Assembly (NCBI GenBank): GCA_027451105.1
Contig: DAIDKB010000038.1
Span: 1 to 64,000, forward strand
Origin: a bacterium
GTDB lineage: Bacteria > Patescibacteriota > Saccharimonadia > Saccharimonadales > Saccharimonadaceae
DNA length: 64,000 nt
Reading direction: 5' to 3'
A program made the position numbers and the translations under genes. Shown here one piece after another: positions 1 through 64,000 of this stretch (within the stretch, counting starts at the first letter, position 1; each line of letters begins with the position of its first letter). A model generated the notes under the pieces. It worked only from the letters and a program-made list of their open reading frames with translations, had not been told where the DNA came from and made no database searches.

Positions 1-315
1 GACCAGGAAAAAATTGATATCATTACTTTTGACGAAAATGCCGAGCAGTTTATTAAAAACGCGCTTAGCCCAGCCGAAGTTGTCAAAGTTGTTATCAATG
101 AGCAGGATAAACGTGCAACTGTTTACGTCAATGAAGATCAACAGTCAATTGCTATTGGTCGTGCTGGCCAAAACGTTCGCCTTGCCAGTCGCTTGACTGG
201 TTACGAACTAGACATCGAGCAGTCGCAAGCACCAGTTCGTCCAGCTGCTCGGGCACCAAAAATCGACATTGAAGACAGCCTGTTAAATGCTGTTGAAGAG
301 TCAACCAAAGAATAA
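1..315 (+). CDS. nusA: Transcription factor NusA, C-terminal part (5' truncated by window edge)
   Basis: NusA binds RNA polymerase and nascent RNA and modulates pausing, termination and antitermination. Only the last 104 codons are visible, in frame from base 1 to the TAA at 313-315. They contain the end of the second KH domain, with the diagnostic IGRAGQNVRLASRL stretch about residues 57-70 of the visible part, followed by an acidic, Ala/Pro-rich tail. The acidic repeat domains of enterobacterial NusA are absent, as in Gram-positive-type NusA. The next gene, clpC, has its own CIRCE promoter, so nusA probably ends its own operon here, although no clear terminator is seen. Identity is secure; the start lies outside the window. 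Confidence 0.9.
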   Translation, partial: DQEKIDIITFDENAEQFIKNALSPAEVVKVVINEQDKRATVYVNEDQQSIAIGRAGQNVRLASRLTGYELDIEQSQAPVRPAARAPKIDIEDSLLNAVEESTKE

Positions 316-334
316 AAAGTAAGTGATTAGCCAA

Positions 335-373
335 CTAGCACTCTATTGACTGGAGTGCTAGTTTTGCTATACT
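335..373 (+). promoter_or_regulatory. CIRCE operator (HrcA site) over the clpC promoter
   Basis: CTAGCACTC (335-343), a 9-base spacer, then GAGTGCTAG (353-361) form the CIRCE inverted repeat bound by HrcA. A -35 box TTGACT (346-351) lies in the CIRCE spacer, and an extended -10 TGCTATACT (365-373) follows 16 bases later. HrcA binding should therefore exclude RNA polymerase. The transcribed leader also has an AAAAGCG/CGCTTTT pairing (382-388 with 413-419) just before the ribosome binding site. Confidence 0.93.
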
Positions 374-445
374 GGATATAGAAAAGCGTAGATAAAAAAT
401 ATAATTCGCTTGCGCTTTTATACGGGGAGGATGGATAATAATAAT

Positions 446-2923
446 ATGTCTGATGATTTTGCAGAATTTGTCTCACACCTTACCGACAACGCTCGGATGA
501 GCTTACACCACGCTAATTTAATTGCCCAGGGCTACAACAGTCCGTATATCGGAACTGAACATTTGCTACTTGGTGTCTTGGCTCAAGGGGCATCGGTTGG
601 CGCTAAGCTGCTGGCAGATGCTGGCGTGACGCTCGATAAAGCCCAGTCGGCTTTAAATTTGGTGCCGCTTACGACCGTGATTAGTCTTGGGGCTAAAGGT
701 CTAAGTGAGACTGCTAAATTAACCCTCAAGATGGGTTGGGAGATTGCGCAGGAGTTTCACCAAGACTACCTTGGTACCGAACATATCTTGTATAGTATAT
801 TAAGTCAAAAAAATGCTCGCGCCACGGTGCTTTTACGTGATATCAATGTTGATATTGCTGAACTAACCGCCGAGTTGGAAGAGTTCTTTGATCGGCAAAG
901 TGATATGTATCCAGACGACGACATGTCGGGTAAGACTAAAACCAGAAAGCAGCCTGGTCGCAAGGGTGCGCTTGAGATATATGGTACCGATTTAACAATG
1001 CGTGCCAAAGAGGGCAAACTTGACCCGGTGATTGGACGTGATAACGAGCAAGAACGAATGGTGACTATTTTGAGTCGTCGTACCAAGAACAATCCAGTTT
1101 TAATTGGTGAGCCTGGCGTCGGTAAAACGGCGATTGTCGAAGGTCTAGCGCAGCGAATCGTACGCGAAGATGTGCCCGACCACTTACTCGATAAGCGGCT
1201 TGTACAGCTTGATCTTGCCGGTATGATTGCCGGTACGAAATATCGCGGCGAGTTTGAGGAAAGGCTTAAAAATGTCATGGCCGAGCTACAGGAGCAAAAG
1301 AACACTATTATCTTCATTGATGAATTGCATCTTTTGGTTGGTGCCGGTGCGGCTGAGGGTGCCCTGGATGCGGCTAATATTCTTAAACCAGCACTAGCCC
1401 GTGGTGATTTGCAGATGATTGGTGCTACGACCCTAGATGAATATCGCAAACATATTGAAAAAGATACGGCTCTCGAGCGCCGTCTTCAGGCAATTGTCGT
1501 GGCTGAGCCAAAAGTCAAGGACACGATTGCGATTGTTAAGGGTTTGCGTAAAAATTACGAACAACACCATGGCGTTACAATGAGCGACGAGGTGATTGAG
1601 AATGCAGTCTATATGGCCGATCGCTACATTAGCGAGCGCTTTATGCCAGATAAGGCCATCGATGTTATTGATGAGGCTTCGGCTTTGGTACGCGTTAAAT
1701 CCTCACAGCGACCAAGCAAGATTCGAGATTACATGAAGCAACTGAAGAACCTAAATGAAAAAATGGAGGATGCTGCCACTAGCGAGGATTACGAGCGTGC
1801 TGCCCTTTATAAGACCCGCATTAGTCAGATTACCACGCGACTTGATGAAGCCAAGGCGACCCAGGGCGATAAAGCGCAGATTGTTTTGACTGATGATGAT
1901 GTGGCGCGGGCCATTTCTTCAATGACCGGTATTCCAGTCAGACGTGTCCAAAAATCTGAAGCTAAATTACTGCGTAATCTTGAAAAGCATCTTGGCAAAT
2001 ACATTATTGGTCAAGAAGAGGCAGTCAAGCGTGTTTCAAGCGCCATCAGACGCAGCCGTTCGGGCGTGGCTAGTAGCAAGCGCCCAATCGGATCATTTGT
2101 CTTTATGGGACCAACCGGCGTCGGTAAAACCGAGCTAGCTAAAGTTTTGGCTCGCGAAGTTTTTGGTAGCGAAGATTCCTTGATTAAAATCGATATGAGT
2201 GAGTTCGGTGAGCGCCACAACGCTAGCCGTTTGCTAGGTGCACCAGCTGGCTATGTTGGTTACGAGGATGGTGGCCAGTTGACTGATAAAATTAAGCACC
2301 AGCCATATAGTGTCGTTTTGTTTGATGAGATTGAAAAGGCTCATCGTGACGTCTTTAATCTGCTTTTGCAGATACTTGAAGACGGCTCATTGACTGATGC
2401 GAAGGGTCATAAAGTTGACTTTACGAATGCTATAATCATTTTGACCAGTAACCTAGGTTCAGATCGATTGATGAAAGAATCGAGCCTCGGTTTTCACGCC
2501 AGTACCAAGACTGATCAAAAGAAACTAGAAGAGGTTCATGACGAGAACACGGCGGCTACTCGTGAGGCGCTGACAAAATTGATGCGCCCCGAGTTAGTTA
2601 ACAGGTTTGATGCCGTGGTGACCTTCCGAGCGTTAACTCGTAAAGAGATTAGTCGTATATTTGATAATCTGGTTGGCGAGCTACAAGATCGTCTAATTCA
2701 AAAAGGTATTCATTTAGTAATTGCGCCAAACGCCAAGCGGCTATTGATTGATAAGGGCTATGATGAAAAATATGGGGCTCGTCCTTTAAGACGAACAATT
2801 CAGGATATGTTAGAGCACAAAATTGCCGATGGAATATTGTCAGGTGAATACGAAAAAGGTACAGTATTAAAAGCAACTGCTAAGAATGGGGTTATTGAGG
2901 TTAACGTTGAAAAAGAAGCTTAG
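446..2923 (+). CDS. clpC: ATP-dependent Clp protease ATP-binding subunit ClpC
   Basis: AAA+ unfoldase that feeds substrates to ClpP. Order seen: Clp N-terminal double repeat (about residues 1-145), first AAA+ domain with Walker A GEPGVGKT near residue 221, a short middle region with a UVR motif around residues 430-470, and a second AAA+ domain with GPTGVGKT near 555, then the D2-small domain. The short middle domain and UVR motif favour ClpC over ClpB. CIRCE control here and at clpP (30671) implies one HrcA regulon for both partners. Start choice is uncertain: GGGGAGG at 424-430 touches an ATG at 431 and lies 15 bases before the ATG at 446. I chose 446 because long spacings recur in this genome and the protein then begins MSDDFAEF. 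Confidence 0.95.
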
Positions 2924-3899
2924 TTTCGGCGGAGTTCTATCGGGCTTAATTATTAGCCTTGTCTTGTTTGGTGCGGCGGCCTTTTTAATATTAAATCGTC
3001 AATATGTTTATGACCAATGGAACGCTTGGCACTATCAGCCATCGTCGTCAATTAATACAATTAGCGAGCGCGCCGGTTTGTCTGATAAGGGCAAGTTTTA
3101 CTTGGCGGCCAGCGATGCGGTTGTCGAAGATGCGGCTCATTTTAATAATGACTGTGTACGCCAGGAGGCTAAAAACCCAATTTTAGGCTGTTATACTAAC
3201 CTCCATATCTATATCTATAACGTCACCAACACCGAGCTTGACGGTATCGAAGAGGTAACAGCAGCTCACGAAATGTTACACGCTGCTTGGGACCGGCTAA
3301 GCGATAGTGAACGAACGCGCATTGGTAATATGCTGGATGCTGAATATGCTAAGATTGCGACACCTGAGCTAAAAGCACGTATGGACTATTACAGCCGCAA
3401 CGAGGCGGGTGAACGACAAAATGAGCTTCACTCAATTTTAGGTACCGAATTTGGTAATCTGACGCCCGAGCTCGAAAGCTACTATTCACAGTACTTTACC
3501 GATCGTAAAAAAGTCGTCGCACTTCATGATAAGTACGAAAGCGTTTTCACGCAGCTGACAACTCAGGCTGACGATTTGTACAGTCAGTTGACGGCTTTGG
3601 GCAAAAAAATCAGTTCAGAAAGCGCCGCCTATAATCAACAAGCGACGGCCCTTAGTGCGGCAATTCAAGATTTTAATAATCGCGCTAAGGCGGGTAGTTT
3701 TACGTCGGCCGCACAGTTTAATGCTGAACGGGCGTCATTGGTAGCGCAAACCAATGCTCTGGAGGCGGAGCGCACCAGTCTTAACGCCGAGATTAGTTCA
3801 TATAATGACATGTATACAAAATATCAGGCTCTAACGGTTAGAACTCAAGAACTAAATAACAGTATCGATAGTACGGTAGCGCCGGCCCCAAGCCTATAA
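2907..3899 (+). CDS. Membrane-anchored protein with HEMLH metallopeptidase-like motif and coiled coil
   Basis: About 330 residues, no family name recognised. After a Lys-rich N terminus there is one hydrophobic segment (about residues 8-30), then an extracytoplasmic domain containing two Cys and the motif HEMLHAAWD (about residues 122-130), which fits the HExxH zinc-peptidase pattern. The last third (about 200-320) is Gln/Ala/Glu-rich and predicted coiled coil. The reading frame is open from an ATG at 2886, but TTG at 2907 has a TTGAGG ribosome binding site six bases upstream, so I prefer TTG. Either start overlaps the end of clpC, suggesting translational coupling with the Clp unfoldase. A membrane metalloprotease coexpressed with ClpC would make sense as envelope quality control; that function is inference. 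Confidence 0.7.
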   Translation: MKKKLSFGGVLSGLIISLVLFGAAAFLILNRQYVYDQWNAWHYQPSSSINTISERAGLSDKGKFYLAASDAVVEDAAHFNNDCVRQEAKNPILGCYTNLHIYIYNVTNTELDGIEEVTAAHEMLHAAWDRLSDSERTRIGNMLDAEYAKIATPELKARMDYYSRNEAGERQNELHSILGTEFGNLTPELESYYSQYFTDRKKVVALHDKYESVFTQLTTQADDLYSQLTALGKKISSESAAYNQQATALSAAIQDFNNRAKAGSFTSAAQFNAERASLVAQTNALEAERTSLNAEISSYNDMYTKYQALTVRTQELNNSIDSTVAPAPSL

Positions 3900-3938
3900 A
3901 ACTATCTTGTTGGCAAAAGCTACGGTATACTAAAAGTA

Positions 3939-5294
3939 ATGGCTAAATCTAAAACTCAGTTTGTCTGTCAAAATTGTGGAGCCACCTATGGCAAGTGGAC
4001 TGGACGTTGTGATAACTGCGGCGAGTGGAACACATTGGTCGAGCAAGTTGTGGCAAGTAGTGGCAAATCGGCCGTTTCAAAAGGTGCTTTTTCTGGACAG
4101 GTTTTACAGCCTCAAACTATGCAGTCAATTAGCGCCGAGGACAGTATTAAGCGCCTAGGGACCGGTTTTTCGGATTTGGATGATGTTTTGGGCGGTGGTA
4201 TTTTGCCAGGCGGAGTAATTTTGATGGCGGGTCAGCCGGGCATTGGTAAAAGTACGCTTTTGCTGCAGGTTAGCGCCTACGTTGCGAAGTCTACGCCGGT
4301 GCTATATGCCAGCGGCGAAGAGTCGTCTAGCCAGGTTAAACTTAGGGCGGAGCGACTAGGGGCCGAGAAAAGTGAACAACTAAGTTTTGTCGCCAGCACT
4401 AGCGCTGATGATATTGCAGCGACGATTCGCTCGGGTCGCTACAAACTGGTTATTATTGACTCGATTCAGACCTTATCGCTTGATGATATAACCTCAGCAC
4501 CAGGTACGGTTAGCCAAATTACCAATAGCAGCAACGTGATTATTCGGGCCGCTAAAGAAGCGGGCGCGGCTGTTGTTTTGGTTGGCCATGTTACCAAGGA
4601 GGGTAGCATTGCCGGTCCAAAAGTTCTAGAGCATTTAGTTGACGTTGTCTTGCAATTTGAAGGCGATCGATACGGTGGTTTTAAGGTGGTAAGGGCGGCT
4701 AAAAACCGTTATGGCTCGACTAGTGAGGCGGCTATCTTTGAGATGTACGAAGAGGGATTGCGCCTGGTCGAAAACCCATCGGCAGCGCTTCTTGCTGAAC
4801 GCCAAAATGCCGATGGATCAGTCGTGTTGGCGACACTTGAAGGTAATCGACCGTTGCTTGTAGAGATTCAGGCTCTTGTAAATCCCACCAGTTTCGGCTA
4901 TCCTAAGCGTACTGCCTCGGGGTTTGATTTGAACCGTCTTAATCTTTTAATCGCCGTTTTAGAACGACGCACAAAGCTGAACTTATCTGATAAGGACATT
5001 TACATCAACGTTGTTGGCGGTATCCGTCTTAACGATCAAGCCGCTGATTTAGCGGTGTGTATGGCTATCGCTAGTGCGGCGGCCGGCCGAAGAATAGACG
5101 ACGAGACGGTGGTATTTGGTGAGGTTGGACTAGGTGGTGAAATTCGCTCTGCTCAAGCGGCAGATCGTCGGGTCCAAGAGGCCAAGAAACTTGGCTTCTC
5201 GAAGGCCATCGCGCCCAAGACTCACGACAAGAATTCATTTATTAAAGGTGTCGGTGATTTGCGCACAGCGCTCATCGACTATTTACAAAAGTAA
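3939..5294 (+). CDS. radA: DNA repair/recombination protein RadA (Sms)
   Basis: RadA is a RecA-like ATPase/helicase that extends strand exchange during recombination and transformation. Seen in order: an N-terminal zinc finger (CQNCG near residue 10, CDNCGEW near 25), Walker A GQPGIGKST near residue 97, the RadA-specific KNRYGS motif near 254, and a C-terminal Lon-like domain. Length (451 aa) is normal. It keeps its four zinc-ligand cysteines, in contrast to the zinc-less RpoC further on. TATACT at 3926-3931 ends seven bases before the ATG, so the mRNA is probably leaderless. It is followed after ten bases by a YacL-like gene, the same neighbourhood as in Firmicutes. Confidence 0.97.
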   Translation: MAKSKTQFVCQNCGATYGKWTGRCDNCGEWNTLVEQVVASSGKSAVSKGAFSGQVLQPQTMQSISAEDSIKRLGTGFSDLDDVLGGGILPGGVILMAGQPGIGKSTLLLQVSAYVAKSTPVLYASGEESSSQVKLRAERLGAEKSEQLSFVASTSADDIAATIRSGRYKLVIIDSIQTLSLDDITSAPGTVSQITNSSNVIIRAAKEAGAAVVLVGHVTKEGSIAGPKVLEHLVDVVLQFEGDRYGGFKVVRAAKNRYGSTSEAAIFEMYEEGLRLVENPSAALLAERQNADGSVVLATLEGNRPLLVEIQALVNPTSFGYPKRTASGFDLNRLNLLIAVLERRTKLNLSDKDIYINVVGGIRLNDQAADLAVCMAIASAAAGRRIDDETVVFGEVGLGGEIRSAQAADRRVQEAKKLGFSKAIAPKTHDKNSFIKGVGDLRTALIDYLQK

Positions 5295-5304
5295 GGAAAA
5301 CACA

Positions 5305-6297
5305 ATGGAAATATTAATTATAAGCTTGTTGCTAGTAATTGCTGCCGAGGCCACTTATTTAGTGGCAACGAGTGCGACTAAACCAATGAACAAGAAAGCC
5401 GGTCGACCAATTTTTGTTGATACCTCAGTATTAATCGATGGTCGAATCCTAGCAGTCGCCAAATCCGGCTTTGTCGGTAGCGACACGTTGTTTATACCGC
5501 GCAGTGTGATTGGCGAATTACAATATCTGGCGGATAACGCTGATAATGAAAAACGCAGTCGGGCTCGTCACGGTCTTGATGTCGTGACCGAACTACAGGC
5601 GATGCCAAATGTTAAAGTCGAAATTTTTCAAGACGGCAGTCGCGCTGAAGAAGGTGTCGATGAGCGACTTTTAAAGCTTGCCAAGCAGCATAATGGCGTG
5701 GTTTGTACGATTGACTACAACCTCAATAAAGTTGCACAGGTTGAAAACATTATTGTCTTGAACGTTAATGATTTGGCGATGAGCCTGCGGATGGCATATC
5801 TGCCAGGTGAGAAGATTATGTTGGAGCTAACCCAAAAGGGCCAAGATGGACACCAAGCAGTTGGCCATCTTACAGATGGCACGATGGTAGTTGTCGAGCG
5901 GGCTAATAAATTGATTGGCCAAACGGTTGAGATTGAATTTATTCGGAGTCTACAAACAGCTGCCGGCAAGATGATGTTTGCTAAGTTGGTTGAACGCAGT
6001 AAACCTGCCGATCACACGTTTAATATCAAAGATAAGCTAGCTCGACCTGCAAAGAAAGCCTATGCTAAGCCAGAAGCGATTGTAGCGCCTACGCCAGCAC
6101 CTGTCGTCTATCACAGCGATAATAACGACCAGCAACTGGTTGAACGTGCCAGCAAGCCTATACGCAAGCCATATCAGCCTCGTCTGAAGCCAGAAGGCGA
6201 CAACGCTAAGGTTCCATATAGGCAGGCGACTAAGAAGCCACGTACTTCAGCGCAGAATGAAGATGATTTAATCCGTATGCTTAACAGCCAAGAATAG
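5305..6297 (+). CDS. PIN/TRAM domain protein (YacL-like)
   Basis: A 330-aa protein with an N-terminal membrane segment (residues 1-20), a PIN nuclease domain beginning at FVDTSVLIDGR (about residue 34) with further acidic residues at GELQYLAD and CTIDYN, and a TRAM RNA-binding domain (about 165-235). The C-terminal 90 residues are Lys/Pro-rich and low complexity. PIN domains are metal-dependent RNases; YacL proteins are membrane-bound and sit beside radA in Firmicutes, as here. The frame is open from 5134 inside radA, but the ATG at 5305 follows AAGGAAA and starts exactly at the membrane segment, so it is chosen. Substrate unknown. Confidence 0.88.
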   Translation: MEILIISLLLVIAAEATYLVATSATKPMNKKAGRPIFVDTSVLIDGRILAVAKSGFVGSDTLFIPRSVIGELQYLADNADNEKRSRARHGLDVVTELQAMPNVKVEIFQDGSRAEEGVDERLLKLAKQHNGVVCTIDYNLNKVAQVENIIVLNVNDLAMSLRMAYLPGEKIMLELTQKGQDGHQAVGHLTDGTMVVVERANKLIGQTVEIEFIRSLQTAAGKMMFAKLVERSKPADHTFNIKDKLARPAKKAYAKPEAIVAPTPAPVVYHSDNNDQQLVERASKPIRKPYQPRLKPEGDNAKVPYRQATKKPRTSAQNEDDLIRMLNSQE

Positions 6298-6315
6298 ACT
6301 AACTTTTAATTAATC

Positions 6316-6345
6316 AAATAGCCCAGATGTCTGGGCTATTTTAAT
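6316..6345. terminator. Bidirectional terminator between the PIN/TRAM gene and pbp1A
   Basis: Perfect 11-bp inverted repeat AATAGCCCAGA (6317-6327) and TCTGGGCTATT (6330-6340), with A-rich and T-rich flanks. It lies between convergent genes and can serve both. Confidence 0.85.
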
Positions 6346-6364
6346 GTCCGCATGATTGCCGTAA

Positions 6365-9118
6365 CTAGAACTTAGCTGTTGCTGTAGTTGAGGCTGAATC
6401 TGTAGCTGTCGCGTAGTCGGTACCAGCGGTTGGCTTAGTCGGTACGGTCGCGGTATAGGTACCGCTGCCGTTATCGGTGCCTGGGTAGGTTTTGCCGTCT
6501 ACGGTGAATGTCACACTGGCAATTGTGTTTGAACCGCTGCCGCTTGCCGTCACGCTAACCGTGTAGCTACTACCACCGTTACCATTACCGTTATCTCCCG
6601 TACCGCCGCCGGCGGCGCTAAAGGTCGGTGTTCCTATATTAGGTGGTTGCGAGTTGATTGTATTTGTCGCGGTAGTACAGTCTTGTGAACTGTCCGCTAA
6701 GCTGCCAGCTAGCGTATAGGTTCCCTTTGGATCAATGTACAGTGATTGGTTAGGGGTGACAGAAGAAGCAAGTGGAATCTTAATGACAGATACCGTTACT
6801 TTGAGACCACTAGGCGTGCAGGTTGTAGCTAGTTTTCGTGTCGCACTGTCGAAGTCGACATTTGCTAATCCTTGATTGGCGTTCCAGTAACTTGGGTATA
6901 CCTCACCACAGGCCTGATCGGGTCGACCGGCTACCACCTGTAGAGTATTACCGGTATTACAGCCGATTCGCTGGATGCCAGCTGGTTGGCTAATCCAGTC
7001 GCCAGGCTTCCACTTACCGGCAGCTTGATAGTCCGTCTTGTAGGCGTATTGTAATACGGTATCAAGCATCTGTCCCGGTACGATTGAAGTAGCGTTATTG
7101 TTAAGCGGTGTCGTATCTGGGTTACCAAGCCAGACGGCCATAGTAAGGGTCTGAGAATAGTTCACCATCCAAATGTCCTTTGGCGAACCAGCGGCATTTG
7201 CGGCGTTGGACGTACCGGTTTTTGCGGCCGAATCGACACCGGGAATATACATACCGGTGCGGTGGATGCCAACAAATGTTCGGGCGTTGTCATCGTGCAA
7301 AATATCACTTACGACGTAAGCCGCCTGAGGGCTAACAACTGGTGTGCCCGCGGTGTCGGACCATTGCTTAAGAACGTCGCCGTTGCTATTGGTAACTTTT
7401 AGGATATCTGATTGTGGTTTGTAGACGCCGCCGCGGCCAAGAGACGCATAGGCATTAACAAGGTCAAGCTGTTTGATGCCACATCCACCAATTGCGGCTG
7501 CAAGTTGTACGGTCGTGTCATCGCCAACGGTACAATAGCTTGTACCGCCTAGAGCGTGAATCGTCTTGATAGTTGGCTGAACGCCGCTAATTGCCATCGC
7601 CTCGACGGCTGGGATGTTCCACGAGTTGGCAAGGCCAGTTCGAATGCTGGTGGCGCCGCTATTCTGAGGGTCACCATTTGCATTAGATAGGGGTGCTCCA
7701 TAGATTCCCGGGATACTATTGTTGATGAGCTTTGAGCCACTTCCAAAGTTAGCTGCACCGGCCGCCTTCTGTTGGAAGAGTTGAGAATAAACTAGTGGCT
7801 TAATGGTAGATCCAGGTTGGATGTAAGCGGTAGCTGCATTGACCTGTCCAAAACCAGGGTAATCATATTTACGACTACCCATCATGGCAATAATTTGGCC
7901 GGTCTGGGTATCTTCGACGGTCGCGGCCCCATTTGAAAAGCCGTATATTCTTGGTGCGCTACTATTAAATTCAGTATCCATAGCTTCTTCAAGCTTGTTC
8001 TGAACATTAAGGTCGAGTGTTGTTGTGACGGTCAAGCCACCTTGACCAACGGTTGCTTTACCAAATTCCGACTCAAGCTCGCTGCGAACCATTTGCACAA
8101 AGTGAGGTGCTTTGATGTTGCTATACTGGCTCTCTTCAGGTACGAGGTGGTCGAGGATTGGATAAGCCTTAGCGTCGTCGCCTTGAGCCTTGGTTATGTA
8201 GCCTTGTTGTACCATGTCATCAATTACGGTGTGTTGTCGGGCAATCAAGGCATCGTGACCGTCAATATTATATGGGTCGAACAATGTTGGGTCTTGAGGG
8301 ATGGCGGCTAATAGCGCAGCCTCTGGGATAGTTAAGTCTTTTGCGGACTTGCCGAAGTAAGTTTGCGCACCGGATTCGGCGCCGTTACGTCGTCCGCCAT
8401 ACGGTGATTCGTTGAGATAGAGTGTTAAGATCTGATCTTTGTTGTACATGCGCTCAACTTCAATTGATAAAATTACCTCTTTAATCTTACGTGGGATACC
8501 ACCCAGGCCTCGCTGGTAGGCTTCATCGGCAAAAAAGACCTGTTTGACAAGTTGTTGCGTCAGGGTTGATCCACCTTGAGTTGATCCGCCCTGAAGGTTG
8601 TTGACGACTGCACGCAGCAAGCCAGTTGCACTGACGCCACCGTGCTTATAAAAATCACGGTCCTCAATTGCGACGGTGGCTTCTTTTAAGTAATTGCTTA
8701 AATCACTACTGTCAACAACTAACTTATAATTGCCGTCACCTTTATCTTCCCAAAGTACATTTCCGTTACGGTCTTTATAAGTAGTCACGGTTGATTGAAC
8801 ACGTTTGGCCAACTCGCTTGGTCGAATCGTATCAAGATCTTTACGGAAATAAGCAAATAGGCCGCCGACTAATAGCGCCACGATTAATATGCCGACGCCC
8901 AAGACCTTAAGGGCCATGATGCCGCCGCGCTTACTAAACCAATATCCAAAGAAGTTCTTTGGCTTCATACGGTAAAGCAGTCGCTTGATTGGGTTTTTTG
9001 GCAAAGTTGCTAAATATTGAGCACGTTGACGCGCATCGGCATCTTTCTTGGTTTTTCGACGATGAGACAGGTTAGAATACACGCTTAGTGTACGTGTGTG
9101 TAAAGGTTTTTTAGCCAC
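6365..9118 (-). CDS. Bifunctional penicillin-binding protein 1A (glycosyltransferase/transpeptidase)
   Basis: Class A PBP that polymerises and crosslinks peptidoglycan at the outer face of the membrane. A basic N terminus precedes one transmembrane helix (about residues 65-90), then a GT51 domain with EDRDFYKHGG (about 150) and GGSTLTQQLVKQ. The transpeptidase has STIK (about 435), SWN and KTGTS (about 635). The C-terminal 170 residues are Ser/Thr/Gly-rich and look Ig-like. The frame extends to an ATG at 9154, but that codon overlaps a TATAAT (9153-9158, minus strand) which would place the transcript start inside it, so the GTG at 9118, preceded by TGGGAA, is preferred. Divergent from tyrS. 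Roughly 917 residues, at the large end for the family because of the tail. Confidence 0.93.
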   Translation of the reverse strand: MAKKPLHTRTLSVYSNLSHRRKTKKDADARQRAQYLATLPKNPIKRLLYRMKPKNFFGYWFSKRGGIMALKVLGVGILIVALLVGGLFAYFRKDLDTIRPSELAKRVQSTVTTYKDRNGNVLWEDKGDGNYKLVVDSSDLSNYLKEATVAIEDRDFYKHGGVSATGLLRAVVNNLQGGSTQGGSTLTQQLVKQVFFADEAYQRGLGGIPRKIKEVILSIEVERMYNKDQILTLYLNESPYGGRRNGAESGAQTYFGKSAKDLTIPEAALLAAIPQDPTLFDPYNIDGHDALIARQHTVIDDMVQQGYITKAQGDDAKAYPILDHLVPEESQYSNIKAPHFVQMVRSELESEFGKATVGQGGLTVTTTLDLNVQNKLEEAMDTEFNSSAPRIYGFSNGAATVEDTQTGQIIAMMGSRKYDYPGFGQVNAATAYIQPGSTIKPLVYSQLFQQKAAGAANFGSGSKLINNSIPGIYGAPLSNANGDPQNSGATSIRTGLANSWNIPAVEAMAISGVQPTIKTIHALGGTSYCTVGDDTTVQLAAAIGGCGIKQLDLVNAYASLGRGGVYKPQSDILKVTNSNGDVLKQWSDTAGTPVVSPQAAYVVSDILHDDNARTFVGIHRTGMYIPGVDSAAKTGTSNAANAAGSPKDIWMVNYSQTLTMAVWLGNPDTTPLNNNATSIVPGQMLDTVLQYAYKTDYQAAGKWKPGDWISQPAGIQRIGCNTGNTLQVVAGRPDQACGEVYPSYWNANQGLANVDFDSATRKLATTCTPSGLKVTVSVIKIPLASSVTPNQSLYIDPKGTYTLAGSLADSSQDCTTATNTINSQPPNIGTPTFSAAGGGTGDNGNGNGGSSYTVSVTASGSGSNTIASVTFTVDGKTYPGTDNGSGTYTATVPTKPTAGTDYATATDSASTTATAKF

Positions 9119-9190
9119 GATTATATATTTCCCATAAGCAGTATTACCAACCATTATAACACCAATTTGAGTGCGTAAAGGCTAATCTTT

Positions 9191-9199
9191 TGTTATACT
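9191..9199 (+). promoter_or_regulatory. Extended -10 promoter of tyrS
   Basis: TGTTATACT has the TGn extension plus TATACT. It lies 32 bases before the tyrS ATG, and the leader carries a strong AGAGGAGA ribosome binding site. No T-box or other leader structure fits into this space. Confidence 0.65.
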
Positions 9200-9230
9200 A
9201 CCAGATAAGTATTACAAAAGAGGAGATAGA

Positions 9231-10445
9231 ATGAAACTTTCCGAAGAACTTGCCTGGCGCGGCTTCGTTAACCAGACAACCATCAAAGATTTATCCATAT
9301 TAGACGGACAGCCTATCTCTTTCTATTTTGGCGTTGATCCTAGCGCTGATAGCATGCAAATTGGCAACCTGGCCGCTGCCATGATGGTTCGACATTTTAT
9401 TAATGCTGGCCACAAAGCCTACCTGTTGGTCGGTGGCGCAACTGGTATTATCGGTGACCCTGATGGTAAAGTTAATGAACGCAATCTAAAGACATTAGAC
9501 GAAATTGCCAAAAATAAAGCTGGTATTGTGGCTCAATACAAAACTGTCTTTGCTGGCAAAGATTTTACACTTGTCGACAATTTTGATTGGTTTAAGGACA
9601 TTAACTACATTGATTTCTTGCGCGAGGTTGGCAAAAACGTACCGGTTTCACAAATGCTCAGCCGCGATTTTGTCCAGGCTCGTTTGGGTGCGGATGGTGC
9701 CGGCATTAGTTACGCCGAATTTAGCTACTCGTTAATTCAGGGCTACGACTTTTTGCACTTATCGCGCGAATATGGCGTCAGCTTGCAAGTTTGCGGTGCT
9801 GATCAATGGGGAAATTCTGTTACTGGCGTAGACTTGATTCGTCGTCTTGATGGCAAAGAGGCCCACGTCTACTCGACGCCACTCATTATTAACAAGGCGA
9901 CAGGCCTTAAATTTGGTAAATCTGAAGGTGGTGCCGTCTGGTTGGACGCTAACAAGACCAGCGTTTACAGCTTTTACCAGTTCTGGCTAAACGTTGATGA
10001 TGCTGGCGCAGTTGATTTGCTGAAAATCTACACCCTATTGCCGCAAGATGTTATTCAGACCTTAGAAGCCGAGTTGCAATCTAATCCTGGCGCGAGGGCT
10101 GCCCAAAAAGCTTTAGCGCACGAAGTTACAGCCCTTGTTCATGGTGCTGAGCGCACTGCCAGCGTTGAGCGAGTCACATCGGTACTATTTGGCGGTGAAG
10201 CGTTTAGTTCTTTATCGGGTGACGACATTGAAGTATTAGCGGCTGAAATACCAACGGTAAATGTTGGCGTTTCGCTAGTCGAAGCGTTAGTTAATACTGG
10301 TGCTGCCAGTAGCAATGGTGAGGCAAAACGCTTAATTGAATCCGGTGCTGTCTCGATAAGTGGCGAAAAAGTCAGTCGTGATCAAGCTATCGAAACTAGT
10401 AGCCTGGTTAAAAAAGGCAAAAATAGCTTCGTTTTAGTTAAATAA
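9231..10445 (+). CDS. tyrS: Tyrosyl-tRNA synthetase
   Basis: Class Ic synthetase that charges tRNA-Tyr in the cytoplasm. The HIGH-type signature appears as DSMQIGNL (about residues 40-47) and the KMSKS loop as KFGKS (about 227-231). The Rossmann core includes QGYDFLHL and CGADQWGN, typical of bacterial TyrRS, and an S4 RNA-binding domain occupies the last 65 residues. Length (404 aa) is normal for the bacterial family. The start is supported by AGAGGAGA at 9219-9226. Confidence 0.96.
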   Translation: MKLSEELAWRGFVNQTTIKDLSILDGQPISFYFGVDPSADSMQIGNLAAAMMVRHFINAGHKAYLLVGGATGIIGDPDGKVNERNLKTLDEIAKNKAGIVAQYKTVFAGKDFTLVDNFDWFKDINYIDFLREVGKNVPVSQMLSRDFVQARLGADGAGISYAEFSYSLIQGYDFLHLSREYGVSLQVCGADQWGNSVTGVDLIRRLDGKEAHVYSTPLIINKATGLKFGKSEGGAVWLDANKTSVYSFYQFWLNVDDAGAVDLLKIYTLLPQDVIQTLEAELQSNPGARAAQKALAHEVTALVHGAERTASVERVTSVLFGGEAFSSLSGDDIEVLAAEIPTVNVGVSLVEALVNTGAASSNGEAKRLIESGAVSISGEKVSRDQAIETSSLVKKGKNSFVLVK

Positions 10446-10490
10446 CAGCCCCGCGCTGCTTGATTTACCCAAACTTGCTATGATAACTAT

Positions 10491-12521
10491 ATGAACTTGC
10501 TGTCGTCACTAGAGAAAGTTAAGGGAGTTGGGCCAAAAGTCGCCGAGCAATTTGCCGACGCTGGTTTACTAACCGTTGGTGACCTAATTACATTTTTACC
10601 ACGAGCTCACGAAGATTTTTCGGCAGTGACTCGTATTATCGACATTGCACCCGGTAAGCGAACGATTAAAGCCAGATGTGAGAAGATTGCCACCAGGCTA
10701 GTTCGTCGCGGTTTGCGGATTACGACCGCCACGCTTGCCGATGATAGCGGTAAGCTGCAGGCGGTCTGGTTTAATCAGCCGTATCGCGAAACGCAACTAA
10801 AATCAGGCGAGGAATTCTTTTTTTCAGGTGAGTTTGAATTTAATTACAACCGGTATCAGCTGACCAACCCAAGTGCCGAGAGGGTGAGTGATATGCCAGT
10901 ACAAACCGACAGAGTTTTGCCGGTTTACCGATCAATTAAGGGGCTAAAAACTCAGTTGGTTCGTAAAATTTTAGCCGAACTTAAACCGCTAATTACGATG
11001 TTGCCCGAAACTTTGCCCGAAAATATTGTAAAAAGTGAAAAGTTACTAAGTCGATCTGAGGCAGTTTTGGCGATGCACTTTCCAAAAGCGGTTGAAGATG
11101 TCGCCAAGGCCCGTGAGCGCTTGGCCTTTGAGGAATTATTTGAGCTTCTGTTGGCTAGTCAGTTAAATCGTCAGGAAAACTCTAAATTAGTAGGCTGGCA
11201 TATTCCGTTTAACCAGCCGGTTGTTAAAGATTTTGTCGATAAGTTGCCTTTTAAATTGACCAATGCTCAGCGTCTGGCGGTCTGGGAGATCATCCAAGAT
11301 TTTGAGCGTAAAGTGCCGATGAACCGATTGTTACAGGGTGATGTCGGCGCCGGTAAGACAGTTGTGGCTGGGATCGGAGCGCTCCAAGCTGCGCATGGTG
11401 GTTTTCAGACGGCTTTAATGGCGCCAACCGAGATTTTAGCCACCCAGCATGCCGAAACACTTCTTAAATTACTATCGCCATTTAATATTCGAGTTGGCCT
11501 ACTGACAGGTAATGTTAAGGGCGTCGCCCGTAAGACACTATATGAGGCCATTAAGACCGGCGAAGTCGATGTGGTGGTTGGCACACACGCTCTGATTCAA
11601 GAGACCGTCCACTTCCACAAGCTTGGTTTTGTGGTGATTGACGAACAGCACCGTTTTGGCGTTTCGCAGCGCCAAGAACTGTTAAAAAAGTCCGATTACA
11701 TGCCCCACATGCTGGCGATGACGGCGACGCCGATTCCGCGCAGCCTGGCGCTAACAGTTTATGGTGAGCTGGATGTTTCGATTTTGAATGAACTACCAAA
11801 GGGACGAAAGCCGATTTTGACTAAGATTTGGTCGCCAAATAGCCGAGCCCAACTTTACGAACTGGTTGATAAAGAGATTAGTGCTGGTCGCCAGGCGTAT
11901 GTAATCTGTACATTAATTGATAATAACCCCGATAATGAGCTAAAAAGTGTGCAAAACGAATATAAAAAACTGCAAAACTCAATCTTTAAGCATCGGCGTA
12001 TCGGTTTGCTTCATGGCAAGATGAAGAGCGACGAAAAAGAGGCGGTTATGAGCCGCTTTGCTAGTGGTGAGCTTGATATTTTAGTTAGTACGACCGTTGT
12101 GGAAGTGGGTGTGGATGTACCGAATGCCACCGTAATGATGATTGAGGATGCGGATCGGTTTGGCTTGAGTCAACTACATCAGTTAAGGGGTCGCGTCGGC
12201 CGAAGCGTCCATCAGAGTTATTGTTATCTGGTGACTAGCACGAGCGACAAGCCGAGTGTACGTCTAAAAGAAATCGAAAAGAGCAATGACGGTTTTTATC
12301 TGGCCGAGGTCGACTTGAAACTGCGCGGTCCTGGCGAAATTTATGGCCGCGCCCAACACGGCGCCTTAAATCTGCAAATTGCCACTTTGGCCGATACTCG
12401 TCTAATTGCTCGTGCCAAGCATCAGGCTCAAACCTTCGTCGAGTCGGGTCAGAATCTGCTAGAATATAAACAGCTGGCGGTAAATGTGCAACATTATCAA
12501 CGCCTGACGACTCTAAATTAA
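10491..12521 (+). CDS. recG: ATP-dependent DNA helicase RecG
   Basis: RecG remodels stalled replication forks and Holliday junctions. The N-terminal helix-hairpin-helix/wedge (OB-fold) region is followed by SF2 motor motifs: Walker A GDVGAGKT (about residue 282), the DEQH box VIDEQHRFG (about 383), TATPIPRSL, and motif VI QLRGRVGR (about 563). Length (676 aa) is normal. An extended -10, TGCTATGAT (10476-10484), ends six bases before the ATG, so this mRNA is probably leaderless. Confidence 0.96.
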   Translation: MNLLSSLEKVKGVGPKVAEQFADAGLLTVGDLITFLPRAHEDFSAVTRIIDIAPGKRTIKARCEKIATRLVRRGLRITTATLADDSGKLQAVWFNQPYRETQLKSGEEFFFSGEFEFNYNRYQLTNPSAERVSDMPVQTDRVLPVYRSIKGLKTQLVRKILAELKPLITMLPETLPENIVKSEKLLSRSEAVLAMHFPKAVEDVAKARERLAFEELFELLLASQLNRQENSKLVGWHIPFNQPVVKDFVDKLPFKLTNAQRLAVWEIIQDFERKVPMNRLLQGDVGAGKTVVAGIGALQAAHGGFQTALMAPTEILATQHAETLLKLLSPFNIRVGLLTGNVKGVARKTLYEAIKTGEVDVVVGTHALIQETVHFHKLGFVVIDEQHRFGVSQRQELLKKSDYMPHMLAMTATPIPRSLALTVYGELDVSILNELPKGRKPILTKIWSPNSRAQLYELVDKEISAGRQAYVICTLIDNNPDNELKSVQNEYKKLQNSIFKHRRIGLLHGKMKSDEKEAVMSRFASGELDILVSTTVVEVGVDVPNATVMMIEDADRFGLSQLHQLRGRVGRSVHQSYCYLVTSTSDKPSVRLKEIEKSNDGFYLAEVDLKLRGPGEIYGRAQHGALNLQIATLADTRLIARAKHQAQTFVESGQNLLEYKQLAVNVQHYQRLTTLN

Positions 12522-12546
12522 ACAGTTTAATAAAGAATAAAATTAT

Positions 12547-13362
12547 ATGTATGCAGGTACGACATTTCGGAACGGTTCGGGTAGAATCGTAGGGGTTCAT
12601 CAAAAGATTGACCGTGTGGCTCGTCGTCATTTAAAGAAATATCTTAATCACGATAGCTATTTTCCGCCTATTAAAGAGATACTTCACTTCGAGGGACTCA
12701 ATGGTCCAGATGGTATTAAGCGTAAAAGCCCGTCGCGAGATGAGCCGTGGCACTTTATTAATCCCAGCAATCCGGCCGACCGCAATCTTGTCATGATTAT
12801 TAATGATAATATCTATAATTTATCGGTAGCGCTAAAAGAGGGCAACGACGTCCGTGCGGCCTTCGAGGCGGCCTGGCTGTCGCATGCGATTGTTGATGGC
12901 TTAACGCCGGCGCATCACTATCCTTTTAGCGACAAGATTGAAGAGTTGTGGGGCAAGCCGCAGCATGAACGTCTAACAGTAATGGATAAAAATTTCATTA
13001 AGGGCAATACCTACCGTGATACTATTTCAAAAAACTGGCAGTATTGGGGTGTTGGTGGCGTTTTTACGGCACACTATACCTTTGAATGGGGCGTGGCCTC
13101 AGCGATTGCCTCTGAATCGTTCAGCGAGGCTGCGCCGACCAAAGCAGAAATTAAACGAGTCGTAAAAAATGGTTTTGAAGCTGAGTTTATGCGTAGCTTG
13201 CGTCTAGTTGATGATATGAAAATGTATGACCAGTTCGGTGCGACTGGTTGGACGCATGATTTGGCGGCAGATACGCGTGACAAATTACTGCCACAGATCA
13301 TCAAGGCTGTTTGTTTGGCCTGGTACTATGCTGCTTATATGGCGCGGAGCGAAAACTCTTGA
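12547..13362 (+). CDS. Conserved protein resembling zinc-dependent phospholipase C / S1-P1 nuclease fold
   Basis: 271 residues, no signal peptide seen. The segment SHAIVDGLTPAHHYPF (about residues 113-128) fits the helix with H-x3-D-x(6-7)-H that supplies zinc ligands in the phospholipase C / S1-P1 nuclease fold, and an upstream WHF (about 74-76) and further His residues (HYTFEW, WTHD) could complete the site. This is pattern recognition, not a family match, and a purely structural protein of the epibiont lineage remains possible. It lies 25 bases after recG and overlaps the start of rsmD (TTGA), so it is probably co-translated with rsmD. No strong ribosome binding site precedes the ATG. Confidence 0.5.
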   Translation: MYAGTTFRNGSGRIVGVHQKIDRVARRHLKKYLNHDSYFPPIKEILHFEGLNGPDGIKRKSPSRDEPWHFINPSNPADRNLVMIINDNIYNLSVALKEGNDVRAAFEAAWLSHAIVDGLTPAHHYPFSDKIEELWGKPQHERLTVMDKNFIKGNTYRDTISKNWQYWGVGGVFTAHYTFEWGVASAIASESFSEAAPTKAEIKRVVKNGFEAEFMRSLRLVDDMKMYDQFGATGWTHDLAADTRDKLLPQIIKAVCLAWYYAAYMARSENS

Positions 13363-13901
13363 ACGTTCGGATAATTGCTGGCAAGTTTGGCTCACGCACG
13401 ATTAAAGCGCCGCATGGTAACGCGACGCATCCGATGAGTGACCGTATTAAGGGCTCATTATTTAATAGTATTGGCGGTGTCGTTGAGGGTGCCGAGGTGC
13501 TAGACGCTTTTGCCGGATCGGGAGCGCTGGGCTTTGAAGCCTTAAGCCGTGGCGCTAAAAGTGTCGTATTTGTTGATCGTGACCGGAGTGCGATACGGAC
13601 AATTACTGAAAATATCGAATTATTACGCTGTGGTGAGGTTACTAAAGTAACGCAGTCGGGCGTTGCATCTTGGGCTGATATGACCGATTTGCAGTTTGAT
13701 ATTATTTTTGCCGATCCTCCATACGGTGACCCGCAGTTTTCCACAGTTAATCATTTATTCAGACTATTGAAACCGAATGGGCTTATGGTATTATCATATC
13801 CAGGTAGGGGTGAGGCGCCGACCGGCACTAATGGAGTTGTTGTGGTGGACAATCGTAGTTACGGAACCGCGGCGCTCACGTTCTACCGCCGAAGCGAATA
13901 A
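13359..13901 (+). CDS. rsmD: 16S rRNA (guanine-966-N2)-methyltransferase RsmD
   Basis: SAM-dependent methyltransferase acting on 16S rRNA G966 during 30S assembly. The protein starts NVRIIAGKFGSRTIKAP, typical of RsmD, has the SAM-binding stretch LDAFAGSGALGFEALSRGA and the catalytic motif FADPPYGD. 180 residues, normal for RsmD. I chose the TTG at 13359: it overlaps the upstream TGA (TTGA) and has GGAG nine bases before it; the upstream ATG at 13311 would add 16 residues unlike the family. Confidence 0.92.
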   Translation: MNVRIIAGKFGSRTIKAPHGNATHPMSDRIKGSLFNSIGGVVEGAEVLDAFAGSGALGFEALSRGAKSVVFVDRDRSAIRTITENIELLRCGEVTKVTQSGVASWADMTDLQFDIIFADPPYGDPQFSTVNHLFRLLKPNGLMVLSYPGRGEAPTGTNGVVVVDNRSYGTAALTFYRRSE

Positions 13902-13904
13902 TTT

Positions 13905-13927
13905 GATCCATTTAAGGGTCTTTTTTT
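13905..13927 (+). terminator. Short intrinsic terminator after rsmD
   Basis: GATCC (13905-13909) pairs with GGGTC (13916-13920), with one wobble, and is followed by seven T. The stem is short, so efficiency is uncertain. Confidence 0.55.
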
Positions 13928-13984
13928 ATTTGATATTGTACTAAAAGCATTTACAAATAGGACTACATAAGCATAATTAGGTCT

Positions 13985-14740
13985 ATGAATAGTTCTAATA
14001 GTCCGTTAATTTATGTGCTGCTGCTTTTATTAATTCTAGTAATCACTTACGGTCCGATGCTTTTTGTCTATTATGCACTCGTCAAGAAGGCTGGTCGACC
14101 GGCCTGGTCGCAGTTTGTGCCATTTTATTCGACAATTATCCGTGCACAGATCGCTGATTATATGTTACCCGCAATTAGTTCGATGATTATGGTTACTGTA
14201 TCTGTAGTGTTCGGTGTAGTCTGGTTTATCGGCTTTATCGGCTCATCACCTGATCAATATAATGGCTTTTTAATTACGGCGGCAGTCTTAGGTCTAGTTG
14301 GTGCTATTTTGAATTACATATTGGATATTCGCTTTGGGCAAAGATATGTGGTTGTGGGTAGTGGCGACATGACACCGCAGCAATTACGCATGCGCGTTTC
14401 ATTTGCGATGATTGCATATCTAAAAAATATTCAATACCGGCCCGTTGCAGAAGCAGAATCAGTCGACGGTGTTCCGATGATTGGCTATGTAAAATCTGAT
14501 ATTATTCCGAGTGAGTTTGACTCGCTTGCTATCATAGCAGGCTGGTTGGGCCTGTTATCTATAGTTTTGCCAGTTGCGCCGTTATCGGTCGGTGTCGGTA
14601 TAGCGACCTTATTGCGCATTAAAAATAACCCGGAGCGAAAAGGTCGAGCTAGGGCGTGGTTTGCAGTTGTTTGGGGGTCTGTTTGTACGGTTGCACTTGC
14701 TTTTGTTATTTACGCGATTGCCACGCACCCAGGTCAGTAG
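13985..14740 (+). CDS. Polytopic membrane protein (DUF5684-like N terminus)
   Basis: 251 residues, with about six hydrophobic segments. The KKAGRPAWSQFVPFYS motif (about residues 34-49) is typical of a family of small membrane proteins often listed as DUF5684, found next to signal peptidases or in Gram-positive envelopes; the C-terminal half resembles a DUF4190-type pair of helices. Function unknown. TTTACA (13950-13955), 16 bases, CATAAT (13972-13977) and then seven bases to the ATG suggest a leaderless mRNA. It is the last gene before the integrated element. Confidence 0.6.
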   Translation: MNSSNSPLIYVLLLLLILVITYGPMLFVYYALVKKAGRPAWSQFVPFYSTIIRAQIADYMLPAISSMIMVTVSVVFGVVWFIGFIGSSPDQYNGFLITAAVLGLVGAILNYILDIRFGQRYVVVGSGDMTPQQLRMRVSFAMIAYLKNIQYRPVAEAESVDGVPMIGYVKSDIIPSEFDSLAIIAGWLGLLSIVLPVAPLSVGVGIATLLRIKNNPERKGRARAWFAVVWGSVCTVALAFVIYAIATHPGQ

Positions 14741-14753
14741 GTATCTTTATATT

Positions 14754-14790
14754 AAAGTAAAAGACCCGTCACTAACGGGTCTTTTACTTT
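14754..14790 (+). terminator. Strong terminator, abutting the attL repeat
   Basis: Perfect 16-bp inverted repeat (14754-14769 with 14775-14790; core AAGACCCGT/ACGGGTCTT) with A-rich left and T-rich right ends. Its last three T belong to the direct repeat that begins the integrated element. Confidence 0.9.
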
Positions 14791-14809
14791 GGTACGCGAG
14801 AAAGGACTT
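14788..14809 (+). repeat. Attachment site repeat, left copy (attL)
   Basis: 22 bases, starting TTTGGTACGCGAG, identical to 21602-21623. On the minus strand it reads as the T-arm 3' half, acceptor 3' strand and CCA of tRNA-Leu, but no tRNA body follows it. Confidence 0.85.
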
Positions 14810-15206
14810 AGTCACGTTCCGCTACCCCGAAAATTTACGGTTGGCAAACCAGTTGCCATCGGAAGGTTTCCTTGCGACCCGCAGACGTTGCGGGTCGCAC
14901 CTTCGCGCCCAAGGGGCTGCGGTTCAGTAATTTATATACCAAACAAAAAACCGACCAAAAGGTCGATTCTTTGTTTGGTACGCCAGAAGCCAAACAACTT
15001 GAACCGCTGGAAGCTATAAGTGACTGGCTGCTAAGTGACCTAGATATAACATGGCTTAGTCGTCAGTCTGATGTATTTGCGGTTCATCATGTAGCAGAGT
15101 ATAAACTCTAGTAAGCTGCCGTTTAATGAATAACCAGCGGACTATTGAACCTCTGTTAATGGTTATGCTTTAAAATATACTTTATGCGTGCTATTCTGGG
15201 CCTAAT
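14810..15206. other. Gene-poor left end of the element with dense hairpins
   Basis: No confident gene. It holds a perfect 10-bp hairpin, GCGACCCGCA (14874-14883) with TGCGGGTCGC (14889-14898), flanked by a second pairing GAAGGT (14862-14867) with ACCTTC (14899-14904). A further dyad spans 14938-14980: ACCAAACAA with TTGTTTGGT, inner CGACC/GGTCG. Its right arm leads into GTTTGGTACGC (14972-14982), a repeat of the att core. A frame open to 15111 encodes a plausible protein-like tail (...SLFGTPEAKQLEPLEAIS...) but lacks a credible start, so it may be the remnant of a gene or of an older integration. Confidence 0.5.
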
Positions 15207-15635
15207 ATGACATTTATTGATTGGTTTTCGATCGCATCCCTTGTTTTAAACGTGTTACTGATTGTTCTGAGCGTGGCGTTGGCTGTAAATAGTTGGAAAG
15301 CTGATAAACGAAGCAAAAGTCAGGTTAAAATTTGGATGGAGCAGGCGAACGGACTCAACCAGGCCCTGCTCAGGATTATACAGAATAAATGGGCAGGCCT
15401 GTACTCAACAGTAGCGGACGTGACTAATAGTGTACACATTGCTCAAGCAGCCTCCTTCTCGCTTTACCAGTCCCTATACGACGAGCGTGTTGTATCTGAA
15501 GAAAACTATAAAGCACGACAAGAAAAGCTATGGAAGAAGTTGGACAAAGACCTTCTCGATCAAGACGAACAGTTAGACGGCAGATCGAATGCCATGAAGC
15601 CTATAAAGAAGGCTGGAAAGACTGTTTCGAAATAG
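15207..15635 (+). CDS. Small single-pass membrane protein of unknown function
   Basis: 142 residues: one N-terminal transmembrane helix (about residues 8-28, LVLNVLLIVLSVALAV), then a charged, helical cytoplasmic-type domain rich in Lys, Gln and Asp with a very basic C terminus (KPIKKAGKTVSK). No known motif. An extended -10, TGCTATTCT (15189-15197), ends nine bases before the ATG, indicating a leaderless or near-leaderless mRNA. It ends 13 bases before the convergent ApeA-like gene. Its place beside two HEPN proteins suggests an accessory role such as membrane sensing, which is speculative. Confidence 0.6.
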   Translation: MTFIDWFSIASLVLNVLLIVLSVALAVNSWKADKRSKSQVKIWMEQANGLNQALLRIIQNKWAGLYSTVADVTNSVHIAQAASFSLYQSLYDERVVSEENYKARQEKLWKKLDKDLLDQDEQLDGRSNAMKPIKKAGKTVSK

Positions 15636-15647
15636 CTGGAAATATTC

Positions 15648-17006
15648 TTAGACGATAAATGTACGTCTAATCGATTGCTTTACTAATTCAGGCTCGACAC
15701 CTAGTTCGACGAGGATCAGCGCAAGGAGCATCTGTCCCACTTCTTGTGTGAGCTGTATAAGCTTCTCTGGGAGGCATATGTTTGTAATGTCCTTACTGTA
15801 GTGGCTATAGTAGTTTCTTGTGTTTGCTATAACATCGAAGTCGCATACGGTTATTGTCCAAATGCCTTTTTCTTTTAGTCCCTTATCTAGAGCACGAAGT
15901 CGTTGTTCAAGCGAAAAATCATTTCCTCGTTGGAGTACTTTTTTAAGTAATTTTTTGTCTGGACCCGTGAAACCACTTATTATACGATCTTTCTGTTTAT
16001 CATAATCATCCTGAGGAGCTAATATATCAGTACGAAAGCTCCTATTAAAAGCTTCAATAGCTTGAATACGGTTGAGGAATATATTTTCAAGTACCGTACT
16101 GGCACCCGAGGCACTACTCAGATATAGGTCCACGATTGGCAAGATTCGTTCCTCAAGTTCGGACCATTTATCTAGAAGTGTCTGAAAATCGGCAATTTGG
16201 TCATGAGTGAAACTGAGCTCGTACTGACGGCTCACATTAGGTGATGCTGTGCGTATATCAGACAAGGTTATGTCATATGTGGGGAATATACTAGGTTTAG
16301 CTTCACCATTTAGGGTCAATGTAAAATCTTGGGACGTAACATCTAGCTCATTGACTCGTATTTGCGACTTAAATGCCAAGCCCAAGATACGTTCTACAGA
16401 CTGCATCGCTTCGATCAACTCTAAATAAGGGACATTGTTTTGGCCTACTGTATCCAGCCCAATATGAGCAACTTGCTTAAGTTTAACTTCACGGGTTAAA
16501 CGCGAAAATCCCATTCCCGCAATGGATAGTATAAAACTTAGCTTAAGGCCTTTAAAGTCATACTCACCGATCTTCTTCTGTAAGGAGTAGTCAAGAGTAT
16601 CATTCATATGCATGGGATTATGAAACGAGAACAGAGATTGATTGAACCAAATATCTAGATTATCAACACTAGCGCTTAGCGACATAATATTGAGACTTAA
16701 CGGGTTAGTCGGGTCGTTTGTATGGAGTGTTTTTGTTGGAGAGAAGAATGTCGTATTCCCAACACTAATACGTCCCTCGTGTGATGATCTCCCAGCAAAG
16801 TAATTATCAAGAAATAGGTACTTATCATCTTCTTTCTTTGCATATGCTTCAATACGCTCAACGATCGACCAATCTTCTTCTGTAAGATCGTCAACACTCA
16901 ATTCAAAATTATTATCAGCAGTCCTTTTTACAGATCCATCATATTTTTTTCCGTCAGGAAAAGTAAAGGTAGCGAGCTGAGCTTCATTATTGGCATTTTG
17001 GTCCAT
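15648..17006 (-). CDS. ApeA-like protein: ApeA N-terminal-type domain plus C-terminal HEPN domain
   Basis: 452 residues. The first two thirds resemble the ApeA N-terminal domain class, with a beta-rich opening (GRSSHEGRISVGNTTF) and a helical stretch ending EAMQSVERILGLAFKSQI (about residues 200-220). The C-terminal part is HEPN-like and carries RNYYSHY (about residues 395-401), the R-N-x3-H active-site pattern of HEPN ribonucleases. Established: ApeA is a single-gene abortive anti-phage system whose HEPN nuclease is essential. The ATG at 17006 is chosen because a TATAAT (17014-17019, minus strand) ends seven bases upstream, implying a leaderless mRNA; the frame stays open to 17081. Gene content around it (recombinase, tRNA att) fits a defence island. 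Family call is from memory of motifs, not a search. Confidence 0.68.
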   Translation of the reverse strand: MDQNANNEAQLATFTFPDGKKYDGSVKRTADNNFELSVDDLTEEDWSIVERIEAYAKKEDDKYLFLDNYFAGRSSHEGRISVGNTTFFSPTKTLHTNDPTNPLSLNIMSLSASVDNLDIWFNQSLFSFHNPMHMNDTLDYSLQKKIGEYDFKGLKLSFILSIAGMGFSRLTREVKLKQVAHIGLDTVGQNNVPYLELIEAMQSVERILGLAFKSQIRVNELDVTSQDFTLTLNGEAKPSIFPTYDITLSDIRTASPNVSRQYELSFTHDQIADFQTLLDKWSELEERILPIVDLYLSSASGASTVLENIFLNRIQAIEAFNRSFRTDILAPQDDYDKQKDRIISGFTGPDKKLLKKVLQRGNDFSLEQRLRALDKGLKEKGIWTITVCDFDVIANTRNYYSHYSKDITNICLPEKLIQLTQEVGQMLLALILVELGVEPELVKQSIRRTFIV

Positions 17007-17013
17007 ACTTATC

Positions 17014-17055
17014 ATTATAGCGCCTCTATCTGTGAAGTGAGCCGCACTGTATAAT
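17014..17055. promoter_or_regulatory. Divergent promoters between the two HEPN-type genes
   Basis: Minus-strand TATAAT at 17014-17019 and plus-strand TATAAT at 17050-17055, the latter preceded by TG. Each ends seven bases from the ATG it serves (17006 and 17063), so both transcripts are predicted leaderless and the two promoters share about 30 bp that one regulator could cover. Confidence 0.65.
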
Positions 17056-17062
17056 AAGTGAT

Positions 17063-17866
17063 ATGTTTGAGCTATTTCCATTAACGCAAAAACAACTCTT
17101 CAAATTACCCGACTTAGCTGTGGATTCATCTACACATACTGATACATACAAGGGGCTGTTCATGAATGAACTTTTATCATTGGAATTAAGTGCAAAAAGG
17201 AGCCTTTCCCCTGCTACATATCGGCGCCACAAAGACGGTAGCGCAGACTTTTCTTTACAGGATACCGTATTGGATGTTTCAACGTTTTATTTATTTGCTC
17301 ATAAAACACTGGTTTCATCCATTTTTATCTTCGTCAAAACTCTTCCCCACGATAAGGCTCACGGCATCTCTTTTAAAAGCTACACGGGTTTTACCAAAAA
17401 TGTTTTGGCTAAAGAAAATGAAGTCTTAGAGCAAGTCTTTCGCGATTGCGGCAAGAAGTTATCGTGGGCACAAAGGGCAATTATTGATAAAAGAGACGAT
17501 CTCGTACAGCACTGGCAAGGTAATGCGTCGAATAAATTCTTCACTATGATATGCGCTTGGGATTTGCCCTATTTGGTTTATTACAACCCAAAAGGCCTAG
17601 ATAACATCGACAGTAAAAAAGTCGACTATGTGTATAGCCAAGTCAAAACAGCGGTAAAAACAAGCCTTGAGAATCAATCAGATACACTACAAAAAATCGT
17701 TTGGATGGAAGCTTGGCAGCCAACACTCAGTACGCAACTACAGGCCGAAATTGATAGCCTAGCAAATAACGATATTTTCATCGCCTTACCTGTTACTCCG
17801 CAACTCGTTCAAAAGCTAGATGAGATGATGGCTTGTCTGCTCGAAGAAGCACTCAAGCTCACATGA
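17063..17866 (+). CDS. Second HEPN-like protein, divergent from the ApeA-like gene
   Basis: 267 residues, no family recognised by name. The stretch SWAQRAIIDKRDDLVQHW (about residues 135-152) contains RDDLVQH, matching the HEPN R-x(4-6)-H consensus with an acidic residue after the Arg, placed in a predicted long helix as expected. The flanks are mostly alpha-helical. An N-terminal region rich in Leu/Phe precedes it. The promoter TATAAT (17050-17055) implies a leaderless mRNA starting at this ATG. Being head-to-head with another HEPN protein and sharing a promoter region, it may be a co-regulated partner (second nuclease, sensor or antitoxin-like modulator). The HEPN call rests on one motif. 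Confidence 0.5.
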   Translation: MFELFPLTQKQLFKLPDLAVDSSTHTDTYKGLFMNELLSLELSAKRSLSPATYRRHKDGSADFSLQDTVLDVSTFYLFAHKTLVSSIFIFVKTLPHDKAHGISFKSYTGFTKNVLAKENEVLEQVFRDCGKKLSWAQRAIIDKRDDLVQHWQGNASNKFFTMICAWDLPYLVYYNPKGLDNIDSKKVDYVYSQVKTAVKTSLENQSDTLQKIVWMEAWQPTLSTQLQAEIDSLANNDIFIALPVTPQLVQKLDEMMACLLEEALKLT

Positions 17867-17878
17867 TACACAATCTAC

Positions 17879-18187
17879 TTACTTAGGCTTGTCCCACGTG
17901 ATCAGAGAACCCAGATTGGCCTCTGTCGATAAGTCGATCTCAATAGGATTAACGTAGCACTCACAGCCATCATGTGCCGGTTCATGAAGTTGTCCTGATC
18001 GAAACTTATCCTTCACACCTATTGGTCCTTGGACGGCATTTGCTTTACAGGTATCACATGGGCTATTACCAGCCGTAATCCATTGCTTTTGTTTAACGCC
18101 ACTTTTAAGCATTGATGCTTGATTAGCAGCTCCATACTTGACTGCTTTCTGATCAACTGATAATTCCTTCTTTTTAAAGAATCCCAT
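17879..18187 (-). CDS. Small MuF/SPP1-gp7-like C-terminal domain protein
   Basis: 102 residues. The block QWITAGNSPCDTCKANAVQG, followed about 20 residues later by EPAHDGCECYVNP, matches the pattern W-x-T-x-D/N-x3-C-x2-C ... P-x-H-x2-C-x-C seen at the C terminus of Mu F / SPP1 gp7-type phage head proteins. Here it stands alone with a short Lys-rich N terminus, without the head-protein body. The four Cys and one His could bind a metal. The ATG at 18187 is one base after the stop of the upstream gene, whose last codons (GGA GGA AAC) supply the GGAGGA ribosome binding site, so the two are translationally coupled. Role unknown; a phage-derived domain reused beside a wall-facing protein is one possibility. 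Confidence 0.55.
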   Translation of the reverse strand: MGFFKKKELSVDQKAVKYGAANQASMLKSGVKQKQWITAGNSPCDTCKANAVQGPIGVKDKFRSGQLHEPAHDGCECYVNPIEIDLSTEANLGSLITWDKPK

Positions 18188-18188
18188 T

Positions 18189-19013
18189 TTAGTTTCCTCC
18201 AAAATATATGTAGGTTGAAAATAATGAGGCCGAGACAGTACTCACGGAATAGGTCGGACCTCCATAGTTATAAGCACTTATAGTGACCTGATCACCATTG
18301 ATCGCCTCAATCCAGGCAGAAAAACCTGCAGCGCTAGCACCATGTTGCCCTGCAGAGATGATCGCAACCGAATGTACCTTAGGTGTAGTTCCAGTCGGAA
18401 TACCAGCATTTTGGGCTTCAGTAGGCCAGTTAGTTGCATTCGCGCCGCCCCATGTGGTCGGCATATTACCAAAGGCTTCGTTAACCTTCCATGCTGTATA
18501 ACTTGTACTCTCTCGGTTAGACATGTTCCAGGTGTCAATAACTGTGTCGAGTGGAGCGCTTGACCATTTGCTAGGATAAGTGTCAGGGTATTGCTGCGTA
18601 GGGGTTTGTGGTGCCGTAGGGGCTGTCGGCTGAACACTTGGCGTAATTGTGGGTGTATTTGTAGTCGAGGTACTCGTACTCGTTACAGTGGTCTTAGGCG
18701 TTGTTTGTGGAGTTGTGCTTGGCTGGGTTGCCACGACTGAATCTTTAGTAACGTTCGGAGATGTTGTCGGCTGCGTTGTTAAAGTGGGTTTAGTGGATGT
18801 ATCCCTAGCCGTTAGCGGAGATGGCAGCGCATGAGCTAGCGATATAGCGCCTCCAGCGTAGACGACTAGTAGTGCAGCGATAATACTGACACGAAACACT
18901 TTGCTACGTTCTAGTTTGGTCCATACATACCAAAGTGCAAAGAGCGGCAACGTTATTATTGCTATAACGATGCCCCACCAGCGTTTGTACCATGCTTTGT
19001 GAATCTGTTTCAT
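18189..19013 (-). CDS. Membrane-anchored CHAP-fold protein lacking the catalytic residues
   Basis: 274 residues: two N-terminal hydrophobic segments (about residues 12-31 and 41-62), a Thr/Pro/Ser-rich linker (about 65-145), then a CHAP-like domain. The domain has the usual landmarks NRESTSYTAW, WGGANATNWP, TPKVHSVAIIS, FSAWIEAINGDQVTISAYNYG. In active CHAP amidases these carry RECTSY (catalytic Cys), GHVAWVE (catalytic His) and SEYN (Glu). Here Cys is Ser (AGT codon), the His position is Ser, and Glu is Ala, so the triad is missing while the fold signature stays. An inactive wall-binding or competitor protein is inferred. The gene has a roughly 210-nt structured leader and is coupled to the MuF-like gene. 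Confidence 0.72.
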   Translation of the reverse strand: MKQIHKAWYKRWWGIVIAIITLPLFALWYVWTKLERSKVFRVSIIAALLVVYAGGAISLAHALPSPLTARDTSTKPTLTTQPTTSPNVTKDSVVATQPSTTPQTTPKTTVTSTSTSTTNTPTITPSVQPTAPTAPQTPTQQYPDTYPSKWSSAPLDTVIDTWNMSNRESTSYTAWKVNEAFGNMPTTWGGANATNWPTEAQNAGIPTGTTPKVHSVAIISAGQHGASAAGFSAWIEAINGDQVTISAYNYGGPTYSVSTVSASLFSTYIYFGGN

Positions 19014-19242
19014 ACCTTGTTCCGCCTTTCATCAACGGTTAGTTGAACCTAGCGGAGACAACAAAAAGCCCGCCGCTAGGCGATATCCTTTCGGATACCT
19101 ACACACCTTTCGATGCGCAACCGGTAAAGATACCTGAACGACGAGCTCAGTATTCTTTACCGGAATTTACAACCATGCCTCGAAAGGTTTAGGTTATTGC
19201 CAAATTGTATAACGTCATAATGGCGTTGACTCGATTATAGCA
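19014..19242 (-). ncRNA. Structured 5' leader of the CHAP-like gene (candidate cis-regulatory RNA)
   Basis: An extended -10, TGCTATAAT (19234-19242, minus strand), starts a leader of about 210 nt. In RNA order: ACCTTTCGA pairs with TCGAAAGGT around an inner helix CCGGTAAAGA/TCTTTACCGG (19152-19161 region with 19121-19130), capped by CTGA/TCAG; then a GAAA-tetraloop hairpin GGTATCC/GGATATC; then CCTAGCGG/CCGCTAGG (8 bp); then TCAAC/GTTGA; then AAGGT before the ATG. CGCC/GGCG followed by GGGCTTTTTG lies inside the 8-bp stem, so a weak terminator hairpin and the longer stem exclude each other. I recognise no riboswitch class with confidence. The 3' part (CAACTAACC...GGCGGA) faintly recalls c-di-AMP leaders, which often precede wall hydrolases. 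Confidence 0.55.
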
Positions 19243-19360
19243 CTACAAGTGTTAAAGGAGCACAAAAGGGCACAAAGGGGGCACATATTAGGCATCGATT
19301 AAGCATCAGAAATAGGTAAAATGGGGGCAACGAAGAGGCAGTTATCCAGTAATGCTAGGG

Positions 19361-19393
19361 GCAGTAACCCAGCAGTAACCCAGCAGTAAAGCA
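19361..19393. repeat. Three 11-bp tandem repeats upstream of the XRE regulator gene's 3' end
   Basis: GCAGTAACCCA occurs twice in perfect tandem (19361-19371, 19372-19382), then as GCAGTAAAGCA (19383-19393), followed by a partial GCAGTGA. The interval 19243-19480 otherwise holds no gene, only G-rich direct repeats of GGGCAC type near 19268-19283. The phasing of 11 bp (one helical turn) fits protein binding sites on one DNA face. Confidence 0.7.
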
Positions 19394-19480
19394 GCAGTGA
19401 TTTGTGAACTATTTCACTTCATGGAGGGCGCTAAGTAAGCGCTAATGGAGCATACTTTCGGCACAAATTCGACCCCAAAA

Positions 19481-19726
19481 TTAGTCTTTTTTTACTGGGG
19501 GATCTTTAGTTAATAGGTTTGATACATGCCTTATGCCTAAAGCTCTAGTCAGCTTTAATAGAGTAACCATATAAAAGTTTACTTTGCCGTGTTCGATTCT
19601 AGACAAATGTGAACGAGGAATATCTGCTTCGGAGGCTAGGTCTAGTTGTGTCATATTTTTGTACTTCCTCCAGGCACGGATTCTTTTTCCAACGATTTCG
19701 AAAGTTTTACGGTCATTATCAGTCAT
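19481..19726 (-). CDS. XRE-family helix-turn-helix regulator
   Basis: 81 residues, an almost bare HTH_3 domain: KRIRAWRKYKNMTQLDLASEADIPRSHLSRIEHGKVNF (split here: recognition helix SHLSRIEHG, about residues 38-46). Such small phage-type repressors usually control excision or recombinase genes. It is divergent from the small acidic gene and the recombinase, and a 12-bp palindrome lies on its start codon. TATAGA (19732-19737, minus strand) ends five bases before the ATG, so its own mRNA is likely leaderless and autorepression through the palindrome is plausible. Confidence 0.85.
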   Translation of the reverse strand: MTDNDRKTFEIVGKRIRAWRKYKNMTQLDLASEADIPRSHLSRIEHGKVNFYMVTLLKLTRALGIRHVSNLLTKDPPVKKD

Positions 19727-19736
19727 AGAATTCTAT
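19725..19736. promoter_or_regulatory. Palindromic candidate operator with overlapping divergent -10 boxes
   Basis: ATAGAATTCTAT is a perfect 12-bp palindrome. It overlaps the regulator's start codon, its minus-strand -10 (19732-19737) and a plus-strand TATAAT (19734-19739). This is the natural place for the XRE protein to bind. Confidence 0.5.
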
Positions 19737-19839
19737 AATGTATGATTTAACGCACATTTTCAATATCTAACAGATTAAGCGCAAATTAGTCTGACTCGGC
19801 AGGTTATTGTTTACCCCGATACTCCACATAATTAATAGT

Positions 19840-20028
19840 ATGGGGATAAGAGTTAATCAGGATAATAATTCAGGAGGCGTTAATATTACACCTGCGGCCT
19901 CCGTTGCTACTGACGATAACCTTATCGATTTTATAGAAACTTTGGAGGAGATTGATATTACTGACCCAACATCGGCGATTAACGAGTACTCTATGCCAGG
20001 TAAAGACGGTGAACGTATCCTCTTCTGA
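19840..20028 (+). CDS. Small acidic protein of unknown function before the recombinase
   Basis: 62 residues, rich in Asp, Glu, Asn and Ile (NLIDFIETLEEIDITDP), no motif recognised. The frame is open from an ATG at 19807, but CATAAT (19827-19832) ends seven bases before the ATG at 19840, matching the leaderless pattern, so the shorter form is preferred. It ends 19 bases before the recombinase. Acidic proteins next to integrases can be directionality factors, although these are usually basic, or anti-repressor or antirestriction proteins. No function is assigned. Confidence 0.5.
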   Translation: MGIRVNQDNNSGGVNITPAASVATDDNLIDFIETLEEIDITDPTSAINEYSMPGKDGERILF

Positions 20029-20047
20029 TAGATGCTAAGATTAAGCT

Positions 20048-21625
20048 ATGGCTAAAGAAGAACAGATAGACTTAACAAAACTCCGTTATGTACTATACGC
20101 TCGTAAATCTACCGCGGACGAAGGTAGTCAGGTTAGATCACTCGGTGACCAGATTAAAGATTGCGAGAAGCTAGCCTCTAGCTCGGGCTTGAATATAGTC
20201 GCAACGTTTAAAGAATCAAAGTCGGCTAAAAAACCTAACCAACGACCCATCTTTACTAAAATACTTGAAGACATCGAAGCTAAAAAGTATGATGCCATCA
20301 TCTGCTGGCACCCAGATAGATTATGTAGGAATATGCTCGAAGGCGGACAGATTATCAATATGCTCGATGAGGGTGTTCTGAAAGATATTCGCTTCCATAG
20401 CCACCAATTTAGTAACGACGCCAACGGTAAGATGCTTCTTGGAATGCTGTTTGTGTTCTCGAAGCAATACTCTGACGATTTGTCAGCAAAAGTAAATCGG
20501 GGTGTCCAAGGCAACCTTGACGATGGCAAGTCAGCAGGTACTCCTAAGTGGGGCTACGACAGAAGTGACATAACTGGGCTATACGAACCAAATGAGCACT
20601 TTGATATGATGCAAGAAGCTTGGGATAGGCGAAGTCAAGGTGCAACAAATGCTGCCGTGGTCGAGTATCTCTTAGAAAGAGGCTATTATCGACTTACAAA
20701 GATAACCAAGAAGAATAAAATACAGAAGAAAATACTTCCTACCGAAAAGAGTTTGGGTGTTGCATTTCGTGACCCCTTTTACTATGGTATTCTTATCCAA
20801 TCTAACCAAATAACTGATCTGCGTGATATTGTCACCAACTTTCAGCCTATGATAAATCAGGACTTATTCAATAAAGTTCAGGCTTTAACTTATGAACGCA
20901 AGCGAGACATAAGCCCTGCCAAACAAACAGAGTTTAAACCTCTAATGCATATGGTATTTTGTGGTGTGTGTAATAGCTCAAGATGGATGGTAGCTGGTAA
21001 AAATAAACCAGGCGGTAGTAAACAACACGTCTTAAGCTACCGCTGCGACAACCTCAACTGCACGCGTTCAGTAAAGTCTATAAGGGCACGCTATGTCTTT
21101 GATGGCATATACTCGCTTTTAGATGGCCTCGAACTTACGGATGAGGCCTATGATCGTTACAGTAAGCGGATAGGTAGCCTAACAGATGCGAAGATAGTTA
21201 CTATACGCGAGACTATAGCTAGCAAACGTGGGGCTTTAGCACATAAGACAAAAGAGTTGAAAGAACTCTCACTAGGTCTTAGCACGATCAAAAAAAGTTC
21301 ACCAGCGTACTCTATAAACGAGAAGCGGATAGATGATCTATCTAGTGAAGTAACCGATATTGAGTCAGACGTAGAGAAGCTTAGGCAAAAAATCATAAAT
21401 CCCAATAGAATCAAGCTAACAAAAGAACAATTCTTGAACCTAGTGAAAACAGCACCGGATAAGATGAGACATGGTTCGGTCATTCAAAAAGACCGTGTTG
21501 CACGTGATTTGTTCTTGAACCTACACATTAATAACGAAAACGGCCTCTCCGTCATCTGGAGAGAGCCGTTTGCTAGCTTGGTTAAAGCCATTGAAATACC
21601 GTTTGGTACGCGAGAAAGGACTTGA
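20048..21625 (+). CDS. Large serine recombinase (integrase)
   Basis: 525 residues. The N-terminal resolvase domain starts YVLYARKSTADEGSQVRSL, with the nucleophile Ser in ARKS (about residue 20), and includes DAIICWHPDRLCRN. Next come the recombinase domain (about 165-260), a zinc ribbon with CGVCNSSRW and CDNLNC (about 311-337), a coiled coil (about 385-450) and a C-terminal tail. The last seven codons (FGTRERT-stop) are read from the tRNA-Leu 3' end on the opposite strand, that is, from the attachment repeat itself. This architecture is that of phage and SCCmec/Tn5397-type integrases, which need no long homology. A TAAGAT with upstream TGC (20033-20041) lies six bases before the ATG, so the mRNA is likely leaderless. 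Confidence 0.95.
   Translation: MAKEEQIDLTKLRYVLYARKSTADEGSQVRSLGDQIKDCEKLASSSGLNIVATFKESKSAKKPNQRPIFTKILEDIEAKKYDAIICWHPDRLCRNMLEGGQIINMLDEGVLKDIRFHSHQFSNDANGKMLLGMLFVFSKQYSDDLSAKVNRGVQGNLDDGKSAGTPKWGYDRSDITGLYEPNEHFDMMQEAWDRRSQGATNAAVVEYLLERGYYRLTKITKKNKIQKKILPTEKSLGVAFRDPFYYGILIQSNQITDLRDIVTNFQPMINQDLFNKVQALTYERKRDISPAKQTEFKPLMHMVFCGVCNSSRWMVAGKNKPGGSKQHVLSYRCDNLNCTRSVKSIRARYVFDGIYSLLDGLELTDEAYDRYSKRIGSLTDAKIVTIRETIASKRGALAHKTKELKELSLGLSTIKKSSPAYSINEKRIDDLSSEVTDIESDVEKLRQKIINPNRIKLTKEQFLNLVKTAPDKMRHGSVIQKDRVARDLFLNLHINNENGLSVIWREPFASLVKAIEIPFGTRERT
21602..21623. repeat. Attachment site repeat, right copy (attR), inside tRNA-Leu and the recombinase 3' end
   Basis: Identical to 14788-14809. 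The TGA stop of the recombinase begins at the last base of the repeat. The neighbouring bases diverge at once (A versus G after the repeat). Confidence 0.85.
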
Positions 21626-21688
21626 ACCTTCACGCCCGAAGGCACTAGCTCCTAAGGCTAGCGTGTCTACCAATTCCACCACTCGCGC
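21604..21688 (-). tRNA. tRNA-Leu (anticodon UAG)
   Basis: On the minus strand: acceptor GCGCGAG pairs with CTCGCGT (first pair G-U), discriminator A, encoded CCA. The anticodon stem CTAGC/GCTAG holds the loop CTTAGGA, giving anticodon TAG. The long variable arm GTGCCTTCGGGCGT (type II tRNA) and T-loop GTTCAAG are present. The 3' 20 bases overlap the recombinase gene antisense and form the attachment site, so integration leaves the tRNA intact. Confidence 0.96.
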
Positions 21689-21857
21689 ATATCTTGTCGC
21701 GCCTGTGTGTCTACGATTACTCATAGGCCACCACTGCGCACATGTATTTGGTAACCCAATTACTATAACAAAAAACCCGTAACAGATAAAGACCTATCTT
21801 GCTATTTCTTAAACAATGCTTGTGCTATCATAAATACAGCAAGCCACAAAGGTAGGG

Positions 21858-23510
21858 ATGGAGATTATGAGTAAAATTGCGCAATATCTGAATGAACATA
21901 TACTGGGAGAAATTACAGGGGCAAAATCAATCCGACAGCGTTTCTCTCGTGATGGTAGCGTACTGACAATAATGCCAGAACTTGTTATGTTTCCACGAGT
22001 TACAAATGACATTCGCAAGGCTGCCCGTTTTTCATGGCAACTAGCCGAAAAAGGTCATACTTTGCCGATTACAGTCCGTGGTTATGGATCAGATCAGACC
22101 GGTGCGGCAATTGGTAAGGGGCTAATAATCAACACCACAGCTCATCTTAATAACATTATTCACATTGGTTTAAAAGAAAAAGAACACACTGTGCATGTTC
22201 AGCCAGGTGTTAACTTTAAAGAGCTAAACGACATCTTAAACTGGCATGGTCTATATGTGCCGACTTATCCTGAATCGGCCGCCTACAGTACGATTGGTGG
22301 CGCTGTGGCTAATAATTCGGGAGGTCAGTTATCCGGTAGTGCCGGATTAACAGGTGGCTGGGTTGATCGCCTGGAGGTCGTTTTGGCAAATGGCGATATT
22401 ATCGAGACCGGTCGCTTAAACAAGAAAGAATATAGTAAAAAGCGCGGTCTGCAGACATTTGAGGGCGAGATTTACCGCAAGATTGACGGTTTGATTGAGG
22501 ATAACCAAGAATTAATTAACGAGAAACTGCACGAAACCGACAAGGATAACTCCGGCTATGCACGTATCAATGCTGTACGTCGTCGTGATGGCTCATTTGA
22601 TCTGACGCCACTTTTGGTTGGTAGTCAGGGTACACTTGGGATTATCTCGGAGATTGTTCTAAAAACCGATTTTCTTAGCGCTAACCGCACGGTTCTAGTG
22701 GCAGTGCTTGGCAGTAGCGAGGCCGCACGTGATGCCGCTGATGTTTTAAGGGCTTTAGAGCCAGCTTCGCTTGAAACGATTGATGGCTCTATCTTTAACA
22801 TCGCCGCTCAACAGGGCAAGCAATACGCCTTTATGAAGCTAGACAAAGTTGATATTGCAACCGGCGCTTTGATTTACATGCAACTTGCTGACTTTAATGA
22901 TCGTGCACGTGCTCGCAAGATGAAGAAGGCAATCAAGGCTTTGCAGAAGTTTAATCCGACAATTTTGACCTCTGATGAATATTCATACGAAGAACTTGAC
23001 TCAATGCGTGAAGTTATGTCCAGCGTGATGGCGACAGATTCAGATAGCGAATCTTATCCGCCACTGATTGACGGCGTTTTTGTTCCAAGCAATCGGTTTG
23101 AGGAATTTTCATTGGCCGTTAATGATTTGGCCGAAAAACATCATATATCGCTACCACTTCACAGACGCGTTCTTGATGGTGTTGTTAACACCCGGGCCAG
23201 TCTACAGCTTGATAAAGTGTCGGACAAGCAGAAGATTTTCAAATTAATTAGCGACTATAGCCAATTGGTTGAAAAGCTTGGCGGTACTTTTATTGCCGAT
23301 GCTGGCGAAGGACGCCTGAAAGCTAGTGCCTCATATGCCTTGATGGATGAGAATCTTCAAAACCTATACAAGCAGATTCGTGACGTTTTCGACCCTTACG
23401 GTACGCTGAATCCGGGTGTTAAGCAGCCGTCCGATGTTAGGACAATGGTCTCAATGCTCCGCTCATCGTACGACCTGTCTGATTTTGCCCACTTCGGCCC
23501 ACTCAGCTAG
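21858..23510 (+). CDS. FAD-binding oxidoreductase (GlcD/lactate dehydrogenase-like)
   Basis: 550 residues. The FAD-binding type 4 (VAO/PCMH) domain covers about 40-270, with PITVRGYGSDQTGAAIGKG, TVHVQPGVNFKELND, PTYPESAAYSTIGGAVANNSGG and GSQGTLGIISEIVLKTDF. The C-terminal oxidase domain ends DPYGTLNPGVKQP, the conserved closing motif. Such enzymes oxidise 2-hydroxy acids such as lactate or glycolate; substrate here is not decidable, and no Fe-S partner subunit is adjacent. ATG at 21858 has AAAGG five bases upstream; ATG at 21867 is an alternative. An extended -10 TGCTATCAT (21823-21831) precedes it. Confidence 0.9.
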   Translation: MEIMSKIAQYLNEHILGEITGAKSIRQRFSRDGSVLTIMPELVMFPRVTNDIRKAARFSWQLAEKGHTLPITVRGYGSDQTGAAIGKGLIINTTAHLNNIIHIGLKEKEHTVHVQPGVNFKELNDILNWHGLYVPTYPESAAYSTIGGAVANNSGGQLSGSAGLTGGWVDRLEVVLANGDIIETGRLNKKEYSKKRGLQTFEGEIYRKIDGLIEDNQELINEKLHETDKDNSGYARINAVRRRDGSFDLTPLLVGSQGTLGIISEIVLKTDFLSANRTVLVAVLGSSEAARDAADVLRALEPASLETIDGSIFNIAAQQGKQYAFMKLDKVDIATGALIYMQLADFNDRARARKMKKAIKALQKFNPTILTSDEYSYEELDSMREVMSSVMATDSDSESYPPLIDGVFVPSNRFEEFSLAVNDLAEKHHISLPLHRRVLDGVVNTRASLQLDKVSDKQKIFKLISDYSQLVEKLGGTFIADAGEGRLKASASYALMDENLQNLYKQIRDVFDPYGTLNPGVKQPSDVRTMVSMLRSSYDLSDFAHFGPLS

Positions 23511-23538
23511 TTTAGCGATTAGTTTTGTGACAATTCCG

Positions 23539-23562
23539 CTGGCGGTTGCATGGAACCGCCAG
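23539..23562 (+). terminator. Hairpin after the FAD oxidase gene
   Basis: Perfect 9-bp stem CTGGCGGTT/AACCGCCAG with a 6-base loop, but no T-run follows. It may be a terminator or mRNA end-stabiliser. Confidence 0.5.
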
Positions 23563-23585
23563 CTTATGCATAGTAATATGCAGTA

Positions 23586-24404
23586 ATGGAAAGTCCAGAA
23601 AAGCTGCAAACATCTAAACTTTTACCTCAAAGTGAGTGCTTTGTTTTCTTAGAGAAAGAGTTGGGGTTTACGCCTGCGATGGGGTATGAAAAATACTGCC
23701 TAAATCGGGACGAAAAAGGCCTTCAGTATCCTTTGATTTATGCTAGCACAACAATCACATCGGGTGGTTATCGGCGTGACGAAGAACTGCCAATTGGTGA
23801 AGCGATTACGGCAAATTCAAATTTTGCCAGGCAGATCCTTGACGAATCGCTTTTATCTGGTGGATTTGAACCGTCGCTTATAATTTTGCCGAGCGAGCTG
23901 GGCAAGGTTAAGGGCTGGACGCAAGCGGATTATCTGCAGTTTTGGCTATACATAATCCGCGGTGTAAGCCCGCAAGCTGCCAAAGAATTGGAAAATACTT
24001 GGTATAGAAACCCCGAGACTGGCTTGCCAGATATCGCTAACCGTATGGAATCGTCCGCTTCTTATGACGAGAAACGCCTGGCGTATATAGATTTTGTACG
24101 TAAATTCATGGATATGAAAAAGACCGAGCCAACTAGCCAATTACTAACACCGCATTGGCCAGCCCCGGCAATGCTGCCATTTTTTGATAACGATATGTCC
24201 CTTGGATGTTCGGCCGAATACTACTTTGCTGAAACCGTCCTGCCGAGCTGGGTGATACAGCCAAAAACAGAAGAGTTAAGATCGGCAGTCCAACATTTCC
24301 TTGGTAAAGGGGCGATGGTAGCCGGTGTTACATTGCAGAACCAGCAAGACGCGGCACAAGCGAGCGGTGAGGAATTAGCACGATACTACAACACCCAAGA
24401 CTGA
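23586..24404 (+). CDS. Hypothetical protein, cytoplasmic
   Basis: 272 residues, not recognised. No signal peptide or membrane helix. It has a mixed alpha/beta composition with several Trp and Tyr residues (WTQADYLQFWLYIIRG about residues 111-126) and two Cys. There is a weak resemblance to nothing I can name. It begins 75 bases after the FAD oxidase gene beyond a hairpin, without a clear ribosome binding site, and is followed by tRNA-Leu(CAG). Codon use matches the core genome. Probably a lineage-specific protein. Confidence 0.6.
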   Translation: MESPEKLQTSKLLPQSECFVFLEKELGFTPAMGYEKYCLNRDEKGLQYPLIYASTTITSGGYRRDEELPIGEAITANSNFARQILDESLLSGGFEPSLIILPSELGKVKGWTQADYLQFWLYIIRGVSPQAAKELENTWYRNPETGLPDIANRMESSASYDEKRLAYIDFVRKFMDMKKTEPTSQLLTPHWPAPAMLPFFDNDMSLGCSAEYYFAETVLPSWVIQPKTEELRSAVQHFLGKGAMVAGVTLQNQQDAAQASGEELARYYNTQD

Positions 24405-24464
24405 GCCTTGAACATAAATAAAATATCTCGTCTATTTTTACTGTTATGCTAAAATAATGAATAT

Positions 24465-24550
24465 GCGCGAGTGGCGGAATGGTAGACGCGCTAGCTTCAG
24501 GTGCTAGTGTCCCCCGGGATGTGGAAGTTCGAGTCTTCTCTCGCGTACCA
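24465..24550 (+). tRNA. tRNA-Leu (anticodon CAG)
   Basis: Acceptor GCGCGAG with CTCGCGT, discriminator A, encoded CCA. Anticodon stem CTAGC/GCTAG with loop TTCAGGT gives CAG. Long variable arm GTCCCCCGGGATGT and T-loop GTTCGAG. It shares its acceptor stem with the UAG isoacceptor at 21604 but differs in the T-arm strand used for integration (CTTCTC versus CCTTTC). Confidence 0.96.
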
Positions 24551-24558
24551 AAAGAAAT

Positions 24559-24586
24559 AGCTGTCATCATGACGGCTTTTTCTTTT
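24559..24586 (+). terminator. Terminator after tRNA-Leu(CAG)
   Basis: AGCTGTCA/TGACGGCT (24559-24566 with 24570-24577, one wobble) followed by TTTTCTTTT. Confidence 0.8.
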
Positions 24587-25355
24587 AGGGAATTATTCTT
24601 GTTTCGCGCCTTGACTCTTGTCGATTAAAAGTCATATATGCGATAAACAGTACAATCAAAATTAATAACGCAAGACTAACTACTCCGTCGCCCAAGCCAG
24701 TGCCTCCGACTGATTGTGGCTTGCCGGCCCAATCGGCAATTGATGCACCGAGCGGCCTGGTTAAGATGTACGCAAGCCAAAATGTTAATATCGAATTAAA
24801 TTTAAATATTTTCCATAAAACAGCAATGATTAAAATTAATCCTAAAAACAAAAGGATTGACATAAAATAACCAAGATTTAATGTAAAGGCGGTCATATCA
24901 CCAGCAGCGGTGCCTAGTGCAAAGGTTGCCATGACGGTCGCCCAGTAAAAAAGCTCGCGGCGAAGCGATGTGATGCTGTGTATCGAAAGTGTCTTTTCAA
25001 TCTTGAACCACGCAAAGAAGATAATAGATAGGGCGACAATAAAAAATATAGTTGATACCAGATAGGGAACGCCGAGCCCGATATGTAATACATCGGCTGC
25101 CATGGTGCCAAAAACCGCTACCATGATGATTGCTAGCCAATAAATCCAAGCAATATATTTTTTAGCAAAAAGCTGAATGATGAGACTTACAATAAGGCCA
25201 ATCGCGCCAATTGAAACGGCTAAGTAGGGGTTGATTTTATAAACTAAAAAATCAGAAGTTGATTCGCCTAGTGCGGTCGTAAGCAACTTAACTATCCAAA
25301 ACACAATGGTAATTTCGGGAACTTTACGCAAGATGTAACGTATCTTATCGGACAT
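24585..25355 (-). CDS. Polytopic membrane protein, COG4705-like, with fourfold internal repeat
   Basis: 256 residues, about eight transmembrane helices. The opening KVPEITIVFWIVKLLTTALGE resembles the COG4705 uncharacterised membrane-anchored family. A motif of the form aromatic-W-x(6-8)-T/V-x-L/F-G-x(3)-D recurs four times: FWIVKLLTTALGESTSD, IYWLAIIMVAVFGTMAAD, FYWATVMATFALGTAAGD and FWLAYILTRPLGASIAD. The acidic residue closing each repeat is conserved, suggesting a transporter or channel built by duplication. Function unknown. It is convergent with the tRNA. Confidence 0.7.
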   Translation of the reverse strand: MSDKIRYILRKVPEITIVFWIVKLLTTALGESTSDFLVYKINPYLAVSIGAIGLIVSLIIQLFAKKYIAWIYWLAIIMVAVFGTMAADVLHIGLGVPYLVSTIFFIVALSIIFFAWFKIEKTLSIHSITSLRRELFYWATVMATFALGTAAGDMTAFTLNLGYFMSILLFLGLILIIAVLWKIFKFNSILTFWLAYILTRPLGASIADWAGKPQSVGGTGLGDGVVSLALLILIVLFIAYMTFNRQESRRETRIIP

Positions 25356-25485
25356 TTATTTGATACCTGAACTCACTCGTAAAAATGGAGAAATTACAAA
25401 AAATCATTATTAAATTATACAGTAGTAAATTGCGATAGTGATTAATATATAAGCGTTATTTTGAATAATAAAGTACAATAATTCT

Positions 25486-25962
25486 ATGCAAGAACTGACC
25501 GAGTCGACTCAAAACGGTGTCGATGACGATTTAAATATTAAAACTAGTAGCTGGTCTATTTTTTTTGCTTTCGCCAAAAAGCACTGGCTGGCTTTATCGA
25601 TTACGTTATTACTAATTGCTAGTATGACTGTGGCGTTTTTTGCCATTCCAGTCGTTAGTATTAATCGACTGCATTTCGCCAATTTGAATGCACCGATCAC
25701 CTTGCATAAAGGGGATGCGGTTCATCTAAAAGGTCAAAACACGACAGCAATTGTTGAAAGTTTTGTTGTTGATACTTGTCCGATAAAGGGAAAGTGTTAC
25801 GGTAACGATATGTCGTCGGTCGAATATTTGTTAATTATAGATGGAGTTAAATATGCGACTGCGAGTGGCGTACCGGCAGCTGATTCTAAATACCAAATCG
25901 AGACGATTAACTCTGATTATGCAACTTATGTAACGTTAAGAATCGTCGAATCGAAAAAATAA
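25486..25962 (+). CDS. Single-pass membrane protein with extracytoplasmic domain
   Basis: 158 residues: an acidic, Thr-rich cytoplasmic N terminus, one transmembrane helix (about residues 35-57), then a beta-rich outer domain containing two Cys (DTCPIKGKCYGN), which could form a disulfide. Not recognised. TACAAT (25474-25479) ends six bases before the ATG, suggesting a leaderless mRNA. It lies four bases before the methyltransferase gene, so they are probably cotranscribed. Confidence 0.6.
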   Translation: MQELTESTQNGVDDDLNIKTSSWSIFFAFAKKHWLALSITLLLIASMTVAFFAIPVVSINRLHFANLNAPITLHKGDAVHLKGQNTTAIVESFVVDTCPIKGKCYGNDMSSVEYLLIIDGVKYATASGVPAADSKYQIETINSDYATYVTLRIVESKK

Positions 25963-25966
25963 TATT

Positions 25967-26581
25967 ATGAGTCAATCACAAATCGGCGTCGGTCCACATC
26001 CAAGGCCTTGGCCAGTCGGGCCGCAATACAACCAAGACCTGCTGGAAAATGGTGATAGCCGCAATGTGCTTGATAAATATCGTTACTGGACAGTTGCAGC
26101 GATTAAGGCAGATTTAGATAAGAACCGAGTTGATTTGCAGATTGCAATCGAAAACTGGCAGCACGATATGAATATTGGCACTATTGTGCGCAATGCTAAT
26201 GCCTTTAATCTGTCAGCAGTTCACATCATTGGTCGACGACATTGGAACAAGCGCGGTGCGATGGTAACTGACCGCTATCTTGAAGTTGATCACTTTGATA
26301 CGGTCGCTGAGTTTGTAGAGGCTATGGCGAAGCAGGGCCGCGAGATCATCGCTATCGATAACCTGCCCGGGGCTGTTGCTTTATCGAAAACAGAGCTACC
26401 AGCGAGGGCCGTTCTGGTGTTTGGCGGTGAGGGTCCTGGACTAAGTGACGAAATGGCAACTGCTAGCAGTAAAATGGTGGCAATTGAGCAATTTGGTAGT
26501 ACTCGGTCTGTTAACGTGGGCGTTGCCTCAGGTATCATACTGTATGAGTGGATGCGCCGCTATATATTGACCGACCAATAA
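25967..26581 (+). CDS. SpoU/TrmH-family RNA 2'-O-methyltransferase
   Basis: 204 residues. The three SPOUT motifs are clear: NIGTIVRNANAF (motif 1, about residues 66-77), VLVFGGEGPGLS (motif 2, about 143-154) and SVNVGVASGIILYEW (motif 3, about 177-191), the latter forming the knotted SAM site. It methylates a ribose 2'-OH in tRNA or rRNA; the target cannot be told. The 60-residue N-terminal extension with HPRPWPVGPQ is not the L30-like substrate domain of RlmB. Confidence 0.88.
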   Translation: MSQSQIGVGPHPRPWPVGPQYNQDLLENGDSRNVLDKYRYWTVAAIKADLDKNRVDLQIAIENWQHDMNIGTIVRNANAFNLSAVHIIGRRHWNKRGAMVTDRYLEVDHFDTVAEFVEAMAKQGREIIAIDNLPGAVALSKTELPARAVLVFGGEGPGLSDEMATASSKMVAIEQFGSTRSVNVGVASGIILYEWMRRYILTDQ

Positions 26582-26604
26582 AGTTGTGACATAATTTAAT
26601 CACA

Positions 26605-27300
26605 ATGGCTATCAGTTATGGTGAACCGTACGAAAAGCCAATGGGGACGCTTCCAGAGCCTCAGCGGTTACGGTTTGTGCCGAGTGAGGGCCTGCGCGAA
26701 ATAATTCGCCCATTCTATCGTCCAACTGCCACAGAAGCTTTAGCTAAGGTTTCACTGTGGTCGACAGCCTATCTACCGGCCGAAAGGGTTGGAGGTGTCA
26801 ATCTTATCTATGAAGACCCGACTGCGCCGAACCAAAACAGCGAACATCTCATAACGCGCTTTAATCGCCGAGAATTAGAGAGCCCCTTGCGGCATCCGTT
26901 GCCGCTGCTTTCATACGTAAGATATGAGCTACTTGGTGGCAAAAGCCGTATCAGGGTTAACCTGCGCCTTGGCACTATTCAAGCCGACGATGATCGTTTT
27001 GCAATGATTCCGGGCTTCGCTCAACAGATTACACATGGCTATATTGATACATTCTTTGATATTCGCGGTGGCGACTTTATTCCTAATAGGGAATTTGGTC
27101 GGGCGGCAATCGCTAGCCTCAACAGCGAACTCGGTATTGACCACCCAGCGCGCGAACGAACACCGGTTGAAAGACGATTTGTAGACCCGGATACATTATA
27201 TGCTGTTCGTGAACCGGGCTTCCGCTATAGCGCTATCGTTGATCCTAAGTGGCGACCGCAGATTGTATCATCAGACTCACCCGATGATAAACCGGCCTAG
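26605..27300 (+). CDS. Hypothetical protein
   Basis: 231 residues, not recognised. No membrane segment; Arg/Pro-rich with a hydrophilic Asp/Ser C terminus. A clean promoter, TTGACC (26567-26572), 17 bases, CATAAT (26590-26595), ends nine bases before the ATG, so the transcript is leaderless or nearly so and the -35 box lies in the end of the upstream gene. Four bases separate it from the first possible hisS codon, so it may be cotranscribed with hisS. Confidence 0.6.
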   Translation: MAISYGEPYEKPMGTLPEPQRLRFVPSEGLREIIRPFYRPTATEALAKVSLWSTAYLPAERVGGVNLIYEDPTAPNQNSEHLITRFNRRELESPLRHPLPLLSYVRYELLGGKSRIRVNLRLGTIQADDDRFAMIPGFAQQITHGYIDTFFDIRGGDFIPNREFGRAAIASLNSELGIDHPARERTPVERRFVDPDTLYAVREPGFRYSAIVDPKWRPQIVSSDSPDDKPA

Positions 27301-27339
27301 ATATTGCAACCAACAGATAATAATGAGATAATCACCTCA

Positions 27340-28638
27340 ATGAGTTCACTATCTTCACAACCATATAAAGGAACGCGTGACTACTATCCTGAAGACAAGC
27401 GTATCCAAAATTATATCTTCAAAACCTGGAGCATGGTTGCTGAACGGTTTGGTTACGAGGAGTACGGCGCGCCAACCCTAGAACCACTTGATATCTATCT
27501 GGCAAAGAGTGGTCAAGAGCTGGCTGGTGAGCAGACCTATACCTTTACTGACCGCGGTGGTCGGATTGTGGCAATTCGTCCCGAGATGACACCGAGTGTT
27601 AGCCGTATGGTGGCCGCAAGGCGTCAGGAGCTGCCATATCCAGCACGTTTATACTCAATCGCTAATTTTATGCGCTACGAGCGTCCACAGCGCGGTCGTG
27701 AACGCGAGTTTTGGCAGTTTAACGTCGATATTTTTGGCGTTGATGATATTTCGGCCGAGGCGGAAATTATTACGATGGCCGACGCCGTCCTGAAAGCTTT
27801 TGGTGCTCAGCCCGAAGATTATGTCATCAAGATTAATAACCGCAAACTGATTAACTTTATGATGGCTCAATATCTTGGCCTCGACGCGGTTGGCGCGCAA
27901 TTGATGGTTAAGTTATTTGATCGCAAGGACAAGATATCGGCTAGCGATTTTATTGATCAAGCCCGTGAGATTTTATCGGAAGACCCTGATGAGGGTGTTG
28001 AAAAAATTAATGTTCTGATGAGTGCCAAGACGATGGCTGACTTGCCGATAGAGATTCGCAACAGCAGCTCGGTTAGTGATGTTCAAGAACTATTTACGCA
28101 ACTTGAGCGGGCTGGCGTTAAAAGCGCTGTCTTTGACATCACCTTAATGCGCGGCCTTGATTATTACACCGGCACGGTCTTTGAGGTTTACGATACGCGC
28201 CCTGAAAACACTCGATCGCTATTTGGCGGTGGCCGCTATGACGGTCTAGTGGGACTGTTCGGTGCGGAGCCAATCTCGGCCGTCGGTATGGCCCCGGGTG
28301 GTACGGCTATGGAGAATTTCCTGGATGTTCACGGCCTGATTCCCGAGCTTAAATCTAAAACTGACGTCTATGTTATTTCACTGGGAGATGCCAAGCGTAG
28401 CGCTAATCGGCTTGCCGCTGACTTACGTAATCAAGATATTAATGTCGAATTGGATATTACCGATCGAAAACTCGACCGTCAACTTAAAACGGCTATCAAG
28501 AAAAAAATTCCGTATCTATTATTTATTGGTGATGAAGAAGTTAAATCCGAACTTTATACGCTTAAGGACGCTGCTAGTGCCAGCGAGCAAAAAGTTAGCT
28601 TTTCTGACCTTGTAACCCTTCTTAAAGCTAAAAAATAG
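27340..28638 (+). CDS. hisS: Histidyl-tRNA synthetase
   Basis: Class II synthetase. Seen: YKGTRDYYPED near the N terminus (motif 1 region), RYERPQRGREREFWQFN (motif 2, about residues 110-126), the HisRS-specific RGLDYYTGTVFEVY (about 270-283) and GGGRYDGLVG, followed by the anticodon-binding domain (about 335-430). 432 residues, normal. ATG at 27340 gives the standard N terminus; a TTG at 27304 in frame would add 12 residues without homology and is not preferred, although no strong ribosome binding site precedes either. Confidence 0.96.
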   Translation: MSSLSSQPYKGTRDYYPEDKRIQNYIFKTWSMVAERFGYEEYGAPTLEPLDIYLAKSGQELAGEQTYTFTDRGGRIVAIRPEMTPSVSRMVAARRQELPYPARLYSIANFMRYERPQRGREREFWQFNVDIFGVDDISAEAEIITMADAVLKAFGAQPEDYVIKINNRKLINFMMAQYLGLDAVGAQLMVKLFDRKDKISASDFIDQAREILSEDPDEGVEKINVLMSAKTMADLPIEIRNSSSVSDVQELFTQLERAGVKSAVFDITLMRGLDYYTGTVFEVYDTRPENTRSLFGGGRYDGLVGLFGAEPISAVGMAPGGTAMENFLDVHGLIPELKSKTDVYVISLGDAKRSANRLAADLRNQDINVELDITDRKLDRQLKTAIKKKIPYLLFIGDEEVKSELYTLKDAASASEQKVSFSDLVTLLKAKK

Positions 28639-28671
28639 GCGCACCTAAAAATTTGGATTCAGTCAAACCTC

Positions 28672-28680
28672 TGTTATACT
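28672..28680 (+). promoter_or_regulatory. Extended -10 promoter of tig
   Basis: TGTTATACT ends nine bases before the tig ATG at 28690, leaving no room for a ribosome binding site: a leaderless transcript is predicted. Confidence 0.7.
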
Positions 28681-28689
28681 TGTTTGAGT

Positions 28690-29985
28690 ATGAATACCGC
28701 TATTAAACACCTATCAGATACAAAAGTTGAACTAACAATTACTCTTGGCGCCAAAGAGCTTGCCGACGCCGAACAAGTTGCCCTTGTTAAGCTGGCTCGC
28801 GAAGTTAAAGTACCCGGCTTTAGAAAAGGTAAAGTGCCGGTAGCTGTCGCTGCTAAAAATGTCGATCCAGCTGCCCTGCAAGAGCAGACACTTGATAACG
28901 CCCTAAGTAAGGCTGTTGCGACTGCATTTGTTGAAGAAAAACTACAAGCACTCGATCGTCCAGCTGTCGAAGTTAAAAAGTTTGTTCCTGGTGAAACTCT
29001 TGAGTTTACCGCTGAAGTTGAGATTATTCCAAAAATTACACTTGGTGACTACAAAAAATTAAAAGCCACGACTGAAAAAGTCACTGTCGCCGCCAAGGAG
29101 ATTGACGAAATCATCAATCGTATGCGTGAAGGTTTTGCCGACAAAAAAGACGTCGAGCGCGCCGCCAAAGATGGTGATGAGACAACGATTGATTTTGTTG
29201 GTAAAAAAGACGGTGTCGCCTTTGACGGTGGTACGGCGACCGATTACGCCCTAAAACTTGGTAGCAACTCGTTTATTGCTGGCTTTGAAGAGGGGATTGT
29301 CGGCCACAAACCAGGCGAGACTTTTGATCTTGACCTAGAATTTCCTAAAGATTATCACGCCCCTGACCTTAAGGGTGCCAAAGTGACGTTTACGACTACC
29401 CTTAAGTCAATTAAAGAGCCTAAGCTACCAGAGGTTAATGATGAATTCGCTGCGAAAGCCGGTCCATTTAAGACCGTTGACGAACTAAAAGCTGACATCA
29501 AGCGCGAGCTAACTGATCAAAAAGAACGCGAAGCTAAAGAGAAGCTAAAAGACGATTTGGTTGTTCAATTGATTGACATCAGTAAAGTGCCAACTCCAGA
29601 GATTTTGGTTGAAGACCAGGCAAAGTCAATCGAGCAAGATTTTGAACGTAACCTTATGTACCAAGGTATGAATCTTGATCAATATCTTGAAACTCAGAAA
29701 TTTAAGGATAAGGATGAGTGGCTAGAAAAAGAAGTTAAGCCAACCGCTGTTAAACGGGTTAAGGCTGGTTTGGTATTAGCCGAGCTCAGCAAGGCTGAAA
29801 AGATTGAAGCCACTAACGAAGAGCTGGATGCTCACGTTGAACTTTATAAAAAGCAATATGGCAACAACCCAGAAGCCTTGAAGCAATTTGAAGATCCGGA
29901 AGTTCGCCGCGATATTGCCAATCGCTTGCTGACCGAAAAGACGGTTGACCGCTTGGTTGAGCTGAATACTACGACAAAAGCCTAG
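28690..29985 (+). CDS. tig: Trigger factor (ribosome-associated chaperone, PPIase)
   Basis: 431 residues. The N-terminal ribosome-binding domain includes the signature VPGFRKGKVPV (about residues 37-47, canonical GFRxGKxP). A FKBP-type domain follows (about 150-240), with GDETTIDFVG and GFEEGIVGHKPGE, then the helical C-terminal chaperone domain (about 250-425). It docks on L23 at the exit tunnel; L23 is present at 49556. The gene is close upstream of clpP, the common bacterial order tig-clpP, but a small membrane-protein gene lies between. Confidence 0.95.
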   Translation: MNTAIKHLSDTKVELTITLGAKELADAEQVALVKLAREVKVPGFRKGKVPVAVAAKNVDPAALQEQTLDNALSKAVATAFVEEKLQALDRPAVEVKKFVPGETLEFTAEVEIIPKITLGDYKKLKATTEKVTVAAKEIDEIINRMREGFADKKDVERAAKDGDETTIDFVGKKDGVAFDGGTATDYALKLGSNSFIAGFEEGIVGHKPGETFDLDLEFPKDYHAPDLKGAKVTFTTTLKSIKEPKLPEVNDEFAAKAGPFKTVDELKADIKRELTDQKEREAKEKLKDDLVVQLIDISKVPTPEILVEDQAKSIEQDFERNLMYQGMNLDQYLETQKFKDKDEWLEKEVKPTAVKRVKAGLVLAELSKAEKIEATNEELDAHVELYKKQYGNNPEALKQFEDPEVRRDIANRLLTEKTVDRLVELNTTTKA

Positions 29986-30000
29986 GTTTTTGTTCGCCGA

Positions 30001-30037
30001 TTGATAAATACGTGGATTATTGTATAATCCACGTATT
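30001..30037 (+). promoter_or_regulatory. Promoter embedded in a perfect 14-bp palindrome
   Basis: TTGATA (30001-30006), 16 bases, TATAAT (30023-30028). The arms AATACGTGGATTAT (30007-30020) and ATAATCCACGTATT (30024-30037) form a perfect inverted repeat with a 3-base centre, covering spacer and -10. It may be an operator for the gene at 30073, or a tig transcript-end hairpin (no T-run). Confidence 0.6.
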
Positions 30038-30072
30038 GGTTATCCGCCACGATCCTTAAGCTGGAGGTTGAC

Positions 30073-30522
30073 ATGCCGCATACTGTCGCCGGTCTTGCGC
30101 TGTATGGTTTTGCAGCGCTTTTTCTTGGCTTGTTTGCCATCTTCTTCAGCACTTTTTACGAAGAGTGGCTGCAGAAAATGCCGCATGCCGAGCAGTCGCG
30201 TCTTGACGGAATTATGATGACGGTTGCCACAAGCACGGGCTTTATTCTCGTGTTGGCAAGCGTCATCTATATGGTCCCGGCGACCTTGGCCGTCATTGGC
30301 GTAAAGGGCGAGCCCTTTACGGCCATTGTGGCGACCGTGTTCGGGCTGATTGATATTTACATCGTCCTGCTCCTGGGCGTGATTGCTCAGCTGGTTGGTC
30401 TGCGAGTCGGTGAGGGAGCTGCTATCAGATTCACGGTTCATGCCCTAATCGGGTACTCGCGACTTGAAGAGCCAGACGATGACAGGAACGGCACCGACGA
30501 CCTCCGCTACAGCGGGGATTGA
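30073..30522 (+). CDS. Small membrane protein with three to four helices
   Basis: 149 residues; helices about residues 6-27, 55-78, 82-100 and 90-110, and an acidic C terminus (EEPDDDRNGTDD). Not recognised. It has GGAGG six bases before the ATG, one of the few textbook ribosome binding sites in this half of the window, and its codons are clearly more GC-rich than its neighbours, which may indicate later arrival. It sits between tig and clpP with its own promoter. Confidence 0.6.
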   Translation: MPHTVAGLALYGFAALFLGLFAIFFSTFYEEWLQKMPHAEQSRLDGIMMTVATSTGFILVLASVIYMVPATLAVIGVKGEPFTAIVATVFGLIDIYIVLLLGVIAQLVGLRVGEGAAIRFTVHALIGYSRLEEPDDDRNGTDDLRYSGD

Positions 30523-30564
30523 GGAATAATCAACGTTTATCTATCCGGTCGATAGATACGCTCC

Positions 30565-30590
30565 GAGGCCCAGCGTTAATGGGCCTCTTT
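30565..30590 (+). terminator. Terminator upstream of clpP
   Basis: GAGGCCCA/TGGGCCTC (30565-30572, 30580-30587) then TTT. A second hairpin TATCTATC/GATAGATA precedes it (30538-30545, 30551-30558). Confidence 0.75.
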
Positions 30591-30604
30591 GCATGTCGAA
30601 ATTA

Positions 30605-30644
30605 TTAGCACTCACTTGCATCGAGTGCTAATTTTGTATACAAT
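30605..30644 (+). promoter_or_regulatory. CIRCE operator and promoter of clpP
   Basis: TTAGCACTC (30605-30613), 9 bases, GAGTGCTAA (30623-30631): a perfect consensus CIRCE. TTGCAT (30616-30621) in its centre and TACAAT (30639-30644), 17 bases apart, form the promoter, so the -35 lies in the CIRCE spacer exactly as at clpC. Confidence 0.95.
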
Positions 30645-30670
30645 AGAGTTATTGTAACGAAAGGGGTTTT

Positions 30671-31267
30671 ATGACGAATCCGAAAAATTATCTAGTTCCA
30701 ACTGTGATTGAAAAGACATACGAGGGTGAACGAGCATTTGATATTTACTCGCGTCTATTGAACGAGCGTATCATCTTTTTGGGTGATGAAGTTAACGAAG
30801 CAACGGCAAGCATTGTCGTCGCTCAGTTGCTGCATCTGGCCTACGAGGACCCAAAAAAGGATATCAAACTATATATCAATAGCCCTGGTGGCAGTGTTTA
30901 CGACGGCCTGGCAATTTATGACACCATCCAATATATTCAGCCAGACGTTCAGACAATTGGTATTGGTCTGCAGGCCAGTATGGGCGCCTTCTTGCTATCA
31001 AGCGGCACGAAAGGCAAGCGGTTTGCGCTTCCAAACAGTCGTATTATGATTCACCAGCCATCAAGTGGCACGCAGGGTAAGATTACTGATCAGGAGATTA
31101 CCTTAAAAGAGGGCATCTATTTGAAGCAACGCCTAAATGAGATTTTGGCAAAAAATACTGGCCAAAAGTTATCCAAGATTGAAAAAGACGCCGATCGCGA
31201 CTTTTGGATGAGCTCCGAGGAAGCCAAGGCCTACGGATTGATTGACGAAGTCATTAAAAAAGCCTAA
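30671..31267 (+). CDS. clpP: ATP-dependent Clp protease proteolytic subunit ClpP
   Basis: 198 residues, serine peptidase of the ClpCP complex. Catalytic Ser in QASMGAF (about residue 103), His in MIHQPSSG (about 128) and Asp in the DADRDFWM segment (about 173-177). AAAGGGG precedes the ATG. Partner unfoldase clpC is at 446 and carries the same CIRCE operator. No clpX is adjacent. Confidence 0.97.
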
Positions 31268-31305
31268 AGATATTGTTGATTTATAAAAAATAGTTCCATA
31301 AAGCC

Positions 31306-31484
31306 TTGACTTAAGGTCGTTAAAGCTTCACAATAGTTACTAAGAAGTAGTGTAGCTTTGGTTATCTATGTCTAAACGCAAGAGTGGCATCATGCAATAG
31401 GCTGACCAATGTTAAGGGAATCTTCGGCGCCAAAGAAAACCCTATTAACTAAATACAATTTATTGCGAGGAGTATTGCATACCT
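31306..31484 (+). promoter_or_regulatory. rpoBC promoter and 150-nt leader
   Basis: TTGACT (31306-31311), 17 bases, CACAAT (31329-31334). The leader has AGGG...CCCT pairing around GGCGCC (31414-31444) and ends with GAGGAG (31467-31472), 12 bases before the rpoB ATG. No rplJL genes precede it, unlike the usual bacterial order. Confidence 0.55.
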
Positions 31485-34400
31485 ATGGCAAAAACCAAGC
31501 CTGTAAGTAGCAAGCGTGTCTTCTTTACAAAAGATGATACGGCATTGCCGTTACCAAATTTAATTGCTCACCAAAGGGACAGTTGGCGTGAATTTGTCGA
31601 AACTGGCCTTAGTGAGATTTTTGCGGAGTTAAACCCAATCGATGACTATACTGGTCAAAAATTGGCATTGCGTTTCAAAGAATACGCTTTCCAAGCTCCT
31701 AAAAACGAAGAAATTTTCGCCAAAGAAAACAATTTAACATTCGATGCACCACTGCACGCCAACGTTGAGTTGACTAACAAGGTTACCGGTGAAGTTAAAG
31801 AGCAGGAAATTTACCTTGGTGACTACCCATGGATGACCGACCGCGGCACCTTTATTATTAACGGTACCGAGCGTGTCGTTGTTTCTCAGCTTATTCGTAG
31901 CGCTGGTGTCTTCTTTACTGCCGACAAGGCTGCTACTCGCAATTTTTACGGTGCTAAATTGATTCCAGGCCGTGGCGCATGGCTTGAGTTTGAGACCGCC
32001 AGCAATGGTGCGATCTATGTCAAGATTGATCGTCGTCGCAAATTGCCAATTACCACTTTGTTCCGCGCCCTTGGCCACAATAAAACCTCTGAAATTAAGA
32101 GTTTGTTTGCCGACATCGATACTGGTGAAATGAAATACATTGATGCCACTTTGGATAAGGACCCAGCTCACGGTTCAAACGAAGCTTTGATTGAGGTTTA
32201 CCGACGTCTTCGCCCAGGCGATCTGGCCACCGTCGATAACGCTCGCACTATGATTGAGCGTATGTTCTTTGATTTCAAACGCTTTGACTACAGCCGCGTT
32301 GGCCGTTACAAACTTAACCAACGACTTGGCCTTGACGTGCCAAACACGACCGAAAACCGTGTTTTCCAGGTTTCTGACCTAGTTGCTATTGTCCGCGAGA
32401 TTATTCGTTTGAATAACACTCAAGAGCTTGCTGATGACATTGACGCCCTTTCAAACCGTCGCGTCAAGTTGGTTGGTGAGCTTGTGGCTCGTCAATTCCG
32501 CGTTGGTATGCTTCGCATGCAACGTAACGCCATGGATCGTATGTCAATGTCTGACATTGAAAACGTCACTCCTGGTCAATTAATCAACGCCCGACCGGTT
32601 GTTGCCGCTGTTCGTGAGTTCTTTGCAAGTTCACAGCTATCACAGTTGATGGACGAGACAAACGCTCTATCAGAGCTTGCTCACAAACGACGCCTAAGCT
32701 CGATGGGTCCTGGTGGTTTGAGCCGTGAACGCGCCGGCTTTGATGTTCGTGACGCCCACCCAACTCACTACGGACGCCTATGTGCCGTTGAAACTCCAGA
32801 AGGTGCCAACATCGGTTTGGTACTTAACCTGGCAGCTTATGCTCGTGTTAATGACTATGGCTTTATCGAAACACCTTACCTAAAGGTTGTTAACGGTAAA
32901 GTTACCGACGAAGTTCACTACCTAGATGCTTCACAAGAGGTTACCGAGGTTATTGCCGACGCTGGTGCTAGCTTGAATGATGACGGTACATTCGTTGAAG
33001 AGCGCGTTAGCGCCCGAAACGGTTTGCTACCAGAGCAAGTTGACGTATCTGAGGTTACCTACATGGATGCTGCTCACAAGCAGATTCTTGGTTCGACCGC
33101 TTCACTGGTGCCATTTGTTGAAAAGAACCGTGTTGACCGTAGTTTGATGGCCTCAAGCATGCAGAAGCAAGCTGTGCCGCTGCTAGCTCCAGAAGCTGCC
33201 GTGGTTGGTACTGGTATCGAGGCTGAAATTGCCCGCAACACTAGTCAGCTAGTCGTTGCCGAGGCCGATGGTGAAGTCGTTCGCGCTGATGCCGACGAAG
33301 TTCATGTCAAGTACGCTGACGGTGTTAAGGTCTACAAGCCAATTCACTTTGCAAAAAGCAATGACGACCGTTCAATTAACCAAAAGATTCGCGTTTCTCG
33401 TGGTCAAAAAGTTAAAAAGGACGAAATTCTAATTGAAGGTGCTTCGATTGCTGATGGCGAAATTGCCCTTGGTAAAGACCTTTTGGTCGCCTTTATGCCA
33501 TGGTCTGGCTACAACATGGACGATGCTATTGTGCTTTCAAGCCGAATCGTTCAGGACGATACTTTGACGAGTGTAAATATTAAAGATTACACTGTTGAAG
33601 TTCGCGAAACCAAGCTTGGTCCTGAAATTGTCACTCGTGATATTCCAAATGTTAGCGAAGAATCGCTACGTCACCTTGACGAAAACGGTATCATTCAACT
33701 TGGCTCAGAGGTCAAGGCTGGTGATGTCCTGGTTGGTAAGATTACGCCAAAGGGTGAGCAAGAACTGAGCAGCGAAGAGCGCCTACTCCGCGCCATCTTT
33801 GGTGAAAAAGCCAAGGATGTTCGCGACACCTCACAGCGCATGAACAATGCTGGTGGTGGTAAGGTCGTTGGTGTTAAGATCTTTAGTCGCGAAAACGGTC
33901 ACGAACTTAAGGCTGGCGTTATCATGCAGATTCAGATCTTTGTCGCTCAGCTGCGCAAGATTTCAGTCGGTGACAAGTTGGCTGGACGTCACGGTAACAA
34001 GGGTGTCGTCGCTCGTATTTTGCCACTAGAAGACATGCCTTACATGGAAGACGGAACACCGGTTGATGTTGTCTTGAACCCACTTGGTGTGCCATCACGT
34101 ATGAACATTGGTCAGTTGTTTGAAACTCACCTTGGAATGGCCGCTCGTGCTCTTGGTTACAAGGTTGCAACGCCTCCATTTAACGGTGTTTCAGATGAAA
34201 CAATTAGTGCCGAGCTTGTTAAAGCCGGATTTGCCAGCGACGGTAAGAGCCAGCTAATTGATGGCCGTACTGGTGAACCATTCGAAGAGCGCACAACTGT
34301 TGGTGTGATGCACATGTTGAAGCTACACCACATGGTTAGCGACAAGATTCACGCCCGCTCAACTGGTCCTTACACGATGGTTACTCAACAACCACTTGGT

Positions 34401-34844
34401 GGTAAGGCTCAAAACGGTGGTCAGCGCTTTGGTGAGATGGAGGTTTGGGCCCTTGAAGCTTATGGTGCCGCTGCAACTCTTCAGGAAATGATTACGATTA
34501 AGTCAGACGACGTCTACGGACGTGCAAAGGCTTACGAGTCAATCATCAAGAATGAAAAGATTGTTGGTCCAAAACTACCAGAATCGTTCAACGTGCTTGT
34601 TAAGGAACTTCAGGGTCTTGGCCTTCGCGTCGACCTACTAGACGAATCCGAGGATGCGATTATCGACGCCGAGCAAGTGATTGGTAGCGTTATCAACGGT
34701 GAGCCAGTAGCTGCCCTTGAAGGTGAATCGGTTATTGATGATGAAGAAATTGTCATGGATGAAGCCGATGACTTTGGTGATCTTGGCGACGGTGTAACCA
34801 TTCAGGACATTGATGAAATAGAAGAAATCAAGGAGGAGGCGTAA
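31485..34844 (+). CDS. rpoB: RNA polymerase beta subunit
   Basis: 1119 residues, a lean RpoB without the large insertions of Proteobacteria. The rifampicin-pocket region reads SQLSQLMDETNALSELAHKRR then LSSMGPGGLSRERAGF: the residues corresponding to E. coli Q513, D516, H526, R529 and S531 are retained, while F514 is Leu and L533 is Met. The C-terminal clamp contacts are conserved (KLHHMVSDKIHARSTGPYTMV and GQRFGEMEVWALEAYGA). An acidic tail of about 40 residues (DDEEIVMDEADDFGD) ends the protein. It is followed after one base by rpoC. Confidence 0.98.
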   Translation: MAKTKPVSSKRVFFTKDDTALPLPNLIAHQRDSWREFVETGLSEIFAELNPIDDYTGQKLALRFKEYAFQAPKNEEIFAKENNLTFDAPLHANVELTNKVTGEVKEQEIYLGDYPWMTDRGTFIINGTERVVVSQLIRSAGVFFTADKAATRNFYGAKLIPGRGAWLEFETASNGAIYVKIDRRRKLPITTLFRALGHNKTSEIKSLFADIDTGEMKYIDATLDKDPAHGSNEALIEVYRRLRPGDLATVDNARTMIERMFFDFKRFDYSRVGRYKLNQRLGLDVPNTTENRVFQVSDLVAIVREIIRLNNTQELADDIDALSNRRVKLVGELVARQFRVGMLRMQRNAMDRMSMSDIENVTPGQLINARPVVAAVREFFASSQLSQLMDETNALSELAHKRRLSSMGPGGLSRERAGFDVRDAHPTHYGRLCAVETPEGANIGLVLNLAAYARVNDYGFIETPYLKVVNGKVTDEVHYLDASQEVTEVIADAGASLNDDGTFVEERVSARNGLLPEQVDVSEVTYMDAAHKQILGSTASLVPFVEKNRVDRSLMASSMQKQAVPLLAPEAAVVGTGIEAEIARNTSQLVVAEADGEVVRADADEVHVKYADGVKVYKPIHFAKSNDDRSINQKIRVSRGQKVKKDEILIEGASIADGEIALGKDLLVAFMPWSGYNMDDAIVLSSRIVQDDTLTSVNIKDYTVEVRETKLGPEIVTRDIPNVSEESLRHLDENGIIQLGSEVKAGDVLVGKITPKGEQELSSEERLLRAIFGEKAKDVRDTSQRMNNAGGGKVVGVKIFSRENGHELKAGVIMQIQIFVAQLRKISVGDKLAGRHGNKGVVARILPLEDMPYMEDGTPVDVVLNPLGVPSRMNIGQLFETHLGMAARALGYKVATPPFNGVSDETISAELVKAGFASDGKSQLIDGRTGEPFEERTTVGVMHMLKLHHMVSDKIHARSTGPYTMVTQQPLGGKAQNGGQRFGEMEVWALEAYGAAATLQEMITIKSDDVYGRAKAYESIIKNEKIVGPKLPESFNVLVKELQGLGLRVDLLDESEDAIIDAEQVIGSVINGEPVAALEGESVIDDEEIVMDEADDFGDLGDGVTIQDIDEIEEIKEEA

Positions 34845-34845
34845 T

Positions 34846-37800
34846 ATGAGCCGTATAATTGCAAACAACGGTATTGCCGACTTTGACGCAGTTCGCCTAG
34901 CAGTAGCCAGCCCAGAGGACATTTTGAAGTGGAGCTACGGTGAGGTTACTAAACCTGAAACGATTAACTATCGTACGCAAAAACCAGAGCGCGATGGTCT
35001 GTTTTGTGAGCGAATTTTCGGACCAGTCAAAGATATCAACCCACACGACAACAAACTAAAGGGCGTTCGCTCACGTGAAGCCGCTGTCGACAAAAACGGT
35101 GATTTGGTTACCAAGTCAATCGTTCGTCGTGAGCGCATGGCTCACATTAGCCTAGCTGCACCTGTGGCTCACATCTGGTTTATGCGCGGCACACCAAGCG
35201 CGATGAGCTTGCTTTTGGGCATTACTGTCCGAAATCTTGAGCGCATTGCTTACTTTGCGACCTACGTTATTTTGAAGGTTGATGAAGTTAAACGCGATCA
35301 ATACCTAGCCGATCTTGAAGCCGAGACTGAAGCTGGCCGCGCTGCCATCAAGATTCGCTACGAGCGCGAGTCAGAAGCTGAAAACGTCGACGTTAAGGCT
35401 CTTGCCGAGCAAATGTCACGCGAAGTTGAAGAGCTAAACGAAAACTACACAGTTAAAAAATCTCAACTTGAAAGCCTAGTTAAGGGCGCCCTTATTAACG
35501 AAGTTGATTTTCGTAATCTTCCTGAAGAATACGAAGACTTGGTTGAAGTTGGTATGGGTGGAACTGCTCTTAAGGCCTTGCTTGACGAGATTAATCTACC
35601 GCAACTGATTGCAAAACTAACCGAAGAAGCCGCTGGTGCCAAGGGTCAACGTGAAAAGAAGCTTCTAAAGCGCTTGAAGGTGCTTGAGAGTATGTTTGCT
35701 GCTGGTATCAAACCAAGCAGCCTAACGCTTACCGTTCTGCCAGTGATTCCACCGGACCTACGTCCAATGGTGCAACTAACCGGCGGTCGTTTTGCAACAA
35801 GTGACCTAAATGACCTTTACCGTCGTGTTATTAACCGAAACAACCGTCTTAAGAAGCTGATTGACCTAAACGCCCCTGAGGTGATTCGTCGCAACGAAAT
35901 GCGTATGCTTCAGGAGGCTGTCGACGCCCTTATCGATAACTCGGCTGCCCGTGGTGGCCGTGCTGTCAATGCAACTGGTGGTCGCCGCCGCTTGAAGTCA
36001 ATTAGCGACATGCTAAAGGGCAAGCAGGGTCGTTTCCGACAGAACCTCTTAGGAAAGCGTGTTGACTATTCGGGACGTTCCGTTATCGTGGTTGGTCCAA
36101 AGCTAAAGATTAACCAATGTGGTATTCCAAAGCAGATGGCGCTTGAGTTGTTTAAGCCGTTTGTTATTAGCTGGTTAATCCGTAACGAGCACGCCTACAA
36201 CATCCGTTCGGCAACTCGTTTGATTGAAGCTGGTGATGCCCTGGTTTGGGACGCGCTTGATGCGGTTATCGAAGGTAAGTACGTTCTTTTGAACCGTGCG
36301 CCATCACTACACCGTTTGTCAATCCAGGCTTTTCAGCCAAAATTGGTTGAAGGCAAGGCAATTCACTTGCACCCACTAGTTGCTAACGGATTTAACGCCG
36401 ACTACGACGGTGACCAGATGGCTGTTCACTTGCCTCTATCAAACGACGCCCAGCGCGAAGCTCGTGAGTTGATGAGCGCAACTGCCAACCTTCTAAAGCC
36501 AGCCGATGGTGCGCCAGTGCTTAACATCGGACAGGACGTTGTACTTGGTAATTACTACCTAACATATGTCAAGCCAAGTGCTCAGACTGAAAAGGTTAAG
36601 GCCTTTAGCTCGGTTTACGAGGCTGAAATGGCTTACGACAACAAGGTCCTGCAACTTCAGTCACCAATCCGTGTTTTAACGCGTGGTGAAATGCGCGACA
36701 CCACTCTTGGTCGAGTTTTCTTTAACGAAATTTTGCCAGAAGATTACCCATACGACAACAATGTTCAGACTAAAAAGCAGCTAAAGCGTGTTTTGGCTCG
36801 AATCTTTGATACCTACGGCGCTGAAACAACTGCCCAAATTGCCGACCGTATGAAGGGCCTTGCTTTTCGCTTTGCTACCATCGCCGCTGTATCAACCGGT
36901 AAGGACGACTACATTAGCTTTGACGAGACATCAACCTTTATTGCTGAAGGTGACGCCAAGACGGCGCTTATCTCTGAGCAATTTGACCAAGGTTTGATTA
37001 CCGAAGAAGAGCGTTATAGCCTAACCGTTGCCTCGTGGCGTGGTGTTGACCGTAATATCTCTGACTTCTTACAGTCCAAACTTAAAAACATGGATACAAG
37101 CGTCAGTGTGATGGTTAACTCTGGTGCTCGTGGCGATATCTCGAACGTCAAGCAGGCTAGTGCGATGATCGGTATTATGGTGGATGCCGCCAACCGTGAA
37201 ATTGAGCTGCCGATTCGTTCAAGCTACAAGCACGGACTAAGTTCACTTGAGCAGTTCGTCGCGACTCGTGGTGCGCGTAAGGGTCTGATTGACACCGCTC
37301 TTAAGACCGCTGACTCGGGTTACCTAACTCGTCGTTTGGTTGACGTTTCACAAGACGTCTTTACCGTTGAAGACTTGCCAAATAGCGATGACGGCTTTAC
37401 GATTTATCGTTCAGAGTCAGAACTGACCATGATCTCGTTTGGTAATCGTTTGTTCGGTCGCTACACGGCCGAAGCCGTTCCTGGCTACATCGAAGCCGAC
37501 GAGCTGATTACTCGTGAAATCGCTAACAAGATTGAAGCTGATGAAGACATCAACGAAGTTCGCATTCAAAGTGTTATTTCGACCAAAAACCTCCGTGGTA
37601 TTCCACGCCGAAGCTACGGTATTGATATGGCTAGCGGACACTTGGTAGCCAAAGACCAGCCAGTCGGTGTCATCGCTGCTCAGTCAGTCGGTGAGCCTGG
37701 TACCCAGCTAACGCTTCGTACCTTCCACGCCGGTGGTGTAGCGGGTGGTGACATTACCCAAGGTTTGCCTCGTGTTGAAGAGCTGTTTGAGGCTCGTACG

Positions 37801-38688
37801 CCAAAGGGTCAAGCTTATGTTACCGAAGTAACTGGTCTTGTTGATGTCTGGGAAGACGGCAAGAAGTATGTTGTTCAGGTCACTCCAGAAGCCGGACATG
37901 TTGAGAACCTAGAGCTTGAAGGCCGCACCGTGGCTGTCAAGTCTGGCAGCAACGTAAAGGTTGGAGATGTTCTGGCAACTGGCGAAAGTGAGTCAAAGCC
38001 ACTGATTGCGCCGTTTGATGGTGTTGTCGAGGTAACTGATTCGATGATCGTGATTGCTGCTAATGCCAGTTCACCGGTTCGCTACGAAATCCCTGGTAGT
38101 AGCCAGCTGGTTGTCGCCGCCGGTGACGCCGTCGTAGCTGGTGACCGCCTAACAATCGGTTCATTAAACCTACACGACTTGATGCGCCTAAAGGGTACCG
38201 AAGCTACTCAACGTTACATCATTAACGAAGTCCTTCGTATCTATGCTGCACAGGGTCAAGACGTTGCCGACAAGCACCTTGAGATCATCGTGCGCCAGAT
38301 GTTTAGCCGCGTTCAGATTGAGAGCCCGGGTGACAGTACGTTTGTCACTGGTGATATCGTCTCGAAGGCTGCTGTTGTTGAAGCCAACGCCGCCCTTGCC
38401 GCTGAAGGTAAGGAACTAGTTGGTTACACCCAATTGCTACTTGGTATTACCAAGGTGTCAATCTGGTCAGACAGCTTCCTGTCAGCTGCATCGTTCCAGG
38501 ATACAACTCGTGTTCTGATCAATGCTGCAGTAAGTGGACGCATCGACCGACTACACGGCCTAAAGGAGAATGTGATCATTGGTCGCAAGATTCCTGTAGG
38601 TACCGGTGCACGTCGCGCTGACGGTACGCTTGAAATCGACGATGAGCTTGAAAGCGAAATCGCCGAAGATGTCGAAGAAATCGCATAA
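34846..38688 (+). CDS. rpoC: RNA polymerase beta' subunit lacking both zinc-binding Cys clusters
   Basis: 1280 residues. The active-site motif reads [14 protein letters not shown] (about residues 520-533); Phe is usual where Tyr stands. After [13 protein letters not shown], other bacteria have the N-terminal zinc ribbon (C-x-C ... C-x2-C), but here the segment is [20 protein letters not shown] (about 64-83), without Cys. The second site, usually TC-x6-C-x2-C, reads [16 protein letters not shown] (about 912-927), and its distant fourth ligand is also gone. Only two Cys remain in the protein. The trigger loop/bridge regions ([19 protein letters not shown]) are intact. GGAGG lies in the end of rpoB seven bases before the ATG. 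A terminator follows. Confidence 0.98.
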
Positions 38689-38707
38689 TCGAAGGTCAGC
38701 TTAGATA

Positions 38708-38740
38708 TAAATAGGCACCCGCTTGGGTGCTTATTTATAT
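38708..38740 (+). terminator. rpoBC terminator
   Basis: TAAATAGGCACCC (38708-38720) pairs with GGGTGCTTATTTA (38725-38737), with one wobble, followed by TAT. Confidence 0.85.
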
Positions 38741-38778
38741 TAAGAAGAAAAACAATAGTATAGTAAAATATCACTAGA

Positions 38779-39726
38779 ATGAACTACGAATTTATCCTAA
38801 GTAAAGAAACGAACTTTTTCTACTGGATTCAGGCTATCTGCGAGTGGAGTATATATGGACCTGAGATGAATTCGTATCGGCACTATAGACAGAGCGCGGG
38901 GGAATTATCGGAAATTCAAACCGCTTCACTCAAAAAGATAGCTTCTATCTTGTTAAGTTCTGACAAGCCCAGACTGATTCTCGCAGAATTATATAAGGGT
39001 ATGTTAGAAAGCAAAGATGCTAAGCAGATTAGTGATAATGCCGCAAGCCTAAGAGATATATTTGAAAACTTATGGCAAAACATAGCGCCCGATCTTTTGT
39101 ATATAAAAAATAAGCTCGAAGAAGTTGACTTTAGACAGTATACTAATCGATTGACGCAAATTGCCACGTTTTTAGACGTTGAACGTGATGAGGGTAATAA
39201 TATACCAGTATATATACTTCAAAATACGCTTGAGTCGCCGTCCGTCGGCCATCAAATTGAAAACACTGATTTTATTCTTTTACATCCTGAAATGAGAGCT
39301 AATGTAAAAGACCTGAATACTACAATCGGTACTTTGCTGCATGAAACAATTCACATTATGGAATTCAAATCGGACTTAGCCCATAAGCTGTCTAAGGATT
39401 CATATAATGAAGTCATTAAAAAGATACATAAACCAGCTCCGGACGGGATGACGTGGAAGATGGTATACTCTGAAGTTATTACGTATTGCTTTATTAATAA
39501 TGTAACTGGCGGATATTTGCGACCTGAAGTATTTAGTAAACCAAGATTTAAGCTAGAGAATATGGTGGACAGTTTTAATCGTTTAGAAATTAAAAAGCCA
39601 TCAGATATAATCGCATGGATTGCCCTGAACATCCAAGACGAAGTTGGCGCATTGTTGGAAGAAGGTGGGATGTTTAACATAAGTATTGCTAATGAGATAT
39701 CTCATCTTATTCTGCGCTACTTCTAA
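38779..39726 (+). CDS. HExxH-motif protein of unknown function
   Basis: 315 residues, AT-rich codons. LLHETIHIMEF (about residues 193-203) matches the zincin HExxH motif, and a downstream EVITYCF (about 235-241) offers a possible third ligand Glu, as in gluzincins. The N-terminal 150 residues look helical. No signal peptide, so it would act in the cytoplasm or be exported unconventionally. Family not recognised. TATAGT around 38759-38764 is a weak -10; no ribosome binding site is seen. Separated from rpoC by a terminator, so an independent unit. Confidence 0.6.
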   Translation: MNYEFILSKETNFFYWIQAICEWSIYGPEMNSYRHYRQSAGELSEIQTASLKKIASILLSSDKPRLILAELYKGMLESKDAKQISDNAASLRDIFENLWQNIAPDLLYIKNKLEEVDFRQYTNRLTQIATFLDVERDEGNNIPVYILQNTLESPSVGHQIENTDFILLHPEMRANVKDLNTTIGTLLHETIHIMEFKSDLAHKLSKDSYNEVIKKIHKPAPDGMTWKMVYSEVITYCFINNVTGGYLRPEVFSKPRFKLENMVDSFNRLEIKKPSDIIAWIALNIQDEVGALLEEGGMFNISIANEISHLILRYF

Positions 39727-39731
39727 TATTA

Positions 39732-39772
39732 TTGACATAATATAAAAAATAGTGTTAACATAATAATGTCAA
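39732..39772 (+). promoter_or_regulatory. Promoter region of the Gly/Asp-rich mini-gene
   Basis: A consensus -35 TTGACA (39732-39737) with a poor -10 TAACAT (39756-39761). TTGACAT (39732-39738) and ATGTCAA (39766-39772) form an inverted repeat bracketing the promoter, which contains TGTTAACA. Confidence 0.5.
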
Positions 39773-39804
39773 ACTCGACACAACACCGAGAGGTGGTGAT
39801 AGTC

Positions 39805-39906
39805 ATGATGGATGGCGGCTGGGACAGCGGCGCTGCTGGTGAGCAGGGCAACGACAGCGGCTCCGGGGACGGCTCGGGCTTCGACAACGACGGCGGCAAC
39901 GGCTGA
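39805..39906 (+). CDS. 33-residue Gly/Asp/Ser-rich acidic mini-protein
   Basis: The frame ATG ATG GAT ... GGC TGA encodes 33 residues, beginning MMDGGWDSGAAGEQG and ending FDNDGGNG: 14 Gly, 7 Asp, no basic residue. AGAGGTGG lies upstream of the ATG. GC content is near 70 percent, far above all neighbours. A promoter-like region and a strong GC-rich hairpin flank it, so it forms a complete small transcription unit. Composition is like disordered or Ca-binding repeats, but no family is recognised. It is too short to prove coding by composition alone. Confidence 0.45.
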   Translation: MMDGGWDSGAAGEQGNDSGSGDGSGFDNDGGNG

Positions 39907-39916
39907 CACGTCAACA

Positions 39917-39943
39917 GGGCGGGGCGCTAATAGCGCCCCGCCC
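39917..39943 (+). terminator. Very stable hairpin after the mini-gene
   Basis: Perfect 12-bp stem GGGCGGGGCGCT/AGCGCCCCGCCC with a 3-base loop. No T-run follows; it may end the mini-gene transcript or that of the convergent GNAT gene. Confidence 0.65.
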
Positions 39944-39973
39944 ATCTAACACTCAATAGGCTCTGGAATGAGC

Positions 39974-40486
39974 TTATTTTTGATTTAAAGTGTAAATATT
40001 TCTGTCATTAATAGTGGAATGAAGTATAAAACCTACACTTTGTACTAAATGATTTGATGGTATATTTTTTGTGTTTACGGAAGTCCATGCTTGACCGTCG
40101 AAGCGTTCATTCACTGCATTAATACGGCTCTCAAGAGACAACCTGCCTAGGCCGAGCCCTCTGTACGGTCGACATATAAATCCCGATAAGTTGGGTGCCT
40201 TAAAGCTAGCCAGCTCAGGAATTGTTGCCTGGCGGCTTATGACGCTCAGGCCAACTGCATAGTGTCCAAGAGATATGACATATAACTCATGAAATCCCGG
40301 TTCGTTTTGTTCGCACATACTTTTAAGTGTATATTCGGCTGTATCTCTACTGCGAGATAGGTTTTTTGACAGGTTCGGAAACTCTTTCTCAATGTCTGAA
40401 TTATTATCCTGATTGAGCAAGCGGAATAGGCTATCTGCAACCAGAGAAAGATCCACAAAATTGCTCACAGATTCGATTGAGGCCAT
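39974..40486 (-). CDS. GNAT-family N-acetyltransferase
   Basis: 170 residues. Motif A of the acetyl-CoA site is RPYRGLGLGRLSLESR (about residues 106-121, the R-x2-G-x-G/A pattern), and motif B is NIPSNHLVQSVGF (about 141-153), where Asn and the following aliphatic residues fit GNAT proteins. The substrate is unknown; options are small amines or protein N termini. It is an isolated gene, convergent with the mini-gene; TATAAA (40495-40500, minus strand) near the ATG suggests a leaderless mRNA, with an inverted repeat ACAAATA/TATTTGT at 40503-40520 just upstream. Confidence 0.75.
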   Translation of the reverse strand: MASIESVSNFVDLSLVADSLFRLLNQDNNSDIEKEFPNLSKNLSRSRDTAEYTLKSMCEQNEPGFHELYVISLGHYAVGLSVISRQATIPELASFKAPNLSGFICRPYRGLGLGRLSLESRINAVNERFDGQAWTSVNTKNIPSNHLVQSVGFILHSTINDRNIYTLNQK

Positions 40487-40580
40487 ATGATATATTTATA
40501 CAACAAATATAAATATTTGTAAAAATGCTATTAATTATATGACGGTTATCGGACGCTGGCTTTACACCGTCTCGTCTTTC

Positions 40581-40798
40581 TGCTATAGTTAACCATGAGT
40601 TTCCGTTCATTCTTATCTGAAAATGTGTACAAGACAGATAAGCCGAAATGAACACCGTTTTGCAAGGTTTGCTGAACCTGTAGAACAACCGGCGCACGAT
40701 ATTCTTTTGCGTCGACCCATAATGTGTGATTATCAGCGCACAACTGGGAAATATAGCTTTTGCTACAGTTTAAATAATTAAAGGAAGTTTATTGCATT
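40581..40798 (+). promoter_or_regulatory. rpsL-rpsG promoter and structured leader
   Basis: Extended -10 TGCTATAGT (40581-40589). The roughly 200-nt leader folds as GTTCATT CTTATCTG (40605-40619) against CAGATAAG CCGA AATGAAC (40635-40653), a 15-bp helix with a 4-base bulge, then AGGTT/AACCT (40665-40679 region). AAGGAAG at 40781 lies 12 bases or more before the rpsL ATG. Candidate site for feedback by S7 or S12; no known leader motif recognised. The rest of 40487-40580 shows no gene. Confidence 0.5.
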
Positions 40799-41212
40799 AT
40801 GCCAACAATCAACCAATTGGTGCGCAAGCCTCGCAAGACTGCTTTGAAGAAAAGTAAGTCTCCAGCGTTAGGCCGTATCCATAACGCACTAAAAACTCGT
40901 TACTACGAGCAAGACGGTCCGCTAAAGCGTGGCGTTTGTATCAAAGTAACAACCAAGACACCTAAAAAGCCTAACTCGGCCCTTCGTAAGGTCGCTCGTG
41001 TTCGTTTGACGAACCAGCAAGAAGTTTGGGCTTACATCGGTGGTGAAGGTCACAACCTACAGGAGCACGCCGTTGTGCTTGTTCGTGGTGGACGTGTGCC
41101 AGATTTGCCGGGTGTTCGTTACCACATCGTTCGTGGCGCCCTTGACCTTCAAGGTGTTGCTAAGCGTAAACAAGGCCGTTCAAAGTACGGTGCTAAGAAG
41201 GAGGACAAGTAA
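40799..41212 (+). CDS. rpsL: 30S ribosomal protein S12
   Basis: 137 residues, decoding-centre protein. Conserved [22 protein letters not shown] with the streptomycin-relevant Lys residues intact (TPKKPNS region and the KKP loop), and [17 protein letters not shown]. No unusual insertion. Stop and the rpsG start overlap (TAATG). Confidence 0.98.
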
Positions 41213-41691
41213 TGCCTCGTAAAGTTACCGCCAGTCTACAACGACGTCTAAGCCCAGATCGCAAATACCAAAGCGTTTTGGTTCAGCGCCTAATTAACAA
41301 GTCGATGCTTGATGGCAAAAAGCTTGTTGCTGAACGCGCCGTTTATAGCGCCCTAGAAGTTGCTGCTAAAAAAATTGGTAGCGAAGATCCACTTGCTGTA
41401 TTTGAACGTGCTTTAAAGAATGTTTCACCAAACTTCGAGGTTAAATCTCGTCGTGTCGGTGGTGCGAACTACCAGATTCCATTCCCAGTTTCTGGTCACC
41501 GCCAATTGCACTACGCCTTTTCATGGTTAGTTCAATCAGCTCGTGCACGTAAGGGTATTCCTTACTCACAGCGTCTTGCACTTGAAATCGTTGATGCCTA
41601 CAACGAAGCCGGTGCTGCCTACAAGAAGAAGGAAGACACTCACAAGATGGCCGAAGCCAACCGAGCCTTTGCTCACTTCGCTCGCACCTAA
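41212..41691 (+). CDS. rpsG: 30S ribosomal protein S7
   Basis: 159 residues, primary binder of the 16S 3' major domain. Typical MPRK start and RRVGGANYQIPFPVSGHRQLHYAF stretch (split by my reading: GGANYQIPFPV is the family landmark). The start overlaps the rpsL stop. In many bacteria fusA follows directly, but here three unrelated genes and a terminator intervene. Confidence 0.98.
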   Translation: MPRKVTASLQRRLSPDRKYQSVLVQRLINKSMLDGKKLVAERAVYSALEVAAKKIGSEDPLAVFERALKNVSPNFEVKSRRVGGANYQIPFPVSGHRQLHYAFSWLVQSARARKGIPYSQRLALEIVDAYNEAGAAYKKKEDTHKMAEANRAFAHFART

Positions 41692-41710
41692 TCATGTCGC
41701 AATCTCTCAA

Positions 41711-41738
41711 GAACGCCTCGCTACGGGGCGTTCTTTTG
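41711..41738 (+). terminator. Terminator after rpsG
   Basis: GAACGCCTC/GGGGCGTTC (41711-41719, 41725-41733, one wobble) followed by TTTTGTTTG. Confidence 0.88.
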
Positions 41739-41779
41739 TTTGTGCTACAATTCAATAAATAAATAATACGGAGATAACC

Positions 41780-42112
41780 ATGACAGAAAAAATCAGGACC
41801 GAAGCTGAAATGCAGGCGCGACGTGAGTTTCTGCAAAAAGCTGGTGAGGCGGATATCGAACTGGCGGCAACCATACCCGAAAAATGTAGTAGTTGCGATG
41901 AGGCGCGAATCCAAGCTTACGTGTTGGGTAATCGGGTGGCGGAAGGCTTAATATCTTTGGACGAGGCTAAGACGAATTTTACAAATGATACTGCCGAGTG
42001 CGAAGGTGAAATTTATAAACCCGACGTCTACGATGGTCGACCAGACTGTTGGCGCAAACGTCAACTGGGGCGAGCCGGTTGTCTAACGGGCTTAAAATTT
42101 TTCACCGATTAA
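41780..42112 (+). CDS. Small Cys-containing hypothetical protein
   Basis: 110 residues. EKCSSCDEAR (about residues 34-43) and later single Cys at AECEGE, PDCWRK and AGCLTG give a five-Cys pattern that could bind a metal or be structural. N-terminal half is strongly helical and charged. Not recognised. A good ribosome binding site, ACGGAGA, lies about eight bases before the ATG. It sits in a three-gene cluster of orphan genes inserted between rpsG and fusA. Confidence 0.6.
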   Translation: MTEKIRTEAEMQARREFLQKAGEADIELAATIPEKCSSCDEARIQAYVLGNRVAEGLISLDEAKTNFTNDTAECEGEIYKPDVYDGRPDCWRKRQLGRAGCLTGLKFFTD

Positions 42113-42198
42113 ATACTAGGCAAACTCATAACGATTATGTTATAAGTAAGTTAACATGAGGCAGGTGATAAACAAACACGTAGGAGTAGCTTACTAAA

Positions 42199-43032
42199 AT
42201 GGAAGCCTTGACGATGACGCCTGAATCGCAGACGTCACGTCATCTTCCGCCCGCCGAAGCCTGGAGATCGCCCGATAAATGGATTGATATTAAGACCGGT
42301 TTGCCGCGTGAAGGCATCGAGCGGCTTAAGCTGCCGACCGATGATCGCAAGTTCGTAATGACCAGACAAGCGATTCATTATGTGCTGGATACCTTATTTT
42401 GCCCAGATTACGAGTGGGAATTTAGTAGCAAAGACCCGCAAACTCGTCCCGACGACCATCACTTCTACTTTAATGAGGCCGAATATGCGCCAGATGCTAA
42501 TAATGGGCTATTAATTCCAATGCGATTTCGCGAGTCGCCGACGATGATTGGTCGAATGCCGCGCCAACTCCATAACGTCATGCACGCCTTTACGATTAAG
42601 CCAGAAATGCCCGAAATTGATGCGATGAGTGAATATTTGGATGCGTATGCCCTGGCGATGGCTGCCTTTCGGCGCCTGTTTGATACCGCCAAAGATACAG
42701 TCGAGGCGCGCAAGCAGTTTCCAAAACGCCGTCAAAGTGTCGCGGCTGGCAAGGTGTCGCCGGCCGATACTGATGATAGCTTTGCCGAGCAGTACATGCG
42801 AAGCTTTTTTGAAGATCACTTCAATGCCTATAGCCGTGCGGTTAAGGAGTTGGAGCAAATTGATAATATCGGTATCGTTTATCCAGATGACCTTAATATC
42901 AATAAACTAAAGCCACATTTAGTAATTGAGAAGTTTGGCACGATTGTTACCAGGCGGCACATCGATTACACGCCACTTGTCGTCAGTCACAAACAGTCCT
43001 CGAAGTTGTTAAGCTTGCAACTATCACTATAA
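42199..43032 (+). CDS. Hypothetical protein of the rpsG-fusA interval (A)
   Basis: 277 residues, not recognised. No membrane helix. Landmarks: FYFNEAEYAPDANNG (about 91-105) and RMPRQLHNVMHAF (about 119-131) with two nearby His, and a long helical stretch (about 140-225). AGGAG lies 12 bases before the ATG, the same long spacing as in the ribosomal operons. It is followed after 18 bases by gene B. Metal-enzyme or RNA-binding roles cannot be told. Confidence 0.6.
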   Translation: MEALTMTPESQTSRHLPPAEAWRSPDKWIDIKTGLPREGIERLKLPTDDRKFVMTRQAIHYVLDTLFCPDYEWEFSSKDPQTRPDDHHFYFNEAEYAPDANNGLLIPMRFRESPTMIGRMPRQLHNVMHAFTIKPEMPEIDAMSEYLDAYALAMAAFRRLFDTAKDTVEARKQFPKRRQSVAAGKVSPADTDDSFAEQYMRSFFEDHFNAYSRAVKELEQIDNIGIVYPDDLNINKLKPHLVIEKFGTIVTRRHIDYTPLVVSHKQSSKLLSLQLSL

Positions 43033-43050
43033 CTTTGCTTTACTAGATAT

Positions 43051-44133
43051 ATGGAAGCGGTTAATCAGGAGTTTCCCGAGGTTAGCCCGGATCAGCCAGA
43101 AATGCTGCTGCGGGACCGCTCGACCATGCGACTGGCCTACGACATTGCGCATGCCAATGAGTGGCCCGAGCATGTTAATTACGGTACTCGTGCCGAGGCG
43201 TACCTTAATGGGCTAAAGGTTGTCGAGGAACTTGACAAGCTAGCCGACAAGGAGGGCTTGATGCGCCGTGCGGTTGTGATCTCGGGACCGAGTGTTAAAT
43301 TGCCCGACACTACAGTCGAAACTCTAAATGGAGCGACACATATAGTTGTCGATAGTACCAAGAATGATACACACGAGGACGGTATTATTGGCTCTTACCG
43401 CGAACATTCTGGTAATTTTTTTGGATTTGGCATTATTGTTGATACTCAGGATATACATGGCGAGCGTCGATATGTGCCACAAATAGCCTACGTTATGCAA
43501 ATAGGTAAAAAAATAAATACGCCAGTTGTGAGCGGCCAACTATCGGCATATGGACTAGTAAAAGACACGGATATTTACTTTGTAGAGGACGCATTGACGT
43601 TAAACCGGCATACACATGCCGGCGAACTGGCCGACAAAAGCCTTAACATGGATTACTATATCCTTGCACACGTCGATATTTTTAAAAACTGTATGGACAG
43701 CCCTCTAGATACCAAAAATCTATCAGACATAATCGGCGCCCTGGAAGCAGTCACTAATTATTATGATGATGATAAGGCTTTTGGGCTGCTTGATACCATG
43801 ACTGATATGCTTAAACAATACATATTTTTAGCGCCAGATTATAACTTTATCAGGCCAGTGTTAAGCTACAGCTACGGCTACGGTAATAGCCTTAATCCTA
43901 GTAACGGACCCACCCTAACACGTATCAATGATGAGAGACTAGATGATGACAAAAAAGTATATCCGATAAAGGCACAAGAAATCGTTTTTATGCCACGGTA
44001 TGATAATGTCGACAGTAGCGGTAAATGGGTGCCGTCTGATGAAAAAATTGTATATTTTGTATATAACGAAAATGGTGAAGATATTTACGTGCCAGCTCGT
44101 TCCTCAGAAGTGATAATTGACACCGGAGACTAG
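43051..44133 (+). CDS. Hypothetical protein of the rpsG-fusA interval (B)
   Basis: 360 residues, not recognised, no membrane segments. Start DNA is GC-richer than its second half. It has a central domain with FGFGIIVDTQDIHGERRYVPQ (paraphrased landmark GIIVDTQDIHGE, about 126-137) and a Tyr-rich YSYGYGNSLNPSNGP stretch (about 271-285). Its N terminus (PDQPEMLLRDRSTMRL) loosely parallels the small conserved proteins of this cluster. Cotranscription with gene A is likely. The end lies 86 bases before fusA, which has its own extended -10. Confidence 0.6.
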   Translation: MEAVNQEFPEVSPDQPEMLLRDRSTMRLAYDIAHANEWPEHVNYGTRAEAYLNGLKVVEELDKLADKEGLMRRAVVISGPSVKLPDTTVETLNGATHIVVDSTKNDTHEDGIIGSYREHSGNFFGFGIIVDTQDIHGERRYVPQIAYVMQIGKKINTPVVSGQLSAYGLVKDTDIYFVEDALTLNRHTHAGELADKSLNMDYYILAHVDIFKNCMDSPLDTKNLSDIIGALEAVTNYYDDDKAFGLLDTMTDMLKQYIFLAPDYNFIRPVLSYSYGYGNSLNPSNGPTLTRINDERLDDDKKVYPIKAQEIVFMPRYDNVDSSGKWVPSDEKIVYFVYNENGEDIYVPARSSEVIIDTGD

Positions 44134-44150
44134 AATTATACTAATGAATT

Positions 44151-44159
44151 TGATATAAT
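44151..44159 (+). promoter_or_regulatory. Extended -10 promoter of fusA
   Basis: TGATATAAT matches the extended -10 consensus exactly. The leader is about 55 nt, with ATTTTTT/AAAAAAT pairing (44173-44191) and AAAGGA 13 bases before the ATG. Confidence 0.7.
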
Positions 44160-44219
44160 GACAGATAAGAGCTATTTTTTATGGCAAAAAATATTTAAGA
44201 AAAGGATAAAGTAAACTCT

Positions 44220-46316
44220 ATGGCAGAAAAACACGTCCCGCTAAAGGACCTTCGTAATATTGGTATTATCGCGCATATCGATGCCGGTAAGACTACAACA
44301 ACTGAAGGTATTCTATATCGTACCGGTATCAATCACAAGATTGGTGAAGTTCGCGGTGCGAACGGTGATAGTGCTACGACCGACTGGATGGCCCAGGAAA
44401 AAGAGCGTGGAATCACGATTACTAGTGCCGCTGTCACTTGTTTTTGGAAGGGTCACAAGATTAACATTATCGACACCCCAGGCCACATCGACTTTACTGC
44501 CGAAGTCGAACGTTCTTTGCGTGTTCTTGACGGTGCTGTCACGATTTTTGACGGTAAGATGGGTGTTGAAGCTCAGTCCGAGACCGTTTGGCGCCAGGCT
44601 AACAAGTATGGCGTGCCACGGATCTGTTTCATTAACAAGATTAACCAGACCGGTGGTGACTTCTACAAATCACTGGGTACTATCCACGCCCGTTTGACCA
44701 AGAATGCTTTGCCAATCCATTTGCCAATTGGTTTTGAAAAAGACATCAACGGTGTTGTTGATCTTGTCGAGATGAAGGCTTATACCTACACCGATTACGC
44801 AGATCACGAATTGGTTCAAGGCGAAATTCCTGCCGACATGCTTGAGAAAGCTCAAAACGCCCGCAGCCTGCTGGTTGAAGCTGCTGTTGAGGCCGACGAC
44901 GCTTTGTTTGAAAGGTTCCTGGAACAGGGTGAAGAGTCAATTACTATCCCTGAATTAAAAGCCGCTCTTCGTAAGCGTGTTTTGGCCGGAAACTTCTTCC
45001 TGGTAAGTGGTGGTGACGGTCGTGGTGTGATTGTCGAGAAACTGCTTGACATCATGGTTGACTACTTGCCATCTCCACTAGATGTTGATGCTATTTGGGG
45101 TATTAACCCAAAGAGTGGTGAAGAAATCGAGCGTAAGCCATCTGACGCCGAGCCGCTAGCTGCTCTTGCCTTCAAGATTGCGACCGACCCATTCGTTGGA
45201 AAGCTGATTTTTGTCCGTGTCTACAGTGGTAAGCTTAACGCCGGCAGCTACATCCTAAACACCACAACTGGTGAAAAAGAGCGTGTTGGCCGTATTGTTC
45301 GTATGCACGCCGACAAGCGTGAAGAAATTGACTCAGTCTCAGCTGGCGACATCGCTGCCGTTATCGGCCTTAAGGATACCTTTACTGGTCACACACTTGC
45401 CGATCCAGCCCACCCAATTGCTCTTGAAAGTATTACTTTCCCAGAACCGCCAGTATCGATTGCGGTTGAGCCAAAAACCAAAGCCGACCAGGAAAAGATG
45501 GGCATCGCTTTGCAGCGTCTAGCTGAAGAAGACCCAACTTTCCGTGTTCACACTGACGAAGAAACCGGTCAGACGATTATGTCCGGAATGGGTGAGCTTC
45601 ACCTTGATATCTTGGTTGACCGTATGCGCCGCGAATTTAACGTCGAAGCTAACATTGGTGAGCCACAGGTTGCCTTCCGTGAATCAATCAAGGGCACATC
45701 CGATGTCCAGGGTAAACACGCCAAGCAATCTGGTGGTCGTGGTCAGTACGGTGATGTTTGGATCAAGTTTGAGCCGAACGAACCAGGTAAAGGCTTTGAA
45801 TTCTTTGACGAAATTAAGGGTGGTGTTGTGCCTCAAGAGTACCGCAAGCCTGTTGAAGTTGGTGTTCGCGAAACGCTCGATAGCGGTGTTATTGCCGGCT
45901 ATCCAGTTGTTGACGTTAAAGCGACATTGCACGACGGTAGTTACCACGATGTTGACTCCAGTGAACTAGCCTTTAAGTTGGCCGGTGCACTTGCGACTCG
46001 CGAAGGTATTCGCCAGGCAAAACCAATCCTACTAGAGCCAGTTATGCGCGTTGAAGTTACGACTCCAGAAGAGTTCATGGGCGACGTTATCGGTGACTTA
46101 AACTCACGCCGTGGCCGGATTGAGGCAATGGATGATCTGAACGGTGGCGCCAAGTTAGTTAAGGCGATTGTACCGCTAGCTAACATGTTTGGTTATACCA
46201 ACGACATTCGCTCGATGAGCCAAGGTCGTGCCGCTAGTACGATGGAGCTTGCTCAATACGAGGAAGTACCACCAAACGTTGCGCAAGAGATCATCGAAAA
46301 ACGCTCAAGCAAGTAA
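44220..46316 (+). CDS. fusA: Elongation factor G
   Basis: 698 residues, translocase GTPase. G1 AHIDAGKT (about 17-24), G2 RGITITSA, G3 DTPGH, G4 NKIN, with domains II-V complete to the C terminus. The switch I neighbourhood reads [16 protein letters not shown], with a few residues more than the usual GEVHDGxATMDWM. In many bacteria tuf follows in the same operon; here tuf has its own promoter. Confidence 0.98.
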
Positions 46317-46330
46317 AGCAGTTTCAGCTC

Positions 46331-46359
46331 TTTACGAACAGCGTTTTAACCTGTATAAT
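46331..46359 (+). promoter_or_regulatory. tuf promoter
   Basis: TTTACG (46331-46336), 17 bases, TATAAT (46354-46359) preceded directly by TG. Leader of about 60 nt with CGTGAG/CTCTCG pairing. AAGGAG at 46407-46412 lies 13 bases before the ATG. Confidence 0.75.
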
Positions 46360-46425
46360 CTGGAACATACGTCGTGAGATTATTGCTCTCGTGCGAAAAA
46401 TAATTTAAGGAGATAATAAACTAAA

Positions 46426-47607
46426 ATGGCAGATTTCGATCGAACCAAGCCTCACGTTAACGTTGGAACCATGGGTCACGTTGACCACGGTAAAACAACT
46501 TTAACTGCAGCCATCACAGCTGTTCTTGCAAAGCGTCTTCCAAGCGCCGTTAACAAGCCAGTTGCCTATGACCAAATTGACAACGCCCCAGAAGAGCGCG
46601 CACGTGGTATTACCATTGCTTCTTCTCACCAAGAGTACGAGTCAGCAAAGCGTCACTACGCTCACGTTGATATGCCAGGTCACGCCGATTATGTCAAAAA
46701 CATGATCACTGGTGCTGCTCAAATTGATGGTGCTATCCTTGTGGTTGCCGCAAACGATGGTCCATTGCCACAGACTCGCGAGCACGTTCTACTTGCAAAG
46801 CAGGTTGGTGTGCCAAAGATTCTTGTTTTCCTAAACAAGATGGACCTTGCAGACCCAGAACTAGTTGAACTAGTTGAAATGGACATTCGCGAACTTCTTG
46901 CCAAGAACGGCTTCGATGAAGACGCTCCAATCATCAAGGGTTCAGCAACTAAGGCCCTAGAAGGCGACCCAGCTTCAGAAGACGCTATCATGGAGCTTGT
47001 AGAAGCACTTGATAGCTACATCGACGAGCCAGTTCGTGAACTAGACAAGCCATTTTTGATGCCAATCGAAGACGTCTTCTCGATTAAGGGTCGTGGTACT
47101 GTTGCTACCGGCCGTATCGAGCAAGGTGTTGTTAAGATTAACGACCCAGTTGAAATCGTTGGTATTCACCCAACTCAGAACTCAGTTGTAACCGGTATTG
47201 AGGCCTTCAAGAAGAGCCTTAACCAAGGCCAAGCTGGTGACAACGCTGGTCTACTTCTACGCGGTATTGAGCGTGAGCAGATCGAGCGCGGTCAAGTTGT
47301 TGTTAAACCAGGTAGCCTAACTCCACACACCGAGTTTGACGCCGAAGTTTACATCCTTAAGAAGGAAGAAGGCGGTCGCCACACTCCATTTAGCAAGGGT
47401 TACAAACCACAGTTCTACTTCCGTACAACTGACGTAACCGGTGAAGTTGAACTTCCAGCTGATAAGGAATTGGTCATCCCTGGCGACACCGTAACCTTTA
47501 AGGTTAAATTGCTTGCACCTATCGCTATGGAGCAAGGTCTTAACTTCGCTATCCGCGAAGGTGGTAAGACTGTTGGTGCCGGTGTTGTAACCAAGATCAA
47601 TAAATAA
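46426..47607 (+). CDS. tuf: Elongation factor Tu
   Basis: 393 residues. G1 GHVDHGKT (about 18-25), switch [16 protein letters not shown] (usual form GITINTSHVEYE), G3 DMPGHADY, G4 NKMDLAD, and the C-terminal kirromycin/tRNA-binding barrel. Delivers aminoacyl-tRNA to the ribosome. Only one tuf copy is visible. Confidence 0.98.
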
Positions 47608-47631
47608 TTAGATAATCTGTCTAGTTAACAA

Positions 47632-47661
47632 AATACCTCCGAGAGATCGGAGGTATTTTTG
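47632..47661 (+). terminator. tuf terminator
   Basis: AATACCTCCGA/TCGGAGGTATT (47632-47642, 47647-47657), perfect 11-bp stem with GAGA loop and TTTT tail. Confidence 0.92.
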
Positions 47662-47677
47662 CATATATTGATAAATC

Positions 47678-47775
47678 TGCTATACTACGACGGTATTATT
47701 AATCATATCGAGAACTCGGGCGGTAACTTCAAACCCCGTCAGAGGTTACGATATAGCACATAGAAGGAGTTTCTC
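47678..47775 (+). promoter_or_regulatory. rpsJ promoter and leader hairpin
   Basis: Extended -10 TGCTATACT (47678-47686). The leader holds GTAACTTC/GAGGTTAC (8 bp, around 47724-47750). AAGGAG lies six bases before the ATG. Confidence 0.65.
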
Positions 47776-48099
47776 ATGGCAGAAACAAAAGAAGGCGGAC
47801 TTCGTATCCGTATCCGACTAAAGGCTTATGACCACAAGGTTATTGACCAGTCGGCAAAACAAATTATCGACACGGCTATCCGTACCGGTGCTAGCATTGC
47901 TGGTCCAGTACCACTGCCAACTCGTCGTAGCATGTTTACGGTCGTTAAAAGTCCACACGTCTACAAGAAGGGTGGTGAGGCCTTTGAAATGCGCGTTCAT
48001 AAGCGTTTGATTGATATCACCAACGCGACGCCAAAGACAATCGACAGCCTGCAGAACCTAAGCTTGCCTGCTGGTGTCGATGCCGAAATCCGAATGTAA
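47776..48099 (+). CDS. rpsJ: 30S ribosomal protein S10
   Basis: 107 residues. Typical [20 protein letters not shown] start and [20 protein letters not shown] core (landmark PLPTRR). Also known as NusE in antitermination. Unusually, a terminator and a new promoter separate it from rplC, so S10 is its own transcription unit rather than the first gene of the S10 operon. Confidence 0.98.
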
Positions 48100-48120
48100 T
48101 TAAAACAATTGCCAAATTAG

Positions 48121-48147
48121 TAGCCCCGCATTTTGGGGCTATTTTTT
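48121..48147 (+). terminator. rpsJ terminator
   Basis: TAGCCCC/GGGGCTA (48121-48127, 48135-48141) followed by six T. Confidence 0.9.
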
Positions 48148-48182
48148 GTTGACAATATAGCGACTAAACCATCACCTTGAAC

Positions 48183-48319
48183 TTGACTCTTAACAGATAG
48201 TGTGATAGTGTTAGACGGTAACTTATTACGAAAATAGTAAATAATTCTTGGTGAATTGGTAAGTCTAACAGATTAGATACTGCCTCCCACCAAGAATTTT
48301 AAGTGGGAGCAAAAGGGCT
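48183..48319 (+). promoter_or_regulatory. rplC operon promoter and switch-like leader
   Basis: TTGACT (48183-48188) with extended -10 TGTGATAGT (48201-48209, spacer 15). AATTCTTGGTG (48243-48253) pairs with CACCAAGAATT (48288-48298), 11 bp, enclosing TCTAA/TTAGA. CTCCCAC (48284-48290) can instead pair with GTGGGAG (48303-48309), which contains the ribosome binding site 10 bases before the rplC ATG. The two helices share CAC (48288-48290) and exclude each other: a translational switch is inferred. Confidence 0.6.
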
Positions 48320-48934
48320 ATGAAAGCACTTCTCGGTACCAAAATTGGTATGACCCAAATCATCAGCGAAAGTGGTGTTGCAGTTCCTGTGACGCTAATT
48401 CAAGCTGGCCCTGTGACTGTGACTCAGGTAAAGACTGTCGAAACCGACGGTTACACTGCAGTACAGATGGCATATGGTGAGGGTAAGAACCTGAGCAAGG
48501 CCGTGGCGGGACATGTAGCGTCCGCCAAAGTGACCCCGAAACACATTCGGGAAATACGTGTAACAGAACTACCAGAAGGCCTCTCGGTAGGAAGCACGTT
48601 TGACGTAACAACCTTTGCACTTGGCGACGTCGTTGACGCCACCGGTACAAGCAAAGGTAAGGGTTTTGCAGGAACTGTAAAACGCCATAACTTTAATACT
48701 AGCAAGGCAACCCACGGTGGTAACGGAAACGTTCGTAAGCCGGGATCGATTGGGTCAATGTACCCACAGAAGGTTTTCAAGGGAAAGCGCATGGCTGGAC
48801 GCATGGGACACGACCAAGTAACAGTCAAGAACCTTGTAGTCGCCTACGTTGACCCAACAAACAATCTGATCGGTCTTCGTGGTGCTGTACCAGGTCCTAA
48901 AAAGGGTCTGATTATCATCGGAGGAAAGGCATAA
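48320..48934 (+). CDS. rplC: 50S ribosomal protein L3
   Basis: 204 residues. Landmarks MKALLGTKIGMTQI and KVFKGKRMAGRMG. The loop reaching the peptidyl-transferase centre reads GSIGSMYPQ where E. coli has GSIGQNQTP, so the Gln methylated by PrmB is absent. First gene of a long ribosomal run; its stop overlaps the rplD start (TAATG). Confidence 0.98.
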   Translation: MKALLGTKIGMTQIISESGVAVPVTLIQAGPVTVTQVKTVETDGYTAVQMAYGEGKNLSKAVAGHVASAKVTPKHIREIRVTELPEGLSVGSTFDVTTFALGDVVDATGTSKGKGFAGTVKRHNFNTSKATHGGNGNVRKPGSIGSMYPQKVFKGKRMAGRMGHDQVTVKNLVVAYVDPTNNLIGLRGAVPGPKKGLIIIGGKA

Positions 48935-49554
48935 TGGCTGAGACTACTAAAACAGCAGTAGCTAAAACTGCTTTACCAAAAGATATCTTTAACGTCGAGG
49001 TTCCGAACCACGAGTTGCTAAAGTTAGCTTACGACTCATATCTTGCTAACTCACGTCTTGCAACGGCTACAACCAAGCAACGTGGTGAAGTTAGTGGTGG
49101 TGGTAAGAAGCCCTGGGCACAAAAAGGTACTGGCCGAGCACGATTTGGTTCATCACGAAACCCAATCTGGCGCGGTGGTGGTATCGTCTTTGGTCCACGC
49201 GGTAACGAAAACTACACTAAGAGGATTTCAACAACCGCTAAGCGCGTTGCAGTCCGTCAAGCCCTAACGATTGCAAACCTTGAAAAAAGGATCCACGTTC
49301 TTGACTTCAAGCCAGCCGGCAAAACTAGCGACACCGTTAAGTTTTTGGCCGACAACAAGCTTGATCGCAAAGTACTAATCGTAGTAGATGAAAAAACACC
49401 AGAGCTAATTCGCTCGACCAACAACTTGCAGAATGCATTGTTGATTCGCGCTAATTACCTAAGTGTCTATCACATCTTGAATGCAGACGCCATCGTTTTG
49501 ACACCAGCTTCAATCGAAGTCATCAAAAAGTGGCTGAGCAAGGGGGAGAAATAA
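48934..49554 (+). CDS. rplD: 50S ribosomal protein L4
   Basis: 206 residues. The exit-tunnel loop KQRGEVSGGGKKPWAQKGTG is intact (macrolide-relevant region). In other bacteria L4 is the autogenous regulator of this operon; the leader before rplC is a candidate target. Slightly extended N terminus (AETTKTAVAKTALPK). Confidence 0.97.
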   Translation: MAETTKTAVAKTALPKDIFNVEVPNHELLKLAYDSYLANSRLATATTKQRGEVSGGGKKPWAQKGTGRARFGSSRNPIWRGGGIVFGPRGNENYTKRISTTAKRVAVRQALTIANLEKRIHVLDFKPAGKTSDTVKFLADNKLDRKVLIVVDEKTPELIRSTNNLQNALLIRANYLSVYHILNADAIVLTPASIEVIKKWLSKGEK

Positions 49555-49555
49555 T

Positions 49556-49873
49556 ATGACTCAAATCAGTATTATCCCTCGCGCAACCGAGAAAGCCTTT
49601 ACGCAATCTCAAAACAATATCTATGTATTTAATGCACCACTTACTGCCAACAAGCAACAAATCGTTGCCGCCGTTGAAGAGCAGTTTGAAGTAAAAGTCG
49701 TTAATATCAAGACTTTAGTCCAAAATGGTAAGGCTGTTCGCTACTCAAACGGCAAGCGTGCTCAACCAAAGACAACTAACCGTCGCGATGTTAAAAAGGC
49801 CTACGTCACACTGGCTGAAGGTGATAGCATTAAGGTTTTTGACGAAACTCCAGTTGAAGAGGAGAAGAAGTAA
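49556..49873 (+). CDS. rplW: 50S ribosomal protein L23
   Basis: 105 residues, at the exit tunnel and docking site for trigger factor (tig at 28690) and SRP. Landmarks IIPRATEKAF and KTTNRRDVKKAYVTL. The usual first motif VTEK appears as ATEK. Acidic C-terminal tail EETPVEEEKK-like. Confidence 0.96.
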   Translation: MTQISIIPRATEKAFTQSQNNIYVFNAPLTANKQQIVAAVEEQFEVKVVNIKTLVQNGKAVRYSNGKRAQPKTTNRRDVKKAYVTLAEGDSIKVFDETPVEEEKK

Positions 49874-50712
49874 TGCCAATCAAGCTATATAACCCAACAA
49901 CTCCAGCTCGCCGTGGCATGACCACCGAAGACTACAGTGAAATTACAACTCGTAAACCACTAAAAAGTCTTGTTAAGAGCAAAAAGCAAAACGCTGGACG
50001 AAATAACACCGGTCGAATTACTGTTCGTCACCGTGGTGGTGGTGTTAAACGACACTACCGTCTAGTTAACCACCGCCTTGCACCCGGCCTAACGGCAACT
50101 ATCGAAGAGATCGAATACGATCCAAATCGAAGTGCTCGTATCGCCCGTGTTAAAGACCAATTTGGTATGTACCACTACGTTCTAGCCGATACCTCTATGC
50201 AAAAGGGTAAGACAATCGTTAGTGGTGAAGATGCTCCAATTGAAGCAAGTAACCGTATGCCTCTGTCGCGTATACCAGTTGGTACACAGATTTATGGTAT
50301 CGAAATCACCCCAGGCAATGGCGCCCAGATGGTTCGATCAGCTGGCGCTCGTGCCCAGTTGATGGCCAAAGAAGGTGATTACGCACAGGTTCGCTTGCCA
50401 TCAGGTGAAGTTCGTCGCTTCCGCCTAGAAGCATCTGCTTCTATCGGTGTAGTTGGTAACGTTCAACACCAGAACATCAAGATTGGATCAGCCGGACGAA
50501 ATCGCCGTAAGGGCATTCGACCAGGTGTCCGTGGTGTCGTAATGAACGCCGCAGATCACCCACATGGTGGTGGTGACGGTGGACGTCACGGTGCTGGTAA
50601 GGCGCCTCGTACTCCATGGGGTCAATTGACTCTCGGATATCGTACTCGTCGTCGTAAAGATGTCGGTAAGTTGATCATAAAGTCTCGCCATGATGCGAAG
50701 AGGAAGAAGTAA
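49873..50712 (+). CDS. rplB: 50S ribosomal protein L2
   Basis: 279 residues. Landmarks [16 protein letters not shown] and [16 protein letters not shown], which holds the conserved His near the peptidyl-transferase centre; the family form is MNPVDHPHGGGEG. Start overlaps the rplW stop. Confidence 0.98.
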
Positions 50713-50714
50713 CT

Positions 50715-50981
50715 ATGAGTCGTTCACTTAAAAAAGGACCATTTGTTGATTTCAAGCTCGCTAAGAAAGTGGCGGCTTTGACTGCAGATGACCGAACAAT
50801 CATCAAAACTTGGGCCCGTGCTAGCACGATCAGCCCAGAAATGGTTGGACGTACTATTGCCGTTCATAACGGAAAAGTTCACGTACCTGTACTTGTCTCG
50901 GAAAATATGGTTGGTCACAAGCTCGGTGAGTTTAGCCCAACTCGTAAGTTCCGCAAGCACGGTGGAAAGGACAAGAAGTAA
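50715..50981 (+). CDS. rpsS: 30S ribosomal protein S19
   Basis: 88 residues. [12 protein letters not shown] start and [18 protein letters not shown] end are diagnostic. 2 bases after rplB; stop overlaps rplV start. Confidence 0.98.
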
Positions 50982-51388
50982 TGGCTGACCAACTAACTGT
51001 ACGTTCATACACTAAAGGTGTTGACCAGGCCCCACGCAAGGTATCTCTTGTCGCAAGCCTTGTTAACAACCGCAATGTTGACGATGCTTTGGTTATTTTG
51101 GCGCACACGCCAAAACGTGCCGCTTTACCAGTTGTCAAAGCAATTGAAAGCGCCCGCGCCAATGCCGTTAATACTCACGGTTTAGACAGCAAAAGCCTAG
51201 TACTAACCACTGTTTCAGTAACTGCCGGTGCACGTTTGAAGCGATTTAAACCTGCTAGCCGCGGTCGCGCATTGCCATTTCAGAAGAAATCTGCCAACAT
51301 CCTTATCGAAGTTAGCGGTAGTGTTAAACCTAAGAAAAAGCCAGCTGCAGCCAAGGCTGTAGAAGCAGAAAAGAAGGAGTCTGAATAA
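50981..51388 (+). CDS. rplV: 50S ribosomal protein L22
   Basis: 135 residues. Core VDQAPRKVSLVASLVNNR and the tunnel hairpin region GARLKRFKPASRGRA are present. A Lys/Ala/Glu-rich C-terminal tail of about 22 residues extends beyond the E. coli length. Confidence 0.97.
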   Translation: MADQLTVRSYTKGVDQAPRKVSLVASLVNNRNVDDALVILAHTPKRAALPVVKAIESARANAVNTHGLDSKSLVLTTVSVTAGARLKRFKPASRGRALPFQKKSANILIEVSGSVKPKKKPAAAKAVEAEKKESE

Positions 51389-52023
51389 TGGGCCAAAAAG
51401 TAAACCCAATTAGCTTCCGTCTTCAGCTCCACAAAAACTGGGACTCACGTTGGTTTGCTCCAAAGCGAGACTTTGCTAAGTGGCTTCGCGAGGACATCAA
51501 GATCCGTCAACTGATTGAAAAGCGCTTTGAGAGCCGCCCAACAATCAGCCGTATCGAGATCGAGCGCTCGGCTAACCTTGTCACGGTTACGATTCACACA
51601 GCTAAGGCTGGTGTCGTTATCGGACGTGGTGGTGCCGGTGTGACCGAACTTAAAGCTGCTATTGAAAAGATTGCCAGCTTGCCAATCCGCATTAACATCG
51701 AAGAAGTTAAGCGCCCAGAACTAGCCGCTAAGTTAGTTGCTGAAAACATTGCTCGTCAGCTTGAGCGCCGTGGCAATTTCCGCCGCGCTATGAAGATGGC
51801 CGCGCAAAACACAATGAACGCCGGTGCAAAGGGTGTCCGTATTCAGGTAGCCGGTCGTCTAAACAACGCCGAAATGGCGCGCCGTGAAAAGATTATTGAA
51901 GGATCTGTGCCTCTTCACACCCTACGTGCTGATGTTGATTTTCACACAGCCCGTGCTAACGCTCCAGGTGTTGGTATTATAGGTGTTAAGGTTTGGATCT
52001 ACAAAGGTGAAAGGGTTGATTAG
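51388..52023 (+). CDS. rpsC: 30S ribosomal protein S3
   Basis: 211 residues, with a KH domain ([20 protein letters not shown], about 72-91) and the C-terminal S3 domain ([20 protein letters not shown]). Starts [12 protein letters not shown]. No extra tail. Confidence 0.98.
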
Positions 52024-52025
52024 TT

Positions 52026-52439
52026 ATGTTGTTACCTAAGAAAACCAAGTATCGAAAAGTCCGTAAGGGCAAAAACGGCGGTATCGCAACTCGCGGTCAG
52101 TACATCGCTTTCGGTGATTACGGTCTGCAGTCACTCGGCAACGAGCGCATTACCGGTCGTCAAATCGAAGCTTCACGTCAGGCTATGACTCGTCATATCA
52201 AACGTGGTGGTAAGATCTGGATTCGCATTTTCCCACACATCCCAGTTACGCGTAAGCCACTGGATGTCAAGATGGGTAGCGGTAAAGGTAACCCAGAATT
52301 CTTCGTCGCTAAGGTCAAAGCTGGTACAGTTTTGTTCGAGATGAAGGGTGTTGAGGAATCAGTGGCACGCGAGGCTATGCGCCTTGCATCACACAAGCTG
52401 CCAATTAAAACCAAGTTTATAGTAAGGGATCAGGCGTAA
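52026..52439 (+). CDS. rplP: 50S ribosomal protein L16
   Basis: 137 residues, near the A-site tRNA. Landmarks [35 protein letters not shown] and [10 protein letters not shown] are all standard. Confidence 0.98.
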
Positions 52440-52441
52440 TT

Positions 52442-52678
52442 ATGGCCGACAAGAAAACTACCAAACCAGCTGCAACCAAAAAGGCTGCCGAGGTTAAAAC
52501 TATCGATCAAATGCGCGAAGAACTAGTCGCTAAAACCAACGATTTGCTACAGGCAAAACGTGGTAATGCTGCCGGTGAACTTGCAAATCCCCGAGCTATA
52601 ACCGTTACACGTAAAGAAATTGCTCGACTTCACACTGCTATCCGAGCAGCGCAGATAGAGCTAAAGGAGAAAAAGTAA
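52442..52678 (+). CDS. rpmC: 50S ribosomal protein L29
   Basis: 78 residues, with a 17-residue Lys/Ala-rich N-terminal extension before the usual start of the domain (TIDQMREELVAKTNDLLQ). The C-terminal KEIARLHTAIRAAQIELKEKK fits the L29 pattern. SD-like GTAAT only; translationally coupled to rplP. Confidence 0.93.
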   Translation: MADKKTTKPAATKKAAEVKTIDQMREELVAKTNDLLQAKRGNAAGELANPRAITVTRKEIARLHTAIRAAQIELKEKK

Positions 52679-52679
52679 T

Positions 52680-52952
52680 ATGGCCAAGACATTGACTGGT
52701 ATTGTAACATCGGATGTTGCAGATAAAACTATCACCGTCACTGTTACTAGTCGTGAAACGCATCCTATTTATGGCAAGCAGTACACTGTAAGCCGCAAGT
52801 ACGCCGCCCACGATGAAAACAATGAAGCTAAGATTGGCGACAGGGTTGTTATCGTTGAAACTCGTCCAGTTTCAAAGCGCAAAGCCTTCAAGCTTGATTC
52901 AATCGCCGAGAAATCACGCGGTTCAATCGAGTTGAAAGACGAGGTTTTGTAA
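52680..52952 (+). CDS. rpsQ: 30S ribosomal protein S17
   Basis: 90 residues, OB-fold. [18 protein letters not shown] start and [19 protein letters not shown] are diagnostic. Stop overlaps rplN start. Confidence 0.97.
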
Positions 52953-53320
52953 TGATTCAACAAGAGACCCGCTTAAAAGTTTGCGATAACAGTGGTGCCA
53001 AGGAAATCCTTTGCATCCGTGTGCTTGGTGGTACCAAGCGTCGTTACGCTCGTGTTGGTGACATTATTGTTGCCAGCGTTAAAACAGCCAACCCAACTGG
53101 TGCTGTTAAGCGCAAATCAGTCGTTAAGGCTGTAGTTGTGCGCACTCGCGACCAAATTCAGCGTAAAGATGGCAGTACGATTGTCTTTGATGACAACGCT
53201 GCTGTTATTATCGGCGACGACAAAAACCCTAAAGGTACACGCGTCTTTGGACCAGTACCACGTGAACTGCGTGACCTTGGTTACTCCAAGATCATCAGTC
53301 TAGCACCGGAGGTTCTATAA
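52952..53320 (+). CDS. rplN: 50S ribosomal protein L14
   Basis: 122 residues, the standard length. [19 protein letters not shown] start and [13 protein letters not shown] end are diagnostic. Confidence 0.98.
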
Positions 53321-53321
53321 T

Positions 53322-53651
53322 ATGGCAACTATCAAACGTATTGTTAAGGGTGACCTTGTCAAACTTATCAGTGGTGCCAACAAGGGTACGACTGGAAAAG
53401 TTGTTCAAGTTCTAACCAAGAAGAATGCTGTTTTGGTTGAAGGAGTCGGTGTCAAGCACCGTAATGTCAAGCCAAGCCAGTTAAATCCACGTGGTGGGCA
53501 CAAAGACATTCACGTCCCAACACCAATTCACAAGGTTGCACTTGTTGTTGATGAAAAGACTGGCAAAACTAGTCGTGTCGGACTAATTAAAAATGCTGAA
53601 GGTGCTACCGTTCGTGTAGCTCGTCAGAATAAAGATAAGGAGATCAAGTAA
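53322..53651 (+). CDS. rplX: 50S ribosomal protein L24
   Basis: 109 residues, KOW motif GDLVKLISGANKGTTGKVVQ near the N terminus and VKHRNVKPSQ. Assembly initiator of the 50S. Confidence 0.97.
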   Translation: MATIKRIVKGDLVKLISGANKGTTGKVVQVLTKKNAVLVEGVGVKHRNVKPSQLNPRGGHKDIHVPTPIHKVALVVDEKTGKTSRVGLIKNAEGATVRVARQNKDKEIK

Positions 53652-54232
53652 TGGTTAAAACCACTACCGCTGCCGCTCCTCGCCTGAAAGCCCTATACAA
53701 CGATAAGTTCGTCGGGGAACTACAAGCCGAACTTAAACTTGGTAACGTTCATCAAGTACCTAAACTAGAGAAAATTGTAGTCAGCGCAGGAATTGGCAAG
53801 AACAAAGACGACAAGCGTTTTTACGAAATTGTTCGTAATACGCTTACCAAGGTTACTGGTCAACACCCAGTTGATCGTATGGCTAAAAAGTCAATTGCTG
53901 GCTTCAAGATTCGCGCTGGCCTAAACCGTATCGGTATTAGCGTAACTCTACGTGACGCTCGTATGTACGAATTCCTTGACCGTTTGGTTAACATCGCTTT
54001 ACCACGTGTCCGTGACTTTCACGGTATCGGTGCTAAGGGCTTTGACCATGACGGCAACTACAGCCTAGGTATTGTTGAGCAATCAATTTTCCCAGAACTG
54101 ACATTTGAAGAAACACAGGTTCTACATGGTCTGCAGGTTACATTTGTAATTAGCGGTGGCAGTAAAGAATACAGCCGTGCCTTAATGGAGAAATTCGGTG
54201 TACCATTTGAAAAAGTTGGAGGAAAGAACTAA
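53651..54232 (+). CDS. rplE: 50S ribosomal protein L5
   Basis: 193 residues, binds 5S rRNA. Landmarks [26 protein letters not shown] and [19 protein letters not shown] (landmark RDFHG). N-terminal extension of about ten residues ([10 protein letters not shown]). Confidence 0.97.
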
Positions 54233-54501
54233 TGGCTAAGACATCTGCAGTCGCTCGCGACGAAAAGCGCAAGAAAATGATCTTGAAGTTTGCCGCCAAG
54301 CGCGCCGAACTAAAAGAGCTAGGTGACCTAGAAGGTTTGGCTAAATTGCCACTTAACAGTTCTCCAACACGTTGGAAGAACCGCGATGCATTACACGGCC
54401 GCCCACGCGGTTACATGCGCCGATTTGGACTTTCACGTATCAATTTCCGTGAACAAGCAAGCAAGGGACAAATCCCTGGTATAACAAAGAGTAGTTGGTA
54501 G
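54232..54501 (+). CDS. rpsN: 30S ribosomal protein S14, Cys-less form
   Basis: 89 residues. [20 protein letters not shown] and [20 protein letters not shown] identify S14. The short zinc form (C-x2-C-x12-C-x2-C, about 61 aa) is not present; this is the longer form without any Cys, like E. coli-type S14. Confidence 0.97.
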
Positions 54502-54515
54502 GAAAGGAATAAGCT

Positions 54516-54917
54516 ATGTCATTACAATCAACTGACCCAATCGCTGACCTACTAACTCGTATTCGAAACGCAGTTATGGTTGGTAAGAACGAAATCCGCG
54601 TGCCTTCATCAAAATTGAAGCTTGTCGTTGCCAAAGAGTTGCAAAAAGCTAAGTACTTAACAGATGTAAAAATCGAAAGTGCAAAGCCCCGCGATATCTT
54701 GGTTATTACAATCAACAAACCAGGTGAAAACTCAACCATTAATGAAATCACCCGCTTATCAAAGCCTGGCCGACGTGTTTACGTGGCTGGTAGCGATATC
54801 CCCCGAATTAAAAACGGACGCGGAATGATTTTGATCAGCACGAGCAAGGGCGTTATGCCCGGTCACGTGGCTTACAAGCAAAATATCGGTGGCGAATTGC
54901 TACTGAAGGTTTATTAA
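54516..54917 (+). CDS. rpsH: 30S ribosomal protein S8
   Basis: 133 residues. DPIADLLTRIRNAVMVGKNE start and STSKGVMPGHVAYKQNIGGE end are diagnostic. In E. coli S8 represses the spc operon; no equivalent hairpin is apparent here at rplE. Confidence 0.98.
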   Translation: MSLQSTDPIADLLTRIRNAVMVGKNEIRVPSSKLKLVVAKELQKAKYLTDVKIESAKPRDILVITINKPGENSTINEITRLSKPGRRVYVAGSDIPRIKNGRGMILISTSKGVMPGHVAYKQNIGGELLLKVY

Positions 54918-54937
54918 AAAGTAAAAGGAGTATAGAT

Positions 54938-55471
54938 ATGAGTCGAATCGGAAAACTACCAATTCAAATTCCATCTGGCGTGACAATCACGATCGACGAT
55001 GATTCTATTACCGTTGTTGGTCCTAAGGGACAATTGGTAGTACCTCATCTGTCAGACGTGACTGTTGCTCTTGAGGACGGATCAGCCGTTGTAACCCGTA
55101 AGGACGATGAGCGAATCGCCAAAGCCCAACACGGTTTGCAGCGTGCATTACTAAACAATGCCGTTGACGGTGTTGTTAAAGGTTTTGAGAAAAAACTTGA
55201 AATCAATGGTGTCGGTTACCGCGTAAGTGGTGGCGGCAAAGAAATCGAAATGGCCCTAGGCTTTTCGCACCCAGTTAAATACAAGGCCCAAGATGGTGTC
55301 AATTTAGCTGTTGAAAAGATGACCATTACGGTTAGCGGTATCGATAAACAGCAAGTTGGCCAAGTTGCCGCCGAAATCCGCGCACTTAAAAAACCTGAAC
55401 CGTACAAGGGTAAGGGAATTAAATACGCCGATGAAGTTGTTCTTCGTAAGGCTGGAAAGACTGGTAAGTAA
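54938..55471 (+). CDS. rplF: 50S ribosomal protein L6
   Basis: 177 residues, two repeats. MSRIGKLPIQIPSGVTI start and PEPYKGKGIKY motif are diagnostic. AAAGGAG lies seven bases upstream. Confidence 0.98.
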   Translation: MSRIGKLPIQIPSGVTITIDDDSITVVGPKGQLVVPHLSDVTVALEDGSAVVTRKDDERIAKAQHGLQRALLNNAVDGVVKGFEKKLEINGVGYRVSGGGKEIEMALGFSHPVKYKAQDGVNLAVEKMTITVSGIDKQQVGQVAAEIRALKKPEPYKGKGIKYADEVVLRKAGKTGK

Positions 55472-55472
55472 T

Positions 55473-55826
55473 ATGGCTAATTTTGCAAAGAAACTACTTA
55501 ACAAAAAGCTTCGCAAGAACCGTGTTCGCGCAAAGGTCTCCGGAACAGCTGAGCGTCCACGCCTAAGCGTCACGATTACCAATCTGCACGTTAGTGCTCA
55601 GATTATCGATGATGTTAAACAAACCACTCTAGTTGCTGCTACAACTGTCGGTACCAAAGAAAAGGGTACTAAGGCTGAAAAAGCTGCTTATGTTGGTGCT
55701 GAAATTGCTAAGAAGGCTAAAAAAGCTAAAATTAATGCTGTTGTATTTGACCGCAACGGACGCCAGTACGCTGGTCGTCTAGCCGCGCTAGCTGATGCAG
55801 CCCGCAAGGAAGGTTTGGAGTTCTAA
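55473..55826 (+). CDS. rplR: 50S ribosomal protein L18
   Basis: 117 residues; ATG at 55473, one base after the rplF stop. The frame is open further upstream inside rplF, but MANFAKKLLNKKLRKNRVR is the normal start. RPRLSVTITNLHVSAQIIDD and VVFDRNGRQYAGRL-type end fit L18, which binds 5S rRNA. Confidence 0.96.
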   Translation: MANFAKKLLNKKLRKNRVRAKVSGTAERPRLSVTITNLHVSAQIIDDVKQTTLVAATTVGTKEKGTKAEKAAYVGAEIAKKAKKAKINAVVFDRNGRQYAGRLAALADAARKEGLEF

Positions 55827-55827
55827 T

Positions 55828-56439
55828 ATGGCCGAAACAACTGAAACTAAAAATGTAGCGCCTACGACTGCGCCTACACAGCAGCGATCAAACCGCGGAG
55901 GCAATCAGCGTCGCGATGATCGTCGTAACCAGACTCCAGAGGAGCCAAAAGAATTTGAAGAATTAGTCATCAATATCGATCGTGTCTCACGCGTCGTTAA
56001 AGGTGGCCGTCGCTTCCGCTTTAAGGCACTTGTTGTTGTGGGTGACCACAAAACCAAGGTTGGCGTCGGTGTTGCTAAGGGTGCTGACGTTCAGGCAGCC
56101 GTTGCTAAGGCAACTGATGTCGCTAAAAAGCACATGATTGTTATCCCGGTTACTAACGAAACCGTTCCACATGATGCTGAAGTCCGATTTACTGGTGCTC
56201 AAGTTATGTTGAAGCCAGCTGCACCCGGTACCGGTATTATTGCCGGCGGTGTTGTTCGTACAATCATTGGCGTAACCGGAATCCGCAACTTGCTTTCCAA
56301 GTCACTTGGTTCAACCAATAAAGTCAATATTGCCTACGCAACAATTGACGCCCTAAAGAGCATGGTTCCTCGTGATCAATGGATTAACGCACCGGTTAAG
56401 ACTGCTAAAAAAGCCGTCAAACAAGAGGAGACAAAATAA
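55828..56439 (+). CDS. rpsE: 30S ribosomal protein S5
   Basis: 203 residues. A 45-residue low-complexity Thr/Asn/Arg-rich N-terminal extension precedes the standard domain (VSRVVKGGRRFRFKALVVVG, about 53-72). KSLGSTNKVNIAYATIDALK is diagnostic. ATG at 55828 is chosen over an open frame from 55795. Its stop overlaps the rplO start: the rpmD (uL30) gene usually found here is absent. Confidence 0.97.
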   Translation: MAETTETKNVAPTTAPTQQRSNRGGNQRRDDRRNQTPEEPKEFEELVINIDRVSRVVKGGRRFRFKALVVVGDHKTKVGVGVAKGADVQAAVAKATDVAKKHMIVIPVTNETVPHDAEVRFTGAQVMLKPAAPGTGIIAGGVVRTIIGVTGIRNLLSKSLGSTNKVNIAYATIDALKSMVPRDQWINAPVKTAKKAVKQEETK

Positions 56440-56924
56440 TGACTAAGTATCATGAGCTAATCGTTGACGCTACTCCTGACCGCAAACGCGTTGGTCGTGG
56501 TATTTCAGCTGGTCAAGGTAAAACTGCCGGCCGTGGTACCAAGGGTCAAGGCGCTCGTACCGGTAAAAAGCTTGGCGCAATGTTCCAGGGTGGACAACGA
56601 CCACTCGCCAAGGCTGTACCTAAGGCTCGCGGTTTTAAAACTTTGCGAACCAGTGCTCAAGTAGTTTATCTTGATCATTTGAACGCTTTCGATGGCAAAA
56701 CCGTTGATAACAATGCCTTATTTAAGGCTGGTTACATCGCAACGCCATTTCATACAGTCAAGGTTATTTTGCGCGGTGAATTAACTGCTAAAATTAATCT
56801 TCATGTTAGCGGTGCTAGCAAAAGTGTGCAGGCTGCCGTCGTAAAAGCCGGTGGAAGTTTTGTAAAAACTGCGGTACCATTGAAACAGTCGACTAAAGAA
56901 GCTGAAAAATCCGACAAGAAGTAA
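56439..56924 (+). CDS. rplO: 50S ribosomal protein L15
   Basis: 161 residues. KRVGRGISAGQGKTAGRGTK and FQGGQRPLAKAVPK are diagnostic. Lys/Glu-rich tail. Last gene before secY. Confidence 0.97.
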   Translation: MTKYHELIVDATPDRKRVGRGISAGQGKTAGRGTKGQGARTGKKLGAMFQGGQRPLAKAVPKARGFKTLRTSAQVVYLDHLNAFDGKTVDNNALFKAGYIATPFHTVKVILRGELTAKINLHVSGASKSVQAAVVKAGGSFVKTAVPLKQSTKEAEKSDKK

Positions 56925-56937
56925 TTGTTACTCTTCC

Positions 56938-56963
56938 CAAAGTATGATTTCGGTCGTACTTTG
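56938..56963 (+). promoter_or_regulatory. Hairpin in the rplO-secY gap
   Basis: CAAAGTATGA/TCGTACTTTG (56938-56947, 56954-56963), 10 bp with one wobble and a TTTCGG loop. No T-run, so partial terminator, processing site or secY leader element. Confidence 0.5.
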
Positions 56964-57005
56964 CGGAGTGATAATAATCGATGACAGTAAGGGGTAGAAT
57001 CTAAC

Positions 57006-58415
57006 GTGAACTGGAAAACAATCTTTCAATCATTAAAAAACCGCGATATGCAAAAGCGTTTGTATATTTTGCTTGGTATTATTGTGGCTTATCGACTAAT
57101 GGCGCATATTCCAGTGCCTCTAGCCGAGCCAACTCAGCTAAAACAAGTGATCAATAGTGTTGTTAACAGTAGTGATTTTGGTGGTTTCCTAAACTTGCTA
57201 TCAGGTGGTGCACTGGCCAGCTTCTCGATTGTGTTGGTCGGTATGAGCCCATTCATTACAGCTTCGATTATTTCGCAGCTGCTGACTAAAGCGATTCCGA
57301 AGCTGGAAGAGCTACATAAAGACGGTGAATCCGGCCGTCGCAAGATTAATCAATGGACACGTGTTATTACTATTCCGCTAGCTATCGTGCAGTCTATCGC
57401 CTTTATTTATATCCTGCGTCAAACAGTTCTGTCTGGAAATACGACAGTCCTGGCTAGCTCAACACCGCTAGAGTGGGTTGTTGCTGTTACGGCTATGACC
57501 GCTGGTTCAGTTCTGCTGATGTGGCTTGGTGAGCTTATGACCGAGCAGGGTATTGGTAACGGTATTAGCTTGATTATTTTTGCGGGTATCATCAGCCAAC
57601 TACCGACGACGCTGGCTAGTCTAGGCAGCGCTTTATTTAGCACCGCCAACGGTTCGTTGAGTGTCTTTGGTTGGTTTACGCTACCAGTCAACCCATTGAT
57701 GTTTTGGGTAGTTCTGGGTCTGGCGGCCGTATCGCTAGCGGTACTGTATATACTCGTTAAAGTTAATGAAGCGCAGCGTGTTCTGACGGTCAATTACGCT
57801 AAACGTGTCCAGGGCAATAGCTCGTACGGCGGTATTAAAAGTATCTTGCCGGTCAAGTTGATTGCTGCTGGTGTTATCCCAGTGATATTCGCGGTCGCCT
57901 TTTTGTCACTGCCGGCTTTTCTTGGCCAGGTTCTAAAAGCTACTAACAATCCGGCCTACCACACTTTGGCTTCAAATCTGATCTTGTGGTTCCAGGCGCC
58001 AGTGCCAGGTTCGTTTACCGGTACAGCACTTGAGGCGATGATTTATCCAGCCGCTTACTTCGTATTGGTGATTGTCTTTACGTATTTCTACACCGGTATC
58101 GTCTTTAATGCTAATGAAATTGCCGAAAACCTACAGAAGCAGGGTGGCTTTATCGATGGTGTTCGACCAGGCAAAACAACCGAAGAATACCTGACGCGCA
58201 CCGTTAATCGCTTAATTTTGTTTGGATCAATTGTACTAGGTATTATTGCTATAATGCCATTTGCGGCCGAGTTCTTGCTATACAACGTTGCCGGCATCTC
58301 TAACACCAAGCTATCGATTGGTGGTACTGGTCTTCTGATTGTTGTCTCGGTTGCCCTAGAGGCTCTAAGGCAACTTAATAGCCGCGCTTTGATGGTTACT
58401 TACGACGACTATTAG
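57006..58415 (+). CDS. secY: Protein translocase subunit SecY
   Basis: 469 residues, ten transmembrane helices. Landmarks: plug region GGALASFSIVLVGMSPFITA, GELMTEQGIGNGISLIIFAG and the cytoplasmic loop RTVNRLILFGSIVLG; KQGGFIDGVRPGKTTEEYL holds the conserved PGKxT element. GTG start at 57006 with AAGGGG 11 bases upstream. adk and map, which often follow secY, are absent here and infA comes next. Confidence 0.97.
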   Translation: MNWKTIFQSLKNRDMQKRLYILLGIIVAYRLMAHIPVPLAEPTQLKQVINSVVNSSDFGGFLNLLSGGALASFSIVLVGMSPFITASIISQLLTKAIPKLEELHKDGESGRRKINQWTRVITIPLAIVQSIAFIYILRQTVLSGNTTVLASSTPLEWVVAVTAMTAGSVLLMWLGELMTEQGIGNGISLIIFAGIISQLPTTLASLGSALFSTANGSLSVFGWFTLPVNPLMFWVVLGLAAVSLAVLYILVKVNEAQRVLTVNYAKRVQGNSSYGGIKSILPVKLIAAGVIPVIFAVAFLSLPAFLGQVLKATNNPAYHTLASNLILWFQAPVPGSFTGTALEAMIYPAAYFVLVIVFTYFYTGIVFNANEIAENLQKQGGFIDGVRPGKTTEEYLTRTVNRLILFGSIVLGIIAIMPFAAEFLLYNVAGISNTKLSIGGTGLLIVVSVALEALRQLNSRALMVTYDDY

Positions 58416-58452
58416 GCCACCTCTTAACGAATTTTAAATAGGCCTTCAAATA

Positions 58453-58570
58453 TTGACATCACTTTTTAGTGCGATTATAATAGCACTATCAAAATAACGC
58501 GGGCTAAACAAACGAGCGTATATTTTTCTTGATAAAGACTGTTTACGTTTCTAGATTAGTGGTGTATAAT
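58453..58570 (+). promoter_or_regulatory. Tandem promoters upstream of infA
   Basis: P1: TTGACA (58453-58458), 17 bases, TATAAT (58476-58481), fully consensus; AGTGC/GCACT flank the -10. P2: TTTACG (58542-58547), 17 bases, TATAAT (58565-58570), ending 15 bases before the infA ATG. P2 gives an almost leaderless mRNA, P1 a leader of about 95 nt. Confidence 0.85.
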
Positions 58571-58585
58571 CTACTACTGTAACTT

Positions 58586-58810
58586 ATGGCTAATATTAAG
58601 GAAGTAATTAAATTGCAGGGCAAGGTGGTGGAAGCACTGCCTAATACTCAATTTAAGGTAGAACTTGAGAATGGCCATAGTATTATCGCTCACATTTCGG
58701 GTAAAATGCGTAAGCACTATATCCGTCTTGTACCAGGCGATAAAGTAGAAGTTGAGTTGACCCCTTATGATCTAACTAAGGGCAGAATCACCTTCCGCTT
58801 AAAAGATTAA
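58586..58810 (+). CDS. infA: Translation initiation factor IF-1
   Basis: 74 residues, S1-type OB fold, binds the 30S A site during initiation. [20 protein letters not shown] start and [20 protein letters not shown] core are diagnostic (IF-1 form MRKNYIRIL). No ribosome binding site is seen. Confidence 0.97.
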
Positions 58811-58845
58811 TTATAACTAACGGAAACAGGAGTTTTTGAACGCTT

Positions 58846-58962
58846 ATGAAAGTTCGTGCAAGTGTCAAAAAAATCAGTCCAGATGATCAGTTAGTGCGCC
58901 GCAAAGGTGTACTTAGAATCATCAATAAGAAAAAACCTAAGAACAAGCAAAGGCAGGGTTAA
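58846..58962 (+). CDS. rpmJ: 50S ribosomal protein L36, zinc-less form
   Basis: 38 residues: [20 protein letters not shown] and the KNKQRQG end identify L36. The zinc ligands of the usual form (Cys11, Cys14, Cys27, His32) are Ser, Asp, Asn and Asn here, so this is a C-minus L36 with no partner copy visible. AGGAG at 58829-58833 is 12-13 bases before the ATG. Confidence 0.96.
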
Positions 58963-58964
58963 GC

Positions 58965-59351
58965 ATGGCTCGAATTTCTGGGGTAGTAATACCCGCTGAA
59001 AAGCAAGTGCAGATCGCTTTGACGTATATTTACGGCATCGGTCCACACTTCGCATCGACCATCCTTGCGGCGGCCAATATTGAGCCGACCACTCGGGTGA
59101 AAGATCTCACCGAGGCTGAAGAACAACGACTACGAGAGTTAATCGATACCGGTTATACTGTCGAAGGCGATTTGCAGCGTCAGGTAACAAATAATATCAA
59201 ACGTCTAAAGGATGTTAACTCGTACCGTGGTTTACGTCACAAAGCGGGACTTCCAGTACACGGCCAACGAACTCGAACGAATGCACGAACTCGTAAGGGT
59301 AAGGGTGTAGCCGTAGGCGGAACTCAAAAGAAGGCAGCGTCTAAGACGTAG
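58965..59351 (+). CDS. rpsM: 30S ribosomal protein S13
   Basis: 128 residues. [20 protein letters not shown] start, YIYGIG helix-turn and [18 protein letters not shown] end are diagnostic. Two bases after rpmJ. Confidence 0.98.
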
Positions 59352-59366
59352 AAAGGAATATAGATT

Positions 59367-59759
59367 ATGGCAGATGCAAAAACCACAACTCGTAAGAAGC
59401 AACGCCGATCAGTTCCTTCTGGTCAGCTGCACATTCAGGCAACGTTTAACAACACGATTGTTACGTTTACTGACAAAAAAGGTAACGTACTGGCTTCTTC
59501 AAGTGCAGGCGCTACTGGTTTTCGAGGCAGTAAAAAGGGTACGGCTTATGCTGCCCAAGTTGCTGCTGAAAAAGCCGCTGAAACAGTTAAGGGTCTTCAT
59601 GGCGTTAACGCTGTCGATGTCTTCGTAAAAGGCGTTGGCCTTGGACGAGACGCAGCAATTCGCGCAATGGGGAGCTTTGATATTTCAGTTGATAGTATTA
59701 AAGATGTAACTGGCGTACCACACGGTGGTGTTCGCCCACGTAAAGCGAGAAGGGCATAG
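59367..59759 (+). CDS. rpsK: 30S ribosomal protein S11
   Basis: 130 residues. HIQATFNNTIVTFTDKKGNV and GVPHGGVRPRKARRA are diagnostic, including the Gly-rich C-terminal end that contacts mRNA at the platform. Confidence 0.98.
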   Translation: MADAKTTTRKKQRRSVPSGQLHIQATFNNTIVTFTDKKGNVLASSSAGATGFRGSKKGTAYAAQVAAEKAAETVKGLHGVNAVDVFVKGVGLGRDAAIRAMGSFDISVDSIKDVTGVPHGGVRPRKARRA

Positions 59760-59762
59760 GTT

Positions 59763-60380
59763 ATGGCACGAGATACTTCTCCTATTGTTAAACAAAGCCG
59801 ACGTGAAGGCTACGCACTTCATCCAAAAGCTCACAAGATTATGGCTCGAAAGTCTGGTATTCCAGGTCAGCACGCTGGCGGACGCCAAGGCAAAGCCAGT
59901 CTATACTTGACGCAACTGCGTGAAAAGCAAAAAGTTCGCCGTACTTACGGTCTACTTGAAAAGCAATTTGCGCGTTTGATGAACGAGGCTACTCGTCGCG
60001 AAGGTCTAGCTGGTGAAAACTTGCTACAACTACTTGAACTACGACTAGATAACGCTATTTACCGAGCCGGCTTCGCCGTTTCTCGCCGGGCTGCACGTCA
60101 GCTGGTTGGTCACGGACACTTTATGCTAAATGGCCGCCGCGTTGATATCCCTTCAATCCGCCTGAAACCAGGTGATGAGATTGTGATTCGCCCAAAGAGC
60201 GCCAAATCTGGCTACTTTAGTCAAATTGAGGACGTCGTCAAGAACACTACTCAACAGCCACTAAGCTGGTTGAAGAGCGACACCAAGAAACTTACCGTAT
60301 CGGTAACTGGTTTACCTTTGCGATCTGAGGCAGAACAAGATATCAATGAACAGCTAATCGTTGAGTACTACTCACGTTAA
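59763..60380 (+). CDS. rpsD: 30S ribosomal protein S4, Cys-less form
   Basis: 205 residues. The N terminus MARDTSPIVKQSRREGYALH replaces the zinc form (MARYTGPxCRLCRREG), so no Cys ligands remain. The S4 RNA-binding domain (RLDNAIYRAGFAVSRRAARQ and HGHFMLNGRRVDIPS) is complete. Confidence 0.97.
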   Translation: MARDTSPIVKQSRREGYALHPKAHKIMARKSGIPGQHAGGRQGKASLYLTQLREKQKVRRTYGLLEKQFARLMNEATRREGLAGENLLQLLELRLDNAIYRAGFAVSRRAARQLVGHGHFMLNGRRVDIPSIRLKPGDEIVIRPKSAKSGYFSQIEDVVKNTTQQPLSWLKSDTKKLTVSVTGLPLRSEAEQDINEQLIVEYYSR

Positions 60381-60398
60381 GGGTAAGGAGCCTACATT

Positions 60399-61322
60399 AT
60401 GACAAAAGTAATTCACAATCCCGCACTTGCAAATATTGATGAGCACTCAGCCACTAGTGCAACCTTTTCGATTGAGCCTCTACACGCTGGTTACGGCAAT
60501 ACTCTAGGTAACAGCCTACGACGCGTTTTGCTATCGAGCATCCTTGGTGGTGCTATCGTAGCTTTCCGTATCGAAGGTGTTAGCCACGAGTTTACAACCG
60601 TTCCTGGTGTTAAAGAGGATGTTGTTGATATCATGTTGAACCTAAAGCAAGTTTGCTTGAACGTTCACAGTGATGAACCGCTTGAACTTCGCCTTGAGAA
60701 AAAGGGCGCCGGCGTTATTACCGCTGGTGACATCAAAACAACTGGTGACGTTGAAGTCATCAATAAAGATTTCGTTATTGCAACGATTGATGATCCAAAA
60801 AAGACAGTTGTCATGGATCTTGTTGTTGAAGCTGGTCGCGGTTACCGCACCATCGAAGAATCAAGCGTAAGCCGCGTTCACAGCGATATGATCGCCCTAG
60901 ACGCCGTCTTTAGCCCAGTTCTTCGCGTACGCTTCAAAGTTGATAGCACCCGTGTTGGTCAAGAGACTAACCTTGATAAGCTACTTATCACGGTTGATAC
61001 CGACGGTTCAATCACCCCACGCGAAGCCTTTGAAGAGGCAGCTGCCATCTTGGTTAACCAATACACTGCACTTGCTGGTTCGACAACCGTCGAGGCTGCA
61101 CCTGCACTTGGTCAAGATAGTGAAGACGAATCAAGCGAGCTAAATACTCCAGTCGAAGAGTTGAACCTATCTGCCCGCACCGCCAACGCTTTGATAAACA
61201 ACGATATCCGTACCGTTCACGATCTTGTTACCTTAACCGAACAAGATTTGCGTGAGCTAAAGGGATTCGGATCAAAGGCGCTTGACGAAGTTAAAGATAA
61301 ATTAGCAGAACTGGAACTTTAG
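60399..61322 (+). CDS. rpoA: RNA polymerase alpha subunit
   Basis: 307 residues. NTD dimerisation core (PLHAGYGNTLGNSLRRVLLS) and FKVDSTRVGQETNLDKL; a short acidic linker; then the CTD (LNLSARTANALINNDIRTVH and LRELKGFGSKALDEVKDKL). The CTD is intact, so UP-element recognition is possible. In the usual place between rpsD and rplQ. Confidence 0.98.
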   Translation: MTKVIHNPALANIDEHSATSATFSIEPLHAGYGNTLGNSLRRVLLSSILGGAIVAFRIEGVSHEFTTVPGVKEDVVDIMLNLKQVCLNVHSDEPLELRLEKKGAGVITAGDIKTTGDVEVINKDFVIATIDDPKKTVVMDLVVEAGRGYRTIEESSVSRVHSDMIALDAVFSPVLRVRFKVDSTRVGQETNLDKLLITVDTDGSITPREAFEEAAAILVNQYTALAGSTTVEAAPALGQDSEDESSELNTPVEELNLSARTANALINNDIRTVHDLVTLTEQDLRELKGFGSKALDEVKDKLAELEL

Positions 61323-61324
61323 AC

Positions 61325-61714
61325 ATGCACCGACACAGTTATAAAGGACGTAAATTCGGTCGCGAACGCGATCAACGTCGAGCCCTTCTTAAAGGATTGG
61401 CTACCAGCCTAGTCGAACACGGCAAAATTGAAACAACTTTGCCAAAAGCTAAAGAGCTAGTTCGATATATTGAAAAAGTTATTACCAAAGCCAAAAAAGG
61501 TGACCTTCACAACCGCCGTCAGGTGATTGCGGCACTTTCAACCCAAGCAGCTGCCTTCAAGTTAGTTGATGAGATTGCTCCTCAGCTGACTGGTCGTAAC
61601 AGTGGCCACGTTCGCGTTGAGCGCACACGTTTGCGTGTTGGCGATGGTACTCAGATGGCTACTATCGGCTTTGTTGACGAGCTAAAAGCTGTCGCTAAAG
61701 AGGAGACCAAATAA
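61325..61714 (+). CDS. rplQ: 50S ribosomal protein L17
   Basis: 129 residues. MHRHSYKGRKFGRERDQRRA start and LVEHGKIETTLPKAKELVRY are diagnostic. Confidence 0.98.
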   Translation: MHRHSYKGRKFGRERDQRRALLKGLATSLVEHGKIETTLPKAKELVRYIEKVITKAKKGDLHNRRQVIAALSTQAAAFKLVDEIAPQLTGRNSGHVRVERTRLRVGDGTQMATIGFVDELKAVAKEETK

Positions 61715-62154
61715 TGGTTAACGCTAAAACATATAGCCAGAAGCCAAGCGAAACTAGCCGCCGTTGGATTTTGATTGACGCCTCATCCGCTCCACTTGGA
61801 CGCGTTTCGACCGTTATCACCAAATACCTAATCGGCAAGTACAAGCCAACTTACACACCACACATTGACGCCGGTGACTACGTTGTAGTTATCAACGCTG
61901 AAAAATTGGTTGTGACTGGCGACAAAGAAACCGACAAGATTTACTACCACCACTCCGGCTTTCCAGGCGGCATCACTGATGCGACCCTGGCCGAAGTACG
62001 TGCTAAATACCCAGAGCGAATCATCATTGAGGCCGTTAAAGGCATGCTGCCTCGTAACAAGTTGGCTGCGGACCGTTTAGGTCGTCTACGCGTCTTCAAG
62101 GGTGAGACTCACACTCACGCCGCTCAGACCCCAGAGAAAGTTGAGGTTAAATAA
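61714..62154 (+). CDS. rplM: 50S ribosomal protein L13
   Basis: 146 residues. RRWILIDASSAPLGRVSTVI, HIDAGDYVVVINAEKLVVTG and AVKGMLPRNKLAADRLGRLR are diagnostic. Overlaps the rplQ stop. Confidence 0.98.
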   Translation: MVNAKTYSQKPSETSRRWILIDASSAPLGRVSTVITKYLIGKYKPTYTPHIDAGDYVVVINAEKLVVTGDKETDKIYYHHSGFPGGITDATLAEVRAKYPERIIIEAVKGMLPRNKLAADRLGRLRVFKGETHTHAAQTPEKVEVK

Positions 62155-62156
62155 TC

Positions 62157-62555
62157 ATGGCTGATTCTAAATATTTTTACGGCCTAGGACGACGCAAGAG
62201 CGCAACTGCTTCAGCCCGTCTATACGCTGGAAAAGGCAAGATTACCATCAATGACAAGCCGGTCAGTGAATACTTTAGCGACAACAAGACTCACGTTGCT
62301 GAAATCACTGACCCATTGGCACTTGTTAACAAGCAAAAAGACTTTGATATTACCGTCCTTGTAAAGGGTGGTGGTATCGCTGGTCAAGTTGATGCTATCA
62401 AGCTAGCGATTGCAAAGGCACTAACCACTGGTTTTGCTGATCTTCGCCCAACGCTTAAAAAGGCCGAGTTCTTAAAACGCGACTCTCGCGAAAAAGAACG
62501 CAAAAAGTATGGCCTTCGTTCTGCTCGCAAGCGCGAACAATTCTCGAAGCGCTAA
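62157..62555 (+). CDS. rpsI: 30S ribosomal protein S9
   Basis: 132 residues. YGLGRRKSATASARLYAGKG start and the C-terminal tail KREQFSKR, which touches the P-site tRNA, are present. Last gene of the ribosomal run. Confidence 0.98.
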   Translation: MADSKYFYGLGRRKSATASARLYAGKGKITINDKPVSEYFSDNKTHVAEITDPLALVNKQKDFDITVLVKGGGIAGQVDAIKLAIAKALTTGFADLRPTLKKAEFLKRDSREKERKKYGLRSARKREQFSKR

Positions 62556-62577
62556 CAATCGGGTTCCAATACAAACG

Positions 62578-62604
62578 ACACCACCTCGGACGTGGTGTTT
62601 TTTG
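62578..62604 (+). terminator. Terminator of the ribosomal-protein run
   Basis: ACACCAC/GTGGTGT (62578-62584, 62592-62598) followed by a run of T. Confidence 0.85.
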
Positions 62605-62647
62605 TATATAGGTAGGCGTATAATGAAATTACAACAGGAGGTTTATC

Positions 62648-63250
62648 ATGAATAAACGTACACTCGTTGTCATCGCCGCAATTGCCATTGTTTTATTAGC
62701 AATCCTAGCGGCTATTTTCTTTTTTAAGGATACGAGTGCTCCAGCTAATCCGCAGCCGACAACGAGTTCTTCGCCGCCGATTCCTACTGTTGTTCAAACC
62801 GACACCGGCCAGCCAGTCTCGTCGATTCCTCAAGGGTATGCTGTGTTAGTTTATTTTTCAAAACATCCCGATTCCGATAACGATCCGACTAAGACCTTTT
62901 CAGTCGATAGAACCTCGCCAACTGCCGCTATTGCTACCTACGCCATCGGTCAGTTAATTGCTGGCCCAACAAGTGATGAGGCCGCCCTTGGCTTGTACAG
63001 CACCGTCAGGGTTAGAAACGATACCAGTATCTGTAATAATAAAGATTTTAAAATTACGATATCAAATGGCACGGCTACACTTCAGTTCTGTCGAACCTTC
63101 GATGCCATTGGTACGATGTCGGACGCTACCGCCCAAGAAACCATTAAAGCGACGTTGTTGCAGTTTTCAACCATTAAAAAGGTGATTATTTTATCAAAGA
63201 CGGGCAATTGTCAGTTTGATATGAGTGGTCAAAATTTGTGCCTTCAGTAA
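62648..63250 (+). CDS. Membrane-anchored GerMN-like domain protein
   Basis: 200 residues: one N-terminal transmembrane helix (about 5-27), a Pro/Ser/Thr linker, then a domain with YAVLVYFSK, IGQLIAGPTSDEAALGLYST and TATLQFCRTFDAIG, the pattern of the GerMN (sporulation and germination) fold: ALxxLLxGPTxxE followed by a beta strand. It includes two Cys pairs that may form disulfides. In non-sporulating Gram-positives such domains occur in envelope lipoproteins (LpqB-type). AGGAGG precedes the ATG. Function in the cell envelope is inferred. Confidence 0.7.
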   Translation: MNKRTLVVIAAIAIVLLAILAAIFFFKDTSAPANPQPTTSSSPPIPTVVQTDTGQPVSSIPQGYAVLVYFSKHPDSDNDPTKTFSVDRTSPTAAIATYAIGQLIAGPTSDEAALGLYSTVRVRNDTSICNNKDFKITISNGTATLQFCRTFDAIGTMSDATAQETIKATLLQFSTIKKVIILSKTGNCQFDMSGQNLCLQ

Positions 63251-63277
63251 ATAACGTCGTACTCTAGTGACTACTGA

Positions 63278-63285
63278 TGTATAAT
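63278..63285 (+). promoter_or_regulatory. -10 region of trpS
   Basis: TGTATAAT, ending ten bases before the ATG. Leaderless or very short leader predicted, so no attenuator. Confidence 0.6.
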
Positions 63286-63295
63286 GTAAAAGACT

Positions 63296-64000
63296 ATGAG
63301 TAAACCTGTAATTTTAACTGGTATCCGTGCCAACAACGACCTAACTATCGGCAATTATTTTGGCGGCATTCTGCCGATTATTGATATGGCAAAATCTAGG
63401 TCTGATGAATATCAGATTAATATGTTTATCCCTGACTTACACAGCTTTACGACACCTATCGATCATAACCAGTTATACGAGCAGATTCTACATAATGCCC
63501 GCTTGTTTGTGGCCGCTGGATTACCGCTTGATAATCCTAATATCTTTTTATACCGCCAAAGCTACATTTCCGCCCACAGCGAACTAACCTGGATATTGGA
63601 CTGTTTTACTGGATTTGGCGAGATGAGTCGCATGACGCAGTTTAAAGATAAGTCGAACGGTGTTAGCGATGGCGTTTCGGTCGGACTCTTTAACTATCCA
63701 GTCCTGATGGCGGCCGACATCCTGTTATATAACGCCAAGTACATTCCAGTTGGCGATGATCAATCACAACACCTTGAATTTACGCGCGATATTGCCGATC
63801 GGATGAATAGCCGATTCGGTAACGTCTTTACTATTCCCGAAGCTGTCAAATCTCAACATGAATTCTTCGGTAAAGACCAAGGCCTTCGCATCAAGGATTT
63901 GATTGACCCAACGAAAAAGATGAGTAAATCTGACGAATCTGGTCGGGGCGTGATCTTTCTTGGTGATGAACCAGCTGTGGCTGCAAAAAAGATCATGGGC
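63296..64000 (+). CDS. trpS: Tryptophanyl-tRNA synthetase, 3' end outside the window
   Basis: The first 235 codons are visible, without a stop. Class Ic features: ILTGIRANNDLTIGNYFGG with the HIGH motif as TIGN, MAADILLYNAKYIPVGDDQS and KKMSKS. The N terminus MSKPVILTGIR is normal, supporting the ATG at 63296. Confidence 0.96.
   Translation, partial: MSKPVILTGIRANNDLTIGNYFGGILPIIDMAKSRSDEYQINMFIPDLHSFTTPIDHNQLYEQILHNARLFVAAGLPLDNPNIFLYRQSYISAHSELTWILDCFTGFGEMSRMTQFKDKSNGVSDGVSVGLFNYPVLMAADILLYNAKYIPVGDDQSQHLEFTRDIADRMNSRFGNVFTIPEAVKSQHEFFGKDQGLRIKDLIDPTKKMSKSDESGRGVIFLGDEPAVAAKKIMG

Follow-up and report, generated by a model that had tools for sequence, protein, structure and literature searches.

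The divergent open reading frames 15648-17081 (minus strand) and 17063-17866 (plus strand) raise the question of whether an ApeA-like HEPN protein is encoded together with a second, coregulated HEPN protein, that is, whether the two constitute a new two-gene variant of ApeA. The frames were analyzed within a 64-kb stretch of DNA (64,000 nucleotides, referred to as the window), which lies on contig 37 of a 0.92-Mb genome in 46 contigs. Judging by its size, gene content and relatives, this genome probably belongs to Saccharibacteria (TM7). A first-pass annotation had proposed such a system. The reading frames, their divergent order, the motif RNYYSHY in the product of the minus-strand gene (the minus protein) and the motif RDDLVQH in the product of the plus-strand gene (the plus protein) were all recovered where it had placed them. 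The features of the locus are compiled in Table 1.

Table 1. Features of the locus, with positions in the window.
Feature	Position	Strand	Remarks
attL, 22-bp direct repeat TTTGGTACGCGAGAAAGGACTT	14788..14809		Directly adjoins the remaining tRNA sequence in empty-site genomes
142-aa protein, cargo	15207..15635	+	One N-terminal hydrophobic stretch; weak 2TM-effector match (0.018)
ApeA-like HEPN protein	15648..17006	-	Pfam HEPN_Apea and PADLOC PDC-S58 matches
RNYYSHY, Rx4H motif of the HEPN domain	15798..15818	-	Intact; key residues invariant in 44 sequences
TATAAT, -10 box	17014..17019	-	7 nt before ATG 17006
TATAAT, -10 box	17050..17055	+	7 nt before ATG 17063
267-aa orphan protein	17063..17866	+	One relative, in G700 (59% identity)
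RDDLVQH (R-x5-H)	17492..17512	+	At the middle of the 21-residue identical run shared with the G700 relative
CHAP-domain protein	18189..19013	-	Pfam CHAP, 4.6e-6
Cro/C1-type HTH regulator of the island	19481..19726	-	Pfam HTH_3, 9e-10
Serine recombinase, island integrase	20048..21625	+	Pfam Resolvase, 1e-22; Recombinase, 0.0013, just below cut-off
attR, same perfect 22-bp repeat	21602..21623		3' end of tRNA-Leu(UAG)
tRNA-Leu(UAG), target gene, intact	21604..21688	-	ARAGORN, Rfam

The minus protein matched the Pfam family HEPN_Apea (PF18739) at 8e-19 (68.9 bits, cut-off 24.4) and ApeA_NTD1 (PF18862) at 3e-4 (20.7 bits, below the curated cut-off of 25.5). The closest PADLOC model was PDC-S58 (8e-40, 135 bits, residues 129-473), and the PADLOC Cas13-ApeA model matched the HEPN part only (5e-28). 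In an alignment of 44 sequences, which are 16-24% identical to the minus protein, residues W145, W306, E343, R394, I418, T421, R422, N423, Y424 and H427 were invariant, and the copy in the window looks intact. The AF2 model calculated with these 44 sequences reached a pLDDT of 77 and showed strands at residues 35-270 followed by helices, with low confidence at residues 1-31. This arrangement of a beta N-terminal half and a helical C-terminal half agrees with PMC3710099, which describes ApeA-NTD1 as a mostly beta domain fused to HEPN. A Foldseek search of the full model against the PDB returned no significant match. The HEPN_Apea and PDC-S58 matches, the invariant motif and the beta-then-helix model support the proposed identity of the minus protein as a real ApeA-like HEPN protein, and its gene is probably an antiviral RNA-cutting gene of a known kind. 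Relatives were found in many phyla (66 ApeA-like proteins from plasmids, Patescibacteria, viral contigs and GTDB contigs); they are similar in length (about 460 aa), and the minus protein is ~20% identical to any of them. A protein search of the other 294 sampled genomes of the class yielded no ApeA-like relative, and therefore no local phylogeny is available for the minus protein.

For the plus protein, no significant match to any family, HEPN families included, was obtained in Pfam, PADLOC, NCBIfam or PHROGs, and none was obtained among solved structures. A single-sequence AF2 model had a pLDDT of 33, and its fold was not usable. The sampled genomes (295 from the class, 380 from the phylum, 199 from the family and 204 from the order, the samples overlapping) contained one real relative, which belongs to another genus (G700) and is 59% identical over its length. 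No relatives were found in plasmids, phages, viral contigs and genome contigs, where the contig scans used patterns of 7-8 residues that would miss distant relatives. Weak matches in four further genomes (G325, G565, G505 and G683) were treated as chance because the E-values applied per genome and hundreds of genomes were searched. The match in G565 belonged to a kinase-like protein that ends in a rubredoxin-like tail, and the match in G683 ran antisense to a 977-aa ORF. G683 also contains a Cas9-like protein (L143 2019-3749), seen in the reading frame only, in which a RuvC-like motif begins (DIGTGSIGWAV).

The plus protein and its G700 relative share a longest identical run of 21 residues (WAQRAIIDKRDDLVQHWQGNA), centred on R-x5-H; by shuffling, a run of this length had p = 0.0009. 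Such conservation marks the block as important. It does not establish a HEPN fold: in the window's proteins, R-x4-6-H by itself turns up at a rate of about 0.9 per 267 residues, and a profile comparison (hhalign) of the plus-protein family with the ApeA family showed no similarity (0.1%). Of the proposed HEPN identity of the plus protein, the RDDLVQH motif stood and is kept in the relative, but a HEPN profile match was not obtained. A second HEPN is thus unproven, given that the protein matches no family and its single-sequence fold has a pLDDT of 33. The plus protein may be another toxin-like or RNA-binding module. It appears rather unlikely that it founds a new, rare family of HEPN-like RNases, a module shuffled near tRNA genes between partners such as the ApeA-like gene here and a three-gene run in another Saccharibacteria genus.

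The two genes had also been assigned a shared promoter region of 56 bp with back-to-back -10 boxes and apparently leaderless starts. The boxes and their leaderless spacing were borne out: TATAAT-N7-ATG is perfect at both genes and occurs exactly twice in the 64-kb window, at 17019-17004 (minus) and 17050-17065 (plus), where 0.6 occurrences are expected. The 56-bp gap depends on a minus-gene start at 17006; it does not hold with the listed start at 17081, to which the frame is open (452 and 477 aa, respectively). The start at 17006 is favoured by the position of the -10 box, the low AF2 confidence of residues 1-31 and the alignment of homologs. A -10 box of 5/6 or better at leaderless spacing was present at 15 of 61 window genes compared with 1.3% of single internal start codons, an excess that is in part made by the number of tries, each gene having been given up to 8 candidate starts. 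The genome uses leaderless spacing habitually, and this spacing does not set the two genes apart. The two promoters would have interleaved, overlapping -35 regions, so that a shared promoter region alone would not mean co-expression. Because the spacing is common in the genome and the -35 regions would overlap, the promoter arrangement was rejected as a sign of a system.

The recurrence of the gene pair was examined from both sides. On the ApeA side, the fetched flanks were searched by phmmer without filters, and a relative of the plus protein stood beside the ApeA-like gene at none of the 66 loci. The upstream neighbour, taken by greedy ORF choice and not clustered by sequence, lay on the same strand in 40 cases and on the opposite strand in 23, and was absent at a contig end in 3. 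In gene context the neighbours vary in strand, distance and size, with no constant partner. On the other side, the plus-protein relative in G700 is encoded by the first of three same-strand genes and occurs without ApeA. Genes 1 and 2 of this run overlap (ATGA), and the end of gene 3 and the 3' end of a tRNA-Ala are about 240 bp apart. Within the 19.9 kb fetched in G700, the plus gene was the only one to match among the window genes tested, which included the ApeA-like gene. Genes 2 and 3 of the run gave no family match; matches of gene 2 to Rhizobium plasmids led to transposase-like genes and were not used. An empty site for the run was sought in genus-mates, whose loci did not extend beyond the tRNA. 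Beside the run, a fragment of the 5' part of tRNA-Ala is repeated just before the tRNA (L142 8543-8563 and 8631-8651).

The claim of a conserved, coregulated two-gene ApeA variant did not survive this comparison, as no co-occurrence was found as far as the genomes were searchable. A conserved pair was rejected on the basis of 66 ApeA-side neighbourhoods and one other plus-protein context, that of the G700 relative without ApeA. All relatives on the ApeA side are distant, and a young pair may be confined to close, unsampled relatives. Nothing found elsewhere marks the two genes as a lasting pair, and the sequences at hand lend no support to a new two-gene ApeA system.

The two genes lie as cargo within an island of 6.8 kb (14788-21623) that is bounded by a 22-bp direct repeat. 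In nine stretches from genus-mates around the site, RecG, RsmD, tRNA-Leu(UAG) and FAD oxidase followed in order in six, and a match to an island gene was seen in none of the nine. An empty site was found in genus-mates, at L106 and L108, where the sequences flanking the repeat are contiguous. The G+C content is 42% for the island, 40% for its two genes under study and 46% for the surroundings. The stop codon of the serine recombinase falls inside the tRNA-Leu(UAG) gene. The 525-residue length of the integrase is the same in the integrated and the predicted circular island, since its last codons come from the att site and are followed by TGA or TAG; the island may be mobile to this day. Among the island genes scanned with Pfam, no tyrosine integrase was found, the serine recombinase being the only candidate. 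The island also encodes a 107-aa protein weakly similar to phage minor head proteins (17879-18202, minus strand; PHROG 115, 4e-4), and a LOOT RNA (Rfam RF03000, 73 bits) lies between the HTH and CHAP genes at 19082-19195 (minus strand). A degenerate second copy of the att site and tRNA 3' end is present at 14937-15005, with GTTTGGTACGCCAGAA at 14973-14988 after a hairpin. This copy lies 186 bp inside attL and is possibly the trace of an earlier insertion.

Relatives of the recombinase were read in their genomic context at 25 loci, the window's own and 24 others at 34-64% identity (L115-L139). In all 25, the recombinase gene was followed at its 3' end by a tRNA gene in the opposite direction, and in 22 of these it ran into the tRNA 3' end with an overlap of 13 to 85 nt. 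At the three other loci, all at tRNA-Lys (L135, L136 and L139), the recombinase gene stopped 56, 26 and 354 nt short of the tRNA, respectively. The recombinase matches contain internal stops in L139 and one in L135, which may explain the gaps at these two loci. Seven tRNA species were represented in the clade (Leu, Met, Ile, Gln, Pro, Ser and Lys). Two sister loci carried known defence genes near the recombinase: Gabija GajA/GajB together with a CBASS cyclase and a 2TM effector in one (L148 2159-6554), and a type II methyltransferase with a restriction enzyme in another (L145 5600-7511). Border repeats were sought in six sister loci, of which L149 gave a good candidate (15 bp exact), L147 a weaker one (17 of 22) and the remaining four none. 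According to a statement from 2014, only tyrosine recombinases, and not serine integrases, were known to target tRNA genes (PMC4383910). If the clade truly targets tRNA genes, this statement would be contradicted, and the clade would offer a way into the question of how minimal episymbionts acquire defence genes. Later literature was covered in part, and novelty is not claimed for the targeting of tRNA genes by serine recombinases.

The best explanation of the locus, to which we assign a probability of about 0.72, is that the minus protein acts in defence as a stand-alone ApeA-like protein, that the plus gene is separate cargo not required for it, and that both are carried by a serine-recombinase island at the 3' end of tRNA-Leu(UAG). 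A two-component defence, with the plus protein acting as second HEPN RNase or as regulator alongside the ApeA-like protein and the divergent promoters keeping both together, would suit the head-to-head genes with their matching perfect leaderless promoters, their transport on one island and the position of R-x5-H within the best conserved block of the plus protein. It is improbable in view of the 66 ApeA-like genes, none of which adjoins a plus-protein relative, the only such relative living without ApeA, and the lack of profile similarity between the two families. The plus protein might instead neutralize the ApeA-like HEPN protein and be needed for the cell to tolerate it, as in a toxin-antitoxin pair. 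Many toxin-antitoxin systems contain HEPN domains (PMC3710099), and the divergent neighbours again have matching promoters, but neither a nucleotidyltransferase nor another known antitoxin family was found with Pfam, PADLOC and NCBIfam, and the relatives of each protein persist without the other, which leaves neutralization very improbable.

A further explanation can be put forward tentatively, namely that the plus gene is a stand-alone remnant of another multi-gene system, represented by the run of G700, and landed by the ApeA-like gene on the island. The three same-strand genes near the 3' end of tRNA-Ala, the first two overlapping, speak for it, as does the search of that region with window genes, in which the plus gene alone gave a match. 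The gene in the window does not, however, look like a decaying remnant, being of full length with its own intact promoter and a fully conserved R-x5-H block.

If the minus protein is the stand-alone defence protein of the preferred explanation, comparison with ApeA and with other HEPN proteins in defence suggests that it would be silent until infection. Its beta-rich N-terminal half would act as a sensor, most likely of a signal made by the phage. By its title, a 2026 preprint in the references of PMC13405049 reports that deoxydinucleotides activate ApeA. The HEPN dimer would be switched on through R422/H427, and the activated RNase would cut host RNA, for instance tRNA, with phage growth stopping together with the cell. 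The divergent plus gene would be separate cargo under its own promoter, whatever activity its product may have. Both genes probably arrived on the 6.8-kb integrative island, which the serine recombinase would have inserted at the 3' end of tRNA-Leu(UAG). An ApeA-like gene is thereby recorded from a Saccharibacteria-type genome, a setting that yielded almost no relatives, with a small island at a tRNA 3' end as its vehicle. The gene is of a known kind and its vehicle is interesting; the plus gene is a rare orphan.

Among known systems, the HEPN superfamily shares with the plus protein the R-x5-H motif with an Asp following the Arg (PMC3710099), but the plus protein has no profile match to any HEPN family. 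The locus differs from HEPN-MNT toxin-antitoxin systems in that a Pfam scan of the neighbours detected no minimal nucleotidyltransferase domain. The PADLOC candidate class PDC-S58 is matched over residues 129-473, and the minus protein has the length of its relatives; it differs in being about 20% identical to any of them. With ApeA, a single-gene anti-phage HEPN system, the minus protein has in common the C-terminal Apea-like HEPN domain with RNxxxH, an N-terminal part that is beta-rich in the AF2 model, and relatives without a constant neighbour. In contrast to ApeA, its N-terminal domain is weakly like NTD1, its full length is closer to PDC-S58 than to the Cas13-ApeA models of PADLOC, and its gene travels on a Saccharibacteria-type island. 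This island resembles the Islander-type tDNA genomic islands in its intact tRNA, displaced 3' fragment, integrase at the tRNA end and empty site, and differs from them in that its integrase is a serine recombinase.
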